This document shows positions 1 through 40,869 of a stretch of 40,869 nt of DNA, piece by piece; position 1 is the stretch's first letter; each line of letters opens with the position of its first letter. Under the pieces are notes generated by a model, which was given only the letters and a program-made list of their open reading frames with translations, ran no database searches and was not told the origin of the DNA. The position numbers were made by a program, and so were the translations under genes. The DNA lies in the IMG/VR virus record IMGVR_UViG_3300020129_000240, positions 1-40,869 of that record, one strand, 5' to 3'. Origin of the DNA: a virus.

Positions 1-127
1 CGTTGCGATGCCGACCGAACAGCCGCGGTATCTCGCGCAGTTCATACCCGTAGCGCTTCACGATGCTGAGCAAGCGGACGTTGTCTGCAGGGATGCGCTG
101 CACGATCATCTGGCATTTGCAGTCGAC
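1..127. repeat. Terminal overlap, left copy (identical to 40743-40869)
   Basis: These 127 bases are repeated exactly at the right end of the window. The repeat lies inside one reading frame (the GNAT gene) that continues without interruption when the ends are joined. The simplest reading is an assembly overlap of a circular or circularly permuted genome; 127 is a common assembler k-mer size. A true short terminal repeat is the less likely alternative. Confidence 0.93.
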
Positions 128-382
128 GCCGAACGGATAGCAGTGCATCAGCATGAGCGTCCGTCGGCTCAGCCAGCGCGGATGCGTTGCGGCGCCGCTG
201 ATCTCCATGAGGCCGGCCTCGACATCCCAGTTGTGATACACGATGCCAGCGATCAGCTGATCATCCTCGTCGAGCACGCCGAGCGTCCTGATGTTCGCGC
301 CGAAGCCGCGGCGGCAATGCGGGATGAGCGCCGCCACGAACTCGCCGACGAGCTCGTTCTCATTCCACAAGTGCCGGAGCAT
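1..382 (-). CDS. GNAT-like N-acetyltransferase, N-terminal part (continues at 40742 across the circular junction)
   Basis: Translating the minus strand from ATG 380-382 through base 1 and on from 40742 to the TGA at 40654-40656 gives one 156-aa protein. It begins MLRHLWNENELVGEF. The order is an N-terminal acid/hydrophobic strand, a central beta segment (LDEDDQLIAGIVYHN), and a C-terminal IPADNVRLLSIVKRYGYE segment. The last resembles the 'N-x-x-x-x-x-x-x-x-x-G-Y/F' end of GNAT acyl-CoA transferases. A GAGGAG ribosome site precedes the ATG. The start overlaps the end of the DUF6817 gene by 23 nt, which implies translational coupling. GNATs use acetyl-CoA to modify amines; the target here is unknown. 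Small GNATs beside virion genes are frequent in podoviruses. The exact acetyl-CoA P-loop is not obvious, so the family call is moderate. Confidence 0.72.
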   Translation of the reverse strand, partial: MLRHLWNENELVGEFVAALIPHCRRGFGANIRTLGVLDEDDQLIAGIVYHNWDVEAGLMEISGAATHPRWLSRRTLMLMHCYPFGVDCKCQMIVQRIPADNVRLLSIVKRYGYELREIPRLFGRHRN

Positions 383-842
383 GGCTCCTCGCTTCCCCGA
401 TCGCGGCTCGCGCCTTCTCGCTGATGTTGCTGGCATACAGATGCGTCAGCCACTTGGAGCGGCTGCCCTGGTCGAGGAGGTTCGCAGCCTCGATCTCGCG
501 CAGCGCGCGGACATCGTCCGGCGGCAGCAGATGCTCGTAGCCGTTAAACCAAACGCGCGGCCGATCGGAGCGGCAGAACCGATATGCGAGCCTCTCGGCC
601 TTCTCGCCGATCAGGCCTTGGATGGTCACTCGATCGCTTAGCGGCCACGCCTTGTGCTTGAACTTGTTTGTCCCGTAGATGCTGTGAAACAGGCCGGCGA
701 CGCAGACGTCGTCCTCGTTGCCCCACATCCGCAGCAGATTGTGGGTGCCGCACAGATGATCAAACAGCGTGCGCCCCGAATGGCGCACTTTGTCAGTTCC
801 CGCATCAAGCAGAAACTGGCGGTAGTGCACGAGCGGCGACAT
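360..842 (-). CDS. DUF6817 / HD-like domain protein
   Basis: The 160-aa product contains 'HSGRTLFDHLCGTHNLLRMWG' near residues 20-40 and 'VCVAGLFHSIYGT' near 47-59. These histidine-rich helices are typical of the DUF6817 family, which resembles metal-binding HD-domain hydrolases. The H..D and FHS.YG signatures suggest a metal site. Substrate and reaction are unknown. The start overlaps the upstream 2OG oxygenase by 38 nt and the end overlaps the GNAT start, so the three genes form a tightly coupled cassette at the end of the tail operon. The association with an oxygenase suggests an accessory modification role, but this is inference. Confidence 0.7.
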   Translation of the reverse strand: MSPLVHYRQFLLDAGTDKVRHSGRTLFDHLCGTHNLLRMWGNEDDVCVAGLFHSIYGTNKFKHKAWPLSDRVTIQGLIGEKAERLAYRFCRSDRPRVWFNGYEHLLPPDDVRALREIEAANLLDQGSRSKWLTHLYASNISEKARAAIGEARSHAPALVE

Positions 843-1479
843 GATTGGCCTCGGTTTTCATCATCAAGGTGATGCGGAGCTCAGGGCAGATGCGCGAGAC
901 ACCTCGCGCTGCATGGAGCACATTGCCGTGGAACACCGCGAGCCGGTTTGGCTTGGGATAGATCGCAGCGAGGACGTCCGACTTGTCGTCGGTGAAAATC
1001 ACCGTCTCGCCGGCCCAGTCGAGATCCCATGCTGCGTGCGGGTAGTAGACAGCGGTGTAGCTGGTCGGCGATTTGCTGTCCTTATGTGAGGTGCCGTCTG
1101 TGCCATAGGACTGCGCGTTGGCGTAGCATCTGATCAGCGTATGGCCGCGGAAGACCGTCTTAGCCAGATGCCGCCACATAGCGAACATCAGCGGCGACGC
1201 TTTGAGGAGCTCCTCGGCGCAGTCGTAAGGCTCCTCGCTTCGCGATTTTCTGTGCCCCGCGAAATGGCGGTGCCAGAATGAATAATCATCCTTGCGCGAT
1301 GCTGACTTCCAGCCGAACTGCCACGGCGCGCGGCGCAAGTAATTGTCGACCAGTTCCCGCTGCTGCTCCGGTAGCACGTTGTCGACGACAAGGACGCCAG
1401 CCGCAATCACCCGCGCGCTCGGGCTGGCGCGGACGGCGCCAACGCGAGGAGCAGTGATGGCGTCCTTCAGTTCCATCAT
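805..1479 (-). CDS. 2OG-Fe(II) oxygenase (prolyl 4-hydroxylase-like)
   Basis: The 224-aa protein has the double-stranded beta-helix signature of iron/2-oxoglutarate dioxygenases. It shows an H-x-D pair at about H132/D134 (TSHKDSK), the strand GETVIF, the distal histidine near H189 (FHGNVLHAARGV), and an arginine near R202 (LRITLMMK) for binding 2-oxoglutarate. Such enzymes hydroxylate proteins, nucleic acid bases or small molecules. The substrate cannot be read from sequence. It sits three bases after the disordered 446-aa gene, and 3 kb downstream of two proteins with collagen-like repeats, a possible but untested substrate. The start is one of two tandem ATGs (MMELKD) and no strong Shine-Dalgarno is visible. 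Confidence 0.85.
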   Translation of the reverse strand: MMELKDAITAPRVGAVRASPSARVIAAGVLVVDNVLPEQQRELVDNYLRRAPWQFGWKSASRKDDYSFWHRHFAGHRKSRSEEPYDCAEELLKASPLMFAMWRHLAKTVFRGHTLIRCYANAQSYGTDGTSHKDSKSPTSYTAVYYPHAAWDLDWAGETVIFTDDKSDVLAAIYPKPNRLAVFHGNVLHAARGVSRICPELRITLMMKTEANHVAARALPPVSA

Positions 1480-1482
1480 CGG

Positions 1483-2823
1483 TTACTCGTCGTCGCCGTC
1501 GTCGTCGCCGTCGTCGTCGAAGCCGTCGTCGAAGCCGTCGAAGCCGTCGAAGCCGTCTGTGCCGTAGCCGCCGCCGCTCGTGGCGTCGCTATAGCTGCCG
1601 TCGCTGATGCCGCCGCCGCCGGGCGCGCCGCCGAAGCCGGTGTCGCCGGTGTAATCGCCGGCGCTCGGATCGGCGCTGTAATCGCCGAAGCCGAAGCCAA
1701 AACCGCTAAAGCCAGGGTTATCGAAGCTGGTCTCCAGCCCCGGCGTCTGCCCGGCCATGGCGTAGGCGTCCAAAACGTCGGACGGGATGTCGGAGCGATC
1801 GCCCTTGCCGGTCGGATCAACAGATGGCGCGGTGGGAGTGTCCCAGGAATTGGAGGGAGCCATGGCAGGCGCGTTGGAGTTATAGCCTCCAAACGGATCA
1901 CCTTGAGTGGCGCTATAGGCGGCGACGCCGCTGGGGTTAGCGCTGTAGCCGCCGACAACGCCAGGATTGCCCTCAAGACCTAGGCCCGGAATGCCGGTGT
2001 AGTCGGTATAGCTGCCGAGCGGGCCGCTGAAGCCAACGTTGCTGACGGCGGCGGCGGGGTCCATTCCCGCGACGACGCTGCTGTGACCCGTCAGGCCCTG
2101 CGTATCGATGCTGGGCGCACCTGGCGCTGGTGCATTCGAAGGTGCTTGCTCATCGTTCTCCAGATTGCTCTCGACGCTGAAGGCTCCGGTGCCCTGCGGG
2201 CCGCCATAGGTCGTGCTGTTCCCTGGAGTGGCAGCCGGCGCGCCCTCGAACCCTGGAGGATTACTGCCGCTCGGCGTGGCCGTGCTGTTGAAGTCGGCAG
2301 GGTTGTCGGGGTTAGCCGTCATTGCCTGGACGCCGCCGGCAATGCCGCCGCGTGCATCCATCTCGTTGAGGATGTCGGAGACATTCGGAGCCGGGGCTGG
2401 CGCATTCGGGTCGTTGGGCGGCGCCGGCGCAGGTGGGCCTTGGAGGCTGTGAACCGAACCTGGAACCGGCGCTCCGGGATCAGGCGGCGCGGTCAATGAT
2501 GGGTCGTACACCGTATCGATGAATGGCCCCTGCGGGCCGAATGAGATGGTACCGGGCGCCCCCATCGGCGCGGTCTGGTCAGTCGGGTTGTACTGCTGGC
2601 CGGGCAAGTAATCGACGCCGGGCTGGGTGAATGGGTCGGCCCCGCCATTACTTGCCAGCGGATTGAGCGCCAGTTGCGCGGAGTTGAGCGTCTGACCGCC
2701 CGGGAATAGTCCCGGCAGCGGACTGACATGGTCGCCAGCCTGCGGGTAGAGCCCCTGCATCATTGCCTGCACGATTAGGTCGCGCTGTTCCTCGGGGCTC
2801 AGATTGCCTTGACGGTCGGGCAT
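1483..2823 (-). CDS. Large disordered Pro/Gly/Ala-rich protein with acidic tail
   Basis: This is a 446-aa product with no recognised domain. The N-terminus (about 50 residues) looks helical (SPEEQRDLIVQAMMQGLYP). The rest is low-complexity Pro/Ala/Gly/Asn, ending in FDGFDGFDDGF and a run of Asp/Gly (DDDGDDDGDDE). Strong ribosome site TAGGAGGGTGGC lies before ATG 2823. It lies directly downstream of the gp10-like tail protein gene and upstream of the oxygenase, so a virion or assembly role is likely. The acidic tail resembles those of DNA-mimic or assembly proteins only in composition. Confidence 0.75.
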   Translation of the reverse strand: MPDRQGNLSPEEQRDLIVQAMMQGLYPQAGDHVSPLPGLFPGGQTLNSAQLALNPLASNGGADPFTQPGVDYLPGQQYNPTDQTAPMGAPGTISFGPQGPFIDTVYDPSLTAPPDPGAPVPGSVHSLQGPPAPAPPNDPNAPAPAPNVSDILNEMDARGGIAGGVQAMTANPDNPADFNSTATPSGSNPPGFEGAPAATPGNSTTYGGPQGTGAFSVESNLENDEQAPSNAPAPGAPSIDTQGLTGHSSVVAGMDPAAAVSNVGFSGPLGSYTDYTGIPGLGLEGNPGVVGGYSANPSGVAAYSATQGDPFGGYNSNAPAMAPSNSWDTPTAPSVDPTGKGDRSDIPSDVLDAYAMAGQTPGLETSFDNPGFSGFGFGFGDYSADPSAGDYTGDTGFGGAPGGGGISDGSYSDATSGGGYGTDGFDGFDGFDDGFDDDGDDDGDDE

Positions 2824-2832
2824 GCCACCCTC

Positions 2833-4497
2833 CTAAACGTTGACACCGGAGCGCTCGAACGTCGCGGCGATCGCGAGTAGTTCGACGTCCGGCAGCGCGT
2901 GCTGCGCGATGGTTACTTGGACGATCGGGGCGTGGGCGAAGCCTGTTTTGCCGATCGATTTCCACATGGTGTTTCGGACCGGCGGCTTGACCGCGCTCGC
3001 CTGGTCCCATTTCGCTGCGTCCCAGAGGCCCTGGTCCCAGACATCTTGCAGGGCCGGATCTGGACCCGGCGGCGGCGCCGGCGGGATGACGATCTGATAG
3101 TCGACCGTGCAGTTGAGCGCCGGCTCAAATGGCTGACCAGCCGCTGCAGCAAACACCGCGCGAGCCTGATGCCAGACGTTTGTGTTGCTCGGCGCGCCGA
3201 ACATTTCCCAGCCGCCGACGAGCGTCGCGTTGTAGGGCTTGCCGTCGTCGTAGCCGCCGCTCTCCATCTGCATGATGGTGCCGTCCTGCGTGCCAAAGAA
3301 CATGCTGTCGTCCTTGCGCACGAAGCAGAGCGCGTCATAGCTGCCAGTAAACCGGCACCACGCGCTCGTCGCATTGTTCATGGCAGCGCAGTAGCGATTG
3401 CCGGGAAGGCCGCCGGGCCAAGTAACAAAGATCCCACCATAGATGTCCCAGCGTTTCATCGACCATGGGCGGTTTGATTTCGCCTGCACCTCGCGGCGCC
3501 ACATATCGCGGATCGTCCGCGTCAGCATGGCGAGATCGAGAGAGCCGCTGTCTTTGCTGATCGCCTGCGAGGTCGGGACGATGCCGTCGACGGTCGCGAT
3601 CAGGAGGTCGCCGCCGAGCGGCATGTGCGCATTCATCCCCATGGGTCGGCCGATCGCATAGCGGCCCTGCTGCGACCAGTTAGCCGGGTCGGCCGGATTG
3701 TTGCCCGTGAAGATCAGCAGCTCGCCGAGCGTCGTGACGAAGACGCAGCGGTCGTCAATTCCGCTGCCAGTGTCCATGGACCAAGTGGCGCCGAACAGTA
3801 GGCTGCCGCCTCTGGTGGTCGCGCCGCCGAGCGGGATCAGCTGCAGCTGGCCCTGGATCGAATTGGTGCCGAGGCAATAGGCGTTCATCGTGCCGCCTTC
3901 GACGAAGAACAGTCGATTGCGGTAGGTCCAGACGTAGGTGAGCCCGGCGCCGTTAGCGACGGCCGCCGGGCCGCCTGCCGGGCCGGTGATCTGGCCGGCG
4001 TCGTATGTCGTCCAGGCCGTGCCGTCGAAATAGAGCGGGTAGTCGCCAACGTCGTTAACGACCAGCATGTGGTCGCCGGCCATATTGCTCAGTTGAGCCG
4101 CAGCGTAGTTGCCGCTCGCCTGTCCGCCTTTGACGAGGACCGGCGTCCCGGTCGTTATTTCGAAAAGCTTGGTTTTTTGCGCCGCGAACATCTTCTGGAT
4201 GCCGTTGCCGCCGACGTACTCGAATGCGCTGACGACCTCCTGCCGTGAGGGATCCGGCCGCGGCGGCACCGGCGTATCGAGGGCGTGCAGGTCGCAATAA
4301 AGCGCGGTGCCGCCGCGCAGCTTGCAGCCGCGCAGCGTCGGCGCCCAGTTGTCCATCACAACCGCGCCGAACGGCTGCATGTAGGCCTCGTTCTCGGACT
4401 GAATGAGCCCGCGCGTCGGCGCCGGCAGCGTGATTGTCTGCAGCGATTGCGCGTACTGCTGCGGAACGGGCTGCCTTCGGAACTGTGCGTAGGGCAT
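2833..4497 (-). CDS. Tail/DNA-stabilisation protein (P22 gp10 / T7 gp12-like beta-propeller)
   Basis: From ATG 4497 the product is 554 aa. It begins with 'LPAPTRGLIQSENEAYM' and 'VVMDNWAPTLRGCKLRGG', the typical start of podoviral tail-nozzle/DNA-stabilisation proteins. Repeated propeller-like strands follow (VWTYRNRLFFVEGG, CVFVTTLGELLIFTGNNP, CFVRKDDSMFFGTQDGTIM). In P22- and T7-like phages these proteins close the portal channel and build the tail hub. The open frame extends upstream through the collagen-like gene, but ATG 4497 forms a TAATG stop-start overlap with that gene, which fixes the start. The adaptor gene lies just upstream, as expected for a connector-tail module. Confidence 0.82.
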   Translation of the reverse strand: MPYAQFRRQPVPQQYAQSLQTITLPAPTRGLIQSENEAYMQPFGAVVMDNWAPTLRGCKLRGGTALYCDLHALDTPVPPRPDPSRQEVVSAFEYVGGNGIQKMFAAQKTKLFEITTGTPVLVKGGQASGNYAAAQLSNMAGDHMLVVNDVGDYPLYFDGTAWTTYDAGQITGPAGGPAAVANGAGLTYVWTYRNRLFFVEGGTMNAYCLGTNSIQGQLQLIPLGGATTRGGSLLFGATWSMDTGSGIDDRCVFVTTLGELLIFTGNNPADPANWSQQGRYAIGRPMGMNAHMPLGGDLLIATVDGIVPTSQAISKDSGSLDLAMLTRTIRDMWRREVQAKSNRPWSMKRWDIYGGIFVTWPGGLPGNRYCAAMNNATSAWCRFTGSYDALCFVRKDDSMFFGTQDGTIMQMESGGYDDGKPYNATLVGGWEMFGAPSNTNVWHQARAVFAAAAGQPFEPALNCTVDYQIVIPPAPPPGPDPALQDVWDQGLWDAAKWDQASAVKPPVRNTMWKSIGKTGFAHAPIVQVTIAQHALPDVELLAIAATFERSGVNV

Positions 4498-4880
4498 TAG
4501 GGCCCCCACGTATTTGTGCCGGACGGTCCCGCCGGCCCCTGCGGCCCTTGTGGTCCCGTGGCACCCGTCGCTCCCGTCGCTCCCTGCGGCCCTTGCGCTC
4601 CCGTCGCCCCCGTGGCGCCTGCTGGTCCCTGCGGTCCTGTCGCGCCCGTAGGCCCTTGCGGCCCCGGCACCGTTGATGCCGGCCCGACCGGCCCCTGCGG
4701 CCCCGCCGGCCCCTGCGGCCCAGTCGCCCCTGCGGGACCGGGGACCGTGCTGTCTGCACCTTGCGGCCCCGCCGGCCCTTGCGGCCCCTGCGCGCCGGTC
4801 GCTCCGGTCGGCCCCGCGGGCCCCTGCGTGGGCACAGGGATCCATTTGGTGCCGTCGTAGTAACGGAGCGTGGCCGTCAT
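4497..4880 (-). CDS. Collagen-like Gly-X-Y repeat protein
   Basis: This is a 127-aa protein with a short N-terminal head ([16 protein letters not shown]), then about 100 residues of Gly-X-Y triplets ([12 protein letters not shown]). The triplets are broken twice by similar breaks ending in STVPGP ([15 protein letters not shown]), and the protein ends TNTWGP. Such repeats form trimeric triple helices and are common in phage tail and head fibres. Proline is mostly at the X position. ATG 4880 overlaps the adaptor stop as ATGA. The following tail gene starts at its stop codon. The head motif YYDGTKW resembles the start of phage fibre-tip proteins. It is likely a virion surface decoration or fibre. 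Confidence 0.85.
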
Positions 4881-5758
4881 GGCTCGACCCACAGTTCGGT
4901 GTTGGGGTCAGGCGGCGGGCTCGGCGAGACGACCACCTCGTTCGGGCCTGGCGTCCCCTGCGGGCCTACAGGCCCCGGCAGACCTTGCGGCCCGGCTGGA
5001 CCAGTCGGGCCGGCGGAGCCGGGAACGCCAATGGCAATGGCAGTGATCGGCGGCAGCTGCCATTGCGAGAGCGGCAAGTTGCCGATGATGACGGGCGCGG
5101 GCTGATCGGATCCCGCGCGCTCGGCGAGCGCCCGCTCATAGTTCGCCATGTCCTCGGCGTACGGCGAGCCCTTGTTCGCCTTCCATTGCCAGACCATCGC
5201 GAGTTTCAGCAGTCGTTCATCGAGCACAAACCCATCGTCATCAGACATGAACCTCGAGCCAGTGCCGCCGCTGGCGAGATCCACGATCTGATTAGTAAGG
5301 TAGTTGAACGTCACCTTTTGGCCGGCGGGCACGCCGGGACGGATCTGCAGTTGCTTTTTAAGGATGATCCAATTGCCAGGCGCGAACCAATAGTTGGCGT
5401 TGAGCCGCCGCAGCCACTCGTCGGTCGAATTGATGAACTGCAGCGGCGTCTGCGTCATGGTCGACATCCAGACGTTGCTGTCTTTCAGCATGCGCTGGAA
5501 ACTCGAGGGCAACGGGAACGCGGTCGTTAATGGCGGCTCGGGGTCCGGCGGGACTGTCGCTGGAAGCCCGTAGAAGGTCGCGACCTCGGTCAAGGCCGTC
5601 CACTCGCGCGTATTCCAGGCGATCCGCTGGGCCATCTCATTCGCTAGGGCGAGCAGCTCCTGCTGGGTCCTTTGCGCCGGCAGATTGCTGAACACGCTAG
5701 CAACCTGCTCGACGCCAATGACCTGACAGACTTGCTGCACCACATCGATGAGCGCCAT
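4877..5758 (-). CDS. Head-tail adaptor (P22 gp4-like) with C-terminal collagen-like segment
   Basis: The 293-aa product starts with a helical region ([13 protein letters not shown]...[14 protein letters not shown]) followed by [19 protein letters not shown] and 'LPSSFQRML', as in portal-bound connector proteins of podoviruses. The middle ([33 protein letters not shown]) also fits this family. Residues after about 245 are collagen-like ([17 protein letters not shown]). That segment is an addition, shared in style with the next gene. Role: bridges the portal to the tail. It lies between the 241-aa structural-module gene and the collagen-like gene. Confidence 0.8.
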
Positions 5759-5770
5759 CAGCTGCTCCGA

Positions 5771-6496
5771 TCAGAGGTCAGGGGCCGGCTGCGAGCGCAC
5801 CGACATTGCCATTTGCTCGAGCACGTTGCGCGGCAGCGACCCATGCGGCCGGTGCGCCGTCTGCGCCTCGATGAAGTCGCACAGCTGCTCGGCCGACATC
5901 GCCTGGAACTGCTCGTCGACGGCGGCGCGCTGCGGTATCATCGAGCGCAGCTTCTCAAGGTCGGTCTGCATCACCTGCATCTGGGCCTTGAGCGCTTCAT
6001 TCTCATCCATCGCTTGGCGCGCCGCGACGCCCTGGCGAGCGTTCTCTAGATACTCCTGCGCCTTGTTTTTTAGATCGCGGCCACCCGGGCCGAGGTTTTT
6101 CAGTTCCTGCCCGTCGACATGCGCGAGGGCCTCGACCGTGAAGATGGCAAGCCCGTTCAGATTGGCCATCTGCGCCGGCGTGACGAACGGCACCATCGTC
6201 AGCGGCGTGCCGGTGCGCGTCTGCTGCACATGGTTCTTAAATTGCGCATATTGGCGGGGAAACCGCTCGGCGTAGGTGCGCGATCGCTGCTCGCCGGTCA
6301 GAGGATCGATAACCCAATCGGAGTGCGCGTTCGCGGGGAATGGCTTGATGTCGATCGAGCCCGGCAGCCGGATCAGACAGATCTCCCGATCGTCGACGAT
6401 CGCTCGCCCCGCCTGCGAAGACTTTGATGGGTTCGGGACCGTGTCGCCCTTAAAGACCACAAGCAGGACGTCGTCCGGATTGTTTTGCTGCAGCAT
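5771..6496 (-). CDS. Conserved structural-module protein with coiled coil
   Basis: This 241-aa protein has no function I recognise. The N-terminal half is beta-rich (DDVLLVVFKGDTVP...CLIRLPGSIDIKPF). The centre carries TMVPFVTPAQMANLNGLAIFTVEALAHV, and residues about 150-200 predict a coiled coil (ALKAQMQVMQTDLEKLRSMI). Strong ribosome site AGGAGC precedes ATG 6496. Position directly after the capsid gene and before the adaptor suggests a head-completion or decoration role. Confidence 0.72.
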   Translation of the reverse strand: MLQQNNPDDVLLVVFKGDTVPNPSKSSQAGRAIVDDREICLIRLPGSIDIKPFPANAHSDWVIDPLTGEQRSRTYAERFPRQYAQFKNHVQQTRTGTPLTMVPFVTPAQMANLNGLAIFTVEALAHVDGQELKNLGPGGRDLKNKAQEYLENARQGVAARQAMDENEALKAQMQVMQTDLEKLRSMIPQRAAVDEQFQAMSAEQLCDFIEAQTAHRPHGSLPRNVLEQMAMSVRSQPAPDL

Positions 6497-6566
6497 TTTA
6501 GTTGCTCCTGAAAGTGGGGACCGCCGTCAGTCAGCTGGGGTTGTCGGAGAGACCGCGGTCCCCTGG

Positions 6567-6595
6567 TTTCCGGGCACGTTTGGGACACCCGGAAA
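6567..6595 (-). terminator. Hairpin after the major capsid gene
   Basis: TTTCCGGG (6567-6574) and CCCGGAAA (6588-6595) form a perfect 8-bp stem with a 13-nt loop just past the capsid stop codon. No U-run follows on the minus strand. It may be an mRNA-stabilising or partial attenuating hairpin that keeps capsid expression above that of downstream genes, rather than a full terminator. Confidence 0.5.
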
Positions 6596-6604
6596 GCTTT
6601 GTTA

Positions 6605-7627
6605 CTACGCCGCCGGGTTGGAGTCGTAGAAACGCCAATTGAAAAGCGGGTTTGTCATTGTTAGTTCGCCCATCCAGCCGACGTATTGGGCGATGGCATC
6701 CTTGTCGATGGGCATTTGCCCCTCGCCCGGGAATAACGGGTCGAAGTTGCGCTCGGGATTGTACCTGACGCGGAACGTGTCGCTGTTCAACCCGAACGTC
6801 GTATTCGCCGGCATGTTACTTCCGATGCCACCATCGAGGACGATCTCGGCTCGCTTACCTCCTCCGATATATTCCAAAGCCGTGAAGCCGAGTTGCCCGA
6901 GTGTCGTTTCGTTAGTTTGCCGCTGAATGGCGATCGTAGCCGCGTCGTATGCCGAGAAATGCTCGGGGCTCATGATCAGCACGTCGGCGTAGTCACGACC
7001 GCGCGACTGTTTGGTCATGATCGCATTCAAAAACGGCCTGATCGTCGTCGAGTTGACCTGGGTGCCGATCGTGCTGAACGACGACTGCGCATCGAATGTC
7101 TGCGTCCGCCAGATGGTTGCGCTGCCGCGATCGATGCCGGCATAAGTGCCGCTGGTATTGACGATCGGCACCGCAGCGCCGAGGCCCGTCATCTGCTTGC
7201 CGCCGTTTGCCGTGCCGTCGCTATACAGTCCGGCATCAAACGTATCGGAGAGCGACTTCTCAGCAGCCTCCATGTACGCCTTCAAGACCGGGATCAGCTG
7301 ATTGTCGCCTTGATTGTTCAAAATCTCCTGGTTCGACAGGATGATCGGCACCACGACCATCTTGGGATCGTAGTAACAATCATTGAATAGGTCTAATGCG
7401 CTGTTTATCAGCTGGTCGTATCCAGAATACCACTGCGCTGTTTGCTTAGCGATTTGCAGCGTCTGGCGGATGCGCGGACCGCTATAGGTCTCCCAGTAAC
7501 CCTTTCGCTTAGTCAGCGCGAGCAGCGCGTTGTTGTTACTTACGAGGTCCTGATACTTCGGTTGTCTGTCCTCCAGCGCCATCGACAAGATTTGCTGATA
7601 CGCTGCATTGGTATTGATGTTCGCCAT
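6605..7627 (-). CDS. Major capsid protein (HK97-fold)
   Basis: The 340-aa protein follows the scaffold gene. It has the expected order for an HK97-type podoviral capsid protein: an N-terminal helix region (ILSMALEDRQPKYQDLVSNNNALL), a cross-strand P-domain (KMVVVPIILSNQEILNNQGDNQLIPVL), an A-domain segment (ADVLIMSPEHFSAYDAATIAIQRQ) and a beta-rich C-terminus (FRVRYNPERNFDPLFPG). It forms the icosahedral shell. GGAG lies 8 nt before ATG 7627. A stable hairpin follows the stop codon. Confidence 0.9.
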   Translation of the reverse strand: MANINTNAAYQQILSMALEDRQPKYQDLVSNNNALLALTKRKGYWETYSGPRIRQTLQIAKQTAQWYSGYDQLINSALDLFNDCYYDPKMVVVPIILSNQEILNNQGDNQLIPVLKAYMEAAEKSLSDTFDAGLYSDGTANGGKQMTGLGAAVPIVNTSGTYAGIDRGSATIWRTQTFDAQSSFSTIGTQVNSTTIRPFLNAIMTKQSRGRDYADVLIMSPEHFSAYDAATIAIQRQTNETTLGQLGFTALEYIGGGKRAEIVLDGGIGSNMPANTTFGLNSDTFRVRYNPERNFDPLFPGEGQMPIDKDAIAQYVGWMGELTMTNPLFNWRFYDSNPAA

Positions 7628-7650
7628 TTGTCAGCTCCGGAATTTGTTTC

Positions 7651-8952
7651 CTAGAGCGACCCCCTCACCCGTCGGACTGCATCAGTGATGCTGTCCTCTA
7701 AAGTTCGCTCCTTGCCCGCACGCCGCGGTGGCGATCTCCCATTGGTAGGGGACGCCGAACCGGAAGGCGCGCCATGAATGGATCTGTCGGTGCGCGTCTG
7801 AGGCGCTGCGGTGCGGGTCTGAGCCGCTTGCGGGTGGCCGGCCGTAGCCGTAGTTGGGTGCAGAAGCTCTGCACGCCGATACGCGACTTCCAGATTATAT
7901 CGGCTGGCTGGTAGCTCAGCGATTATCGTCTGGCCGAGCTCGTCGACGCGCGGATGTGTCTCCGCAAAGCGGTTGACCACCCTACTCATCTGGCGACGTC
8001 GGTTCGCGTATTGCTGGCGAGCGTACATCCGACGCTGCATCTCAGCAACCTGAGAAATTTGCTGCGCTAGCTGATTGATCTGCAGATTGTGCGCGCCTTG
8101 GACATTGCGCGAGCGCACCTCGTTTAGTTGTTGTGGGCTCTGGGTAGCCACGTAGTGGCAGATATCCCTGAACGTAATCTGGTGCCCGTCCTGGGTCCTG
8201 AGATTGAGGTTGTGGACGATGACATCCAGGCCCGCGAGCGGATCGCTGCGCAGCTTATTTTCCATGGTCCAGTAGTTGTTGACGGCGCGACTGAGCGTCG
8301 TGCCATGGCTGCGCGCCAGCTCGTAAAACGGCCGGAGCTCCGTCATTGCATCGATGTCGGGCTTGGCTCGCTGGTAAAACCGGCCGAAGTCATGCTGGAG
8401 GCGGTGCACGGCCCCGCGCACGCTCTCTGGGGCCGCATGCCATTCAGTCTTCGCCTGTCGATCCAGACGCTGCGGCGGCTCGCGATAGGGCGCGTTGAGC
8501 GGCAACGGATTGACCGGCGCGGCGCCAGGCTGCCCCTGCTGCGCTGGCGGCGGCTGCCGCTGCCGCGGCGGCACAGCTGGACGATCTACAGATTGATCGC
8601 TTGATCGAGCGTCCGCCACGGGCCCCTGCGGCCGCTTGCGCAAGTCGATCGGCGGCTGCTCCTGTTCCATGGGCTCGGGTGGCTGGTTGTGCCCAATGCG
8701 TGGCTTGGCCGCAGGCGGCTCGGCGCGCTCGGCCTTCTTGGGCGTTGGCTGCTCGCCGCGCGACCGAGCAAACGCGCGCTCGATCGCCGCCTGGACTGTC
8801 TGTGCGCCGACCGGCGATGGCCGCGTCTCCATGGCGCCGGGGGCGACCGGCACCTCATGAGATGTCGGCGGCGGCGCCGCGGGAGGAGGTGCGGGTGTCG
8901 CCGCCGCCGGTGCCGGCGCCGAGGGGGTCGGCGCTGCGTATGTATCGCTCAT
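7651..8952 (-). CDS. Scaffolding protein
   Basis: The 433-aa protein lies immediately upstream of the capsid gene. It has the usual scaffold composition: a long Pro/Ala-rich disordered N-terminus (to about residue 150), a helical and coiled-coil middle (LQHDFGRFYQRAKPDIDAM; INQLAQQISQVAEMQRRMYARQQY) and a basic C-terminus. 'KPRIGHNQPPEP' near residue 85 is a motif that also occurs in the 729-aa protein. It directs capsid assembly and leaves the prohead. Start ATG overlaps the previous stop as ATGA. Confidence 0.85.
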   Translation of the reverse strand: MSDTYAAPTPSAPAPAAATPAPPPAAPPPTSHEVPVAPGAMETRPSPVGAQTVQAAIERAFARSRGEQPTPKKAERAEPPAAKPRIGHNQPPEPMEQEQPPIDLRKRPQGPVADARSSDQSVDRPAVPPRQRQPPPAQQGQPGAAPVNPLPLNAPYREPPQRLDRQAKTEWHAAPESVRGAVHRLQHDFGRFYQRAKPDIDAMTELRPFYELARSHGTTLSRAVNNYWTMENKLRSDPLAGLDVIVHNLNLRTQDGHQITFRDICHYVATQSPQQLNEVRSRNVQGAHNLQINQLAQQISQVAEMQRRMYARQQYANRRRQMSRVVNRFAETHPRVDELGQTIIAELPASRYNLEVAYRRAELLHPTTATAGHPQAAQTRTAAPQTRTDRSIHGAPSGSASPTNGRSPPRRAGKERTLEDSITDAVRRVRGSL

Positions 8953-9134
8953 CGGCGAGATCCTTTTGGTGCGTTCGTCAGTGCGCGCACGATGCCCGCG
9001 CGCTGCTTCTTGGCCTGGTCGGCGGCGACGAACTCGCGCGCGACCGACTGCGGGATGTTCATCTTTTTCGCAAAGGCCGGATCATGCGCTGCAGCTTGCA
9101 TCGTGCGTTTTTGAGCCTTGCTTACTGAAGGCAT
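8949..9134 (-). CDS. Small conserved basic protein
   Basis: The 61-aa product starts MPSVSKAQKRTMQAAAHDP and contains NIPQSVAREFVAADQAKK. This resembles short phage proteins of the pattern 'xxSxxQRRAMxAAxxGxxxxGIPxSVAKEFVAADK', whose function is not known. The longer open frame extends upstream to 9362, but ATG 9134 lies one base after the preceding stop. The scaffold gene overlaps its stop as ATGA. Confidence 0.75.
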   Translation of the reverse strand: MPSVSKAQKRTMQAAAHDPAFAKKMNIPQSVAREFVAADQAKKQRAGIVRALTNAPKGSRR

Positions 9135-9135
9135 T

Positions 9136-9468
9136 TCAGAGGTCCTTGTGTTTGGCGCGTCGGCCATAGCGGTACTGAGCGATCGCGCGCCCGATCGCGT
9201 CGGTGCGGTCGCGGTCGGCGCCTGGCGGATCCTGATTGCGCGGCCGGGGCTTGAGCTTCTCGGTGCCGACCTCGATGAGACCGAGGCTGCGACCGGCGGC
9301 GCGGAAGGCTGACTTACTCGTGTAGAACTTGCCGTTGACCTGCTCGGTGGGCTCCATCTCATCCGAGATGATCATCGGCATCGGCAGCGCCGAGCGCGCC
9401 GGCGGGATCTCGTCTTTGACGAAGCGCCAGGTGTGCGGGCCGACCTGAATAAAGACGCCGATGCTCAC
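9136..9468 (-). CDS. Conserved phage structural-module protein
   Basis: The 110-aa protein contains 'LPMPMIISDEMEPTEQVNGKFYTSKSAFRAAGRSLGLIEVG', a pattern I associate with small conserved proteins of alphaproteobacterial phages located near capsid genes. 'KFYTSKSAFRAAGRSLGLIEVG' resembles a regulator-like motif in the FmdB/zinc-ribbon neighbourhood, but no cysteines are present. Function unknown. It overlaps the previous gene by 4 nt (ATGA). Confidence 0.72.
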   Translation of the reverse strand: MSIGVFIQVGPHTWRFVKDEIPPARSALPMPMIISDEMEPTEQVNGKFYTSKSAFRAAGRSLGLIEVGTEKLKPRPRNQDPPGADRDRTDAIGRAIAQYRYGRRAKHKDL

Positions 9469-9680
9469 TTCTTGCCCCCTTTGCGACCTTTGGTGAGCGG
9501 AAGGCCGCCGACGGCCGGCGTCACGTAAGTAACCGCGATGCCGCCGGAGGCGACCTTGACGACCGCCGTCCCCCGGCCCACTGGCGCCTCGCTAACCGGC
9601 TTGCCGAGGCCCGGCTTGGAGGCTGAGACGTCAACGACCGGGATGCCGCCCGAAGTAACAGTGGAGACAGGCGTCGCCAT
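9465..9680 (-). CDS. Small hypothetical protein with two similar halves
   Basis: This is a 71-aa product made of two related beta-like segments (VTSGGIPVVDVS and VASGGIAVTYVT), ending in a basic GRKGGKK. No domain recognised. It starts in a TGATG overlap with the lysozyme stop and ends in an ATGA overlap. The duplicated 'xSGGIxV' segments resemble short beta-hairpin repeats of virion decoration proteins; inference only. Confidence 0.68.
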   Translation of the reverse strand: MATPVSTVTSGGIPVVDVSASKPGLGKPVSEAPVGRGTAVVKVASGGIAVTYVTPAVGGLPLTKGRKGGKK

Positions 9681-10450
9681 CAGCGGAAGCGCCTCCGTCG
9701 CGTGGCCTTTGTTACCGGCCCGACTTCGCGCACGATGACGCGGACGCCCTCAGGCGCAGCGACCACGATGTTGACGGCCCTGCCGTAGACCGGCGGCGGT
9801 GTCGGCCGCGCGTGCCCGGCGGCCCATTCATCGATCAGCACTTGGGCGTCGCCGCCGTCATAGGAGTTGATGTCGCAGGGCCCGATGCCTTCAACCTCAT
9901 GTGGTTCCGGGCCGTAGGCCCCATCGGTGTACTGCCAGAGCCAGTAATGGTCCCAACTCGCGGGAACGACCGGCGTCGAGCCGTACTGACAGAGCCAGAG
10001 CCGGCGAGCTCCGAGGAACGGATCGACGTCGTCACCGAGCGCTTCCTTGATGGTGTTCCCGCCATAGAGGACGCATTCGCCGGGACGGTCGAGCGCGCCC
10101 TCGACCTGCTCGATCCATGCCTTGACGTTGTCGAGCGACATCTTGCCGTTGCCGCCCGGATTGTCCTCCCAGTCGAGGCAGAACAGCTCGTCCGGATCCG
10201 GGCAGGCAAAGCGCAGGTAATTGTCGACCTGCTTCTCAACGCTGCTCCCGTCGGCGAAGTGATAGGACCCCCAGAGCAGGCCTGCAGCCTTCGCCACCTG
10301 CTGCTGACTGACATAGGTCGGGTCGGTGTAGCCCGTACCCTCCGAAGCCTTGTAGATGACGCCGACGATGCCGTCGTTCTTGACGGCCTCATAGTCATCC
10401 GCGGGATCCCAGTGCGAAAGGTCGACCACTAATGGATAGATCTTGGTCAT
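9680..10450 (-). CDS. GH25 muramidase (endolysin)
   Basis: The 256-aa protein has the full glycoside hydrolase family 25 signature: VVDLSHWDP (D10), YKASEGTGYTDP, GSYHFAD, CLDWED with the catalytic pair near D93/E95, LWQYTDG and CDINSYDG. It hydrolyses beta-1,4 bonds between MurNAc and GlcNAc in peptidoglycan to release progeny. No signal peptide is seen, so a holin is needed. The candidate at 14223 could serve. The C-terminal 60 residues form a short beta segment with a basic tail (KATRRRRFR). ATGA overlap with the previous gene. Confidence 0.93.
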   Translation of the reverse strand: MTKIYPLVVDLSHWDPADDYEAVKNDGIVGVIYKASEGTGYTDPTYVSQQQVAKAAGLLWGSYHFADGSSVEKQVDNYLRFACPDPDELFCLDWEDNPGGNGKMSLDNVKAWIEQVEGALDRPGECVLYGGNTIKEALGDDVDPFLGARRLWLCQYGSTPVVPASWDHYWLWQYTDGAYGPEPHEVEGIGPCDINSYDGGDAQVLIDEWAAGHARPTPPPVYGRAVNIVVAAPEGVRVIVREVGPVTKATRRRRFR

Positions 10451-10821
10451 GCTGCGCGCTTTCCCCTTTTCCGACGACGCCTAACGACCTTCTCGACCGC
10501 AGCCTTCGGCAGGGTCGGCGGCGCCCGCCTGATCTCCGCCCGCAGGCCCTCGAGCTCGCGCCGAAGCTGCTGTTCGCGCTCGGTCATATTTGCGAGCGTC
10601 TGCCGCATCGCGACCATGTCGCTGATGGCGCGGGCGCTATCGCTGCGGATCCTGCCGATGTCGCCCGCGATGCTGCCGAGCGCCTGGCTGGCGTGGCGCA
10701 AAGCATTCGCGGACGTGATCAGCGTCGGCATCGCTGTTTCGATGCTGCCAACCCCCGACAGCAACCCCCAGGCTCGCGTCTCGTCCTGTTCACTATTGGT
10801 GTATGCGCCGTTAGGACTCAT
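10447..10821 (-). CDS. Coiled-coil protein with basic C-terminus, possible lysis accessory
   Basis: The 124-aa protein has no transmembrane segment that I can see. A helical middle (SARAISDMVAMRQTLANMTEREQQLRRELEGLRAEI) predicts a coiled coil, and the tail is strongly basic (VVRRRRKRGKRAA). Good ribosome site GGGAGGAAACT before ATG 10821. It overlaps the lysozyme start as ATGA, so the pair is co-translated. A structural or lysis-accessory role is a guess from position. Confidence 0.7.
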   Translation of the reverse strand: MSPNGAYTNSEQDETRAWGLLSGVGSIETAMPTLITSANALRHASQALGSIAGDIGRIRSDSARAISDMVAMRQTLANMTEREQQLRRELEGLRAEIRRAPPTLPKAAVEKVVRRRRKRGKRAA

Positions 10822-10842
10822 AGTTTCCTCCCTTTGCTGCTC

Positions 10843-11259
10843 TCAGCTGCGCCGCCGTCTACTGTGGCGGCGCTTGTGTTTGTGCTCCTCGCTGTCCGCC
10901 TCCGGCGCAGCGTGGAACGTAAATTCCGCCGGCGCGCTCACCAGCGGGCCATTCTTGATTATTACGTCGACGACGTCGGGCCCGAGCCAGAGGTCCATGT
11001 TGATCAGCGTCGACAGCGAGCCGTCGGCCTCGAGCGTCGTCGGCTCATCCTTGCCGGCAAAATGAATGACGCTGACCGTGCTGAAGCCGGTGCCGTGCAC
11101 GTAAAGCTGGAAGCTCTCGTCGCCGATCGTGCATTCGGCCGGGTCCAGCGACTCGATCGCCGGCGGCTTCGGCGGCTCCGGCGGCTCGTTGAGAGACGCC
11201 GGTGTGAGCATTGTTGTGCGCGACACGGCGTCAGGTTCATTTATCGACTTAATGCCCAT
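10843..11259 (-). CDS. Small IPT/TIG (Ig-like) domain protein
   Basis: The 138-aa protein carries one IPT/TIG-like domain from about residue 34 (PAIESLDPAECTIGDESFQLYVHGTGFSTVSVIHFAGKD...) and ends with a His/Arg-rich tail (EEHKHKRRHSRRRRS). Ig-like domains in phages usually decorate the capsid or tail and bind surface carbohydrates. The neighbour at 11270 carries a second copy of this fold. Confidence 0.75.
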   Translation of the reverse strand: MGIKSINEPDAVSRTTMLTPASLNEPPEPPKPPAIESLDPAECTIGDESFQLYVHGTGFSTVSVIHFAGKDEPTTLEADGSLSTLINMDLWLGPDVVDVIIKNGPLVSAPAEFTFHAAPEADSEEHKHKRRHSRRRRS

Positions 11260-11269
11260 GGCCGCCCCC

Positions 11270-11905
11270 TTAGCTGTAAGTCAGCGTCTGCGCGGCCGTA
11301 GTCACGACGCCGCCGGTGACGACCGTGATCGGCCAGGCGCCGGCGCTCGTCTTCTTCTTGACCACAGCCGTGATCGAGGTTGCCGAGACGTACGTCGTCG
11401 GCTGCGCCACGCCGTTGGCATAGACGACGCTCTGGCGTGTGAAATTCGTCCCCGTGCACGTGATCGTGTCGGTGCCGCTCGCGCCCGAGACTGCGGTCGT
11501 CGGACTGATGCTTGCGAGCGCCGGGTTGGTCGCCGGCGACAGCGAGCTTGCATGCTGCTGGTTCGGCGTCGAGGTCGTGACGCCGGCCGAGGTCGGCGAC
11601 AGCCAGGTGTAGTTGCCGAGGTCGGAGAACGTCTGCAGCGGCCCAGCCGGAGTAGCGACCGCCGGATTGTAGGTCTGGGTAAAAACGACCTCGGTGCCCT
11701 TGCCCTCGGCATCGACGCTGGTCCCCGAGCCGGCCGCCGCGGTCTTGGCGGCAAACGCGGTGCCCGACGGATAGCTGGTGCCGGGCGTATATCCGTCGTC
11801 AGCCTGCGGCTGCAGCGGGTCAAACGGCGGCGTCGCGCCGACACTCGAGAGATTATGTGGTGGCGTGGGATTGGGGTTCAGCACGGTCAAAGCGTTCTGT
11901 GCCAT
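11270..11905 (-). CDS. IPT/TIG-domain structural protein
   Basis: In this 211-aa protein the C-terminal part (about 125-211) fits the IPT/TIG fold: LASISPTTAVSGASGTDTITCTGTNFTRQSVVYANG, then SATSITAVVKK...WPITVVTGG. The N-terminal half is Gly/Ser/Thr-rich (GTSYPSGTAFAAKTAAAG; FSDLGNYTWLSP). A strong site AGGAGG precedes ATG 11905. Possible capsid decoration protein; with the next gene it forms a tandem pair of Ig-like proteins. Confidence 0.78.
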   Translation of the reverse strand: MAQNALTVLNPNPTPPHNLSSVGATPPFDPLQPQADDGYTPGTSYPSGTAFAAKTAAAGSGTSVDAEGKGTEVVFTQTYNPAVATPAGPLQTFSDLGNYTWLSPTSAGVTTSTPNQQHASSLSPATNPALASISPTTAVSGASGTDTITCTGTNFTRQSVVYANGVAQPTTYVSATSITAVVKKKTSAGAWPITVVTGGVVTTAAQTLTYS

Positions 11906-12024
11906 CGTGGCCTCCTATTGAGCGGATTTGCGAGATCGAATATTCTGCGGACAGACACCGCGTGTGCGTGCTCCAAGACCTACGGCGTCAATCGCTGTTT
12001 TCGGAACGAGACAACCGCGCGGTG

Positions 12025-14214
12025 TCATCTTCTCTCGTCCTGTTTCGCGAGCTCACCCATCACCGCTGGCCCAAGCACGGCGCCACCGAGCCCGAGGTAG
12101 CCCATACGCGACGGGCTCGCGCCGAGCGGCCTGGTCGGAGCGAGGCTGCCTTCCTCGTCCTTGCCGTAGGTCTTGTGGCCGGTGAAACGGTGTGCCTCGT
12201 CGACGGCGCGCAGCTGCTCGAGCGACGGCGCCGGCAAGCGCTCGAGCCCTGGAAACATGTTCTCGTGCGGCTCAAATCGATTGCGCACACGGTCCCAATG
12301 CATCCACTGCCCCATGAACAGCGGCAGGCCCGCTTCATCCGCAAGCTTCTGATTGAGCCCTAGCGCCCGCTTATAAGCGGCGCCCATCAACATCACCTTC
12401 TCCGGCTCCTTAGCCCACTGAGCGTTCTGAATATGTGCGGGAAGGTGCGGATTGACCTGGCCGGTGGCGTAGCGGAATTTTGGTTCTGTGGCGTCGCCCA
12501 CATGCTCAAGCAGCATTTTGCCGAGATGCCCTTCCGTCCCCGGCGCCGCTGCGAGCTCATCAAACGATGCCACCTGGCGGTCGGGCGTCTTCGCCTTGAC
12601 CATGTCGCTGTTCCAGCGACTGACGGCCCGGTTCTGCCAGGCCTGACGCTCGGCGTCGTTCAAAAACACGCCGCCGCGTTCATCTAACAATCGCGCCATA
12701 TGCCGATCGATCGCAGAGATGGCGGCGTTGGCTGGGTCTTGCCAGACCATGCCGAAGGATCCGGTCTTCATCGACAGCCCCTTGGTCTGCGATGCGATCC
12801 GCTCGACGGCTTGGCCCCAGGTTTCGTTAGGTTGCTTGCGGAAGAACGACGGGTCGCGCTTGAACAGTTTCGCCATCTCAGCGAGGTAGGTGTAGTTCTG
12901 GGTGCCGCGCGCCCCGATGCCGCCCTTGGTCTCAGCCTGCAAACCAAACCGCGCTGCAATCTGATCGCTGGCCGCATCACGCACTGCCTTGGGGACGTCG
13001 GTTGCTCCCGGCTCCCAAGGGATCATGCTCGCCAGGTCGTCGATCATCGCCGGATCGCGAAACCGCATGCGGGACGCCGCCAGCTGATTAGGAAGCAGCG
13101 GTTGGTTCGGTGAGGTCATGCCGAACACAAGGCCGTTCCAGACATGCTGGTCGGTCAGGTTATCGGGCGTGTGCGTCCTACCGAGCTTACGCTGGAGCTC
13201 AGTATGCAGACCGAGGTCCATCTCCGCCGGATTGATCGGGTTCGCCTTCATGTGCAGCAGGTCGTAATAGGTCCACTTGCCTTGCGTGCCGCCTGGGATT
13301 GAGAACGCCTTACCGTTGGCGTCGACCACTGTTTGCAGCGGCGACAATCGGCCGAGGTTGTTGACGCCGAAATGCTCGCCGAAGGCTTGGAGCTCGTCCG
13401 GCGACAGGTCGCGCAGGTCCTTGCCGCGGAAGGTGACCGGCACGTTGTCGAGCGGATTGAGGCTGCCGGTGACCTCGGGAACGTCTGGCGGCGGATTGTT
13501 GTGACCGATCACGGCGCGAGGGTTTGCGGGCTGTTGCAGCTTGCCGCCAATCACGCCGGCGGCGCCGGTCGGAATGGAGCTGTAAAGCGGCAGCGTCCGC
13601 TCAGCGATCGCCGGCAGCCACGTTCCCAGGACGCCCGCGACGTTCTCCTGCGGCGTCCCCTTGTAGAGATCGCGGCCAGCCTGGCCGGCCGCGCCGGAGA
13701 GCGCATTCATGCCGATCATGAACGGCAGGCGTGTGCCGACGTAGTTCGCGGGGTTCCCGAGGACCTCGCCCATGGCGCGGCCGTACTGGCCCGCCGGCGT
13801 GCGCGGCTGATACCAGTCTCCGGTCGCGCCCTCGATCGCGGAGATGCCTGCCGGCGCCACCTGATCGGCAGGGAGCGGCGTCTCGCCCTGTTCAATCTGC
13901 GCCGCTGCGCCGCCGTGCGCGGCCGCGTTAGCAAACCCCTCGAGCATGCCGCGCGGGATCGAGCGCGCCGTGTCGATCACGTCGGAGGTCGTGGCGTTGA
14001 CGTCCCCGACCGGCAGCCGGCCGTAGCGGCTGCGCGTGCGCGCAGCGACATCGGCGAACGGATCGGTCTCGGGTGGCTCGGCCGACGCGCCGATGAAGAT
14101 CCGCGCCGCCGGCGCCGTGCGCTCCTGATAGTCCTCAGGCGACGGCAGCAGCTTGTACGCTTGCGGGTCTACGTACTCGTCCTGCGCGGCGAGATCGCCG
14201 ATGCGGTCAGCCAT
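12025..14214 (-). CDS. Large virion/ejection-type protein with possible HhH-like C-terminal region
   Basis: In this 729-aa protein the first 230 residues are Ala/Gly-rich with amphipathic stretches (ARSIPRGMLEGFANAAAHGGAAAQ; NVAGVLGTWLPAIAERTLP), as in phage internal or ejected proteins. 'AVIGHNNPPPDVP' follows near 240. The rest is a conserved soluble region including WNGLVFGMTSPNQPLLPNQLAASRMRF. The motif KTGSFGMVWQ...ISAIDRHMARLL resembles the helix-hairpin and 'VDTHVxR' part of HhH-GPD glycosylases, but the catalytic lysine/aspartate context is not clear. I would call it a virion-associated protein of uncertain enzymatic function. Confidence 0.7.
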   Translation of the reverse strand: MADRIGDLAAQDEYVDPQAYKLLPSPEDYQERTAPAARIFIGASAEPPETDPFADVAARTRSRYGRLPVGDVNATTSDVIDTARSIPRGMLEGFANAAAHGGAAAQIEQGETPLPADQVAPAGISAIEGATGDWYQPRTPAGQYGRAMGEVLGNPANYVGTRLPFMIGMNALSGAAGQAGRDLYKGTPQENVAGVLGTWLPAIAERTLPLYSSIPTGAAGVIGGKLQQPANPRAVIGHNNPPPDVPEVTGSLNPLDNVPVTFRGKDLRDLSPDELQAFGEHFGVNNLGRLSPLQTVVDANGKAFSIPGGTQGKWTYYDLLHMKANPINPAEMDLGLHTELQRKLGRTHTPDNLTDQHVWNGLVFGMTSPNQPLLPNQLAASRMRFRDPAMIDDLASMIPWEPGATDVPKAVRDAASDQIAARFGLQAETKGGIGARGTQNYTYLAEMAKLFKRDPSFFRKQPNETWGQAVERIASQTKGLSMKTGSFGMVWQDPANAAISAIDRHMARLLDERGGVFLNDAERQAWQNRAVSRWNSDMVKAKTPDRQVASFDELAAAPGTEGHLGKMLLEHVGDATEPKFRYATGQVNPHLPAHIQNAQWAKEPEKVMLMGAAYKRALGLNQKLADEAGLPLFMGQWMHWDRVRNRFEPHENMFPGLERLPAPSLEQLRAVDEAHRFTGHKTYGKDEEGSLAPTRPLGASPSRMGYLGLGGAVLGPAVMGELAKQDERR

Positions 14215-14222
14215 TGACTACG

Positions 14223-14438
14223 TCACCTCAGCAGATGGGCGCTGCCGCCTGGCAGCACGCCGAGGAAGTTGAGCAGCATGACCAGCAAGATCAGGACGCC
14301 GATGACGATGACGACGACGCGCGCGACGCTGCGGAACGGTTCCGGCATCGGCACCGTGTCGATCACATAAATCAGCAGCCACAAGACCAGGCCGACGACG
14401 ATGATGGTGATAACGAGATAGATCAGCGATGTGATCAT
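14223..14438 (-). CDS. Two-TM small membrane protein, candidate holin
   Basis: The 71-aa protein has two hydrophobic spans: about residues 4-26 (LIYLVITIIVVGLVLWLLIYV) and 42-63 (VVVIVIGVLILLVMLLNFLGV). A short polar loop (DTVPMPEPFRSVAR) separates them. This matches class II holins in size and topology. The start overlaps the stop of the 41-aa gene as TGATG, and it ends 8 bases before the 729-aa gene. Alternative: another small membrane virion protein. The GH25 lysozyme lies 4 kb downstream in the same direction. Confidence 0.72.
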   Translation of the reverse strand: MITSLIYLVITIIVVGLVLWLLIYVIDTVPMPEPFRSVARVVVIVIGVLILLVMLLNFLGVLPGGSAHLLR

Positions 14439-14563
14439 CAGAAGCCTCCGAACCGTTCTGCGAACGTCGGCCGCGGCGACTGACCGATCCAGTTGTACCC
14501 GGCAGCCACAGCCATCGGATCCTCGGTCTGCACCGGCACGCCGAGGGCTCGCCGATCGGCCAT
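14438..14563 (-). CDS. 41-aa protein between portal and candidate holin
   Basis: A short frame from ATG 14561-14563 to TGA 14438-14440 encodes 41 residues (MADRRALGVPVQTEDPM ... FAERFGGF). It starts inside the portal stop (TGATG) and stops inside the next start (TGATG), so it fits precisely between two genes. No family is recognised. Its first residues (MADR) match the start of the 729-aa protein. Perfect overlap at both ends argues that it is translated. Confidence 0.6.
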   Translation of the reverse strand: MADRRALGVPVQTEDPMAVAAGYNWIGQSPRPTFAERFGGF

Positions 14564-16887
14564 CAGAACCCCCCGTTCATCGGCCGCGGCCGAGGCGCCG
14601 GCTGCGGCGGCGGCCGAAGCATGTCGGCGACCATCTGCTGACGTTTCAGCTGCGCCGTGTGTGCGTCCTGCTCAATCTTGGCGTTGGTGGCGCGGATGTC
14701 GGCCGCCTTGCCCACCATGTCCATCTGATGCGCCTGCTGCTCGGCGTGGACCTTCATCAGCGTCTGCGTCGCCTTGGCGGCGTCGTCGCGCTGCTGTCCG
14801 CCGAGGTCGAACTGCTTCATCCGCTCCTGCGAGGCGAGCTTCATCTGCTCGAGGTTCATGTTCTGCTGCAGCTCGAGCAGCCTAATCTGCGCGTCGGACT
14901 TGTCCTTGTCGGCCTGGCGCTGATTTTTCATCTGCTCAATTTGCAAGGCGGTCTTGTTTTGTGCCGTCGTCGGATCATCACCTCGCGGCTGGTCGGATTT
15001 CTCCTCCATGCGCTCGACGAGCTCATCGATCGAACTGTCGAGCGAGCGGCCGGCGCGGAAGTCCTTGACGGAGAACTTCAGGAGCTCGCCACAGAAGGTC
15101 GCAGTCTCTGGAGCCGCAGCGATGAACTGAGCCAGCTGCGGCAACAGCGTCGCGAGCCCCTGCATGTACTCGATGGTCTGCTGCTGCTGCGCCTGCTCGT
15201 CCGGCTCGATCGTCGAGTCGGTTTCGATGTCGAGCGTGAAACTTCTCGCACGGCTATCGCGCAGAAACCTCAGGACCTGCTCGATCGTCGGCTGCGCTTT
15301 AATCTTCTCGATCTGCTCCTCAAGCGACTGCTGCTGCTGCTGCGCCTGCTGCAGCAGAGCGTTGGCCTGGTCGGGCTGCTGCTGCGCCATCTGCTGACCC
15401 TGAGGCGACTGCGCGGCCTGCTGCGTCATCATCTGCTGCTGCTGCGCCTGCTGCTGCAGCGCCATCAGCTGTTGCTCCTGCATCGCCTGTGTCGGCAGCT
15501 GCGTCTGCGACATCTCCACCATGGTCACTGGGCTGAACTTTTCGCAGATGATCTCCGCGGTGATGCGGACCAGATCGCGGGCGATGCGGGCGAGTTCTTT
15601 TTGTTTGTCCCTGATCCGCGCCGAGCCGTACTGAGATTTGAGCTTTTGCGCGCCGAGCGTCTCCTGCGCCTCGGTGTCGCCGCGCATGATGTCGGAGAGG
15701 CCCATGATCTGATAGACGTCGTCGATGATCTGCTTGCGCAGCATCACTAGCTTGTCGACCGTCGCGCTGATCATATCGATCGGCAGCCAGACGATCGGGT
15801 CGCCGCTGTTATTGCCGAACGCCGCCCAGTTGCTGATCGGGACCAGGACCCGCCCCGGCGTGTTAATGGCCATTGCCTGCTGCAGCGCTTGCGTAGTCTC
15901 ATCGCTGCCGCCCGGGTAAAACCCCTTTGCTTCAATCGCTGCTGAGAGCGCATGAATGCGCCCTGTCAATAGATCAATTTCGTCTAACTGATCGTTGTAT
16001 AACATGCCCTCGGGCACAGGAACTAACGAACCGCGCTGCATTGTGCCGTAGGCCGGCCTGGGGCATGGGAAGTAACAACTCAGATCGAGATGAGGATCGT
16101 CCTCATCTAAGATCTCCTCGCAGCCTTCCGCGACCCAGACCACCCGGCGCTCACGCTTGTTCCAGATCTCCCAGAACTTCGCTCGCTCTCTGTTATCAGC
16201 GCCGCCAATGTCCTTGGCATCTCGATCGACGCAGTATTCGGCGTCCTGATAACAATCGCCCGAGCTTTCTTCGAACCGTTGGCGTGCCTCCTCGCGGGTC
16301 AAATAGCTCGCCGCCGCGACCCACCAAACCTCCTGCCAGGTCCTGCTGATAGAATGGAGGAAATCCCTGCGGTTCTTAAACTCTACGCAGACCCGCTCAG
16401 TATCGTAATAGCTTTTGCCGCCCTTGCCCTCGTAGCGGACCCAGGCAACGCCGCGCGACAGCACCGCCAGGTCGTCGCGGATCTGGATCATTACTTCGTT
16501 GACATATGTCAGATCAAACGCGGTCTTGCAGCAACGCTCGAGCAGCTCGCTCGCGGACTGATAAACCGGCCGCCGGTCATGAAATTTGGGGACCACGACC
16601 GGGACCGGCGGGCAGGCATAAATGGCGGGCTTCAAGACTTCGTTATTAGCCCAGTAGATCTGATATTCCTTGGCCCGCCCCATCGTGTTCAGCCGGGCTA
16701 TGTTGGCATAGCGCTTGTCGGCCCTGTCGCAGTGATCATTCCATTCCTTGAACGCCGTCTCGCTCTCCTGCAGCAGGTTGAGCCAAGCCCGCGATTTCCG
16801 CGGCTCGATGGACGGGTTGTGTTCGATGTCGTCGGTTCTAACGTCCGACCGAGGCGGCGCCGGCGCCAGATACGGGAGGTCAGCCAT
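14563..16887 (-). CDS. Portal protein
   Basis: The 774-aa protein is typical of podoviral portals. The N-terminal part contains WLNLLQESETAFKEWNDHCDRADKRY and NVEVLKPAIY-like text (WANNEVLKPAIYACPPVPVVVPKF). The stem/wing includes GVAWVRYEGKGG and IWNKRERRVVWVAEGCEEIL. A Gln-rich and coiled-coil C-terminus runs from about 465. It makes the dodecameric ring at one capsid vertex and binds TerL and the adaptor. GGGAGGTCAGCC ribosome site lies before ATG 16887. The CAG-rich region 15320-15480 encodes Gln runs and may be hypervariable. Confidence 0.88.
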   Translation of the reverse strand: MADLPYLAPAPPRSDVRTDDIEHNPSIEPRKSRAWLNLLQESETAFKEWNDHCDRADKRYANIARLNTMGRAKEYQIYWANNEVLKPAIYACPPVPVVVPKFHDRRPVYQSASELLERCCKTAFDLTYVNEVMIQIRDDLAVLSRGVAWVRYEGKGGKSYYDTERVCVEFKNRRDFLHSISRTWQEVWWVAAASYLTREEARQRFEESSGDCYQDAEYCVDRDAKDIGGADNRERAKFWEIWNKRERRVVWVAEGCEEILDEDDPHLDLSCYFPCPRPAYGTMQRGSLVPVPEGMLYNDQLDEIDLLTGRIHALSAAIEAKGFYPGGSDETTQALQQAMAINTPGRVLVPISNWAAFGNNSGDPIVWLPIDMISATVDKLVMLRKQIIDDVYQIMGLSDIMRGDTEAQETLGAQKLKSQYGSARIRDKQKELARIARDLVRITAEIICEKFSPVTMVEMSQTQLPTQAMQEQQLMALQQQAQQQQMMTQQAAQSPQGQQMAQQQPDQANALLQQAQQQQQSLEEQIEKIKAQPTIEQVLRFLRDSRARSFTLDIETDSTIEPDEQAQQQQTIEYMQGLATLLPQLAQFIAAAPETATFCGELLKFSVKDFRAGRSLDSSIDELVERMEEKSDQPRGDDPTTAQNKTALQIEQMKNQRQADKDKSDAQIRLLELQQNMNLEQMKLASQERMKQFDLGGQQRDDAAKATQTLMKVHAEQQAHQMDMVGKAADIRATNAKIEQDAHTAQLKRQQMVADMLRPPPQPAPRPRPMNGGF

Positions 16888-16992
16888 GGCGCGGCCCCCG
16901 CAATCGGGCGGCCTCTGCGCATGTCGGGCAAATGGTATGCGGCGTCGTGCGCTGATGCCGGCAAGGCTTGATCGCTGAGCAGCAGCCCGGAC

Positions 16993-18357
16993 CTAGATCC
17001 TCATGCGCTCGCGACGCGGCGGGACCGGAGGAATAAATATTCCGCCGTTCTGCGGCCGCTGCCGCAGCTGCGGAGTTCTGATCGGCGCGGGTTTCCATGC
17101 CATCGACAAGTACCGAAAACTGTCGGCACTATCAGAGGTCCAGTCGGCGACCGCAGAGGCACGGAAACATCGTTTATCATCATCCCACTCGCGGCGATAC
17201 TGCTCGAGCGCAGAAATTCCCTGCTCGCACCTCGGGTGGAAGACGCAAAGCGGTAATGTCCTGCGGACTGCGTTAATTCCGTCCGCCAGCGTGTGATCGG
17301 GGACCAGGCACGGATTAAGCCCCATCAGCGCCATAGTCTCGATGCGGGTTCGGCCGACGGTGAACTCCCTGACCTTCGCATCGTGCGGCACATAATCGAT
17401 GCCGTGCTTCAGCCCGTATTTCTTCGCGTATTCGTCAATGACATCGATGTAATGGTCTAAGCCGACGCCGGACGCCGCATAATGCGCCAAGACAAATACT
17501 TGCGCGCCTACGACCTGAAACCACCAAATACTCGTGTCATGGCGCACGCCAATGTCCCAGGCCCGGTGCACGGGCTGGCCGGCGATCGGCTCGATCTCAA
17601 GGATGCGGCCTTGCTGCCGAACGGCAGCCATCTCGCGCCCGTAGAAGGCGCCCAAGATCGCCGCATTGAAACTGACCTCGTATTCCTGCTCATAGACCGC
17701 GCGGCCGGCATCGCCATAGAGCGCCATGTACTCCGAGAGCGTCTCCGCAAGCACTTCCTGCGAGAGCGCCTTGCTGTCATGAATGGTCAGACGCTCCGCG
17801 AACCAGCCCGGCGCCGTCTGCGCATACTCAAACATCTGCTTGGCGTGGTTGGGCCCGCGCGGTGTCGTAATAAACACCGCCCAACCGTTGTTTTCCTCGA
17901 GCATCGGCCTCGCAAAACCCCAGACGCCCGGCTTCGCTAGAGCAAACTCTGAGAACGTGATGCCCGCGAGCGAGGAGCCAATGATCGAAGTATCATAACG
18001 ATCTGACCCCATCACCGACCATGTACTTCCGTTGATGAAACGGAGAAACATCTCGTTGTCTGAAGTATTTACCCGGATCTCCCGCGGAAATGCTTCATCA
18101 ATGCGGCGCAGCCCGGAATGCGGATTGACCGCCGTCCAAATGCTTTTGCGACCTTGGGCAAACTCGGGCAAGCAATGAGCGTAATTGCCGGGCCGCTCCA
18201 TCGCCGCGCGCGCCGCATGATGCAGACAAATCTCGTCCTTGCCGGAGCGGCGATGCCACAGAGCAAAGGCCCGCTTGCCGCCATCCTCCAGATAGCGCCA
18301 GAGCTTCTCCTGATACGGCCGTGGATGCCAGCCGTTATGCGGCAGCTCAATGTCCAT
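16993..18357 (-). CDS. Terminase large subunit
   Basis: The 454-aa protein has a Walker A-like P-loop (FALWHRRSGKDE, residues 31-42, with R37/K40), Walker B (GITFSEFAL, E137) and the coupling motif FITTPRG. The RNase H-like nuclease half has its first acid near D268 (RAWDIGVRHDTSIWWF) and further acids after 340. It pumps DNA into the prohead through the portal. A packaging type (cos or pac) cannot be decided from sequence. The 105-bp gap to the portal gene carries no confident gene. Ribosome site before ATG 18357 is weak. Confidence 0.92.
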   Translation of the reverse strand: MDIELPHNGWHPRPYQEKLWRYLEDGGKRAFALWHRRSGKDEICLHHAARAAMERPGNYAHCLPEFAQGRKSIWTAVNPHSGLRRIDEAFPREIRVNTSDNEMFLRFINGSTWSVMGSDRYDTSIIGSSLAGITFSEFALAKPGVWGFARPMLEENNGWAVFITTPRGPNHAKQMFEYAQTAPGWFAERLTIHDSKALSQEVLAETLSEYMALYGDAGRAVYEQEYEVSFNAAILGAFYGREMAAVRQQGRILEIEPIAGQPVHRAWDIGVRHDTSIWWFQVVGAQVFVLAHYAASGVGLDHYIDVIDEYAKKYGLKHGIDYVPHDAKVREFTVGRTRIETMALMGLNPCLVPDHTLADGINAVRRTLPLCVFHPRCEQGISALEQYRREWDDDKRCFRASAVADWTSDSADSFRYLSMAWKPAPIRTPQLRQRPQNGGIFIPPVPPRRERMRI

Positions 18358-18420
18358 GGGCGTTAGCAGTCGTTGATTTGCACGGCCGGTAGAACCGGCG
18401 GCATTTAACGCAGATGGGTT

Positions 18421-18921
18421 TCAATGAAGCTCGCTCCCCTTGGCTCCCGGTCGCGGCAGTAGGCCGACTATGCGCCCCTCGGAGACGTCGAAGCGGTCAA
18501 GCACCGGGTCGCCCAGCCGCGCCCGATCGCCCTCGCGGATGATCTCGCGCCGCACGCTCAGCCCGCCCCCGTCGCGGTCCTCGGCGATAACCATCAGCAC
18601 CTCGAGGCGGTCCGGCTGCGCGGCAACACCCTCACGAGCGATGGCGGCAACGCGGTCACCGTCCCCGTCCACAGTCCAAGCCTCGGTCACCAGGGCCACG
18701 CGCACCGCCCCGATCTCGGCCAGATAGCGGCGGACGAGCAACGCACAAAAGTCCTTGTCGTCAACCCCCGGCACCATGAACAGATGCAGCGTGCCGTCGC
18801 CGGCGACGGCGAGGTACATCGGGTTAAACGCACCGCCCTGCTGGAAAAAGGTGGTGCTGGCGTGATCAAGCGCGGCACGAGCAAATGCCTCGAGGTTCTT
18901 GTCGTCATCACTAAACTTCAT
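18421..18921 (-). CDS. Hypothetical protein of the packaging region
   Basis: The 166-aa product from ATG 18921 begins MKFSDDDKNLEAFARAALDHASTTF. It is alpha/beta with YLAVAGDGTLHLFMVPG, VRVALVTEAWTVD and RLEVLMVIAEDRDGG, then SVRREIIREGDRARLGDPVL. The text resembles small cytosolic proteins without known function in alphaproteobacterial genomes. It overlaps the preceding gene by 11 nt and lies just upstream of TerL. Confidence 0.68.
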   Translation of the reverse strand: MKFSDDDKNLEAFARAALDHASTTFFQQGGAFNPMYLAVAGDGTLHLFMVPGVDDKDFCALLVRRYLAEIGAVRVALVTEAWTVDGDGDRVAAIAREGVAAQPDRLEVLMVIAEDRDGGGLSVRREIIREGDRARLGDPVLDRFDVSEGRIVGLLPRPGAKGSELH

Positions 18922-19159
18922 CGCCGCCCCCAAACCGCAGCCGGCTCTCCATCAGGTAAAGCTCAGCCCACGCCATGTTCAGCCGCTCCCGATCAGCCTC
19001 GCTCAGCGGCTCCTCCGAACGCAGCCGGCGACCCGCCAGCTCCACGATCGTTGAAAACGCCTTCTCATAGCCCGGAACCGTCTCAAGCTTGTGCGCAAAG
19101 CTTTTCAGAATGTCCGAGACTTCGCCCTCAGTGCACTCCCGCTGCTTCCGCCGCGCCAT
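18911..19159 (-). CDS. Small helical hypothetical protein
   Basis: The 82-aa product (MARRKQRECTEGEVSDILK ...) is all helical with no cysteines arranged for metal. The helical part around LNMAWAELYLMESRLRFGG is amphipathic. ATG 19159 lies two bases after the previous stop and is preceded by GGGAGC. The longer frame up to 19228 is not needed. Function unknown. Confidence 0.65.
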   Translation of the reverse strand: MARRKQRECTEGEVSDILKSFAHKLETVPGYEKAFSTIVELAGRRLRSEEPLSEADRERLNMAWAELYLMESRLRFGGGDEV

Positions 19160-19161
19160 CG

Positions 19162-19425
19162 CTAATGCTCCCGGTGAAACTGCGCACTCCTGATCTGCTC
19201 CACCGAGCAGGCCTCGCAGTACAGCCAAACGCGGTTCTCGCCGCCATGCTCCTCGAGCCGGTCAAACTTCTCGCCGGCCGCAAAGGGCCGCTCGCACACC
19301 GTGCAGAACGGCAGCTCAATGGCCCTGTAAGGCCTGCCGCGCTTGAAATCGACCGTCACCGAGACGCCGCTTCCCGCCAGCCCGCGGCCGGCCAGGTTGG
19401 TGATCTTGAACTCGTCCTTCGCCAT
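19162..19425 (-). CDS. Small zinc-ribbon-like protein
   Basis: The 87-aa protein has two CxxC pairs (PFCTVCERPF near residue 42 and YCEACS near 71), which make a likely zinc ribbon. Between the pairs is FAAGEKFDRLEEHGGENRVW. A strong AGGAGG site 6 bases upstream selects ATG 19425 over the TTG at 19443. Such proteins often bind nucleic acid or proteins. The role in the packaging region is unknown. Confidence 0.68.
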   Translation of the reverse strand: MAKDEFKITNLAGRGLAGSGVSVTVDFKRGRPYRAIELPFCTVCERPFAAGEKFDRLEEHGGENRVWLYCEACSVEQIRSAQFHREH

Positions 19426-19439
19426 CGCTCCCTCCTCGT

Positions 19440-19541
19440 TCAAGGCTCGGCCCGCGTCAGCTCACACAGGCCGAGCCCCCTGAGTAAATCGTCCCTGTCA
19501 TAGCCCCGTCGTGGGGGTCGAGTTGGGACTCCTTCCATCAT
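19440..19541 (-). CDS. Possible 33-aa peptide
   Basis: The frame 19440-19541 (two tandem ATGs) encodes MMEGVPTRPPRRGYDRDD and ends ELTRAEP. It fills the gap before the zinc-ribbon gene. The frame extends further upstream, but with composition unlike the neighbours. No good ribosome site. Weakly supported. Confidence 0.3.
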   Translation of the reverse strand: MMEGVPTRPPRRGYDRDDLLRGLGLCELTRAEP

Positions 19542-19710
19542 CGATCGTTCCCGCCGGTGACCGCGGGCGCCTCCCCGGGTGCGGCCCGGAAACCGGACAG
19601 TAAATCGGGTTGCTGCGCACTCGCCCCGCCGATATCCTTTCCCCGGCGCGCGGCTAGGGTATTGCCCCGACAAGGACTGATGCCGCACAAGCCTTCGGTC
19701 TGCCGCGCGC

Positions 19711-19923
19711 TCATATCCCCAGCCCCTTCAGCCGCTCAGCAATCGCCGCGATCGCCTCCTTCACCTCGGCGCCGAGCACCACGACCTCGACGCGCAGGAG
19801 CTCACATCGATCGGGCTGCCAACCCTTCCGCCGCCCACGCTCGGAGACGCCACAGAACTCGCAGCGGCTACCGTCGGGATCCCCGGTCTTCCAGTCGTCG
19901 TATCCCGGCAGGTCGTCAGTCAT
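19711..19923 (-). CDS. Small CxxC hypothetical protein
   Basis: The 70-aa protein has SRCEFCGVSERGRRKGW near residues 19-35 and a helical C-terminus (VLGAEVKEAIAAIAERLKGLGI). The CxxC plus a later Cys could bind zinc. ATG 19923 follows the previous gene's stop at 19958 by about 35 bases. Function unknown. Confidence 0.6.
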   Translation of the reverse strand: MTDDLPGYDDWKTGDPDGSRCEFCGVSERGRRKGWQPDRCELLRVEVVVLGAEVKEAIAAIAERLKGLGI

Positions 19924-19957
19924 GGGTCACCTCCAGCCGAGGTCCTCTCGCAGAACG

Positions 19958-20311
19958 TTACGCAGATGGTGTGCAGCGACGTGCAGATGCGTTTTGTCGG
20001 CCGGCCGCTACTGCCCTAGCCACCCACCCCTCAAACTCGATGGGCACGTCGCTGCAATCGAGTTCGCGGCATATCCATCTCGGACGGACGGTCCCGAGGC
20101 CGCCGGCTGGGTTTCGCATCCGTCGGGCGAGCGCAAACGCCGCCTCCCTCGCTCGCGTCTCGTTGAGCATCCCGGAAAGCCACTCGCGCTGCCGGACAGA
20201 AAGCCACTCGCGCTGCCGGACACGCCACATCTTCGGCCACACCGGATCCGGCTCAACCGAGATGCCGGTGAACTTTCTGCCGATGAACAGGTGATAGACG
20301 CGGTCAGTCAT
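19958..20311 (-). CDS. Hypothetical protein with internal 8-aa tandem duplication
   Basis: The 117-aa protein starts MTDRVYHLFIGRKFTGISV and reads WPKMWRVRQREWLSVRQREWLSG in the middle. The duplicated eight residues correspond to a perfect 24-bp tandem repeat at 20175-20222. The text around it (DPVWPKMWRV, ARRMRNP) looks like a small phage protein of unknown function. AGGGGA lies 7 bases before ATG 20311. Confidence 0.65.
   Translation of the reverse strand: MTDRVYHLFIGRKFTGISVEPDPVWPKMWRVRQREWLSVRQREWLSGMLNETRAREAAFALARRMRNPAGGLGTVRPRWICRELDCSDVPIEFEGWVARAVAAGRQNASARRCTPSA
20175..20222 (-). repeat. Perfect 24-bp tandem duplication
   Basis: Two exact copies of a 24-bp unit (20175-20198 and 20199-20222) lie inside the 117-aa gene. 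They add eight residues in frame. Identity of the copies suggests a recent slippage or recombination event. Confidence 0.9.
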
Positions 20312-20443
20312 TGGATTATCCCCTAATGGAAAAAGGGTCGGCAGATTTCGAGCTCAGAAACCCGCATAAAATGGGCGTTTCCGATGGCCAGAAATCGCAT
20401 GGAGGAAGGGGCCCGTTAATCCATGCCAAAAACGCTGCGGAAA

Positions 20444-20815
20444 TCATGGGTTTTTATTCTCCACGATTTCAGGAGGCGGCGTATTTTCAATGGTCACCGG
20501 CTCCTCGGCCTTCGCAAACAAGTGCCGTATCGTGACGCGAACAGCGTCAGAGCCATCAGGACCAACAATCGCTTGCGCAGGCTTTCCATAGGCTCGATCG
20601 AGCAGCTCTCGAGCAGCTTGGATCGCTGCTTTGCCGTCCTTGCGCTGGTTCATCCAGTAAACCAGCGTTTTGATCGCAGCCTTCGTGTGCGTTTTGCACG
20701 CTTCGACGAGCTCTGGATCTTCTTTTGGCCGGCCGGCGGGGTTTCCGGATTGTCCCGGTTTCCAGTTTGGATTGCCTCGCCGTTTTTGCAGGCTGCTTGT
20801 TGCTAAATTTTCCAT
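20444..20815 (-). CDS. DUF5681 protein, candidate small terminase subunit
   Basis: The 123-aa protein contains 'RGNPNWKPGQSGNPAGRPKEDPEL' (residues 13-36), the DUF5681 signature. It is found at the N-terminus of many phage small-terminase-like proteins and in proteins near prophages. The helical remainder (KAAIKTLVYWMNQRKDGKAAIQAARELLDRAYGKPAQ) fits a DNA-binding oligomer. It is the first gene after the non-coding dyad at 20816-21022, 2.1 kb before TerL. No other small-terminase candidate is seen. Confidence 0.72.
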   Translation of the reverse strand: MENLATSSLQKRRGNPNWKPGQSGNPAGRPKEDPELVEACKTHTKAAIKTLVYWMNQRKDGKAAIQAARELLDRAYGKPAQAIVGPDGSDAVRVTIRHLFAKAEEPVTIENTPPPEIVENKNP

Positions 20816-21022
20816 CTACAGAACCGCATTCTAATTTTTTCTGAAGTTAGACTGGCGAAGGGTTGCGCCAGCTAGGCGACGCCCGGTGCGGGCGGTCTCG
20901 TCTGCGCCACCCTCCACCCCCCCCCCCTTCTTAGGGGGGGGTAGGGTGGCGCAAACCGCCCACACCCCCCGCGCCCTGCGTCACCTTTGCGCCAGCTTTG
21001 CGCCAGTCTGACTTTCATAAAA
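20816..21022. other. Non-coding dyad-rich region between replication and packaging modules
   Basis: This 207-bp gap between two minus-strand genes holds nested inverted repeats. An outer pair has AGACTGGCG on the left (near 20850) and its complement CGCCAGTCT on the right (near 21001). TTTGCGCCAGC-type repeats occur inside, and a GC-rich hairpin is at the centre. It may be the terminator of the replication operon plus late promoter, or a replication origin or packaging signal. No gene seen. Confidence 0.6.
20904..20952. promoter_or_regulatory. Long GC hairpin (poly-C/poly-G stem)
   Basis: GCGCCACCCT (20904-20913) pairs with AGGGTGGCGC (20943-20952), and A plus eight of eleven C's (20916-20927) pairs with eight G's and a T (20934-20942). 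A 2-nt bulge separates the stems and the loop is about 9 nt. It is nearly symmetrical, so it forms on both strands. It lacks a U-run. Confidence 0.75.
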
Positions 21023-22063
21023 TTAGGCTGCCTGACGTGGCGCACGGTGCCATCGGGCGCGGAACCGGAACAACTCGTTGTAGTAATCGCCATTGCGCAT
21101 CGCCTTTCGGTGGTTATTGGTTTCGATTTCGAAGGTCTTCCATGCTTCGGGTGGGATGGCTGCGTAGGATCCGTGTGCAGCGATGAGCCGGTGGAGGTCT
21201 GGGGGTGTTCTGAGTTTTTCGAGGTGTCGTTCGTGCGCAGCGATGAGTTCTTCGGTTTCGGCGCGTTCTTCGGCTTGTTGGCGCCGTTGTTGGTCGCGAA
21301 GGGCCTGTTCTTTCAGTTGCCGGGCGAGGAGGTGCTGTTCGTTGGCGTAGCGTTGTTGCTCGGCGATGATTTGTGCGAGCGCTTTCTCCCGTTTCATAGT
21401 CTGGAGGCGTTCGTCTTCGACGCCGGCGAGATATTTGGCCTGGGTTAGGCTTTCGATGGCCTCGGCCTCGACGCGGCGGAGGAGTTCGAGTTTTTCCTGT
21501 CTGCGGCGATGATTTTCCTCGCGTTGTTCGCGGCATGGGAACAGCCAGGCGCGATCGGCCGCTGTCAGGATGGCGTTGCGCCACATGGCTTCGGTGCCGT
21601 CGAGATTGCGGTAGGGGCGCAGATCGACTTCGACGGCGGCCATATTTCTGTTGGCGTATTCTTCGATTTTTTCTATTTCGGTTTGATGAGCGACCCAGAT
21701 TTCGACGGCGACTTCCTCCATTTCGAACCTGACGAGGACGTCGGGGATGATTTTACCGAGCCGGACCTCGCCGTTGGCGAAGACGATTTTCCCGAGGTTT
21801 TGATCATCTGGCAGCCGTAGGATTTGGCTTTCGAGGATGATTTGCTTAGCGAATTGATGGAGGGCTGTTTCGCGAGATCCGTCGCAGCTGGTTTCGGCAT
21901 GGTGCCGGAAGTGATGCCGCATGATTTCGCCCTGGCAGGCGACCAGGGGTTTCCCGCATTTTGGGCAGGTGCATTCGCAGGCGAGTCCGCGCATTGCGGT
22001 TTCGGCGCAGATGAGCTTTCCGCCCGTTGTTCTCCCGAACGGGACTTTTACTTCGTTACTCAT
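21023..22063 (-). CDS. CoiA-like nuclease
   Basis: The 346-aa protein has the CoiA-like layout. First is a zinc-binding head with CTCPKCGKPLVACQGEIMRHHFRHH (about 31-55). A restriction-endonuclease-like core follows with IIPDVLVRF (D108) and VAVEIWVAH (E121). A long helical, Glu/Arg-rich coiled coil occupies about 175-290. CoiA proteins act in DNA uptake and recombination in bacteria; phage copies probably process recombination intermediates. Start overlaps the helicase stop by 8 nt. It is the last gene of the replication module. Confidence 0.78.
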   Translation of the reverse strand: MSNEVKVPFGRTTGGKLICAETAMRGLACECTCPKCGKPLVACQGEIMRHHFRHHAETSCDGSRETALHQFAKQIILESQILRLPDDQNLGKIVFANGEVRLGKIIPDVLVRFEMEEVAVEIWVAHQTEIEKIEEYANRNMAAVEVDLRPYRNLDGTEAMWRNAILTAADRAWLFPCREQREENHRRRQEKLELLRRVEAEAIESLTQAKYLAGVEDERLQTMKREKALAQIIAEQQRYANEQHLLARQLKEQALRDQQRRQQAEERAETEELIAAHERHLEKLRTPPDLHRLIAAHGSYAAIPPEAWKTFEIETNNHRKAMRNGDYYNELFRFRARWHRAPRQAA

Positions 22064-23519
22064 TGTTATCCAGCTTGAGCTTTGGCGCCTTTGCGCTCAG
22101 ATCGAATTTATGTTTGTCGCTGGCGAGGACGTAGAACTGGCGTTTCTTGCGCTGTTCATCGAGCCAGGTGACTTGCACGATGACGCCGTCGCGTTCCCAT
22201 TTCTTGATTTGTTGGCTGATCCAGATGGCATCGCCTTTTTTTGCAGGGTCGCGGCCGAACCGCGAGGCGATGGGGTGCCCGAGCCATTCGTTCGACTGGC
22301 TATAGGTGCGATAAGGCTTTGCCCCGACTACGATTTTCAGCCATTCGGTATCGTCGTCGGTGATGCCGATTAGTTTGTATGTGTAGCCTTCGAGGGCTTG
22401 GACGTTATCGCCATTGGCGAGTTGGACCGAGACCAGCTCTGCCCACTGGGCTTTCTCGGGGGGGGCCATATTCCGCTTGCCGCTGTCGATGCGGAGATAG
22501 CGCAGCCGGTCGTCATCCTTGATGCCGCCGCGTTCGGCCTCCTCCTGGCTCATATCGTTGAGGACGCGGCAGGAGCGGACGGCATTGACGATGGCGGCTG
22601 CACCGCGCGCGTCATAGACCGTTATCTCCGATTGCCCGAAGGCTGGTTTGCGGACGTGATGGCTGAGTTCGATACAACATTGCTGCCGGTGGCATATTTC
22701 GCCGAGCCGCTTGACCAGTGCGTCCATTGCACCGGTGTCGCTCTCCTGCAGGTAATGAAAGCTGATGAAGGGATCGATGATGATGACGTCGATCCGGCGA
22801 TGCTGGATTGCCGCCTCGAACGCAGCGAGCCGCGCTTCGTCAAACTCCGTTCCCGCTTTCGAACTTTTTGCAATTTTGAACGGGAAACTCAGCTTATCGT
22901 CGACAAACAGGCGGCCGCCCAGGGTCTCATTGGTGATGCGGCGGCCATGGACATGGGCGGCGATGCGGCGATCGATCTCGGCCTTGTCGTCCTCGCCGCT
23001 GATGTACCAGACCCGCAGCCCGCTGCAGACCATTTCCATGGCCTCGTGCAGGGCGAGCGTCGTCTTGCCTTTGCCTCCCGGGGCCACGGTCGCGGTGACG
23101 ACGCCCCGCATGTAATGATGGCGGTGCAGCCACACGCGTTTGGGGATGAGGCCCTCGTCGGGCAGCAGGTAGGGGGTGGGCTCGATCGCCAGAACGGCGG
23201 CCGGCCCGTGCTTGCCGTTGGTCTTCGGCTTCGGCGCCGGCAGCTCGAGCAGATCCGGGACGTGCTCGACGTTATCGAAGGCGTCGCCGGTAATGCGTTG
23301 GATCTCGTCGGCGCCGAAGTTCTCGATGAGGTCCTGTGTTAGCGCGATCTCCTGCAGGGCATCGGCGGCGGCGGCGATCGAGAGGCCGCGCGCGGTGCAG
23401 CCGGCGATGTCGTTGGCGGCTTCGATAAAGACCTTCAGCCGGGCTTCGGGGCGGGGGATTGAGGCGAGGATGGCGCGCCATGAACGGATCCGCTCGTCGA
23501 AGGCGCCGAGCTCGGTCAT
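22056..23519 (-). CDS. RepA-type AAA_25 replicative helicase/ATPase
   Basis: The product from ATG 23519 is 487 aa. Walker A is TVAPGGKGKTTL (about 144-155), Walker B is VIIIDPF (about 245-251), and the segment CCIELSHHVRK provides sensor-like histidines. This fits hexameric RepA/AAA_25 helicases of plasmids and phages (RSF1010 RepA type). The first 100 residues are a helical N-terminal domain; the C-terminus resembles a winged helix (WLGHPIASRFGRDPAKKGDAIW). The frame runs upstream to 23723, but ATG 23519 gives an ATGA overlap with the 65-aa gene and marks the domain start. Confidence 0.87.
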   Translation of the reverse strand: MTELGAFDERIRSWRAILASIPRPEARLKVFIEAANDIAGCTARGLSIAAAADALQEIALTQDLIENFGADEIQRITGDAFDNVEHVPDLLELPAPKPKTNGKHGPAAVLAIEPTPYLLPDEGLIPKRVWLHRHHYMRGVVTATVAPGGKGKTTLALHEAMEMVCSGLRVWYISGEDDKAEIDRRIAAHVHGRRITNETLGGRLFVDDKLSFPFKIAKSSKAGTEFDEARLAAFEAAIQHRRIDVIIIDPFISFHYLQESDTGAMDALVKRLGEICHRQQCCIELSHHVRKPAFGQSEITVYDARGAAAIVNAVRSCRVLNDMSQEEAERGGIKDDDRLRYLRIDSGKRNMAPPEKAQWAELVSVQLANGDNVQALEGYTYKLIGITDDDTEWLKIVVGAKPYRTYSQSNEWLGHPIASRFGRDPAKKGDAIWISQQIKKWERDGVIVQVTWLDEQRKKRQFYVLASDKHKFDLSAKAPKLKLDNNE

Positions 23520-23713
23520 TGCTCGCGCGCCACCAGCTCGAAAGGCCCATGGACAGCCGCATGGACGGCCTCGGAGCCGAGCGTCTCGGCGAGCCCTTGG
23601 GCGTCGTTGAGCAGTGGCGCGACGGCTTGGGCGATGCTGTCGTATTCGCCGGCCGCATAGAGGATGGCGCGGGCCTCGGCTCGGGCCCGCAGCACGAGCA
23701 AGGGCGGGATCAT
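23516..23713 (-). CDS. Small 65-aa protein
   Basis: A short Ala/Leu-rich helical protein (MIPPLLVLRARAEARAIL... YDSIAQAVAPLLNDAQGLAETLG). No domain recognised. ATGA overlaps at both ends (with the zinc/wHTH gene before and the helicase after) show that it belongs to the replication operon. Confidence 0.68.
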   Translation of the reverse strand: MIPPLLVLRARAEARAILYAAGEYDSIAQAVAPLLNDAQGLAETLGSEAVHAAVHGPFELVAREQ

Positions 23714-24045
23714 TTCCAGTCATCCGATTTGCTGATCAGTTTGTAGCGGCCGAGATGGCCGGGCCCGCCGCGGCTGGCTCTGATCGCCAGCCCCCTGAGC
23801 TTCAGCCTTTCGTTCAGCTGCGAGATGCGGGTGTGCATCATCGCCATGCCGGACGCCCGGTGCTCGGCGCTGGCGCGGCCGTAGAGCCTGCGGAACAAGA
23901 CATCGGACTTGATGCCCTTGGCGCCGGCATCGCGGACGAGCTCGTAGATGTCCCATTGCCCGGCGGTCATATCGAAGCCCTCGAGCGGGTCGCCGCGCAT
24001 CTCGCGCCCGCAGTTCGGGCAATAGTGACCTTCGGTCGCGCTCAT
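23710..24045 (-). CDS. Zinc-finger / winged-helix protein
   Basis: From ATG 24045 the protein has 111 aa. A CPNCGREM knuckle opens it. A winged-helix-like domain follows (MTAGQWDIYELVRDAGAKGIKSDVLFRRLYG ... ISQLNERLKLRGLAIRASRGGPGHLGRYKLI). It probably binds DNA and may regulate or load the helicase. It starts in an ATGA overlap with the resolvase stop, which excludes the longer frame upstream to 24120. Confidence 0.75.
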   Translation of the reverse strand: MSATEGHYCPNCGREMRGDPLEGFDMTAGQWDIYELVRDAGAKGIKSDVLFRRLYGRASAEHRASGMAMMHTRISQLNERLKLRGLAIRASRGGPGHLGRYKLISKSDDWK

Positions 24046-24572
24046 CGCGCGCCTCCAGCAAACAATGGGGACACCCGCAGCGCCGTCTTCGGATCGACCA
24101 GGGCGCAGGCGTAGCTCCACAAGGCGCAGGCATCGGCCTGGTTATCGTCGGCGACCATCCAGCCGAGCAGCTGGCAGGCGCGGATGACCTCGCGCTTTGC
24201 TGCGCCCCGCCGCAGCATGCGATCGTTGATGAAATGCTCGCGGACGTCGCCGACGGTCGCGGTCTTGATGGTGTAAATTTTTCGCCGATAAGCGACGGCC
24301 CGCGCGATGGCATGCAGCCCTGCTAGCCGGTCGCGGACTTGGCGCGAGGTTGCGCCTTTCATCGCCTGCGGCGGCAGCATGGCCTCGAGGATGATGAAGT
24401 CGGGCGCGGCCTTGCCGATGAGGTCATCAAATGCATGCAGTGCATGCGCAAACACCGCGTTGTCCGAGGCGCCAGGCGAAAGCACCATTGTTCCAAAGTC
24501 AGGAACTTTGGCTTTGATGGAGCCGTAGGCCCAACCGCTTATAGTCGCCAGATCCAGCGCGAGGATGTCCAT
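24042..24572 (-). CDS. RuvC-like Holliday junction resolvase
   Basis: The 176-aa protein has an RNase H-like fold. The first acid lies in LALDLATISGWAYG (D7), the second in FIILEAMLP (E62), and the last in DDNQADACALW (D146). These match the catalytic residues of phage RuvC-like resolvases. It would cut branched DNA from replication and recombination before packaging. It starts 2 bases downstream of the GapR-like stop. Confidence 0.87.
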   Translation of the reverse strand: MDILALDLATISGWAYGSIKAKVPDFGTMVLSPGASDNAVFAHALHAFDDLIGKAAPDFIILEAMLPPQAMKGATSRQVRDRLAGLHAIARAVAYRRKIYTIKTATVGDVREHFINDRMLRRGAAKREVIRACQLLGWMVADDNQADACALWSYACALVDPKTALRVSPLFAGGAR

Positions 24573-24574
24573 GG

Positions 24575-24964
24575 CTACGCTGCCGGCGATTGCTCCGGCG
24601 CCATCGTCGGCCGCGCGCGCTCCGCAGCAGCCTGGCCGAGCGGCAGGTCGATGAAATCGCCGAGGCTCTCGACCAGGCGCTCGTAGCTATCGTGGTCGTC
24701 GGCCTCGAGCCGAGCGGCATTGTCCTTGATCCTGCGATTAAGCCGATGATTTTTTACCAGGGTGCGGAACGCCCGCTTCGGGAAGCCGGCGTCCTCGGCC
24801 TCCTCGAAGACCTCGGCGAGCGCCCCTCGAGGCGCCTTGCATTTCGTCATGTAATTTGATTTCAGCGAAGCGAGCTCAGCATCGTTGGTGTCGATGCATT
24901 GCAGCAGGTCCTTCAGCTTTCCTGCGTCATAACCATTGCTGATGAGTTTGGGTTTGCGCGCCAT
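24575..24964 (-). CDS. GapR/DUF2312-like DNA-binding protein
   Basis: The 129-aa protein has a helical core 'GALAEVFEEAEDAGFPKRAFRTLVKNHRLNRRIKDNA' that resembles the 'DIRDVYAEAKGNGFDVKALRxIVRLRK' pattern of alphaproteobacterial GapR (DUF2312). GapR clamps overtwisted DNA ahead of replication and transcription. The lysine-rich N-terminus (MARKPKLISNGYDAGKL) is additional. First gene of the minus-strand operon, so it may organise replication. The identity with GapR is by pattern only. Confidence 0.65.
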   Translation of the reverse strand: MARKPKLISNGYDAGKLKDLLQCIDTNDAELASLKSNYMTKCKAPRGALAEVFEEAEDAGFPKRAFRTLVKNHRLNRRIKDNAARLEADDHDSYERLVESLGDFIDLPLGQAAAERARPTMAPEQSPAA

Positions 24965-25072
24965 CGTCCGCTCCGTGGTTACCGGTGATGTGTTTGCTCA
25001 GCGAGGCACGCGCGATCAGACTGTGCGCTGCTAATTTTCGCCGCGCAAGCGAAGTAAACGAACGGCGCGAGT

Positions 25073-25141
25073 CCGAACACAAGCGCACCTCCCTTAAACC
25101 CCGCTAGGCGCTAAGGATTTCAGCGTCTTTCTTGTGTTCGG
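25073..25141. promoter_or_regulatory. 11-bp inverted repeat CCGAACACAAG ... CTTGTGTTCGG
   Basis: Perfect 11-bp arms at 25073-25083 and 25131-25141 close a 47-nt interior with a small CGCT/AGCG hairpin. It could be a structured leader RNA of either operon, a small RNA, or a paired operator. Confidence 0.6.
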
Positions 25142-25347
25142 TTTTCCGCTCTAAGCCTCTGATAAGGCTGAGTTGTTCAAGGCGCAGCGCGGTCTTAAAT
25201 CGCGCGGCCAAGTCATTGAGCATTTTCTAGGATCGCGCGGCGAATGCTCGCTGAGTTTTAGAACCGTTGAAACTCTAGCTTGCGCGAAAATTATTTTCTG
25301 AGACTGTGAGGCGTGGCCTCCGGTCACTCCATGTTCATGCGTAACTC

Positions 25348-25380
25348 GGGCCGAGGCACGGGTACTGCGTACCTCGGCCC
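25348..25380 (+). promoter_or_regulatory. Hairpin 20 bp upstream of the exonuclease start
   Basis: GGGCCGAGG (25348-25356) and CCTCGGCCC (25372-25380) form a 9-bp stem. An alternative inner stem GGTAC/GTACC can form. No U-run follows. It may be an attenuator or an operator for the recombination operon. Confidence 0.5.
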
Positions 25381-25400
25381 CTTGTAGCCTGGCGTACTCA

Positions 25401-25943
25401 ATGACAATCGAGCGGCGTATCATCGCCGATCGCGAGCAGTGGCTCGCGTGGCGACGGGAAGACGTTACCGCCTCGGCGATCGGCGCGCTGTTCGGCGTGC
25501 ATCCGTACCTGACCAAGATGCGGCTCTACGCCGAGAAGCGCGGCGTCGAGTTCGGTGCCAACGAGGACAACAAGCTGCTGCGCCGCGGCCGCTGGCTCGA
25601 GCCCGCCGTCGGCGCAGCCGTCGCCGAGCTCCGTCCCGATTGGCGCATCGTTCCGGCCGGCGTCTATCTGCGCGATCCCGAGCTGCGCTTAGGAGCGACG
25701 CCGGATTTCTTCATCTATGACGACCCTCGTGGCCTCGGCGTCCTGCAAGCCAAGACTGCATCCCCGTCGGCATTCAAGCGGGACTGGGCCGACGGCGCCG
25801 AGGTCCCGATGTGGATCATGCTGCAGCTGAGCGTCGAGATGATGCTCGCCGATGCCGCCTTCGGCGCGGTCGCCGTCCTCCTTGTCGATGCGTACGGCAT
25901 GGACTGCAAAATCATCGAGTTTCCCCGTGATGACGCGAGTTGA
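25401..25943 (+). CDS. YqaJ/lambda-exonuclease-like nuclease, catalytic half
   Basis: The 180-aa protein matches the YqaJ viral recombinase family. It shows 'WLAWRREDVTASAIGALFG' (9-32), 'RRGRWLEPAVGAAVAE' (about 58-70), the catalytic 'LGATPDFFIYDD' and 'GVLQAKTA' with the lysine. Gln replaces the usual Glu of the E-x-K motif, a variant I associate with Rhizobiales relatives. It degrades one strand of dsDNA ends to feed the RecT protein two genes downstream. It ends at TGA 25943, and the remainder of a typical YqaJ protein continues in another frame from 25930. Confidence 0.82.
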   Translation: MTIERRIIADREQWLAWRREDVTASAIGALFGVHPYLTKMRLYAEKRGVEFGANEDNKLLRRGRWLEPAVGAAVAELRPDWRIVPAGVYLRDPELRLGATPDFFIYDDPRGLGVLQAKTASPSAFKRDWADGAEVPMWIMLQLSVEMMLADAAFGAVAVLLVDAYGMDCKIIEFPRDDAS

Positions 25944-26331
25944 GCAAAAGATCCTGCGCGCGGTCGCGCAATTCTGGGCCGACGTGCGCAACGGCCACGA
26001 GCCCGAGCTCGATCCGGAGCGCGATGCGCAGACTGTCGCCGCCATCTCGCCGGTCTCAAATGGCGCCAGCCTCGATCTCAGCGGCAATAACGAGCTCCCG
26101 GAGAAGCTGGCGCATCGCGCTGCGCTCAAGGACGTCATTGAGGACGCCGAGCGCGAGTGCAAGGCGATCGAGACCGAGCTCAAGCATCTCCTCGGCGACG
26201 CCGAGGCCGCGACCGGCATCAACGGCTGGTCGATTTCATACAAGTCGGGCATGCGGCAGGGCTACACGGTGCCCCCCACAACCGTTCGCCCGCTGCGCAT
26301 CACCGATCGTCGCGAAGTAACAAAGGACTGA
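25930..26331 (+). CDS. YqaJ C-terminal region in a separate frame
   Basis: The 133-aa product from ATG 25930 corresponds to the C-terminal part of YqaJ-type proteins: 'ILRAVAQFWADVRNGHEPELDPERDAQTV', then 'SLDLSGNNELPEKLAHRAALKDVIEDAERECKAIETELKHLLGDAEAATGINGWSISYK' and a YTVPPTTVRPLRITD end. The coiled-coil segment may mediate oligomerisation. It overlaps the first half by 14 nt in the +1 frame. It may be translated separately by coupling, or as a fused protein after a frameshift; a sequencing error is also possible. Confidence 0.72.
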   Translation: MTRVEQKILRAVAQFWADVRNGHEPELDPERDAQTVAAISPVSNGASLDLSGNNELPEKLAHRAALKDVIEDAERECKAIETELKHLLGDAEAATGINGWSISYKSGMRQGYTVPPTTVRPLRITDRREVTKD

Positions 26332-26334
26332 GGA

Positions 26335-27399
26335 ATGAACGAAGTAACGACGCTGAATAATCCTCCGCCGATCGTCTTCCTGCGCCAGAGGATCGATGCG
26401 CGCCGCCATGAGGTCGAGGCGGCGCTGCCTCCAGATATCAGCTATCCGCAGTTCATCCGCGCCCTGATGACGAGCGCGAGCCTCAATCCGGACATCCTCG
26501 CCTGCAGCTGGCAGTCGATCTGGCTGGCATGCCTGCAGGCTTGCCGCGACGGCCTCCTCCCGGACGGCGTCGAAGGCGCGATCGTTCCCTACAAATCGCG
26601 CGCCTCGTGGGTGGCGATGTATCAAGGACTGCTTCGCCGCTTCCGGCGCAGCGGCCAGTTCAAATGGATCACCGCCAACATCGTCCGCAAAGGCGACAAG
26701 TTCGAGCATTGGATCGACCAGCACGGCGAGCATTTCCATCACGAGCCCAAGTACGATCTCAACAAGGAGATCGAGTTCATCTATGCGCTCGCGACCACCA
26801 AGGACGAGGGTTTCTTCGTCGTGGTGATGTCGATCGCCGAAGCCGACAAGATCCGCAAGTTCTCGAAGAATACGCGCGAGGACAGCCCATGGGCGCAGTG
26901 GGCGACCGAGATGTACAAAAAGACCGCGCTGCGCCGGCTCAGCAAAATGCTGCCGTCCGCGCGCGATCTCATGCCACCGACCGAGGCCGATGCGCCCGAA
27001 CTCCCGGAGCTCGAGGAGGCGCCAGCGATCGCGGCGCCGGCGCCCGCGAAACGGACGCCCGCAGAGGAACTACAGCACTTCGCTGACGACGACGTTGATC
27101 GGCCGGCGGCGAACGCAGCGCCGGCCGATCGGCAGCCTCCCGCTGTCGATCCCGACAGGGTCCAGGGCGAGGAGGCTTCTGGCGGGGACACTGACCGCGA
27201 GGCACACAACGTCGGTGTCCCCGTTTCTTCCGCGGACGCGCTGCAGCTCGCCTACGAGCGCGGCAAAGACTGGAAGGCCAAGGGCAACGCCCGCAAGGCC
27301 ACGCCGCCCGAATATCGCACCGACGACCGGCGCGCCGAGGCCGCCGCCTGGCAGGCCGGCTACGACGGGCAGCCACTGCCCGAGAACGCCTTGGTGTGA
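26335..27399 (+). CDS. recT: RecT-family single-strand annealing protein with RMF-like C-terminus
   Basis: The first 225 residues of this 354-aa protein fit RecT. They include 'SYPQFIRALMTSASLNPDILACSWQSIWLACLQACRDGLLPDGVEGAIVPY', 'WVAMYQGLLRRFRRSGQFKWITANIV' and 'DSPWAQWATEMYKKTALRRLSKMLP'. It anneals complementary ssDNA, in partnership with the YqaJ nuclease upstream. A disordered Pro/Ala/Asp linker follows. The last 50 residues (LAYERGKDWKAKGNARKA ... AWQAGYDG) resemble ribosome modulation factor/CrpP-like domains. Start is supported by GGACTGAGGA before ATG 26335. Confidence 0.88.
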   Translation: MNEVTTLNNPPPIVFLRQRIDARRHEVEAALPPDISYPQFIRALMTSASLNPDILACSWQSIWLACLQACRDGLLPDGVEGAIVPYKSRASWVAMYQGLLRRFRRSGQFKWITANIVRKGDKFEHWIDQHGEHFHHEPKYDLNKEIEFIYALATTKDEGFFVVVMSIAEADKIRKFSKNTREDSPWAQWATEMYKKTALRRLSKMLPSARDLMPPTEADAPELPELEEAPAIAAPAPAKRTPAEELQHFADDDVDRPAANAAPADRQPPAVDPDRVQGEEASGGDTDREAHNVGVPVSSADALQLAYERGKDWKAKGNARKATPPEYRTDDRRAEAAAWQAGYDGQPLPENALV

Positions 27400-27401
27400 C
27401 A

Positions 27402-27848
27402 ATGAAGGCTCTCACGGTATGGCAGCCAATGGCGTCGCTGATCGTCATCGGCGCGCTGCGCGCCGAGGTCCGGCGGAGGCATTACAGCCGATTTGCCGGA
27501 GCGCCGCGGCCCGGTGAGAGGATTGTCATCCATTCCGCAACGAGGGCGGTGCGGCGCCACGAGGTCGAGCGCCTGCTCAATCGCCTTCGTGAAGACCCCC
27601 TGCTGATAGATCGCTTAGCGCGGCCGTTCTTGAACAAGCTCTGGCTCTCCGAGGGCTGCCAAGGGGCCGTCTTCGGCTGCGGCCTCGGGACCGCGATCAT
27701 CGACTATGCGCCAGAGATCGATAGAGGCGCGTGGGCGTGGATGATGCAGGAGGTCCGCCCTTGGAGCCGGCCAGTGCCGGCGGCCGGATCGCAAGGCTTC
27801 TGGAAATGGCCCTTCGAGGTCAAGGAGGAAAAACTGCGTTCTGCTTAA
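27402..27848 (+). CDS. ASCH-domain protein
   Basis: The 148-aa protein starts 'MKALTVWQPMASLIVIGALRAEVRRR', the typical ASCH opening (strand, WQP, small loop, E-x-R-type residues). It continues with GERIVIHSATRAV and GAVFGCGLGTAII. ASCH proteins have a PUA-like fold and bind RNA or modified nucleosides; some are amidohydrolases of N4-acetylcytidine. Stop TAA 27846-27848 abuts the first GGCNN tract without a single base between. Last gene of the coupled plus-strand set (YqaJ, RecT, ASCH). Confidence 0.8.
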   Translation: MKALTVWQPMASLIVIGALRAEVRRRHYSRFAGAPRPGERIVIHSATRAVRRHEVERLLNRLREDPLLIDRLARPFLNKLWLSEGCQGAVFGCGLGTAIIDYAPEIDRGAWAWMMQEVRPWSRPVPAAGSQGFWKWPFEVKEEKLRSA

Positions 27849-28023
27849 GGCGCGGCGCGGCTTGGCACGGCCAGGCTGGGCAAGGCTTGGCGGGGCACGG
27901 CGGGGCACGGCTGGGCATGGCTGGGCAGGGCAAGGCCCGGCTGGGCGCGGCGGGGCAGGGCCCGGCGTGGCGGGGCCAGGCTGGGTAAGGCAAGGCCAGG
28001 CAAGGCGAGGCAAGGCGAGGCGA
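27849..28023 (+). repeat. GGCNN pentamer array, tract 1 (35 units)
   Basis: 35 consecutive GGCNN units with no indel. Only one unit departs from GGC (a GGT). It begins at the base after the ASCH stop codon, with GGCGC GGCGC, and finishes with GGCGA-type units followed by GCATTTGTTAGTT. The two N positions vary freely. Confidence 0.93.
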
Positions 28024-28051
28024 GCATTTGTTAGTTACGTTTAGTTCACGC
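28024..28051 (+). repeat. Array spacer 1 with ATTTGTTAGTT boundary
   Basis: The 28-nt gap between tracts 1 and 2 carries ATTTGTTAGTT at 28026-28036, then a short AT-rich stretch ending CACGC. The same boundary sequence recurs after tracts 2 and 4, and with one change after tract 5. Confidence 0.85.
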
Positions 28052-28216
28052 GGCGCGGCGCGGCTCGGCGTGGCAAGGCGTGGCGAGGCTGGGCCGGGAG
28101 CGGCGTGGCGAGGCGGGGCATGGCCCGGCAAGGCGGGGCGGGGCGAGGCTTGGCGCGGCGGGGCAAGGCATGGCTTGGCACGGCGGGGCAAGGCTTGGCA
28201 AGGCAAGGCGAGGCTA
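28052..28216 (+). repeat. GGCNN pentamer array, tract 2 (33 units)
   Basis: 33 units without indel; one GGA variant (GGAGC). It starts GGCGC GGCGC, as tract 1 does, and ends GGCGA GGCTA, then ATTTGTTAGTT at 28219-28229. Confidence 0.93.
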
Positions 28217-28249
28217 GCATTTGTTAGTTCAACTTAAATATCAACTTCA
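28217..28249 (+). repeat. Array spacer 2 with ATTTGTTAGTT boundary
   Basis: The 33-nt AT-rich spacer has the boundary at 28219-28229, followed by AACTTAAATATCAACTT. The lower GC is a strong contrast to the flanking tracts. Confidence 0.85.
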
Positions 28250-28354
28250 GGCGCGGCTCGGTGAGGCCGGGCGTGGCTGGGCCAGGCTTGGCAAGGCAAG
28301 GCATGGCACGGCGGGGCCGGGCGTGGCTAGGCAAGGCAAGGCAAGGCAAGGCAA
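28250..28354 (+). repeat. GGCNN pentamer array, tract 3 (21 units)
   Basis: 21 units without indel, one GGT variant. The last five units are all GGCAA, then the tract passes into the leader and ribosome site of the gene at 28382. Confidence 0.92.
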
Positions 28355-28381
28355 GGTCATTCATCATGGGAGGAAAGCGAA

Positions 28382-28987
28382 ATGCACGACGTAGTAGTAA
28401 GCACGAACAAACCAACCGACATAGTAACAAGGAAGGTAAGTCTGATCGGACTGACGGACATCATGTTCGACAGGTATCCGGGCGACAACAATACAAAGCT
28501 GGAGCCCCACCAAAAACTCTATTTCGAGCCGGGCAGTACCAAAGCTATTGGAGTTCCGGCGCTCAACATTATCTCGTTCTTGTCGGCCCACAATACAAAT
28601 TCTGCGCCGAAACGTTTGCGCGATAAGCGCAAATACAAAGACATCGCCAACGCGATGCTTTCCTTCGTCAACATCCGGGAACAGTTTATTCCGCTTCTTC
28701 GCGCGGGAAAGGCGATCACAGTGGGGAAATTCGAAAACGACAAGGATCCCAAAAGCGGCGTCTATATTCATCACTCCGTCGCGCGGCTCGATAAAGGGAT
28801 CCCGAACCCGAAGGCGCGGCCGGTCCTGCCCCTTGAGTGGCACCTCGACTTCACACTCGACATCTTTCCTAATCGTGAAATCAAGGAGCAGGATATCCTC
28901 AATCTTTTTGAGGAAGGCGGCCGCGCGCTCGGGCTCGGCACGTTTAGGGGCGTCTACGGCAAGTTTCGGATCGGGCACTGGAATTAA
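28382..28987 (+). CDS. Array-embedded 201-aa protein (unknown; possible RAMP/RRM-like fold)
   Basis: This gene sits alone between GGCNN tracts 3 and 4 with a good site (GGGAGG, 8 bases before ATG). It is AT-richer than its surroundings, so it was not built from repeats. I do not recognise a named family. Visible are an N-terminal strand (VSLIGLTDIMFDRY), helix PALNIISFL, a basic stretch (APKRLRDKRKYK), 'ARLDKGIPNPKARPVLPL', a strand pair (WHLDFTLDIFP), helix ILNLFEEGGRALG and a C-terminal glycine loop plus strand (GLGTFRGVYGKFRI). A helix followed by a G-x-G-x-x-R-G-x-x-G-x-F loop recalls the glycine-rich loop of Cas5/6/7 RAMP proteins, but it may be chance. TAA 28985-28987 lies 4 bases before tract 4. 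Confidence 0.72.
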   Translation: MHDVVVSTNKPTDIVTRKVSLIGLTDIMFDRYPGDNNTKLEPHQKLYFEPGSTKAIGVPALNIISFLSAHNTNSAPKRLRDKRKYKDIANAMLSFVNIREQFIPLLRAGKAITVGKFENDKDPKSGVYIHHSVARLDKGIPNPKARPVLPLEWHLDFTLDIFPNREIKEQDILNLFEEGGRALGLGTFRGVYGKFRIGHWN

Positions 28988-28991
28988 CCGT

Positions 28992-29091
28992 GGCAAGGCG
29001 GGGCAGGGCCAGGCAGGGCACGGCATGGCTTGGCTGGGCAAGGCTTGGCTGGGCTTGGCCCGGCAAGGCAAGGCGGGGCGAGGCAAGGCGA
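28992..29091 (+). repeat. GGCNN pentamer array, tract 4 (20 units)
   Basis: 20 units, all keeping GGC, no indel. It begins 4 bases after the stop of the 201-aa gene. It ends GGCAA GGCGA, then GGATTTGTTAGTT (29092-29104). Confidence 0.93.
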
Positions 29092-29114
29092 GGATTTGTT
29101 AGTTCGTTTCGCGA
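29092..29114 (+). repeat. Array spacer 4 with ATTTGTTAGTTCG boundary
   Basis: The 23-nt spacer carries ATTTGTTAGTT at 29094-29104, then CGTTTCGCGA. It is almost identical to the spacer at 29215-29237. Confidence 0.85.
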
Positions 29115-29214
29115 GGCGGGGCTCGGCGAGGCGTGGCAAGGCGAGACGGGGCGTGGCGTGGCACGGCCTGGCGAGGCTTGGCAGGGCCAGGCACGGCGCG
29201 GCAAGGCGAGGCTA
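29115..29214 (+). repeat. GGCNN pentamer array, tract 5 (20 units)
   Basis: 20 units, no indel, one GAC variant. It ends GGCGA GGCTA. The last bases overlap the 3' end of the minus-strand zinc-ribbon frame. Confidence 0.92.
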
Positions 29215-29409
29215 GGATTTATTAGTTCGTTTCCCGCGGCGCGCATGGCAGGGCCCGGCTGGGCGGGGCGGGGCGAGGCCGGGCTGGGCGCGGCGAGGCA
29301 AGGCAGGGCGGGGAGCGGCTTGGCGCGCAACTGAATTGTAGTCGCAAAAGTGACTGTTTTGGCAGCGGCCGTCGAGCAGACTATCACCGCAATGCGGGCA
29401 GGCTCTCAT
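29212..29409 (-). CDS. Small zinc-ribbon protein whose 3' half is array sequence
   Basis: From ATG 29409 the 65-aa frame begins with a metal site: MRACPHCGDSLLDGRC, then HFCDYNS. An AGGAG site lies 8 bases upstream. After about residue 29 the frame enters GGCNN tract 6 read on the minus strand, giving a Pro/Ala/Arg-rich tail, and it stops inside spacer 5. The ribbon looks real; the tail looks acquired. Alternatively it is a gene remnant truncated by the array. Confidence 0.55.
   Translation of the reverse strand: MRACPHCGDSLLDGRCQNSHFCDYNSVARQAAPRPALPRRAQPGLAPPRPAGPCHARRGKRTNKS
29215..29237 (+). repeat. Array spacer 5 with ATTTATTAGTTCG boundary
   Basis: The 23-nt spacer has ATTTATTAGTT at 29217-29227 (one change from the other three), then CGTTTCCCGC. 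Confidence 0.83.
29238..29326 (+). repeat. GGCNN pentamer array, tract 6 (18 units)
   Basis: 18 units. It contains the only indel of all tracts, a four-base GCAT unit at 29243-29246, and one GGA variant. It lies antisense to the zinc-ribbon frame and lacks the ATTTGTTAGTT end. Confidence 0.88.
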
Positions 29410-29472
29410 CGGGTGTTCTCCTAGCGAAGCAGCGCGGCGACTATAAGCCGAGGCCGCATCGTCGGACAACGC
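29410..29472. other. Non-repeat leader between tracts 6 and 7
   Basis: This segment carries the ribosome site (AGGAG on the minus strand) and 5' leader of the zinc-ribbon gene. No promoter could be assigned. The whole stretch 29410-29871 has no other gene; it contains tracts 7 and 8, a dyad spacer and a possible terminator, listed separately. Confidence 0.5.
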
Positions 29473-29552
29473 GGCGGGGCCGGGCAGGGCGTGGCAGGGC
29501 GCGGCGGGGCTCGGCGAGGCGTGGCAAGGCCAGGCTGGGCAAGGCTAGGCGA
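29473..29552 (+). repeat. GGCNN pentamer array, tract 7 (16 units)
   Basis: 16 perfect GGCNN units, no indel. It starts GGCGG after AACGC and ends GGCTA GGCGA, then GGGCACGTTG. Confidence 0.92.
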
Positions 29553-29600
29553 GGGCACGTTGTCGCGTTACGACGTTGCGACGTTGCGACGTGACAACGC
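29553..29600. repeat. Spacer 7 with GCGACGTT direct repeats inside a GTTGTC/GACAAC dyad
   Basis: This 48-nt spacer has GTTGTC near its left end and GACAAC near its right end, enclosing three overlapping copies of an 8-base ACGTTGCG-like unit. It could form a cruciform or bind a protein dimer. Confidence 0.6.
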
Positions 29601-29790
29601 GGCGCGGCTGGGTAAGGCAGGGCACGGCGGGGCTGGGCCAGGCGGGGCGAGGTTGGGCGAGGCACGGCAGGGCAGGGCGCTGCGTGGCAGGGCCAGGCGG
29701 GGCGAGGTTGGGCGGGGCGAGGCAGGGCAAGGCTAGGCGGGGCGGGGCTCGGCAGGGCAAGGCAAGGCTTGGCAAGGCGAGGCAAGGCTA
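29601..29790 (+). repeat. GGCNN pentamer array, tract 8 (38 units)
   Basis: The longest tract: 38 units in constant phase with no indel. Four variants are seen (one GGTAA, two GGTTG, one TGCGT). It starts GGCGC after AACGC and ends GGCGA GGCAA GGCTA. Confidence 0.92.
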
Positions 29791-29799
29791 CCTTCCTTC

Positions 29800-29839
29800 A
29801 CCGGAAGTCCGGTCCGCTTCGGCGGCCCGCCACTTTTTT
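29800..29839 (+). terminator. Possible plus-strand terminator after the arrays
   Basis: A perfect ACCGGA-AG-TCCGGT hairpin (29800-29813) is followed by CCGC-TTCG-GCGG (29814-29825), which is a UUCG tetraloop hairpin. Six T's follow at 29834-29839. The U-run lies 8 bases after the second stem, so it is not canonical. The position, between the plus-strand arrays and the convergent gene at 29872, is right for a terminator. Confidence 0.45.
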
Positions 29840-29871
29840 GCAAAGACCGGCGGCCAGCGGCCGCTCAATTC

Positions 29872-30384
29872 CTACCTGAATACAGCTCCCAAACGGTCGA
29901 CGGCTGCTTGTAGCCTCGGATCGAGCCGTTTTGGCACGGGCAGTGCACAAGTAAGGAAGGTTCTAGTTCCTTGATTAGCGGTTCCAGGCTGAAACTTGGT
30001 GTTAGAACCCGGAACGTTGAATATATAAGCATTGGACGTCCGCCAGACCCGCACCCGGCCGTCCTTTCGGACCCGGATCAGCCGGTTAACCCAGGTCAGC
30101 AGCCCTGCTCCCTCGAGCGCCTTGATCGCCGAGCCGACAGTCGACGGCGAGCAGCCTGCCTTCTCGGCGATACGCTCGTAGCTCGGGAAGCACCGGCCCG
30201 TCGTCGCATTGTGAAACCCCCATAATAGGGCTTTCAGCACCTCGACGAACTTGAGGGTCAGGATCCCGAAGTGCTTCCCCTCCTCGGTCGGTTTCGAGAG
30301 CGCATAGGCCAGCGTCTGGACGCGGACTTTCTCGTTGCGATCGAGCGGCCGCAGGCGGCCCTCTCCGAATAGCTTTGCTCTCAT
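29872..30384 (-). CDS. Winged-helix (HTH_36-type) Rep-like protein
   Basis: The 170-aa protein has its core 'VLKALLWGFHNATTGRCFPSYERIAEKAGCSPSTVGSAIKALEGAGLLTWVNRLIRVRK' (about 50-108). This is the winged-helix found in replication initiators and regulators of alphaproteobacterial plasmids and islands. The text before it (KVRVQTLAYALSKPTEEGKHFGILTLKF) fits the same group. It likely binds origin or operator DNA. GGAGG lies 6 bases before ATG 30384. The gene is convergent with the arrays. Confidence 0.78.
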   Translation of the reverse strand: MRAKLFGEGRLRPLDRNEKVRVQTLAYALSKPTEEGKHFGILTLKFVEVLKALLWGFHNATTGRCFPSYERIAEKAGCSPSTVGSAIKALEGAGLLTWVNRLIRVRKDGRVRVWRTSNAYIFNVPGSNTKFQPGTANQGTRTFLTCALPVPKRLDPRLQAAVDRLGAVFR

Positions 30385-30486
30385 GTTGGCCTCCGGTTGG
30401 CGGCGACCGCAGGCAAGGCTTCCCCATCCCCGGAATTGCCGGGCTTGACGAACAGCTAAAAATCGGATTGATGGGAGACGGCCTCG

Positions 30487-30568
30487 CCTTTAGGCCATCG
30501 CATTTCACGAGGCTCATCCTTGCCGGGATGAGCCTCAATCTTTTTGCCCTTTAGGTTCGCATTTCACG
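30487..30568. repeat. Two CCTTTAGG..TCGCATTTCACG direct repeats around a hairpin
   Basis: Near-identical copies lie at 30487-30509 and 30548-30568, 61 bp apart, one on each side of the terminator hairpin. They lie upstream of the winged-helix gene and might be its operators or iterons. Confidence 0.6.
30509..30545 (+). terminator. Rho-independent terminator (plus direction)
   Basis: GAGGCTCATCC (30509-30519) and GGATGAGCCTC (30526-30536) form a perfect 11-bp stem with a 6-nt loop, followed by AATC and five T's on the plus strand. It would stop plus-strand transcription entering from the arrays. On the minus strand it lies in the leader of the winged-helix gene and lacks a U-run there. Confidence 0.72.
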
Positions 30569-30657
30569 CCGGACACGGACGCGGCCGGCAATTCCCCTCA
30601 TAGTCTGATTTGGTGAGTCGAGGGAACAGAGTTCCCGCAAACTTATCGTGGAAATCC

Positions 30658-31065
30658 TTAACCAATCCCCTCGCGCGGCGTCCCGCCCCGCCGCCAGGGC
30701 CACCAGGCCCGACGAGCGGCGATCGGATCCGATCCGGTTGCGCCCCGCTCCTCTGGCCGTGCCAGTAGCTTCTGTTGGCTGTGGGCGAGATCGCGCCAGT
30801 GATCTCGATCCGCTCGCAGGTCGGAGATCACCGCCCGCAGTTCCGTCACCAGGGTATCCGCCATTGCATCCCGCTCCGCCCGCGCCTGTTCGCCGGTTCC
30901 GGCGGGTGCGGGCAGTGGCGGGAAAACCCTGTGCAACTCGGCCGGATCGATATCCCAGCCGCCGGTTTCGGTTCGTTGCGCCGACAGCCGGCCCGCTTTG
31001 ATTGAGCGAAAAATGGTGGACTTGCTGACACCCGTGGCTGCAGCGGCGGTGACGAGATTGTACAT
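30658..31065 (-). CDS. HTH (MerR/excisionase-like) plasmid-type DNA-binding protein
   Basis: The 135-aa protein has an N-terminal helix-turn-helix 'NLVTAAAATGVSKSTIFRSIKAGRLSAQRTETGGWDIDPAELHRVFPP' (3-50). A helical coiled-coil stretch follows (ELRAVISDLRADRDHWRDLAHSQQKLL), then an aromatic-basic tail (RRAWWPWRRGG). This layout is common in small DNA-binding proteins coded next to replication genes on alphaproteobacterial plasmids. It may control replication or copy number. The terminator hairpin separates it from the winged-helix gene downstream. Confidence 0.78.
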   Translation of the reverse strand: MYNLVTAAAATGVSKSTIFRSIKAGRLSAQRTETGGWDIDPAELHRVFPPLPAPAGTGEQARAERDAMADTLVTELRAVISDLRADRDHWRDLAHSQQKLLARPEERGATGSDPIAARRAWWPWRRGGTPREGIG

Positions 31066-31256
31066 GCGGTTCCCCGGCGGTTACCTATCATTCCGAGCGC
31101 AACTGGATTGAGGTTGCGCCTGGATGGTTGACGGCCGGTAAAAAACGCAGGGCGGTTACGCGCGTCGCGTTCGGAAATCGCAGCGTCCGGTGGATGACTT
31201 TTTCCTGAAAAGCAGATAATTTTTTGGCTAGAAGCAGCCAAAAACAGGGAGTTGCA

Positions 31257-31565
31257 ATGCAACGGCAAGCGCTCGTCGCCCTCCGTCGCCGATTGGGCTG
31301 GACGCAGGTCAAACTCGCCGAATATTTCGAGATCCGTCCGCAGACGCTTTATAAACTCGAGGTCGGCCTCCGCCCGATCCCGCCACCGATCGCCGAGAAG
31401 GCCAAGGAGCTAGCGATGGCTCTCCGAGCCAAGCAGCCGCCGCCGCCGCTTGACCGCCTTCTGGACCTGCCGCAGCCCAGCAATCGGGTCGAAGCCGATC
31501 GCCTCGGCAATGACGAAAAATTCGCAGAGCTCCAGCCTCCGATCGCCGCACTCAAGACGGGATAG
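31257..31565 (+). CDS. XRE-family transcriptional regulator (plus strand)
   Basis: From ATG 31257 the protein has 102 aa. Its Cro/CI-type helix-turn-helix is 'LVALRRRLGWTQVKLAEYFEIRPQTLYKLEVGLRPIPPPIAEKA'. An AGGGAG site inside an AAAAACAGGGA box lies 5 bases upstream, preferring this start to the TTG at 31224. The C-terminal 50 residues overlap a minus-strand XRE frame. Candidate repressor of the divergent HTH gene at 31065 or of itself. Confidence 0.78.
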   Translation: MQRQALVALRRRLGWTQVKLAEYFEIRPQTLYKLEVGLRPIPPPIAEKAKELAMALRAKQPPPPLDRLLDLPQPSNRVEADRLGNDEKFAELQPPIAALKTG

Positions 31566-31679
31566 CCAGGACTGCTGCTGTTTCAGACGCCGTGCCAACT
31601 GGCCCTGGTTCAGGCCGGCGCGCTCGCGCTCGGCGATCAGTAGGGCGATGACTTCGCGGTGAAATTTATGCGCGTTCAG
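31410..31679 (-). CDS. Second XRE-family frame, antisense and convergent, no canonical start
   Basis: The minus-strand frame reads 'IALLIAERERAGLNQGQLARRLKQQQSWLSRLECGDRRLELCEFFVIAEAIGFDPI', a near-ideal XRE domain of the alphaproteobacterial type, then a basic tail (KAVKRRRRLLG). The frame is open up to a TAA at 31728-31730, but holds no ATG/GTG/TTG before the HTH; the TTG at 31598 would cut the domain in half. The start given is CTG 31679 (LNAHKFHREV), a guess. Either a near-cognate start is used or the gene is a remnant. The upstream box AAAAACAGGGA matches that of the plus-strand regulator. Confidence 0.55.
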   Translation of the reverse strand: MNAHKFHREVIALLIAERERAGLNQGQLARRLKQQQSWLSRLECGDRRLELCEFFVIAEAIGFDPIAGLRQVQKAVKRRRRLLGSESHR

Positions 31680-31718
31680 TAGCCGCGTGATGGGATAGCC
31701 CTCAAGGGCCGCACAAGT

Positions 31719-31729
31719 TCCCTGTTTTT
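31719..31729 (-). promoter_or_regulatory. AAAAACAGGGA box (copy 2; copy 1 at 31240-31250 on plus)
   Basis: The same 11 bases precede both XRE frames in their own directions, so the pair is framed by an exact inverted repeat 468 bp apart. It could be an operator or, in part, the ribosome site (AGGGA). Confidence 0.6.
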
Positions 31730-31764
31730 AGCATTCTTCCAATCCAGACAGGGGAACAGGATGC

Positions 31765-31807
31765 ACGTTTTCAAAGAAAATTTTCTAAACAATAAAAATT
31801 TTTTGTG
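31765..31807. promoter_or_regulatory. AT-rich patch with a 12-bp palindrome
   Basis: AGAAAATTTTCT (31775-31786) is a perfect palindrome, followed by AACAATAAAAATTTTTT. In a GC-rich genome this is striking. It may be a promoter for the gene at 31890, an operator, or a DNA unwinding site. The plus frame from ATG 31761 through this patch is considered untranslated leader. Confidence 0.5.
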
Positions 31808-31889
31808 GGTTTCCTGCTACCAGAGAGCGAGCGAGGCAGGAGGTTCGCAGCTCCTGCCCCGCTCTCACCCGAGCCAAAGGAGGAACCCA

Positions 31890-32183
31890 ATGGCCAAGGC
31901 TATCTCGACGAATATCTCCGGGAAGGCGATCCGCAAAGTCCTCGCGGCGATCGTCGCGCTGCTGCTGCCGGCGCCGCTTCTTGCAGTCCCATCACCAGGC
32001 GATTGCTTGCAGGCCCCCGCGGCTCCCGAGATCAAAGCGGCCGCCGACCCTTGGTACACACCGAGGGGCGTGCCCTATGTGAAGGGCTGGGCCCCTGACC
32101 CTACAGTGCGGTCGCTCGTGACCGAGGCCAAGAAAAAGCCACGCCGGCCCGCGGAGACAAAGCGATGCCCGACGAAATGGTGA
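31890..32183 (+). CDS. Small exported protein
   Basis: The 97-aa product begins with a Sec-type signal: basic N-region (GKAIRK), hydrophobic core (VLAAIVALLLPAPLLA) and likely cleavage near LLAVPS. The mature part is short, with WYTPRGVPYVKGWAPDP and a basic Lys/Arg tail. A strong AAAGGAGGAA site sets ATG 31890. Function unknown; a superinfection or envelope role is possible from position beside the regulators. Confidence 0.68.
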   Translation: MAKAISTNISGKAIRKVLAAIVALLLPAPLLAVPSPGDCLQAPAAPEIKAAADPWYTPRGVPYVKGWAPDPTVRSLVTEAKKKPRRPAETKRCPTKW

Positions 32184-32497
32184 GCCTCTGCGCGTGTCTC
32201 TCGTGGATCGCGTTTCGCCGGAAGGATCATTCCTTTGAGGACCCTGCCGAGCTTCGGCGCGCCATGGACGAGCATCCGGAACTCGTGCGGTGCAAGCGTC
32301 CCGCGCGCGAGCTCCTAAAAGCCCTAAGCGACGGCAAACTGCCGTCCTTCGGGCTTTACCTGGGACAAGGCGGAGCCGGCGGTCGTCAGGAAATGGTCGG
32401 GTTCGATTGGTCGACGATTACAGAGGACCAGATCTGGGGGCAGGCGGAGGCTGACTGGCAGCGGAAACGGGCCCCACCTATTTCGCCAGCCTGTTAG
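32165..32497 (+). CDS. Hypothetical 110-aa protein
   Basis: The protein overlaps the exported-protein gene by 19 nt, so it is co-translated. It shows 'MVSLCACLSWIAFRRKDHSFEDPAELRRAMDEHPELVRCKRPARELLKALSDGKLPSFGLYLG', an alpha/beta pattern without recognised domain. It ends 5 bases before the convergent minus-strand tail operon. Confidence 0.62.
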   Translation: MPDEMVSLCACLSWIAFRRKDHSFEDPAELRRAMDEHPELVRCKRPARELLKALSDGKLPSFGLYLGQGGAGGRQEMVGFDWSTITEDQIWGQAEADWQRKRAPPISPAC

Positions 32498-32502
32498 GAG
32501 GA

Positions 32503-32769
32503 TCAAGGCCGCTCCTCGATCATCTTGCGGACCTCGTCGCACGGCTCGCGCACACTAAGATACTTGCCGTCGGCGAAATGGACGATGCAGGTCGCCTCTA
32601 CCGTGAGCAGCTTCTTGTGGTGACCTGGCGGGCGCGCCCGCTGCAGCCTCGTGATCTGCAGCGGGTTGATCAATATCTGCGTTTCCTCCGGCCCGTGGAG
32701 CAGGATGAGCCGGGGCTCGCCCGCGAGCGAGGCGAACGTCAGCGCGATCCGGACATAGGGCGCGATCAT
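32503..32769 (-). CDS. Small FlbD-like domain protein
   Basis: In this 88-aa protein the pattern 'RLILLHGPEETQILINPLQITRLQRA ... LTVEATCIVHFADGKYLSVREPCDEVRKMIEE' resembles FlbD-type domains (strand, I-N-x-x-x-I, strand, V-x-E/D helix). FlbD-like proteins are otherwise flagellar or regulatory. Here it closes the fibre operon. It overlaps the previous stop as TGATG. Confidence 0.6.
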   Translation of the reverse strand: MIAPYVRIALTFASLAGEPRLILLHGPEETQILINPLQITRLQRARPPGHHKKLLTVEATCIVHFADGKYLSVREPCDEVRKMIEERP

Positions 32770-33065
32770 CAGAGCAGCTTATTGATCGAGGTCTCGACTG
32801 CGCCCTGCAGGGCATCGTCCGTGATCGCGGCGCCGCCGGCGTCCTGCACCGCACTGTCATTGCACACAGTCCAAATGCAGGCTTGGACCACCGGCTGGGG
32901 GTTAAGCAGCGTCTGCTGCGCCCACTTAATGCGCGTGCTGTGCGCCGGCGTCGCCGGGTCTTCGCCGGCAATGTAGTCTGCGAAATGCACGCAGGCGACC
33001 GCAACGCGGCCCTGGAAGGGGACGTTCTTGGTCAACTCGCTGGTCTCGTCGTAGGTCATTGCCAT
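32769..33065 (-). CDS. Conserved small virion-associated protein
   Basis: The 98-aa product starts MAMTYDETSELTKNVPFQGRV and contains VACVHFADYIAGED and RIKWAQQTLLNPQ. This pattern ('AMTYEESxxLMxDxxFxGRVKVACLxYA') occurs in small proteins after phage fibre genes. Function unknown; perhaps an assembly or baseplate-like part. It directly follows the fibre gene. Confidence 0.7.
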   Translation of the reverse strand: MAMTYDETSELTKNVPFQGRVAVACVHFADYIAGEDPATPAHSTRIKWAQQTLLNPQPVVQACIWTVCNDSAVQDAGGAAITDDALQGAVETSINKLL

Positions 33066-33067
33066 GG

Positions 33068-34540
33068 CTATCGAGCCTCCAGTGCTTGGATGCGGGCGGT
33101 CAATTCTTTGACCGAGTTGATCAGTGCGTAGAGTAATGGCGTCGTGTCGACGGTGCGCAGGTCGGTCACCTTCTCGCCGTCGATAAAGCCGTCGCGCTGA
33201 GACACCATTTCGGGCATGACCGTCTCTACTTCCTGCGCGATCAAGCCCGAATATTCGGTGCCAGCGTTGGCAACGACGAAGTGCCCGGAGTTTCTGTAGG
33301 GCGCGGCGCTATTGGTTGGCTGGTCCGCGGTGTCGTTGCCCTTGTAGGTAAAGCGGCGCGGCTGAAGCGCCGTAACCTCGGCGAGGCCAGCCGTGTAATC
33401 GCCGAGCACGTCCTTAATGCGTGCGTCCGAACTGTCGGCCCAACTACCGCCGCCGGGCTTATAGCCCTGGCCGCCTACTAACAGATTGAGACCAACATTG
33501 TGGCTGGCGGCATTGAGAATGTCGCCGTTGCCGTGGACTGCGAATAGCACGGTATTTTGCGCGGCATTGCTGACCTGCAAACCGTAATCGCTGGCGCTGG
33601 TGCCGCCGCAGACCAGTAGGCCGTAATTGCCGCCGCTGGGAGCCAGCACCTGTGCCGGCCAGTCGCCGGTGTTGGTGCCGTGGACGACGGTCTTGCCGGT
33701 GATGTCCATACCACCGCCTTGAACGGTGATGGTGCCGGCGCTGGTGAGGCCGCCGCTGTTGAGGTTAAGCGCGCCGCCCGCAAGCTGAAACGTGTCGTTG
33801 TTGTAATAGATATAACGGGTGGTGGTATTGCCAAAATAATAGGTGCCAGTACCGTCACCGCGGTCGGCATGAATGTCGCGGCCCTTGACGTCGCCGGCAG
33901 TATCTAATTCGGCCGCCGTCAGCGTTCCAGTAACAGTGGCGTTGCCGACGCCATTAACAAAAAACAGATTGGAGCTATTAGCATTGGTCAACACCAGCGG
34001 ATAATCGGCGGTATTGGTGCCGGCGTGAACGATGAGACCTAGCGAGCCGCCGGCAATGTTTGGGGAGGTGATAGACGCCGCCCAATTTGTGCTCGGCTGG
34101 TTGATGACCAGGGATGCACTGTTTAGGGAGTAGGTAGCAACAACCGCGCCGTCGCCGCGGACCTCGAATAGCCTGCTGCCGGTGGCGTTGGCGACATCCA
34201 GCGCGGTGTCGCTGACGTTGGTGCCGGCTTGAATGGCGATGCCGTAGGATTGCCCCGCGGTGTTAGGCGCGATGACTTGGAGCGTCTGATCAGTGGCGTG
34301 CCCGTTGATGGTTAGCTTGCCGGTCATGGTGTCGCCGATTTTGGCGACGGCACCGAGATTGGTCAGCGCACCGCTTGCTGTCGAGGCGCCGGTGCCGCCG
34401 GCCACGATCGGCCGCGGGATGTTGAGATCCTGCGCGACGTCGTCGACATAGGTGTTGTACGCCGACGAACTGATAGCCGTGTTGGTGATCCCGTGGGTGC
34501 CGGGCGGAATGGTGTAGATCCCTGAACCGTCGCGAGGCAT
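33068..34540 (-). CDS. Tail fibre with C-terminal S74 intramolecular chaperone
   Basis: The N-terminus of this 490-aa protein (GIYTIPPGTHGITNTAISSSAYNTYVDDV) fits phage fibre proteins. The middle has repeated segments around 'GTNTSDxxL.V.NA' (GTNVSDTALDVANATG, GTNTADYPLVLTNANS, GTSASDYGLQVSNAAQ). The end is a peptidase S74 chaperone domain (SSDARIKDVLGDY ... FTYKGND ... SGLIAQEVETVMPEMV ... LLYALINSVKELTARI). S74 domains trimerise the fibre and often self-cleave. It probably binds the host surface. GAGGAAAC site before ATG 34540. Confidence 0.85.
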   Translation of the reverse strand: MPRDGSGIYTIPPGTHGITNTAISSSAYNTYVDDVAQDLNIPRPIVAGGTGASTASGALTNLGAVAKIGDTMTGKLTINGHATDQTLQVIAPNTAGQSYGIAIQAGTNVSDTALDVANATGSRLFEVRGDGAVVATYSLNSASLVINQPSTNWAASITSPNIAGGSLGLIVHAGTNTADYPLVLTNANSSNLFFVNGVGNATVTGTLTAAELDTAGDVKGRDIHADRGDGTGTYYFGNTTTRYIYYNNDTFQLAGGALNLNSGGLTSAGTITVQGGGMDITGKTVVHGTNTGDWPAQVLAPSGGNYGLLVCGGTSASDYGLQVSNAAQNTVLFAVHGNGDILNAASHNVGLNLLVGGQGYKPGGGSWADSSDARIKDVLGDYTAGLAEVTALQPRRFTYKGNDTADQPTNSAAPYRNSGHFVVANAGTEYSGLIAQEVETVMPEMVSQRDGFIDGEKVTDLRTVDTTPLLYALINSVKELTARIQALEAR

Positions 34541-34552
34541 GTCTTTGTTTCC

Positions 34553-36463
34553 TCAATACTGAGCTTCGGCTTGTTTCGGGATGACGCCGGCTGTCGCGCC
34601 GCCGAGGAAGGTGCGCTGCGCTAGGATACTGGCCATCGCATCGCGCGCGTCGCGCTTCGCACCGATCCGCAGCAGCTGATCGACGTGCGCCTGCATTGCG
34701 GCCGGATTATCAGCAGCCATGATCTCAGCGATGCGGTCACGCACGGCGGCCCGATGCTCGGCGGTTGCTTTGTCGTAGACGTACTTCGTCGCTGCTTTGA
34801 CATTGCCCCAGAGGCTTTCGCCTGCGGTCGGGAGGTCGCTACCCTCCTGGCGTTTGACAGCCAGAAGCCGAGCCGGTGTTTGTGAGTTCTCGACGACCTT
34901 GTTGTAGGTGTTGCGGCCAGCGGCCTCCTGCTCGAGCATGGCCATGTATTCCTGGGCCCGCTGTCGGCCAAATAGGGTCGCCAGCTTCTCGAAATTGTCG
35001 TCAGTCCTATTGCCGATTGCTGTCTGCAGGGCCGGCAGGTCGCTTTTATGAGTTCCGAGCAGCCGATCGATGTCGGCCCGGCTCGCTTGCTTGGTGTAGT
35101 AGGGCTCAGCCGACGGGCCGATGTTTGGCCCCTTAGGCTCGGCCTGCTCGGCGAGCTTGTCGGCAAACGTAACCGGGTGAACGTAGCCGGATTGCCCTTT
35201 GGCGAGCATCTGGTTGCCCAGGCTGGGGACGAAGTCGCCCTTGTAGTCGAGGCCCAGAGCCGCGCGCTGTGCTGCCTTCTCGGCGTAGCGGCTGTCGAGC
35301 TCCCAGATGCCGGGCACCTTGGCCTGGAGCTCGTCTGTCAGCCGCTGATCGATATAGCGCAGCGCCCCCGCCTGCGCGGCGTTCGCAGGGTCCTTCATCA
35401 TGTTGCGGATGGCGCTGCGCGTCGCCTGAAGCGTCGCCGGCGAGGGGTCGAGGTTGCCGGGCGCGCCAGTGATGTCGAGCATGGCCCGCGCCTGGCGGAA
35501 CGCAGCCTGTCCTGGGCCTCGATCGCTGATGGCCCGCGCCTCGAAATCGTTGGCTAGCTGCTGGGTATCGACTGCACGCGCATTGGCTAGCAGCGGGTCA
35601 TATTCATCGCCGATGGCCTTGAGCTCGGCTGTCAACCGCTCGCCCTGGCGAGAGATCGCCAAGTTCGGATTAGTGTTTGTCCCCGGCCCGAGGATGCTCT
35701 CAGTCTGCTGGACGATATGAGGGTCGACGGACACATTGCGCTGGGTCAGGTCATTGATCAGCGCCGCCCGGCCCGTGCTCGGGTATTGCGCCGGCCCCGG
35801 CATAGCCGCGCCCTGCGCCTCGGTCAGTAATGACGGCCCCGCGTCCGCCATGCGGAAGCGCGGATTGCCTCTCGAGATCCCGGCGTTAAACCCAGGCAGA
35901 TCCGTTCTGACGGCGTCGACGAGCGACGCTGGCGCCTTCGTGGACGGAAGGCCCCGGGCTACCTGCCCGGCGCCGGCGCCGACGAATGGAGATGCAACGC
36001 CGAACACGGCGCCCATAGCAGCGCCAGCCCCGGCGTTGTCGTCGTGCGCGCCCTGGGCCGCACCGTAAACGGCCCCCTCGGCCGGATAGGAGAGACCGCG
36101 GATAACCGGGCCGGCGCCGAAGCGCGTCGCGAGCTGCGGCACCGCTATTCCGAGCCGGGACGCTGCCACTGCAGGCAGCGCGCCGCCGACGGTTTCACCA
36201 ACCAAGTACGACGTCGGACTGCGTGTTCTCGCGAGGTCGATGACCTGCTGCGGAACGAGACCTTGAGAGACATCGCTCAGGTTGCCGAACGTAGCGCCCT
36301 GGCCAACGCCCACCGCCGTGTCCTGTAGCGTTCCGAGGTCGCGCTCGGTCTCGAGCTGCCCCGGCGGCAAGACGACCGGGTTGCGCCCTTCTGGGGGCGG
36401 CTTGACGACGAGGCCCATGTCAGTCGAACTGACGGGCGAGGAGCTATTATCCCAGATCGCCAT
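34553..36463 (-). CDS. Ejection/internal virion protein
   Basis: The 636-aa protein has its first 180 residues rich in Gly/Ala with amphipathic, possibly membrane-active runs (YLVGETVGGALPAVAAS; AMGAVFGVASPFVGAGAGQVARG). A long helical region follows. Podoviruses carry two or three such proteins that leave the head and build a channel for DNA entry. It lies between the fibre and the second ejection protein. CGAGGT site before ATG 36463. Confidence 0.78.
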   Translation of the reverse strand: MAIWDNSSSPVSSTDMGLVVKPPPEGRNPVVLPPGQLETERDLGTLQDTAVGVGQGATFGNLSDVSQGLVPQQVIDLARTRSPTSYLVGETVGGALPAVAASRLGIAVPQLATRFGAGPVIRGLSYPAEGAVYGAAQGAHDDNAGAGAAMGAVFGVASPFVGAGAGQVARGLPSTKAPASLVDAVRTDLPGFNAGISRGNPRFRMADAGPSLLTEAQGAAMPGPAQYPSTGRAALINDLTQRNVSVDPHIVQQTESILGPGTNTNPNLAISRQGERLTAELKAIGDEYDPLLANARAVDTQQLANDFEARAISDRGPGQAAFRQARAMLDITGAPGNLDPSPATLQATRSAIRNMMKDPANAAQAGALRYIDQRLTDELQAKVPGIWELDSRYAEKAAQRAALGLDYKGDFVPSLGNQMLAKGQSGYVHPVTFADKLAEQAEPKGPNIGPSAEPYYTKQASRADIDRLLGTHKSDLPALQTAIGNRTDDNFEKLATLFGRQRAQEYMAMLEQEAAGRNTYNKVVENSQTPARLLAVKRQEGSDLPTAGESLWGNVKAATKYVYDKATAEHRAAVRDRIAEIMAADNPAAMQAHVDQLLRIGAKRDARDAMASILAQRTFLGGATAGVIPKQAEAQY

Positions 36464-36465
36464 GG

Positions 36466-38406
36466 TTACCTCGGCGGCTGCACCATCACTCGGGGCTGAA
36501 ACCTCGTCGAGGTCTCCTTGGTCCGAACCTCGCCCTGCGGAGTAACAAAGCGGCGCCCGGCCGGCAGGTCGAAATATCGCGCGTCGTCGTCGCTGAGCAT
36601 CTGCACCGGGGGCTTTTTCTGCTCGAAGTTGAAGTTTTTCTTGTCGAGCCCATCGAGGAAGTTATCGAGGATCGGCCGCGCATTACCGAGGGCAGCCGCA
36701 TTTAGTTCCTCCACACCGCGGCGTGCCTCGGCCTTGTCGAGGATGGTCTGCGGGTCGTCCCCCGGTTTCGGGATATAGCGCCCGGCGTCGCGCTGGAGCT
36801 CCGGCATGCCGATCGCGGCGCCGCTCTCCTTGCGGATGTTGGCGTTGACCCAAGCATCGGCCGCGCGCAGCTGCTGCCGGTAGGTGTCGCTGACCAAGTA
36901 GTTGCCCGCCATCGGCACATAGCCCTTTGCCGTGTCAGCGAAACCAGCGAGCGCCGCGAAGTTGCTGCCGCCACCCTGGCGCGCTGCGATTGCGGCCTTG
37001 CCCGCGAGATCGATCATGCGGCTTTGGGTCTCGTTGGGCCGGATGTTGCTGACCGCATTCATGTCGACTGATCCCGGCGCCGGCAGGAATGGCGTATCGG
37101 GCGAAGCACCTTTGAGGCGGATCAGCGTCGTGTTGTCGGGCCCGGTGATCGTGTCGAAAGCATTCTTGCCTTGCTCGGTTTCCTGCTCGGTCTTGACAGT
37201 CGACGCCCTGGTCTGCGCAAGGGTCGCGGCCGCCTGTGCCTCGGTCATCGGGCGTTGGGTCACCTTGTAGTAAAGGTCCGCGACTTCGGCCGCCGTCTTT
37301 TCGCCGCCGACGAGCGCGTTGTAGAGGTCGGCGATGTCTTTCGGCTTACTGAGGCGGCGCTTCTCAATCTCATCCTTGTCTTTGTTGAATTGCGCGATGT
37401 CGATGTTCCACTTCGCTGTCGCCCGCGCCTCGAGCTCCTTTCGGTAGCTATCCTCGTTCGTATAGATCCGCTTGAAGTAATCCCGAGTGCCTTCGCTGAC
37501 GTCCGGATTGTCCATATATTTGGCCGCATAGTTCATCGCGTCCGATGGCGGCAGCGGCTTGGGCTGCTCCGGCTCCGGTCCAAGGGGCTGGCTCTCGACG
37601 TAGTCGAATGGCGGGATCGGCATCTGCGATGGCTTCGGCGCGTACTGCTGCTGCGTTTGCTGCTGCGGCGGCTCCGGCGCCTTCGGGATTACGGTCGGGA
37701 TCGGCGGGTTACCGGCATCGCTGACTGTGCCTGTATCGGCTTGCGCCACTTGGATCGGAGGCGCGCCCGGAGCGAACTGTGGGTCCTGCGAGAGATCGTT
37801 TGCCGTCAGCGTCGGCGCGCCGGCCGGGACGTTGAATGAGCCGCCGCCTTGTCCTCGCAAGGCCGCCAGGCGCGCCAGCTGCGCAGGCGTTTCCTGCTGC
37901 ACATAGGTCTCGCCGCCGATGCGGCCGGCCTGATTGTAGCGGCCCGAGGCGATGCCGCGCGCCGCGACGCCGCCGGAGGCATTGCCCGTCGGAGCGAAGC
38001 CGAGCCGCTGCGTACCCACGTCGGACCCGGCCAGGACCGGATCGACGATCGTCCGCTGAAAGCGGTCGAACTCATCCGGGCCTCTGATGCGGCCGCCGAC
38101 GAACGTGCTGGCTGGATAATAGCCGCTCGAGCCCGGCCCGGTGTATTGCCGTGTGACCTGCTCGAGGGGCTGCCCGCGGGCGAGCGCTCGATTGAGCGTC
38201 GTCTCGAGTTGGACCTGCTGCTGCTCCGGCGTGGCGCCATGCCCGACCTCGCCCTGCACGATCGTCTGCAGGCGCGCCCGCATCTCCGGCGTCATTTGCG
38301 GCGCCAGGCTCGAGCGATCGATCAGCGCTGCGGTGATTGCATCGCGCGGATTGATGTTGCTGATGTCAGCGTTGACTAGATCGGGCAGCAGGTCGTCGGT
38401 TGCCAT
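36466..38406 (-). CDS. Ejection protein with N-terminal cell-wall hydrolase-like domain
   Basis: The 646-aa protein has three parts. A 'NPRDAITAALI' motif stands at the start. A region of about 40-170 (VQGEVGHGATPEQQQVQLETTLNRAL ... YYPASTFVGGRI ... GFAPTGNASGGVAARG) resembles small cell-wall hydrolases. The C-terminal third has 'RAADAWVNANIRKESGAAIGMPELQRDAGRYIPKPGDDPQTILDKAEARR', a region I know from many phage injection proteins. A Pro/Gln-rich linker joins them. It probably enters the host with the DNA and locally opens peptidoglycan. The hydrolase assignment is weak because catalytic residues cannot be named. Confidence 0.75.
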   Translation of the reverse strand: MATDDLLPDLVNADISNINPRDAITAALIDRSSLAPQMTPEMRARLQTIVQGEVGHGATPEQQQVQLETTLNRALARGQPLEQVTRQYTGPGSSGYYPASTFVGGRIRGPDEFDRFQRTIVDPVLAGSDVGTQRLGFAPTGNASGGVAARGIASGRYNQAGRIGGETYVQQETPAQLARLAALRGQGGGSFNVPAGAPTLTANDLSQDPQFAPGAPPIQVAQADTGTVSDAGNPPIPTVIPKAPEPPQQQTQQQYAPKPSQMPIPPFDYVESQPLGPEPEQPKPLPPSDAMNYAAKYMDNPDVSEGTRDYFKRIYTNEDSYRKELEARATAKWNIDIAQFNKDKDEIEKRRLSKPKDIADLYNALVGGEKTAAEVADLYYKVTQRPMTEAQAAATLAQTRASTVKTEQETEQGKNAFDTITGPDNTTLIRLKGASPDTPFLPAPGSVDMNAVSNIRPNETQSRMIDLAGKAAIAARQGGGSNFAALAGFADTAKGYVPMAGNYLVSDTYRQQLRAADAWVNANIRKESGAAIGMPELQRDAGRYIPKPGDDPQTILDKAEARRGVEELNAAALGNARPILDNFLDGLDKKNFNFEQKKPPVQMLSDDDARYFDLPAGRRFVTPQGEVRTKETSTRFQPRVMVQPPR

Positions 38407-38409
38407 GTC

Positions 38410-38877
38410 TTATCCCACACCAAATCCCGCATACGGATTAGCCATCAGTGCGTCGGTGATGTCGTCGATCGAACTAACCTGCCGCGGCACCGTGCTTCCG
38501 GCGCCGGGAGCCGGCGGAGTAACGGTCATGGTGCCGCCGCCGACGAGTGGAGCGCTGCCAGGAGGCGGAGCCGCCGGGATCGGTGCCGCTGGTGCGCCGC
38601 GTGGCGTGTATCCCGGCGGCGGCGTATGGCCAACGATGTCCTTCTCGAGGCCAGCCTGCCGCAGCCTCATCTGCTCGAGGCGCCGCGCGTCCCAGCCCTC
38701 GGCCAGACTGCGAGCCGCCGAGAAAATGCCTTCGCCGATGTTATGCGGATACGGCTGTTCTTTGCTCGCGAGCGCCTGCGCGATCGCGCGCTGCCGCTGG
38801 AGCTCCTGATAGGTCAGGCCGGTGTCGCCGCCGAAAATGCTGGCGTAGCTCGAGACTGTCGGAGTGTCGTCGGCCAT
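38410..38877 (-). CDS. Small virion-module protein
   Basis: The 155-aa protein reads 'SYASIFGGDTGLTYQELQRQRAIAQALASKEQPYPHNIGEGIFSAARSLAEGWDARRLEQMRL', a helical head typical of small proteins in ejection modules. A Pro/Gly-rich linker and 'SSIDDITDALM' follow at the end. The last motif is shared with two neighbours. Function unknown; likely an internal virion component. Confidence 0.72.
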   Translation of the reverse strand: MADDTPTVSSYASIFGGDTGLTYQELQRQRAIAQALASKEQPYPHNIGEGIFSAARSLAEGWDARRLEQMRLRQAGLEKDIVGHTPPPGYTPRGAPAAPIPAAPPPGSAPLVGGGTMTVTPPAPGAGSTVPRQVSSIDDITDALMANPYAGFGVG

Positions 38878-38878
38878 A

Positions 38879-40312
38879 TCACGCTGCCTTTAGGATGCCG
38901 CCCATCACGCGGCGGGTGTCGATGTACTTGGTCCCGCGCTTATCCTTGGCGACCGCGCGGGGATCGATCTTCTCGACGTCCTGCGCCATCGGACCGATAT
39001 GCTGCACCGAGGCGGGATCGTCCTTGTAGCTGTACTGATAGATCGGGAGCTCCTTGTTCGGCTCCTGCACCTTCTGCGGCGTGGCCGTCATCACCGAGCC
39101 GATCTTGCTGATGTTCTCCTTGCTGCGCCGATCCGACTTCAGATAGCTGCCGCCGGCGAAGCCTGCTGCGCCGATCAGGCCGCCGACCAGCTGGTTGAAG
39201 TTTGTGCTCTGCTGCTTGTAGAGATCGAGGTTCTGCTGGAAATTGTTGTTGATCAGACCTGCGATATCCGTCGTCGGGATCCTGTTCTGCGGCGTGTTGA
39301 TGAAATTCGGATTTTGCAGCTGTCCGCCCGTCAGCAGCGCCGAGACCTCATTGATCGGCTGATTGCGGGCCGCATATTGCTCGTTGAGATATTGCTGCCG
39401 CTGCTGGTTGGCGGCGTCGTAAATCATTTGCTGCTGCGTCATGTACTGCTGCGCAGCATTGTTATACGCGGCCGCCGCAGTGGCTTGCTGCTGATTGTAC
39501 TGAGCCGCGGCCTGATTGGTGAAGTTCCCCTTGCCGAGCAGCTGCTGATACAGCTGCTGCTGCGCCTGATTGCCGAACTGCGCGCGGTTCTGCGCGATTT
39601 GCTCCTGCAGGTTCTGCTCCTGGCCGCCTGCCGCCGTGACCGCCAAGCGGCTGTCGTTGACCCCCTGCTGATAGGTCCGCATCGCATTGTTGTAGGCATC
39701 GCTGCCGTAGCGGATGCCCTGGTCGGCGAGCCGGCTCTCGAGGTTGCTCAGATCAAGATCCTGCTGCGGCCGGATGCGCTGGAACAGCGAGTTCTCGATG
39801 TTCGAGCGGTCCTGCAGCACGCCGGACTGGTCACCATAGGTGTTTTGGATGGCTCCAGCGTTGCCGATGTCGAAAGTCGGGTCGCGCTGCGGGTAGTCGT
39901 ACTTGACGCCCTGATTGATCAGGCTCTGCGCTAGCGCGGAGGCATTGCCCCCGCCTGGAGCACTGTTAATTGGATTGAAGTTCTGCGGCAGGAACTGCCC
40001 CAGCATCCCGCTCTCGTAGTCGCCGATAGTGGCCAGGTTGTATTTGGCCGAATTTGTTTGATCGAGCGTTGCATGCTGCTGCGGCGAGAGCGATTGCGTG
40101 ACCGTAAACCGCGGGATGTTGTAGGTATTGCCCGTCGACGGATCCGTCCAGTTGAACGTGCTGGTCTGGTCGTAGCTGAGATCACCCTGCGGCGTGACTT
40201 GGTTCATGTTGTTCAAGAACGCATTCGCGACCGCAGTCGAGACGTTCGACGACGTCTGCGCGCCGGCAGTGGCGATCGGATTAGGTGGCTGCGGGGGATC
40301 TGATTTGCCGAT
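38879..40312 (-). CDS. Gln-rich virion protein with C-terminal S74 chaperone; apparent AUC start
   Basis: The core is 'SPQQHATLDQTNSAKYNLATIGDYESGMLGQFLP', then a Gln/Asn-rich helical middle. The C-terminus is an S74-like domain (SDRRSKENISKIG ... YQYSYKDDPASVQHIGPMAQDVEKIDP). Frame analysis suggests the coding begins upstream of the first standard start (TTG 40216). The residues before it read GKSDPPQPPNPIATAGAQTSS, typical of this protein family, and an AAGGAG site stands exactly 8 bases before ATC at 40310-40312. The resulting length is 477 aa. A one-base assembly error (ATG to ATC) is possible. It is likely an internal or tail-tip protein. Confidence 0.75.
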   Translation of the reverse strand: MGKSDPPQPPNPIATAGAQTSSNVSTAVANAFLNNMNQVTPQGDLSYDQTSTFNWTDPSTGNTYNIPRFTVTQSLSPQQHATLDQTNSAKYNLATIGDYESGMLGQFLPQNFNPINSAPGGGNASALAQSLINQGVKYDYPQRDPTFDIGNAGAIQNTYGDQSGVLQDRSNIENSLFQRIRPQQDLDLSNLESRLADQGIRYGSDAYNNAMRTYQQGVNDSRLAVTAAGGQEQNLQEQIAQNRAQFGNQAQQQLYQQLLGKGNFTNQAAAQYNQQQATAAAAYNNAAQQYMTQQQMIYDAANQQRQQYLNEQYAARNQPINEVSALLTGGQLQNPNFINTPQNRIPTTDIAGLINNNFQQNLDLYKQQSTNFNQLVGGLIGAAGFAGGSYLKSDRRSKENISKIGSVMTATPQKVQEPNKELPIYQYSYKDDPASVQHIGPMAQDVEKIDPRAVAKDKRGTKYIDTRRVMGGILKAA

Positions 40313-40320
40313 GACACGTA

Positions 40321-40326
40321 CTCCTT
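40321..40326 (-). promoter_or_regulatory. AAGGAG ribosome site that supports the AUC start
   Basis: The perfect Shine-Dalgarno overlaps the TAA stop of the preceding gene (40325-40327) and is 8 bases upstream of the codon at 40312. No site precedes TTG 40216. The preceding gene is in the same reading frame, so stop-codon read-through would also make a joined protein. Confidence 0.6.
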
Positions 40327-40654
40327 AATAGGGCCGGGGATACGGAGAGGCGGCATTAGCGACGACGCCGCCCGGAGTGGCCGCGCCGGCCGCCTGCAGC
40401 GGCGAGGGCAACATGCCCGGCAGCGCCGGTTGCCCGAGGAGACCGCCGGGCGGCATTGCCCCAGGCATCCCCGGCTGCGACGGCGCGCCCATGGGGCTCG
40501 GTGTGCCCGTCGGGGCCTGGCCGAACATGCCGCCCGACATCTGCTGATACGGCGGCGCCGGCGGCGGCCGCTGGATCCGCATCAGCGCGTCGGTGATCGC
40601 CTCGCGCGGGTTATAGGCGCCGGCGCCGCCCGCATATCCATAGTCTTGCGCCAT
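40325..40654 (-). CDS. Pro/Gly-rich small protein with NPREAITDALM motif
   Basis: This is a 109-aa product from ATG 40654, or 110 aa if it starts at GTG 40657. The start is helical (GAYNPREAITDALMRIQRPP), the rest Pro/Gly/Met-rich and disordered. Its NPREAITDALM matches NPRDAITAALI of the 646-aa ejection protein and DDITDALM of the 155-aa protein. It starts in a TGATG overlap with the GNAT stop. Confidence 0.7.
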   Translation of the reverse strand: MAQDYGYAGGAGAYNPREAITDALMRIQRPPPAPPYQQMSGGMFGQAPTGTPSPMGAPSQPGMPGAMPPGGLLGQPALPGMLPSPLQAAGAATPGGVVANAASPYPRPY

Positions 40655-40869
40655 CACGCGGCCTCCCTCAGGGCCTCCTCGCGGAGCTCCCGGTTAAAGC
40701 GATTGTTGAACCAGGCCTCGTCCGTCAGCGTTGCGACGACGCCGTTGCGATGCCGACCGAACAGCCGCGGTATCTCGCGCAGTTCATACCCGTAGCGCTT
40801 CACGATGCTGAGCAAGCGGACGTTGTCTGCAGGGATGCGCTGCACGATCATCTGGCATTTGCAGTCGAC
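40654..40869 (-). CDS. GNAT-like N-acetyltransferase, C-terminal part (continues from base 1)
   Basis: This end contains the C-terminal part of the GNAT protein described at 1-382. The segment MIVQRIPADNVRLLSIVKRYGYELREI appears in both copies of the 127-bp overlap. The last residues (TDEAWFNNRFNRELREEALREAA) precede TGA 40654-40656. Considered alone, the frame would start at ATG 40851, but the joined circle shows this is an artefact of the cut. Confidence 0.72.
   Translation of the reverse strand, partial: VDCKCQMIVQRIPADNVRLLSIVKRYGYELREIPRLFGRHRNGVVATLTDEAWFNNRFNRELREEALREAA
40743..40869. repeat. Terminal overlap, right copy (identical to 1-127)
   Basis: Exact second copy of the first 127 bases. 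See the left copy; it closes the genome at about 40,742 bp. Confidence 0.93.

Follow-up and report, generated by a model that had tools for sequence, protein, structure and literature searches.

We are highly confident that the phage contig analyzed here in full (40,869 nucleotides; hereafter, the window) carries a VIPR locus, with tracts of GGCNN pentamers serving as vrRNA guide genes for the protein Vipr. That these tracts are VIPR guide-RNA genes is almost certain. VIPR is a phage-versus-phage targeting system described in a bioRxiv preprint of April 2026 (version 2, June 2026; PMC13142463). According to the preprint, Vipr is a RAMP homologue that binds an RNA of GGY/NN repeats, and each vrRNA has 9-16 YNNGG repeats and then a tail that does not vary. 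The NN pairs are described as reading double-stranded DNA with one skipped base, changes in NN are shown to retarget the complex, and competing phages, satellites and prophages make up most of the targets (PMC13142463). The same source distinguishes seven types with varied array layouts; an accessory gene, vap, is typical of VIPR without being universal. The preprint presents VIPR as the first RNA-guided system that reads DNA via a gapped code and as a proposed forerunner of CRISPR. The initial annotation of this DNA was not aware of any such element having been described in phages, a statement overtaken by that publication. The window locus is thus of a kind known since April 2026, and it is a functional-looking, divergent, long-guide example.

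Eight GGCNN tracts, amounting to about 200 phased units, lie at 27849-29790, all on the + strand. The vipr ORF sits between the third and the fourth, with three tracts upstream and five downstream, all in its own orientation. The elements of the locus are the following.

27849..28023, + strand: vrRNA tract 1, 35 GGCNN units
28024..28036, + strand: 13-mer tail GCATTTGTTAGTT, after tract 1
28052..28216, + strand: vrRNA tract 2, 33 units
28217..28229, + strand: 13-mer tail, after tract 2
28250..28354, + strand: vrRNA tract 3, 21 units, directly 5' of vipr, the last five units being GGCAA
28382..28987, + strand: vipr gene, 201 aa, PHROG 4652 family, predicted RAMP fold, C-terminal glycine-rich loop GGRALGLGTFRGVYGKF
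28992..29091, + strand: vrRNA tract 4, 20 units, beginning 4 nt past the vipr stop codon
29092..29104, + strand: 13-mer tail GGATTTGTTAGTT, after tract 4
29115..29214, + strand: vrRNA tract 5, 20 units
29215..29227, + strand: 13-mer tail GGATTTATTAGTT, after tract 5
29238..29326, + strand: vrRNA tract 6, counted as 18 units with the single 4-nt unit and as 16 when taken strictly in phase from 29247
29473..29552, + strand: vrRNA tract 7, 16 units, with a GACAACG / CGTTGTC inverted repeat on both sides
29601..29790, + strand: vrRNA tract 8, 38 units, within which a block of 11 units (55 nt) is imperfectly duplicated

Our recount agrees with the eight tracts of 35, 33, 21, 20, 20, 18, 16 and 38 units reported in the initial annotation, and with its estimate that about 190 of 201 units keep GGC: exact GGC stands in 190 of 199 in-phase units. 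Over 200 units anchored on GGC or GGT, the per-position counts are 199 G, 199 G and 192 C (with 6 T and 2 A at the third position). As had also been noted, all sixteen NN dinucleotides are present (CT once) and the tracts contain a single indel, the 4-nt unit of tract 6 at 29243-29246. Entropy by unit position is 0.05, 0.05, 0.27, 1.86 and 1.90 bits. Six consecutive GGCNN units are found at 115 window positions, and at none in 100 dinucleotide-preserving shuffles. Tandem Repeats Finder returned only weak arrays of mixed periods for the window, which is unsurprising given that two of the five bases are free.

Several tracts show individual features. The imperfect tandem duplication of tract 8 occupies 29616-29762, a hint that guides may grow via copied blocks of whole units. 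Tracts 5 and 7 have in common the five-unit run GG TC GA GT AA (29115-29142 and 29503-29530), so the two guides may share a target or a piece may have been copied. The region 29463-29606, in which tract 7 lies within its inverted repeats, with ACGTTGCG repeated in tandem after it, differs from the surroundings of the other tracts.

The 201-aa ORF between tracts 3 and 4 had been missed by the initial annotation, as had the 13-mer tail. Taken alone, this ORF matches PHROG 4652 (unknown function) weakly and no Pfam family, while all 77 members of its alignment match PHROG 4652. Searched against PDB sequences, the profile of these 77 homologues retrieved 36pp, 'SUSP1 Vipr protein', with E = 5.5e-42 over positions 2-185 of 188; single-sequence BLASTP against Vipr gave 29% identity over 52 aa (E = 3e-07). 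The AlphaFold model of the vipr product (pLDDT 95.5, pTM 0.88) has as its best Foldseek matches chains of CRISPR Csm/Cmr complexes (E about 1e-5, probability 1.00, TM 0.4-0.6). Near the C-terminus the protein carries a RAMP glycine-rich loop, GLGTFRGVYGKF, in which, across the 77 sequences, G184 and G193 are invariant and G180, G186 and R189 are at least 90% conserved. By sequence comparison and predicted structure, the ORF at 28382-28987 is a gene for Vipr, a small RAMP-fold protein, and PHROG 4652 thereby gains a likely function.

IMG/VR was scanned for ten exact GGCNN units, which yielded at least 120 stretches; NN diversity is high in nearly all of them, and most hold several tracts. Matches in bacterial genomes are mostly low-diversity satellites. 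An iterated profile seeded with the window ORF identified 94 homologous ORFs in the loci collected. Among the matches listed, the vipr gene accompanies 89 of 117 high-diversity viral tract loci (window included), a lower bound since many loci are cut at contig ends, and it was not found in the stretch examined of 28. In 87 of these 89 gene-bearing viral loci, again among the matches listed, all tracts lie on the strand of the gene. The same co-orientation holds for the genome loci with a vipr gene (5/5), and none of 101 low-diversity, satellite-like loci has one. Starting instead from the protein, a search confined to close relatives of the window gene gave 17 relatives at 49-78% identity, 16 of which carry tracts; four of the 17 (L307, L308, L309 and L323) are near-duplicates with an identical array layout, and in L319 the vipr gene is present and no tract was found. 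At L072 (468-957), six tracts are joined by CCTCAR, and the sole vipr-like ORF is weak, partial, on the opposite strand and at the end of the locus, so we regard it as an unusual or truncated case. Three contigs of bacterial MAGs (L165, L208 and L149) hold high-diversity GGCNN tracts and no vipr homologue in the stretch examined.

The genes surrounding the arrays in the window are these.

25401..26331, + strand: RecE/YqaJ-like exonuclease, divided between two overlapping ORFs that differ in frame
26335..27399, + strand: RecT single-strand annealing protein
27396..27848, + strand: PHROG 3193 protein of unknown function, adjoining the arrays
29872..30384, - strand: winged-helix replication-initiation-like protein

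Of those neighbors that were sought near vipr in relatives, only RecE and RecT were found, and in L311 only; the PHROG 3193 gene was not found beside vipr in any relative tested. Since the neighbors of vipr in relatives differ from those in the window, vipr and its arrays seem to travel as a cassette. No conserved vap partner was seen among the vipr neighbors of close relatives, which vary. In L311 the two segments that match the split exonuclease share one frame, and the split in the window represents a frameshift, a sequencing error or a programmed shift. For the large terminase and portal, the nearest named relatives are Rhizobium phage RHph_I3_18 (61% and 52%, respectively) and Bradyrhizobium phage ppBjS10J-1 (57% and 34%). 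This similarity makes a host within the Rhizobiales likely. Neither of the two phages contains GGCNN tracts.

The initial annotation had proposed selection, or a generating mechanism, acting on spacing, with GG on the same strand every half helical turn. Selection is borne out, with GGC and the 5-nt step kept and NN free. The half-turn interpretation is not, since the tracts keep strictly to the strand of a RAMP-family gene and the locus matches VIPR, which points to RNA rather than a face of the DNA as the selected entity. A double-stranded DNA element, in which GG at each half turn forms a binding array, a nucleoid or packaging signal, or a recombination hot spot next to RecE/RecT, would fit the held spacing and the recombination genes that the window tracts adjoin. 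However, the tracts track the vipr gene and its strand, RecE and RecT lie near vipr in just one relative, and a DNA-face model predicts neither the same-strand linkage nor the conserved 3' tail described below. We therefore consider a DNA element extremely improbable.

Equally improbable, in our view, is that the tracts are a drifting pentanucleotide satellite or an assembly artefact. In favor of a satellite, bacterial genomes do contain GGCNN satellites of low entropy, and tract 8 has its 11-unit imperfect duplication. Against this stand the linkage to a gene and the near-maximal entropy of NN beside a held GGC. Across 419 unique tracts, entropy is 0.22 (G), 0.25 (G), 0.50 (C), 1.89 (N) and 1.99 (N) bits, the low values at G, G and C being partly built in by a tract finder anchored on GGC or GGT; the commonest change at the third position is C to T, that is, GGY. 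Moreover, the six substitutions that separate loci L316 and L317 fall without exception in NN and never in GGC, and the sole gap between the two is exactly 25 nt, or five units. The initial annotation had already argued against drifting satellites, naming random indels and equal mutation at G, C and N in relatives as the pattern that would overturn its view; what relatives show is the opposite, and with unit diversity high and drift unequal across positions we rejected the satellite explanation. An artefact of assembly, its other concern, is excluded by the recurrence of homologous loci in more than 100 independent viral contigs.

A 3' tail behind GGY/NN pentamers is how vrRNAs are built according to the preprint (PMC13142463). 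The 13-mer GSATTTRTTAGTT follows tracts 1, 2, 4 and 5 directly (four copies in the window, with none expected), so that the conserved 3' tail characteristic of VIPR is present after four of the eight window tracts; tract 6 is among those without it. In the long tracts of the window clade, A occupies the second N of the last three units in 77-87% of cases, an excess that falls to background by about the seventh unit from the end. No inner recurrence of A-rich units was seen in these tracts, and a single A-rich end of this kind favors one RNA with a single 3' end per long tract over several fused guides. Rfam returned no match, and a scan for promoters and terminators gave results at chance level.

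Our model follows by analogy from the published system. Each tract would yield a vrRNA by transcription in the direction of vipr, and Vipr subunits would polymerize along this RNA, one GGC (GGY) triplet per subunit (PMC13142463). The thumb and the glycine-rich loop of Vipr would, by the same analogy, grip the GGC and present the next two bases, the 5-nt step corresponding to the subunit repeat. Under the 1-nt skip rule, the presented NN pairs would jointly read double-stranded DNA, leaving a single base unread from one pair to the next; once bound, the complex would silence its target, in most cases a gene carried by a competing phage or prophage (PMC13142463). For this clade, we infer that the GSATTTRTTAGTT tail and the closing 3-4 units, rich in A, may form a protein-bound 3' end. 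In this model, GGC is conserved and NN saturated because GGC would be held by Vipr and NN would be the guide code.

Searches for targets gave results at chance level. Under the 1-nt skip rule, five 8-unit seeds (from tracts 1, 2, 5 twice, and 7) each produced 3-24 matches in IMG/VR, as expected by chance, in a search that covered few seeds; the best skip-rule match, of tract 2 to L269 with 10 units in a row, is not beyond chance. A 14-unit pattern of tract 2 allowing 3 mismatches had no match in 385 alphaproteobacterial genomes, and a peptide guess decoded from tract 2 had none among phages. All guides against 1.95 Mb of collected-locus DNA gave 6, 5, 2, 1 and 4 matches for skips of 0-4, compared with 2-6 for shuffled guides; the 1-nt skip shows no excess in this comparison, which lacks power. 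As for a codon register, codon positions 1-2 are the best fit for NN in 67% of 368 guides, and a null keeping only the N1 and N2 frequencies gives 66%, so that this result reflects a purine-rich N1 only. A variance test for codon register was positive also for register 2-3 and was set aside as not specific.

In the sites of TRAP (trp RNA-binding attenuation protein), NAGNN repeats place a fixed triplet every 5 nt with a free spacer. The window tracts might likewise be an RNA sponge, with a ring or filament binding GGC each 5 nt, NN as mere spacer, and the RNA regulating the protein or acting as a decoy. The fixed triplet, the 5-nt step and the free NN are shared with TRAP sites, the tracts are co-oriented with the gene, and the searches run found no targets. 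However, TRAP has an unrelated fold, its spacer carries no code, and its sites have 11 units, whereas the fold of the window protein is predicted to be RAMP and its sequence matches Vipr. In addition, many distinct tracts per locus better fit a guide library, and NN changes retarget the VIPR complex according to the preprint (PMC13142463). We consider a sponge very unlikely, and retain the assignment of the tracts as guide genes.

A maximum-likelihood tree assigns the window to a clade of 27 rows (support of 100/100 and a stem of 1.88 changes per column), and SUSP1 Vipr to a different one. Guide length also varies among clades, with the reservation that sequences within a clade are related and tests on tract-length counts are indicative only: the median is 18 units in the window clade, where 58% of tracts exceed 16 units and the longest has 47; it is 12.5 for loci of the clade that includes SUSP1 (21% above 16), 11 in a 30-row staggered-array clade (7% above 16), and 27 in a six-row clade (maximum 142). 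In the 30-row clade, 59 junctions between successive tracts are 1-nt phase slips. At L030 (5698-6002), L052, L057 and similar loci, successive tracts are joined by 4-nt units (e.g., CGCA), a 5n-1 step that fits the 'staggered arrays' described in the preprint (PMC13142463). L014 (6301-7010) holds one phased run of 142 GGCNN units, after a vipr gene and ahead of a gene whose start resembles RusA, and its clade mates L033, L059 and L098 have runs of 54-60 units.

We conclude that the window locus is a VIPR of a divergent branch with unusually long guides. More tentatively, and with our doubts slightly outweighing our confidence, we suggest that in the window clade and, separately, in the clade of L014, L033, L059 and L098, each long vrRNA constitutes one guide, 20-47 or more units in length and A-rich at its only 3' end, which would carry dozens of Vipr subunits, read 60-140 bp of target and work with no fixed vap partner. 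If true, this would be a long-guide architecture beyond the 9-16-unit guides given in the preprint (PMC13142463), and such forms would make it possible to study the influence of guide length on the affinity and specificity of targeting. More generally, VIPR arrays can be detected in raw phage DNA by the GGCNN rhythm alone, and the scan adds dozens of environmental loci from clades other than the laboratory-tested one.

Compared with known systems, the window protein shares its predicted fold and glycine-rich loop with class 1 CRISPR RAMP subunits (Csm3 / Cas7 type), and likely also the placement of one subunit per short RNA segment. In contrast to class 1 CRISPR, where the crRNA step is 6 nt, the window has a 5-nt step, three fixed bases and one small protein; direct repeats with unique spacers are absent from 27849-29790, which contains phased pentamers and short tails only. 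The closest counterparts are the VIPR of Escherichia phage SUSP1 (Vipr in PDB 36pp) and of a Pseudomonas fulva prophage (type II), whose Vipr is homologous to that of the window (PMC13142463). As in VIPR, tandem GGY/NN pentamers lie up- and downstream of vipr on the same strand, intergenic and phage-borne, with a 3' tail behind tracts; the window shows each VIPR anatomical feature that could be tested, save the tract length range and vap. It departs from the published systems in that its Vipr belongs to another well-supported clade, the last 3-4 units are A-rich, and the tracts are long: against the 9-16 units stated in the preprint (PMC13142463), two window tracts have 16-18 units and six have 20-38, with up to 47 in relatives.
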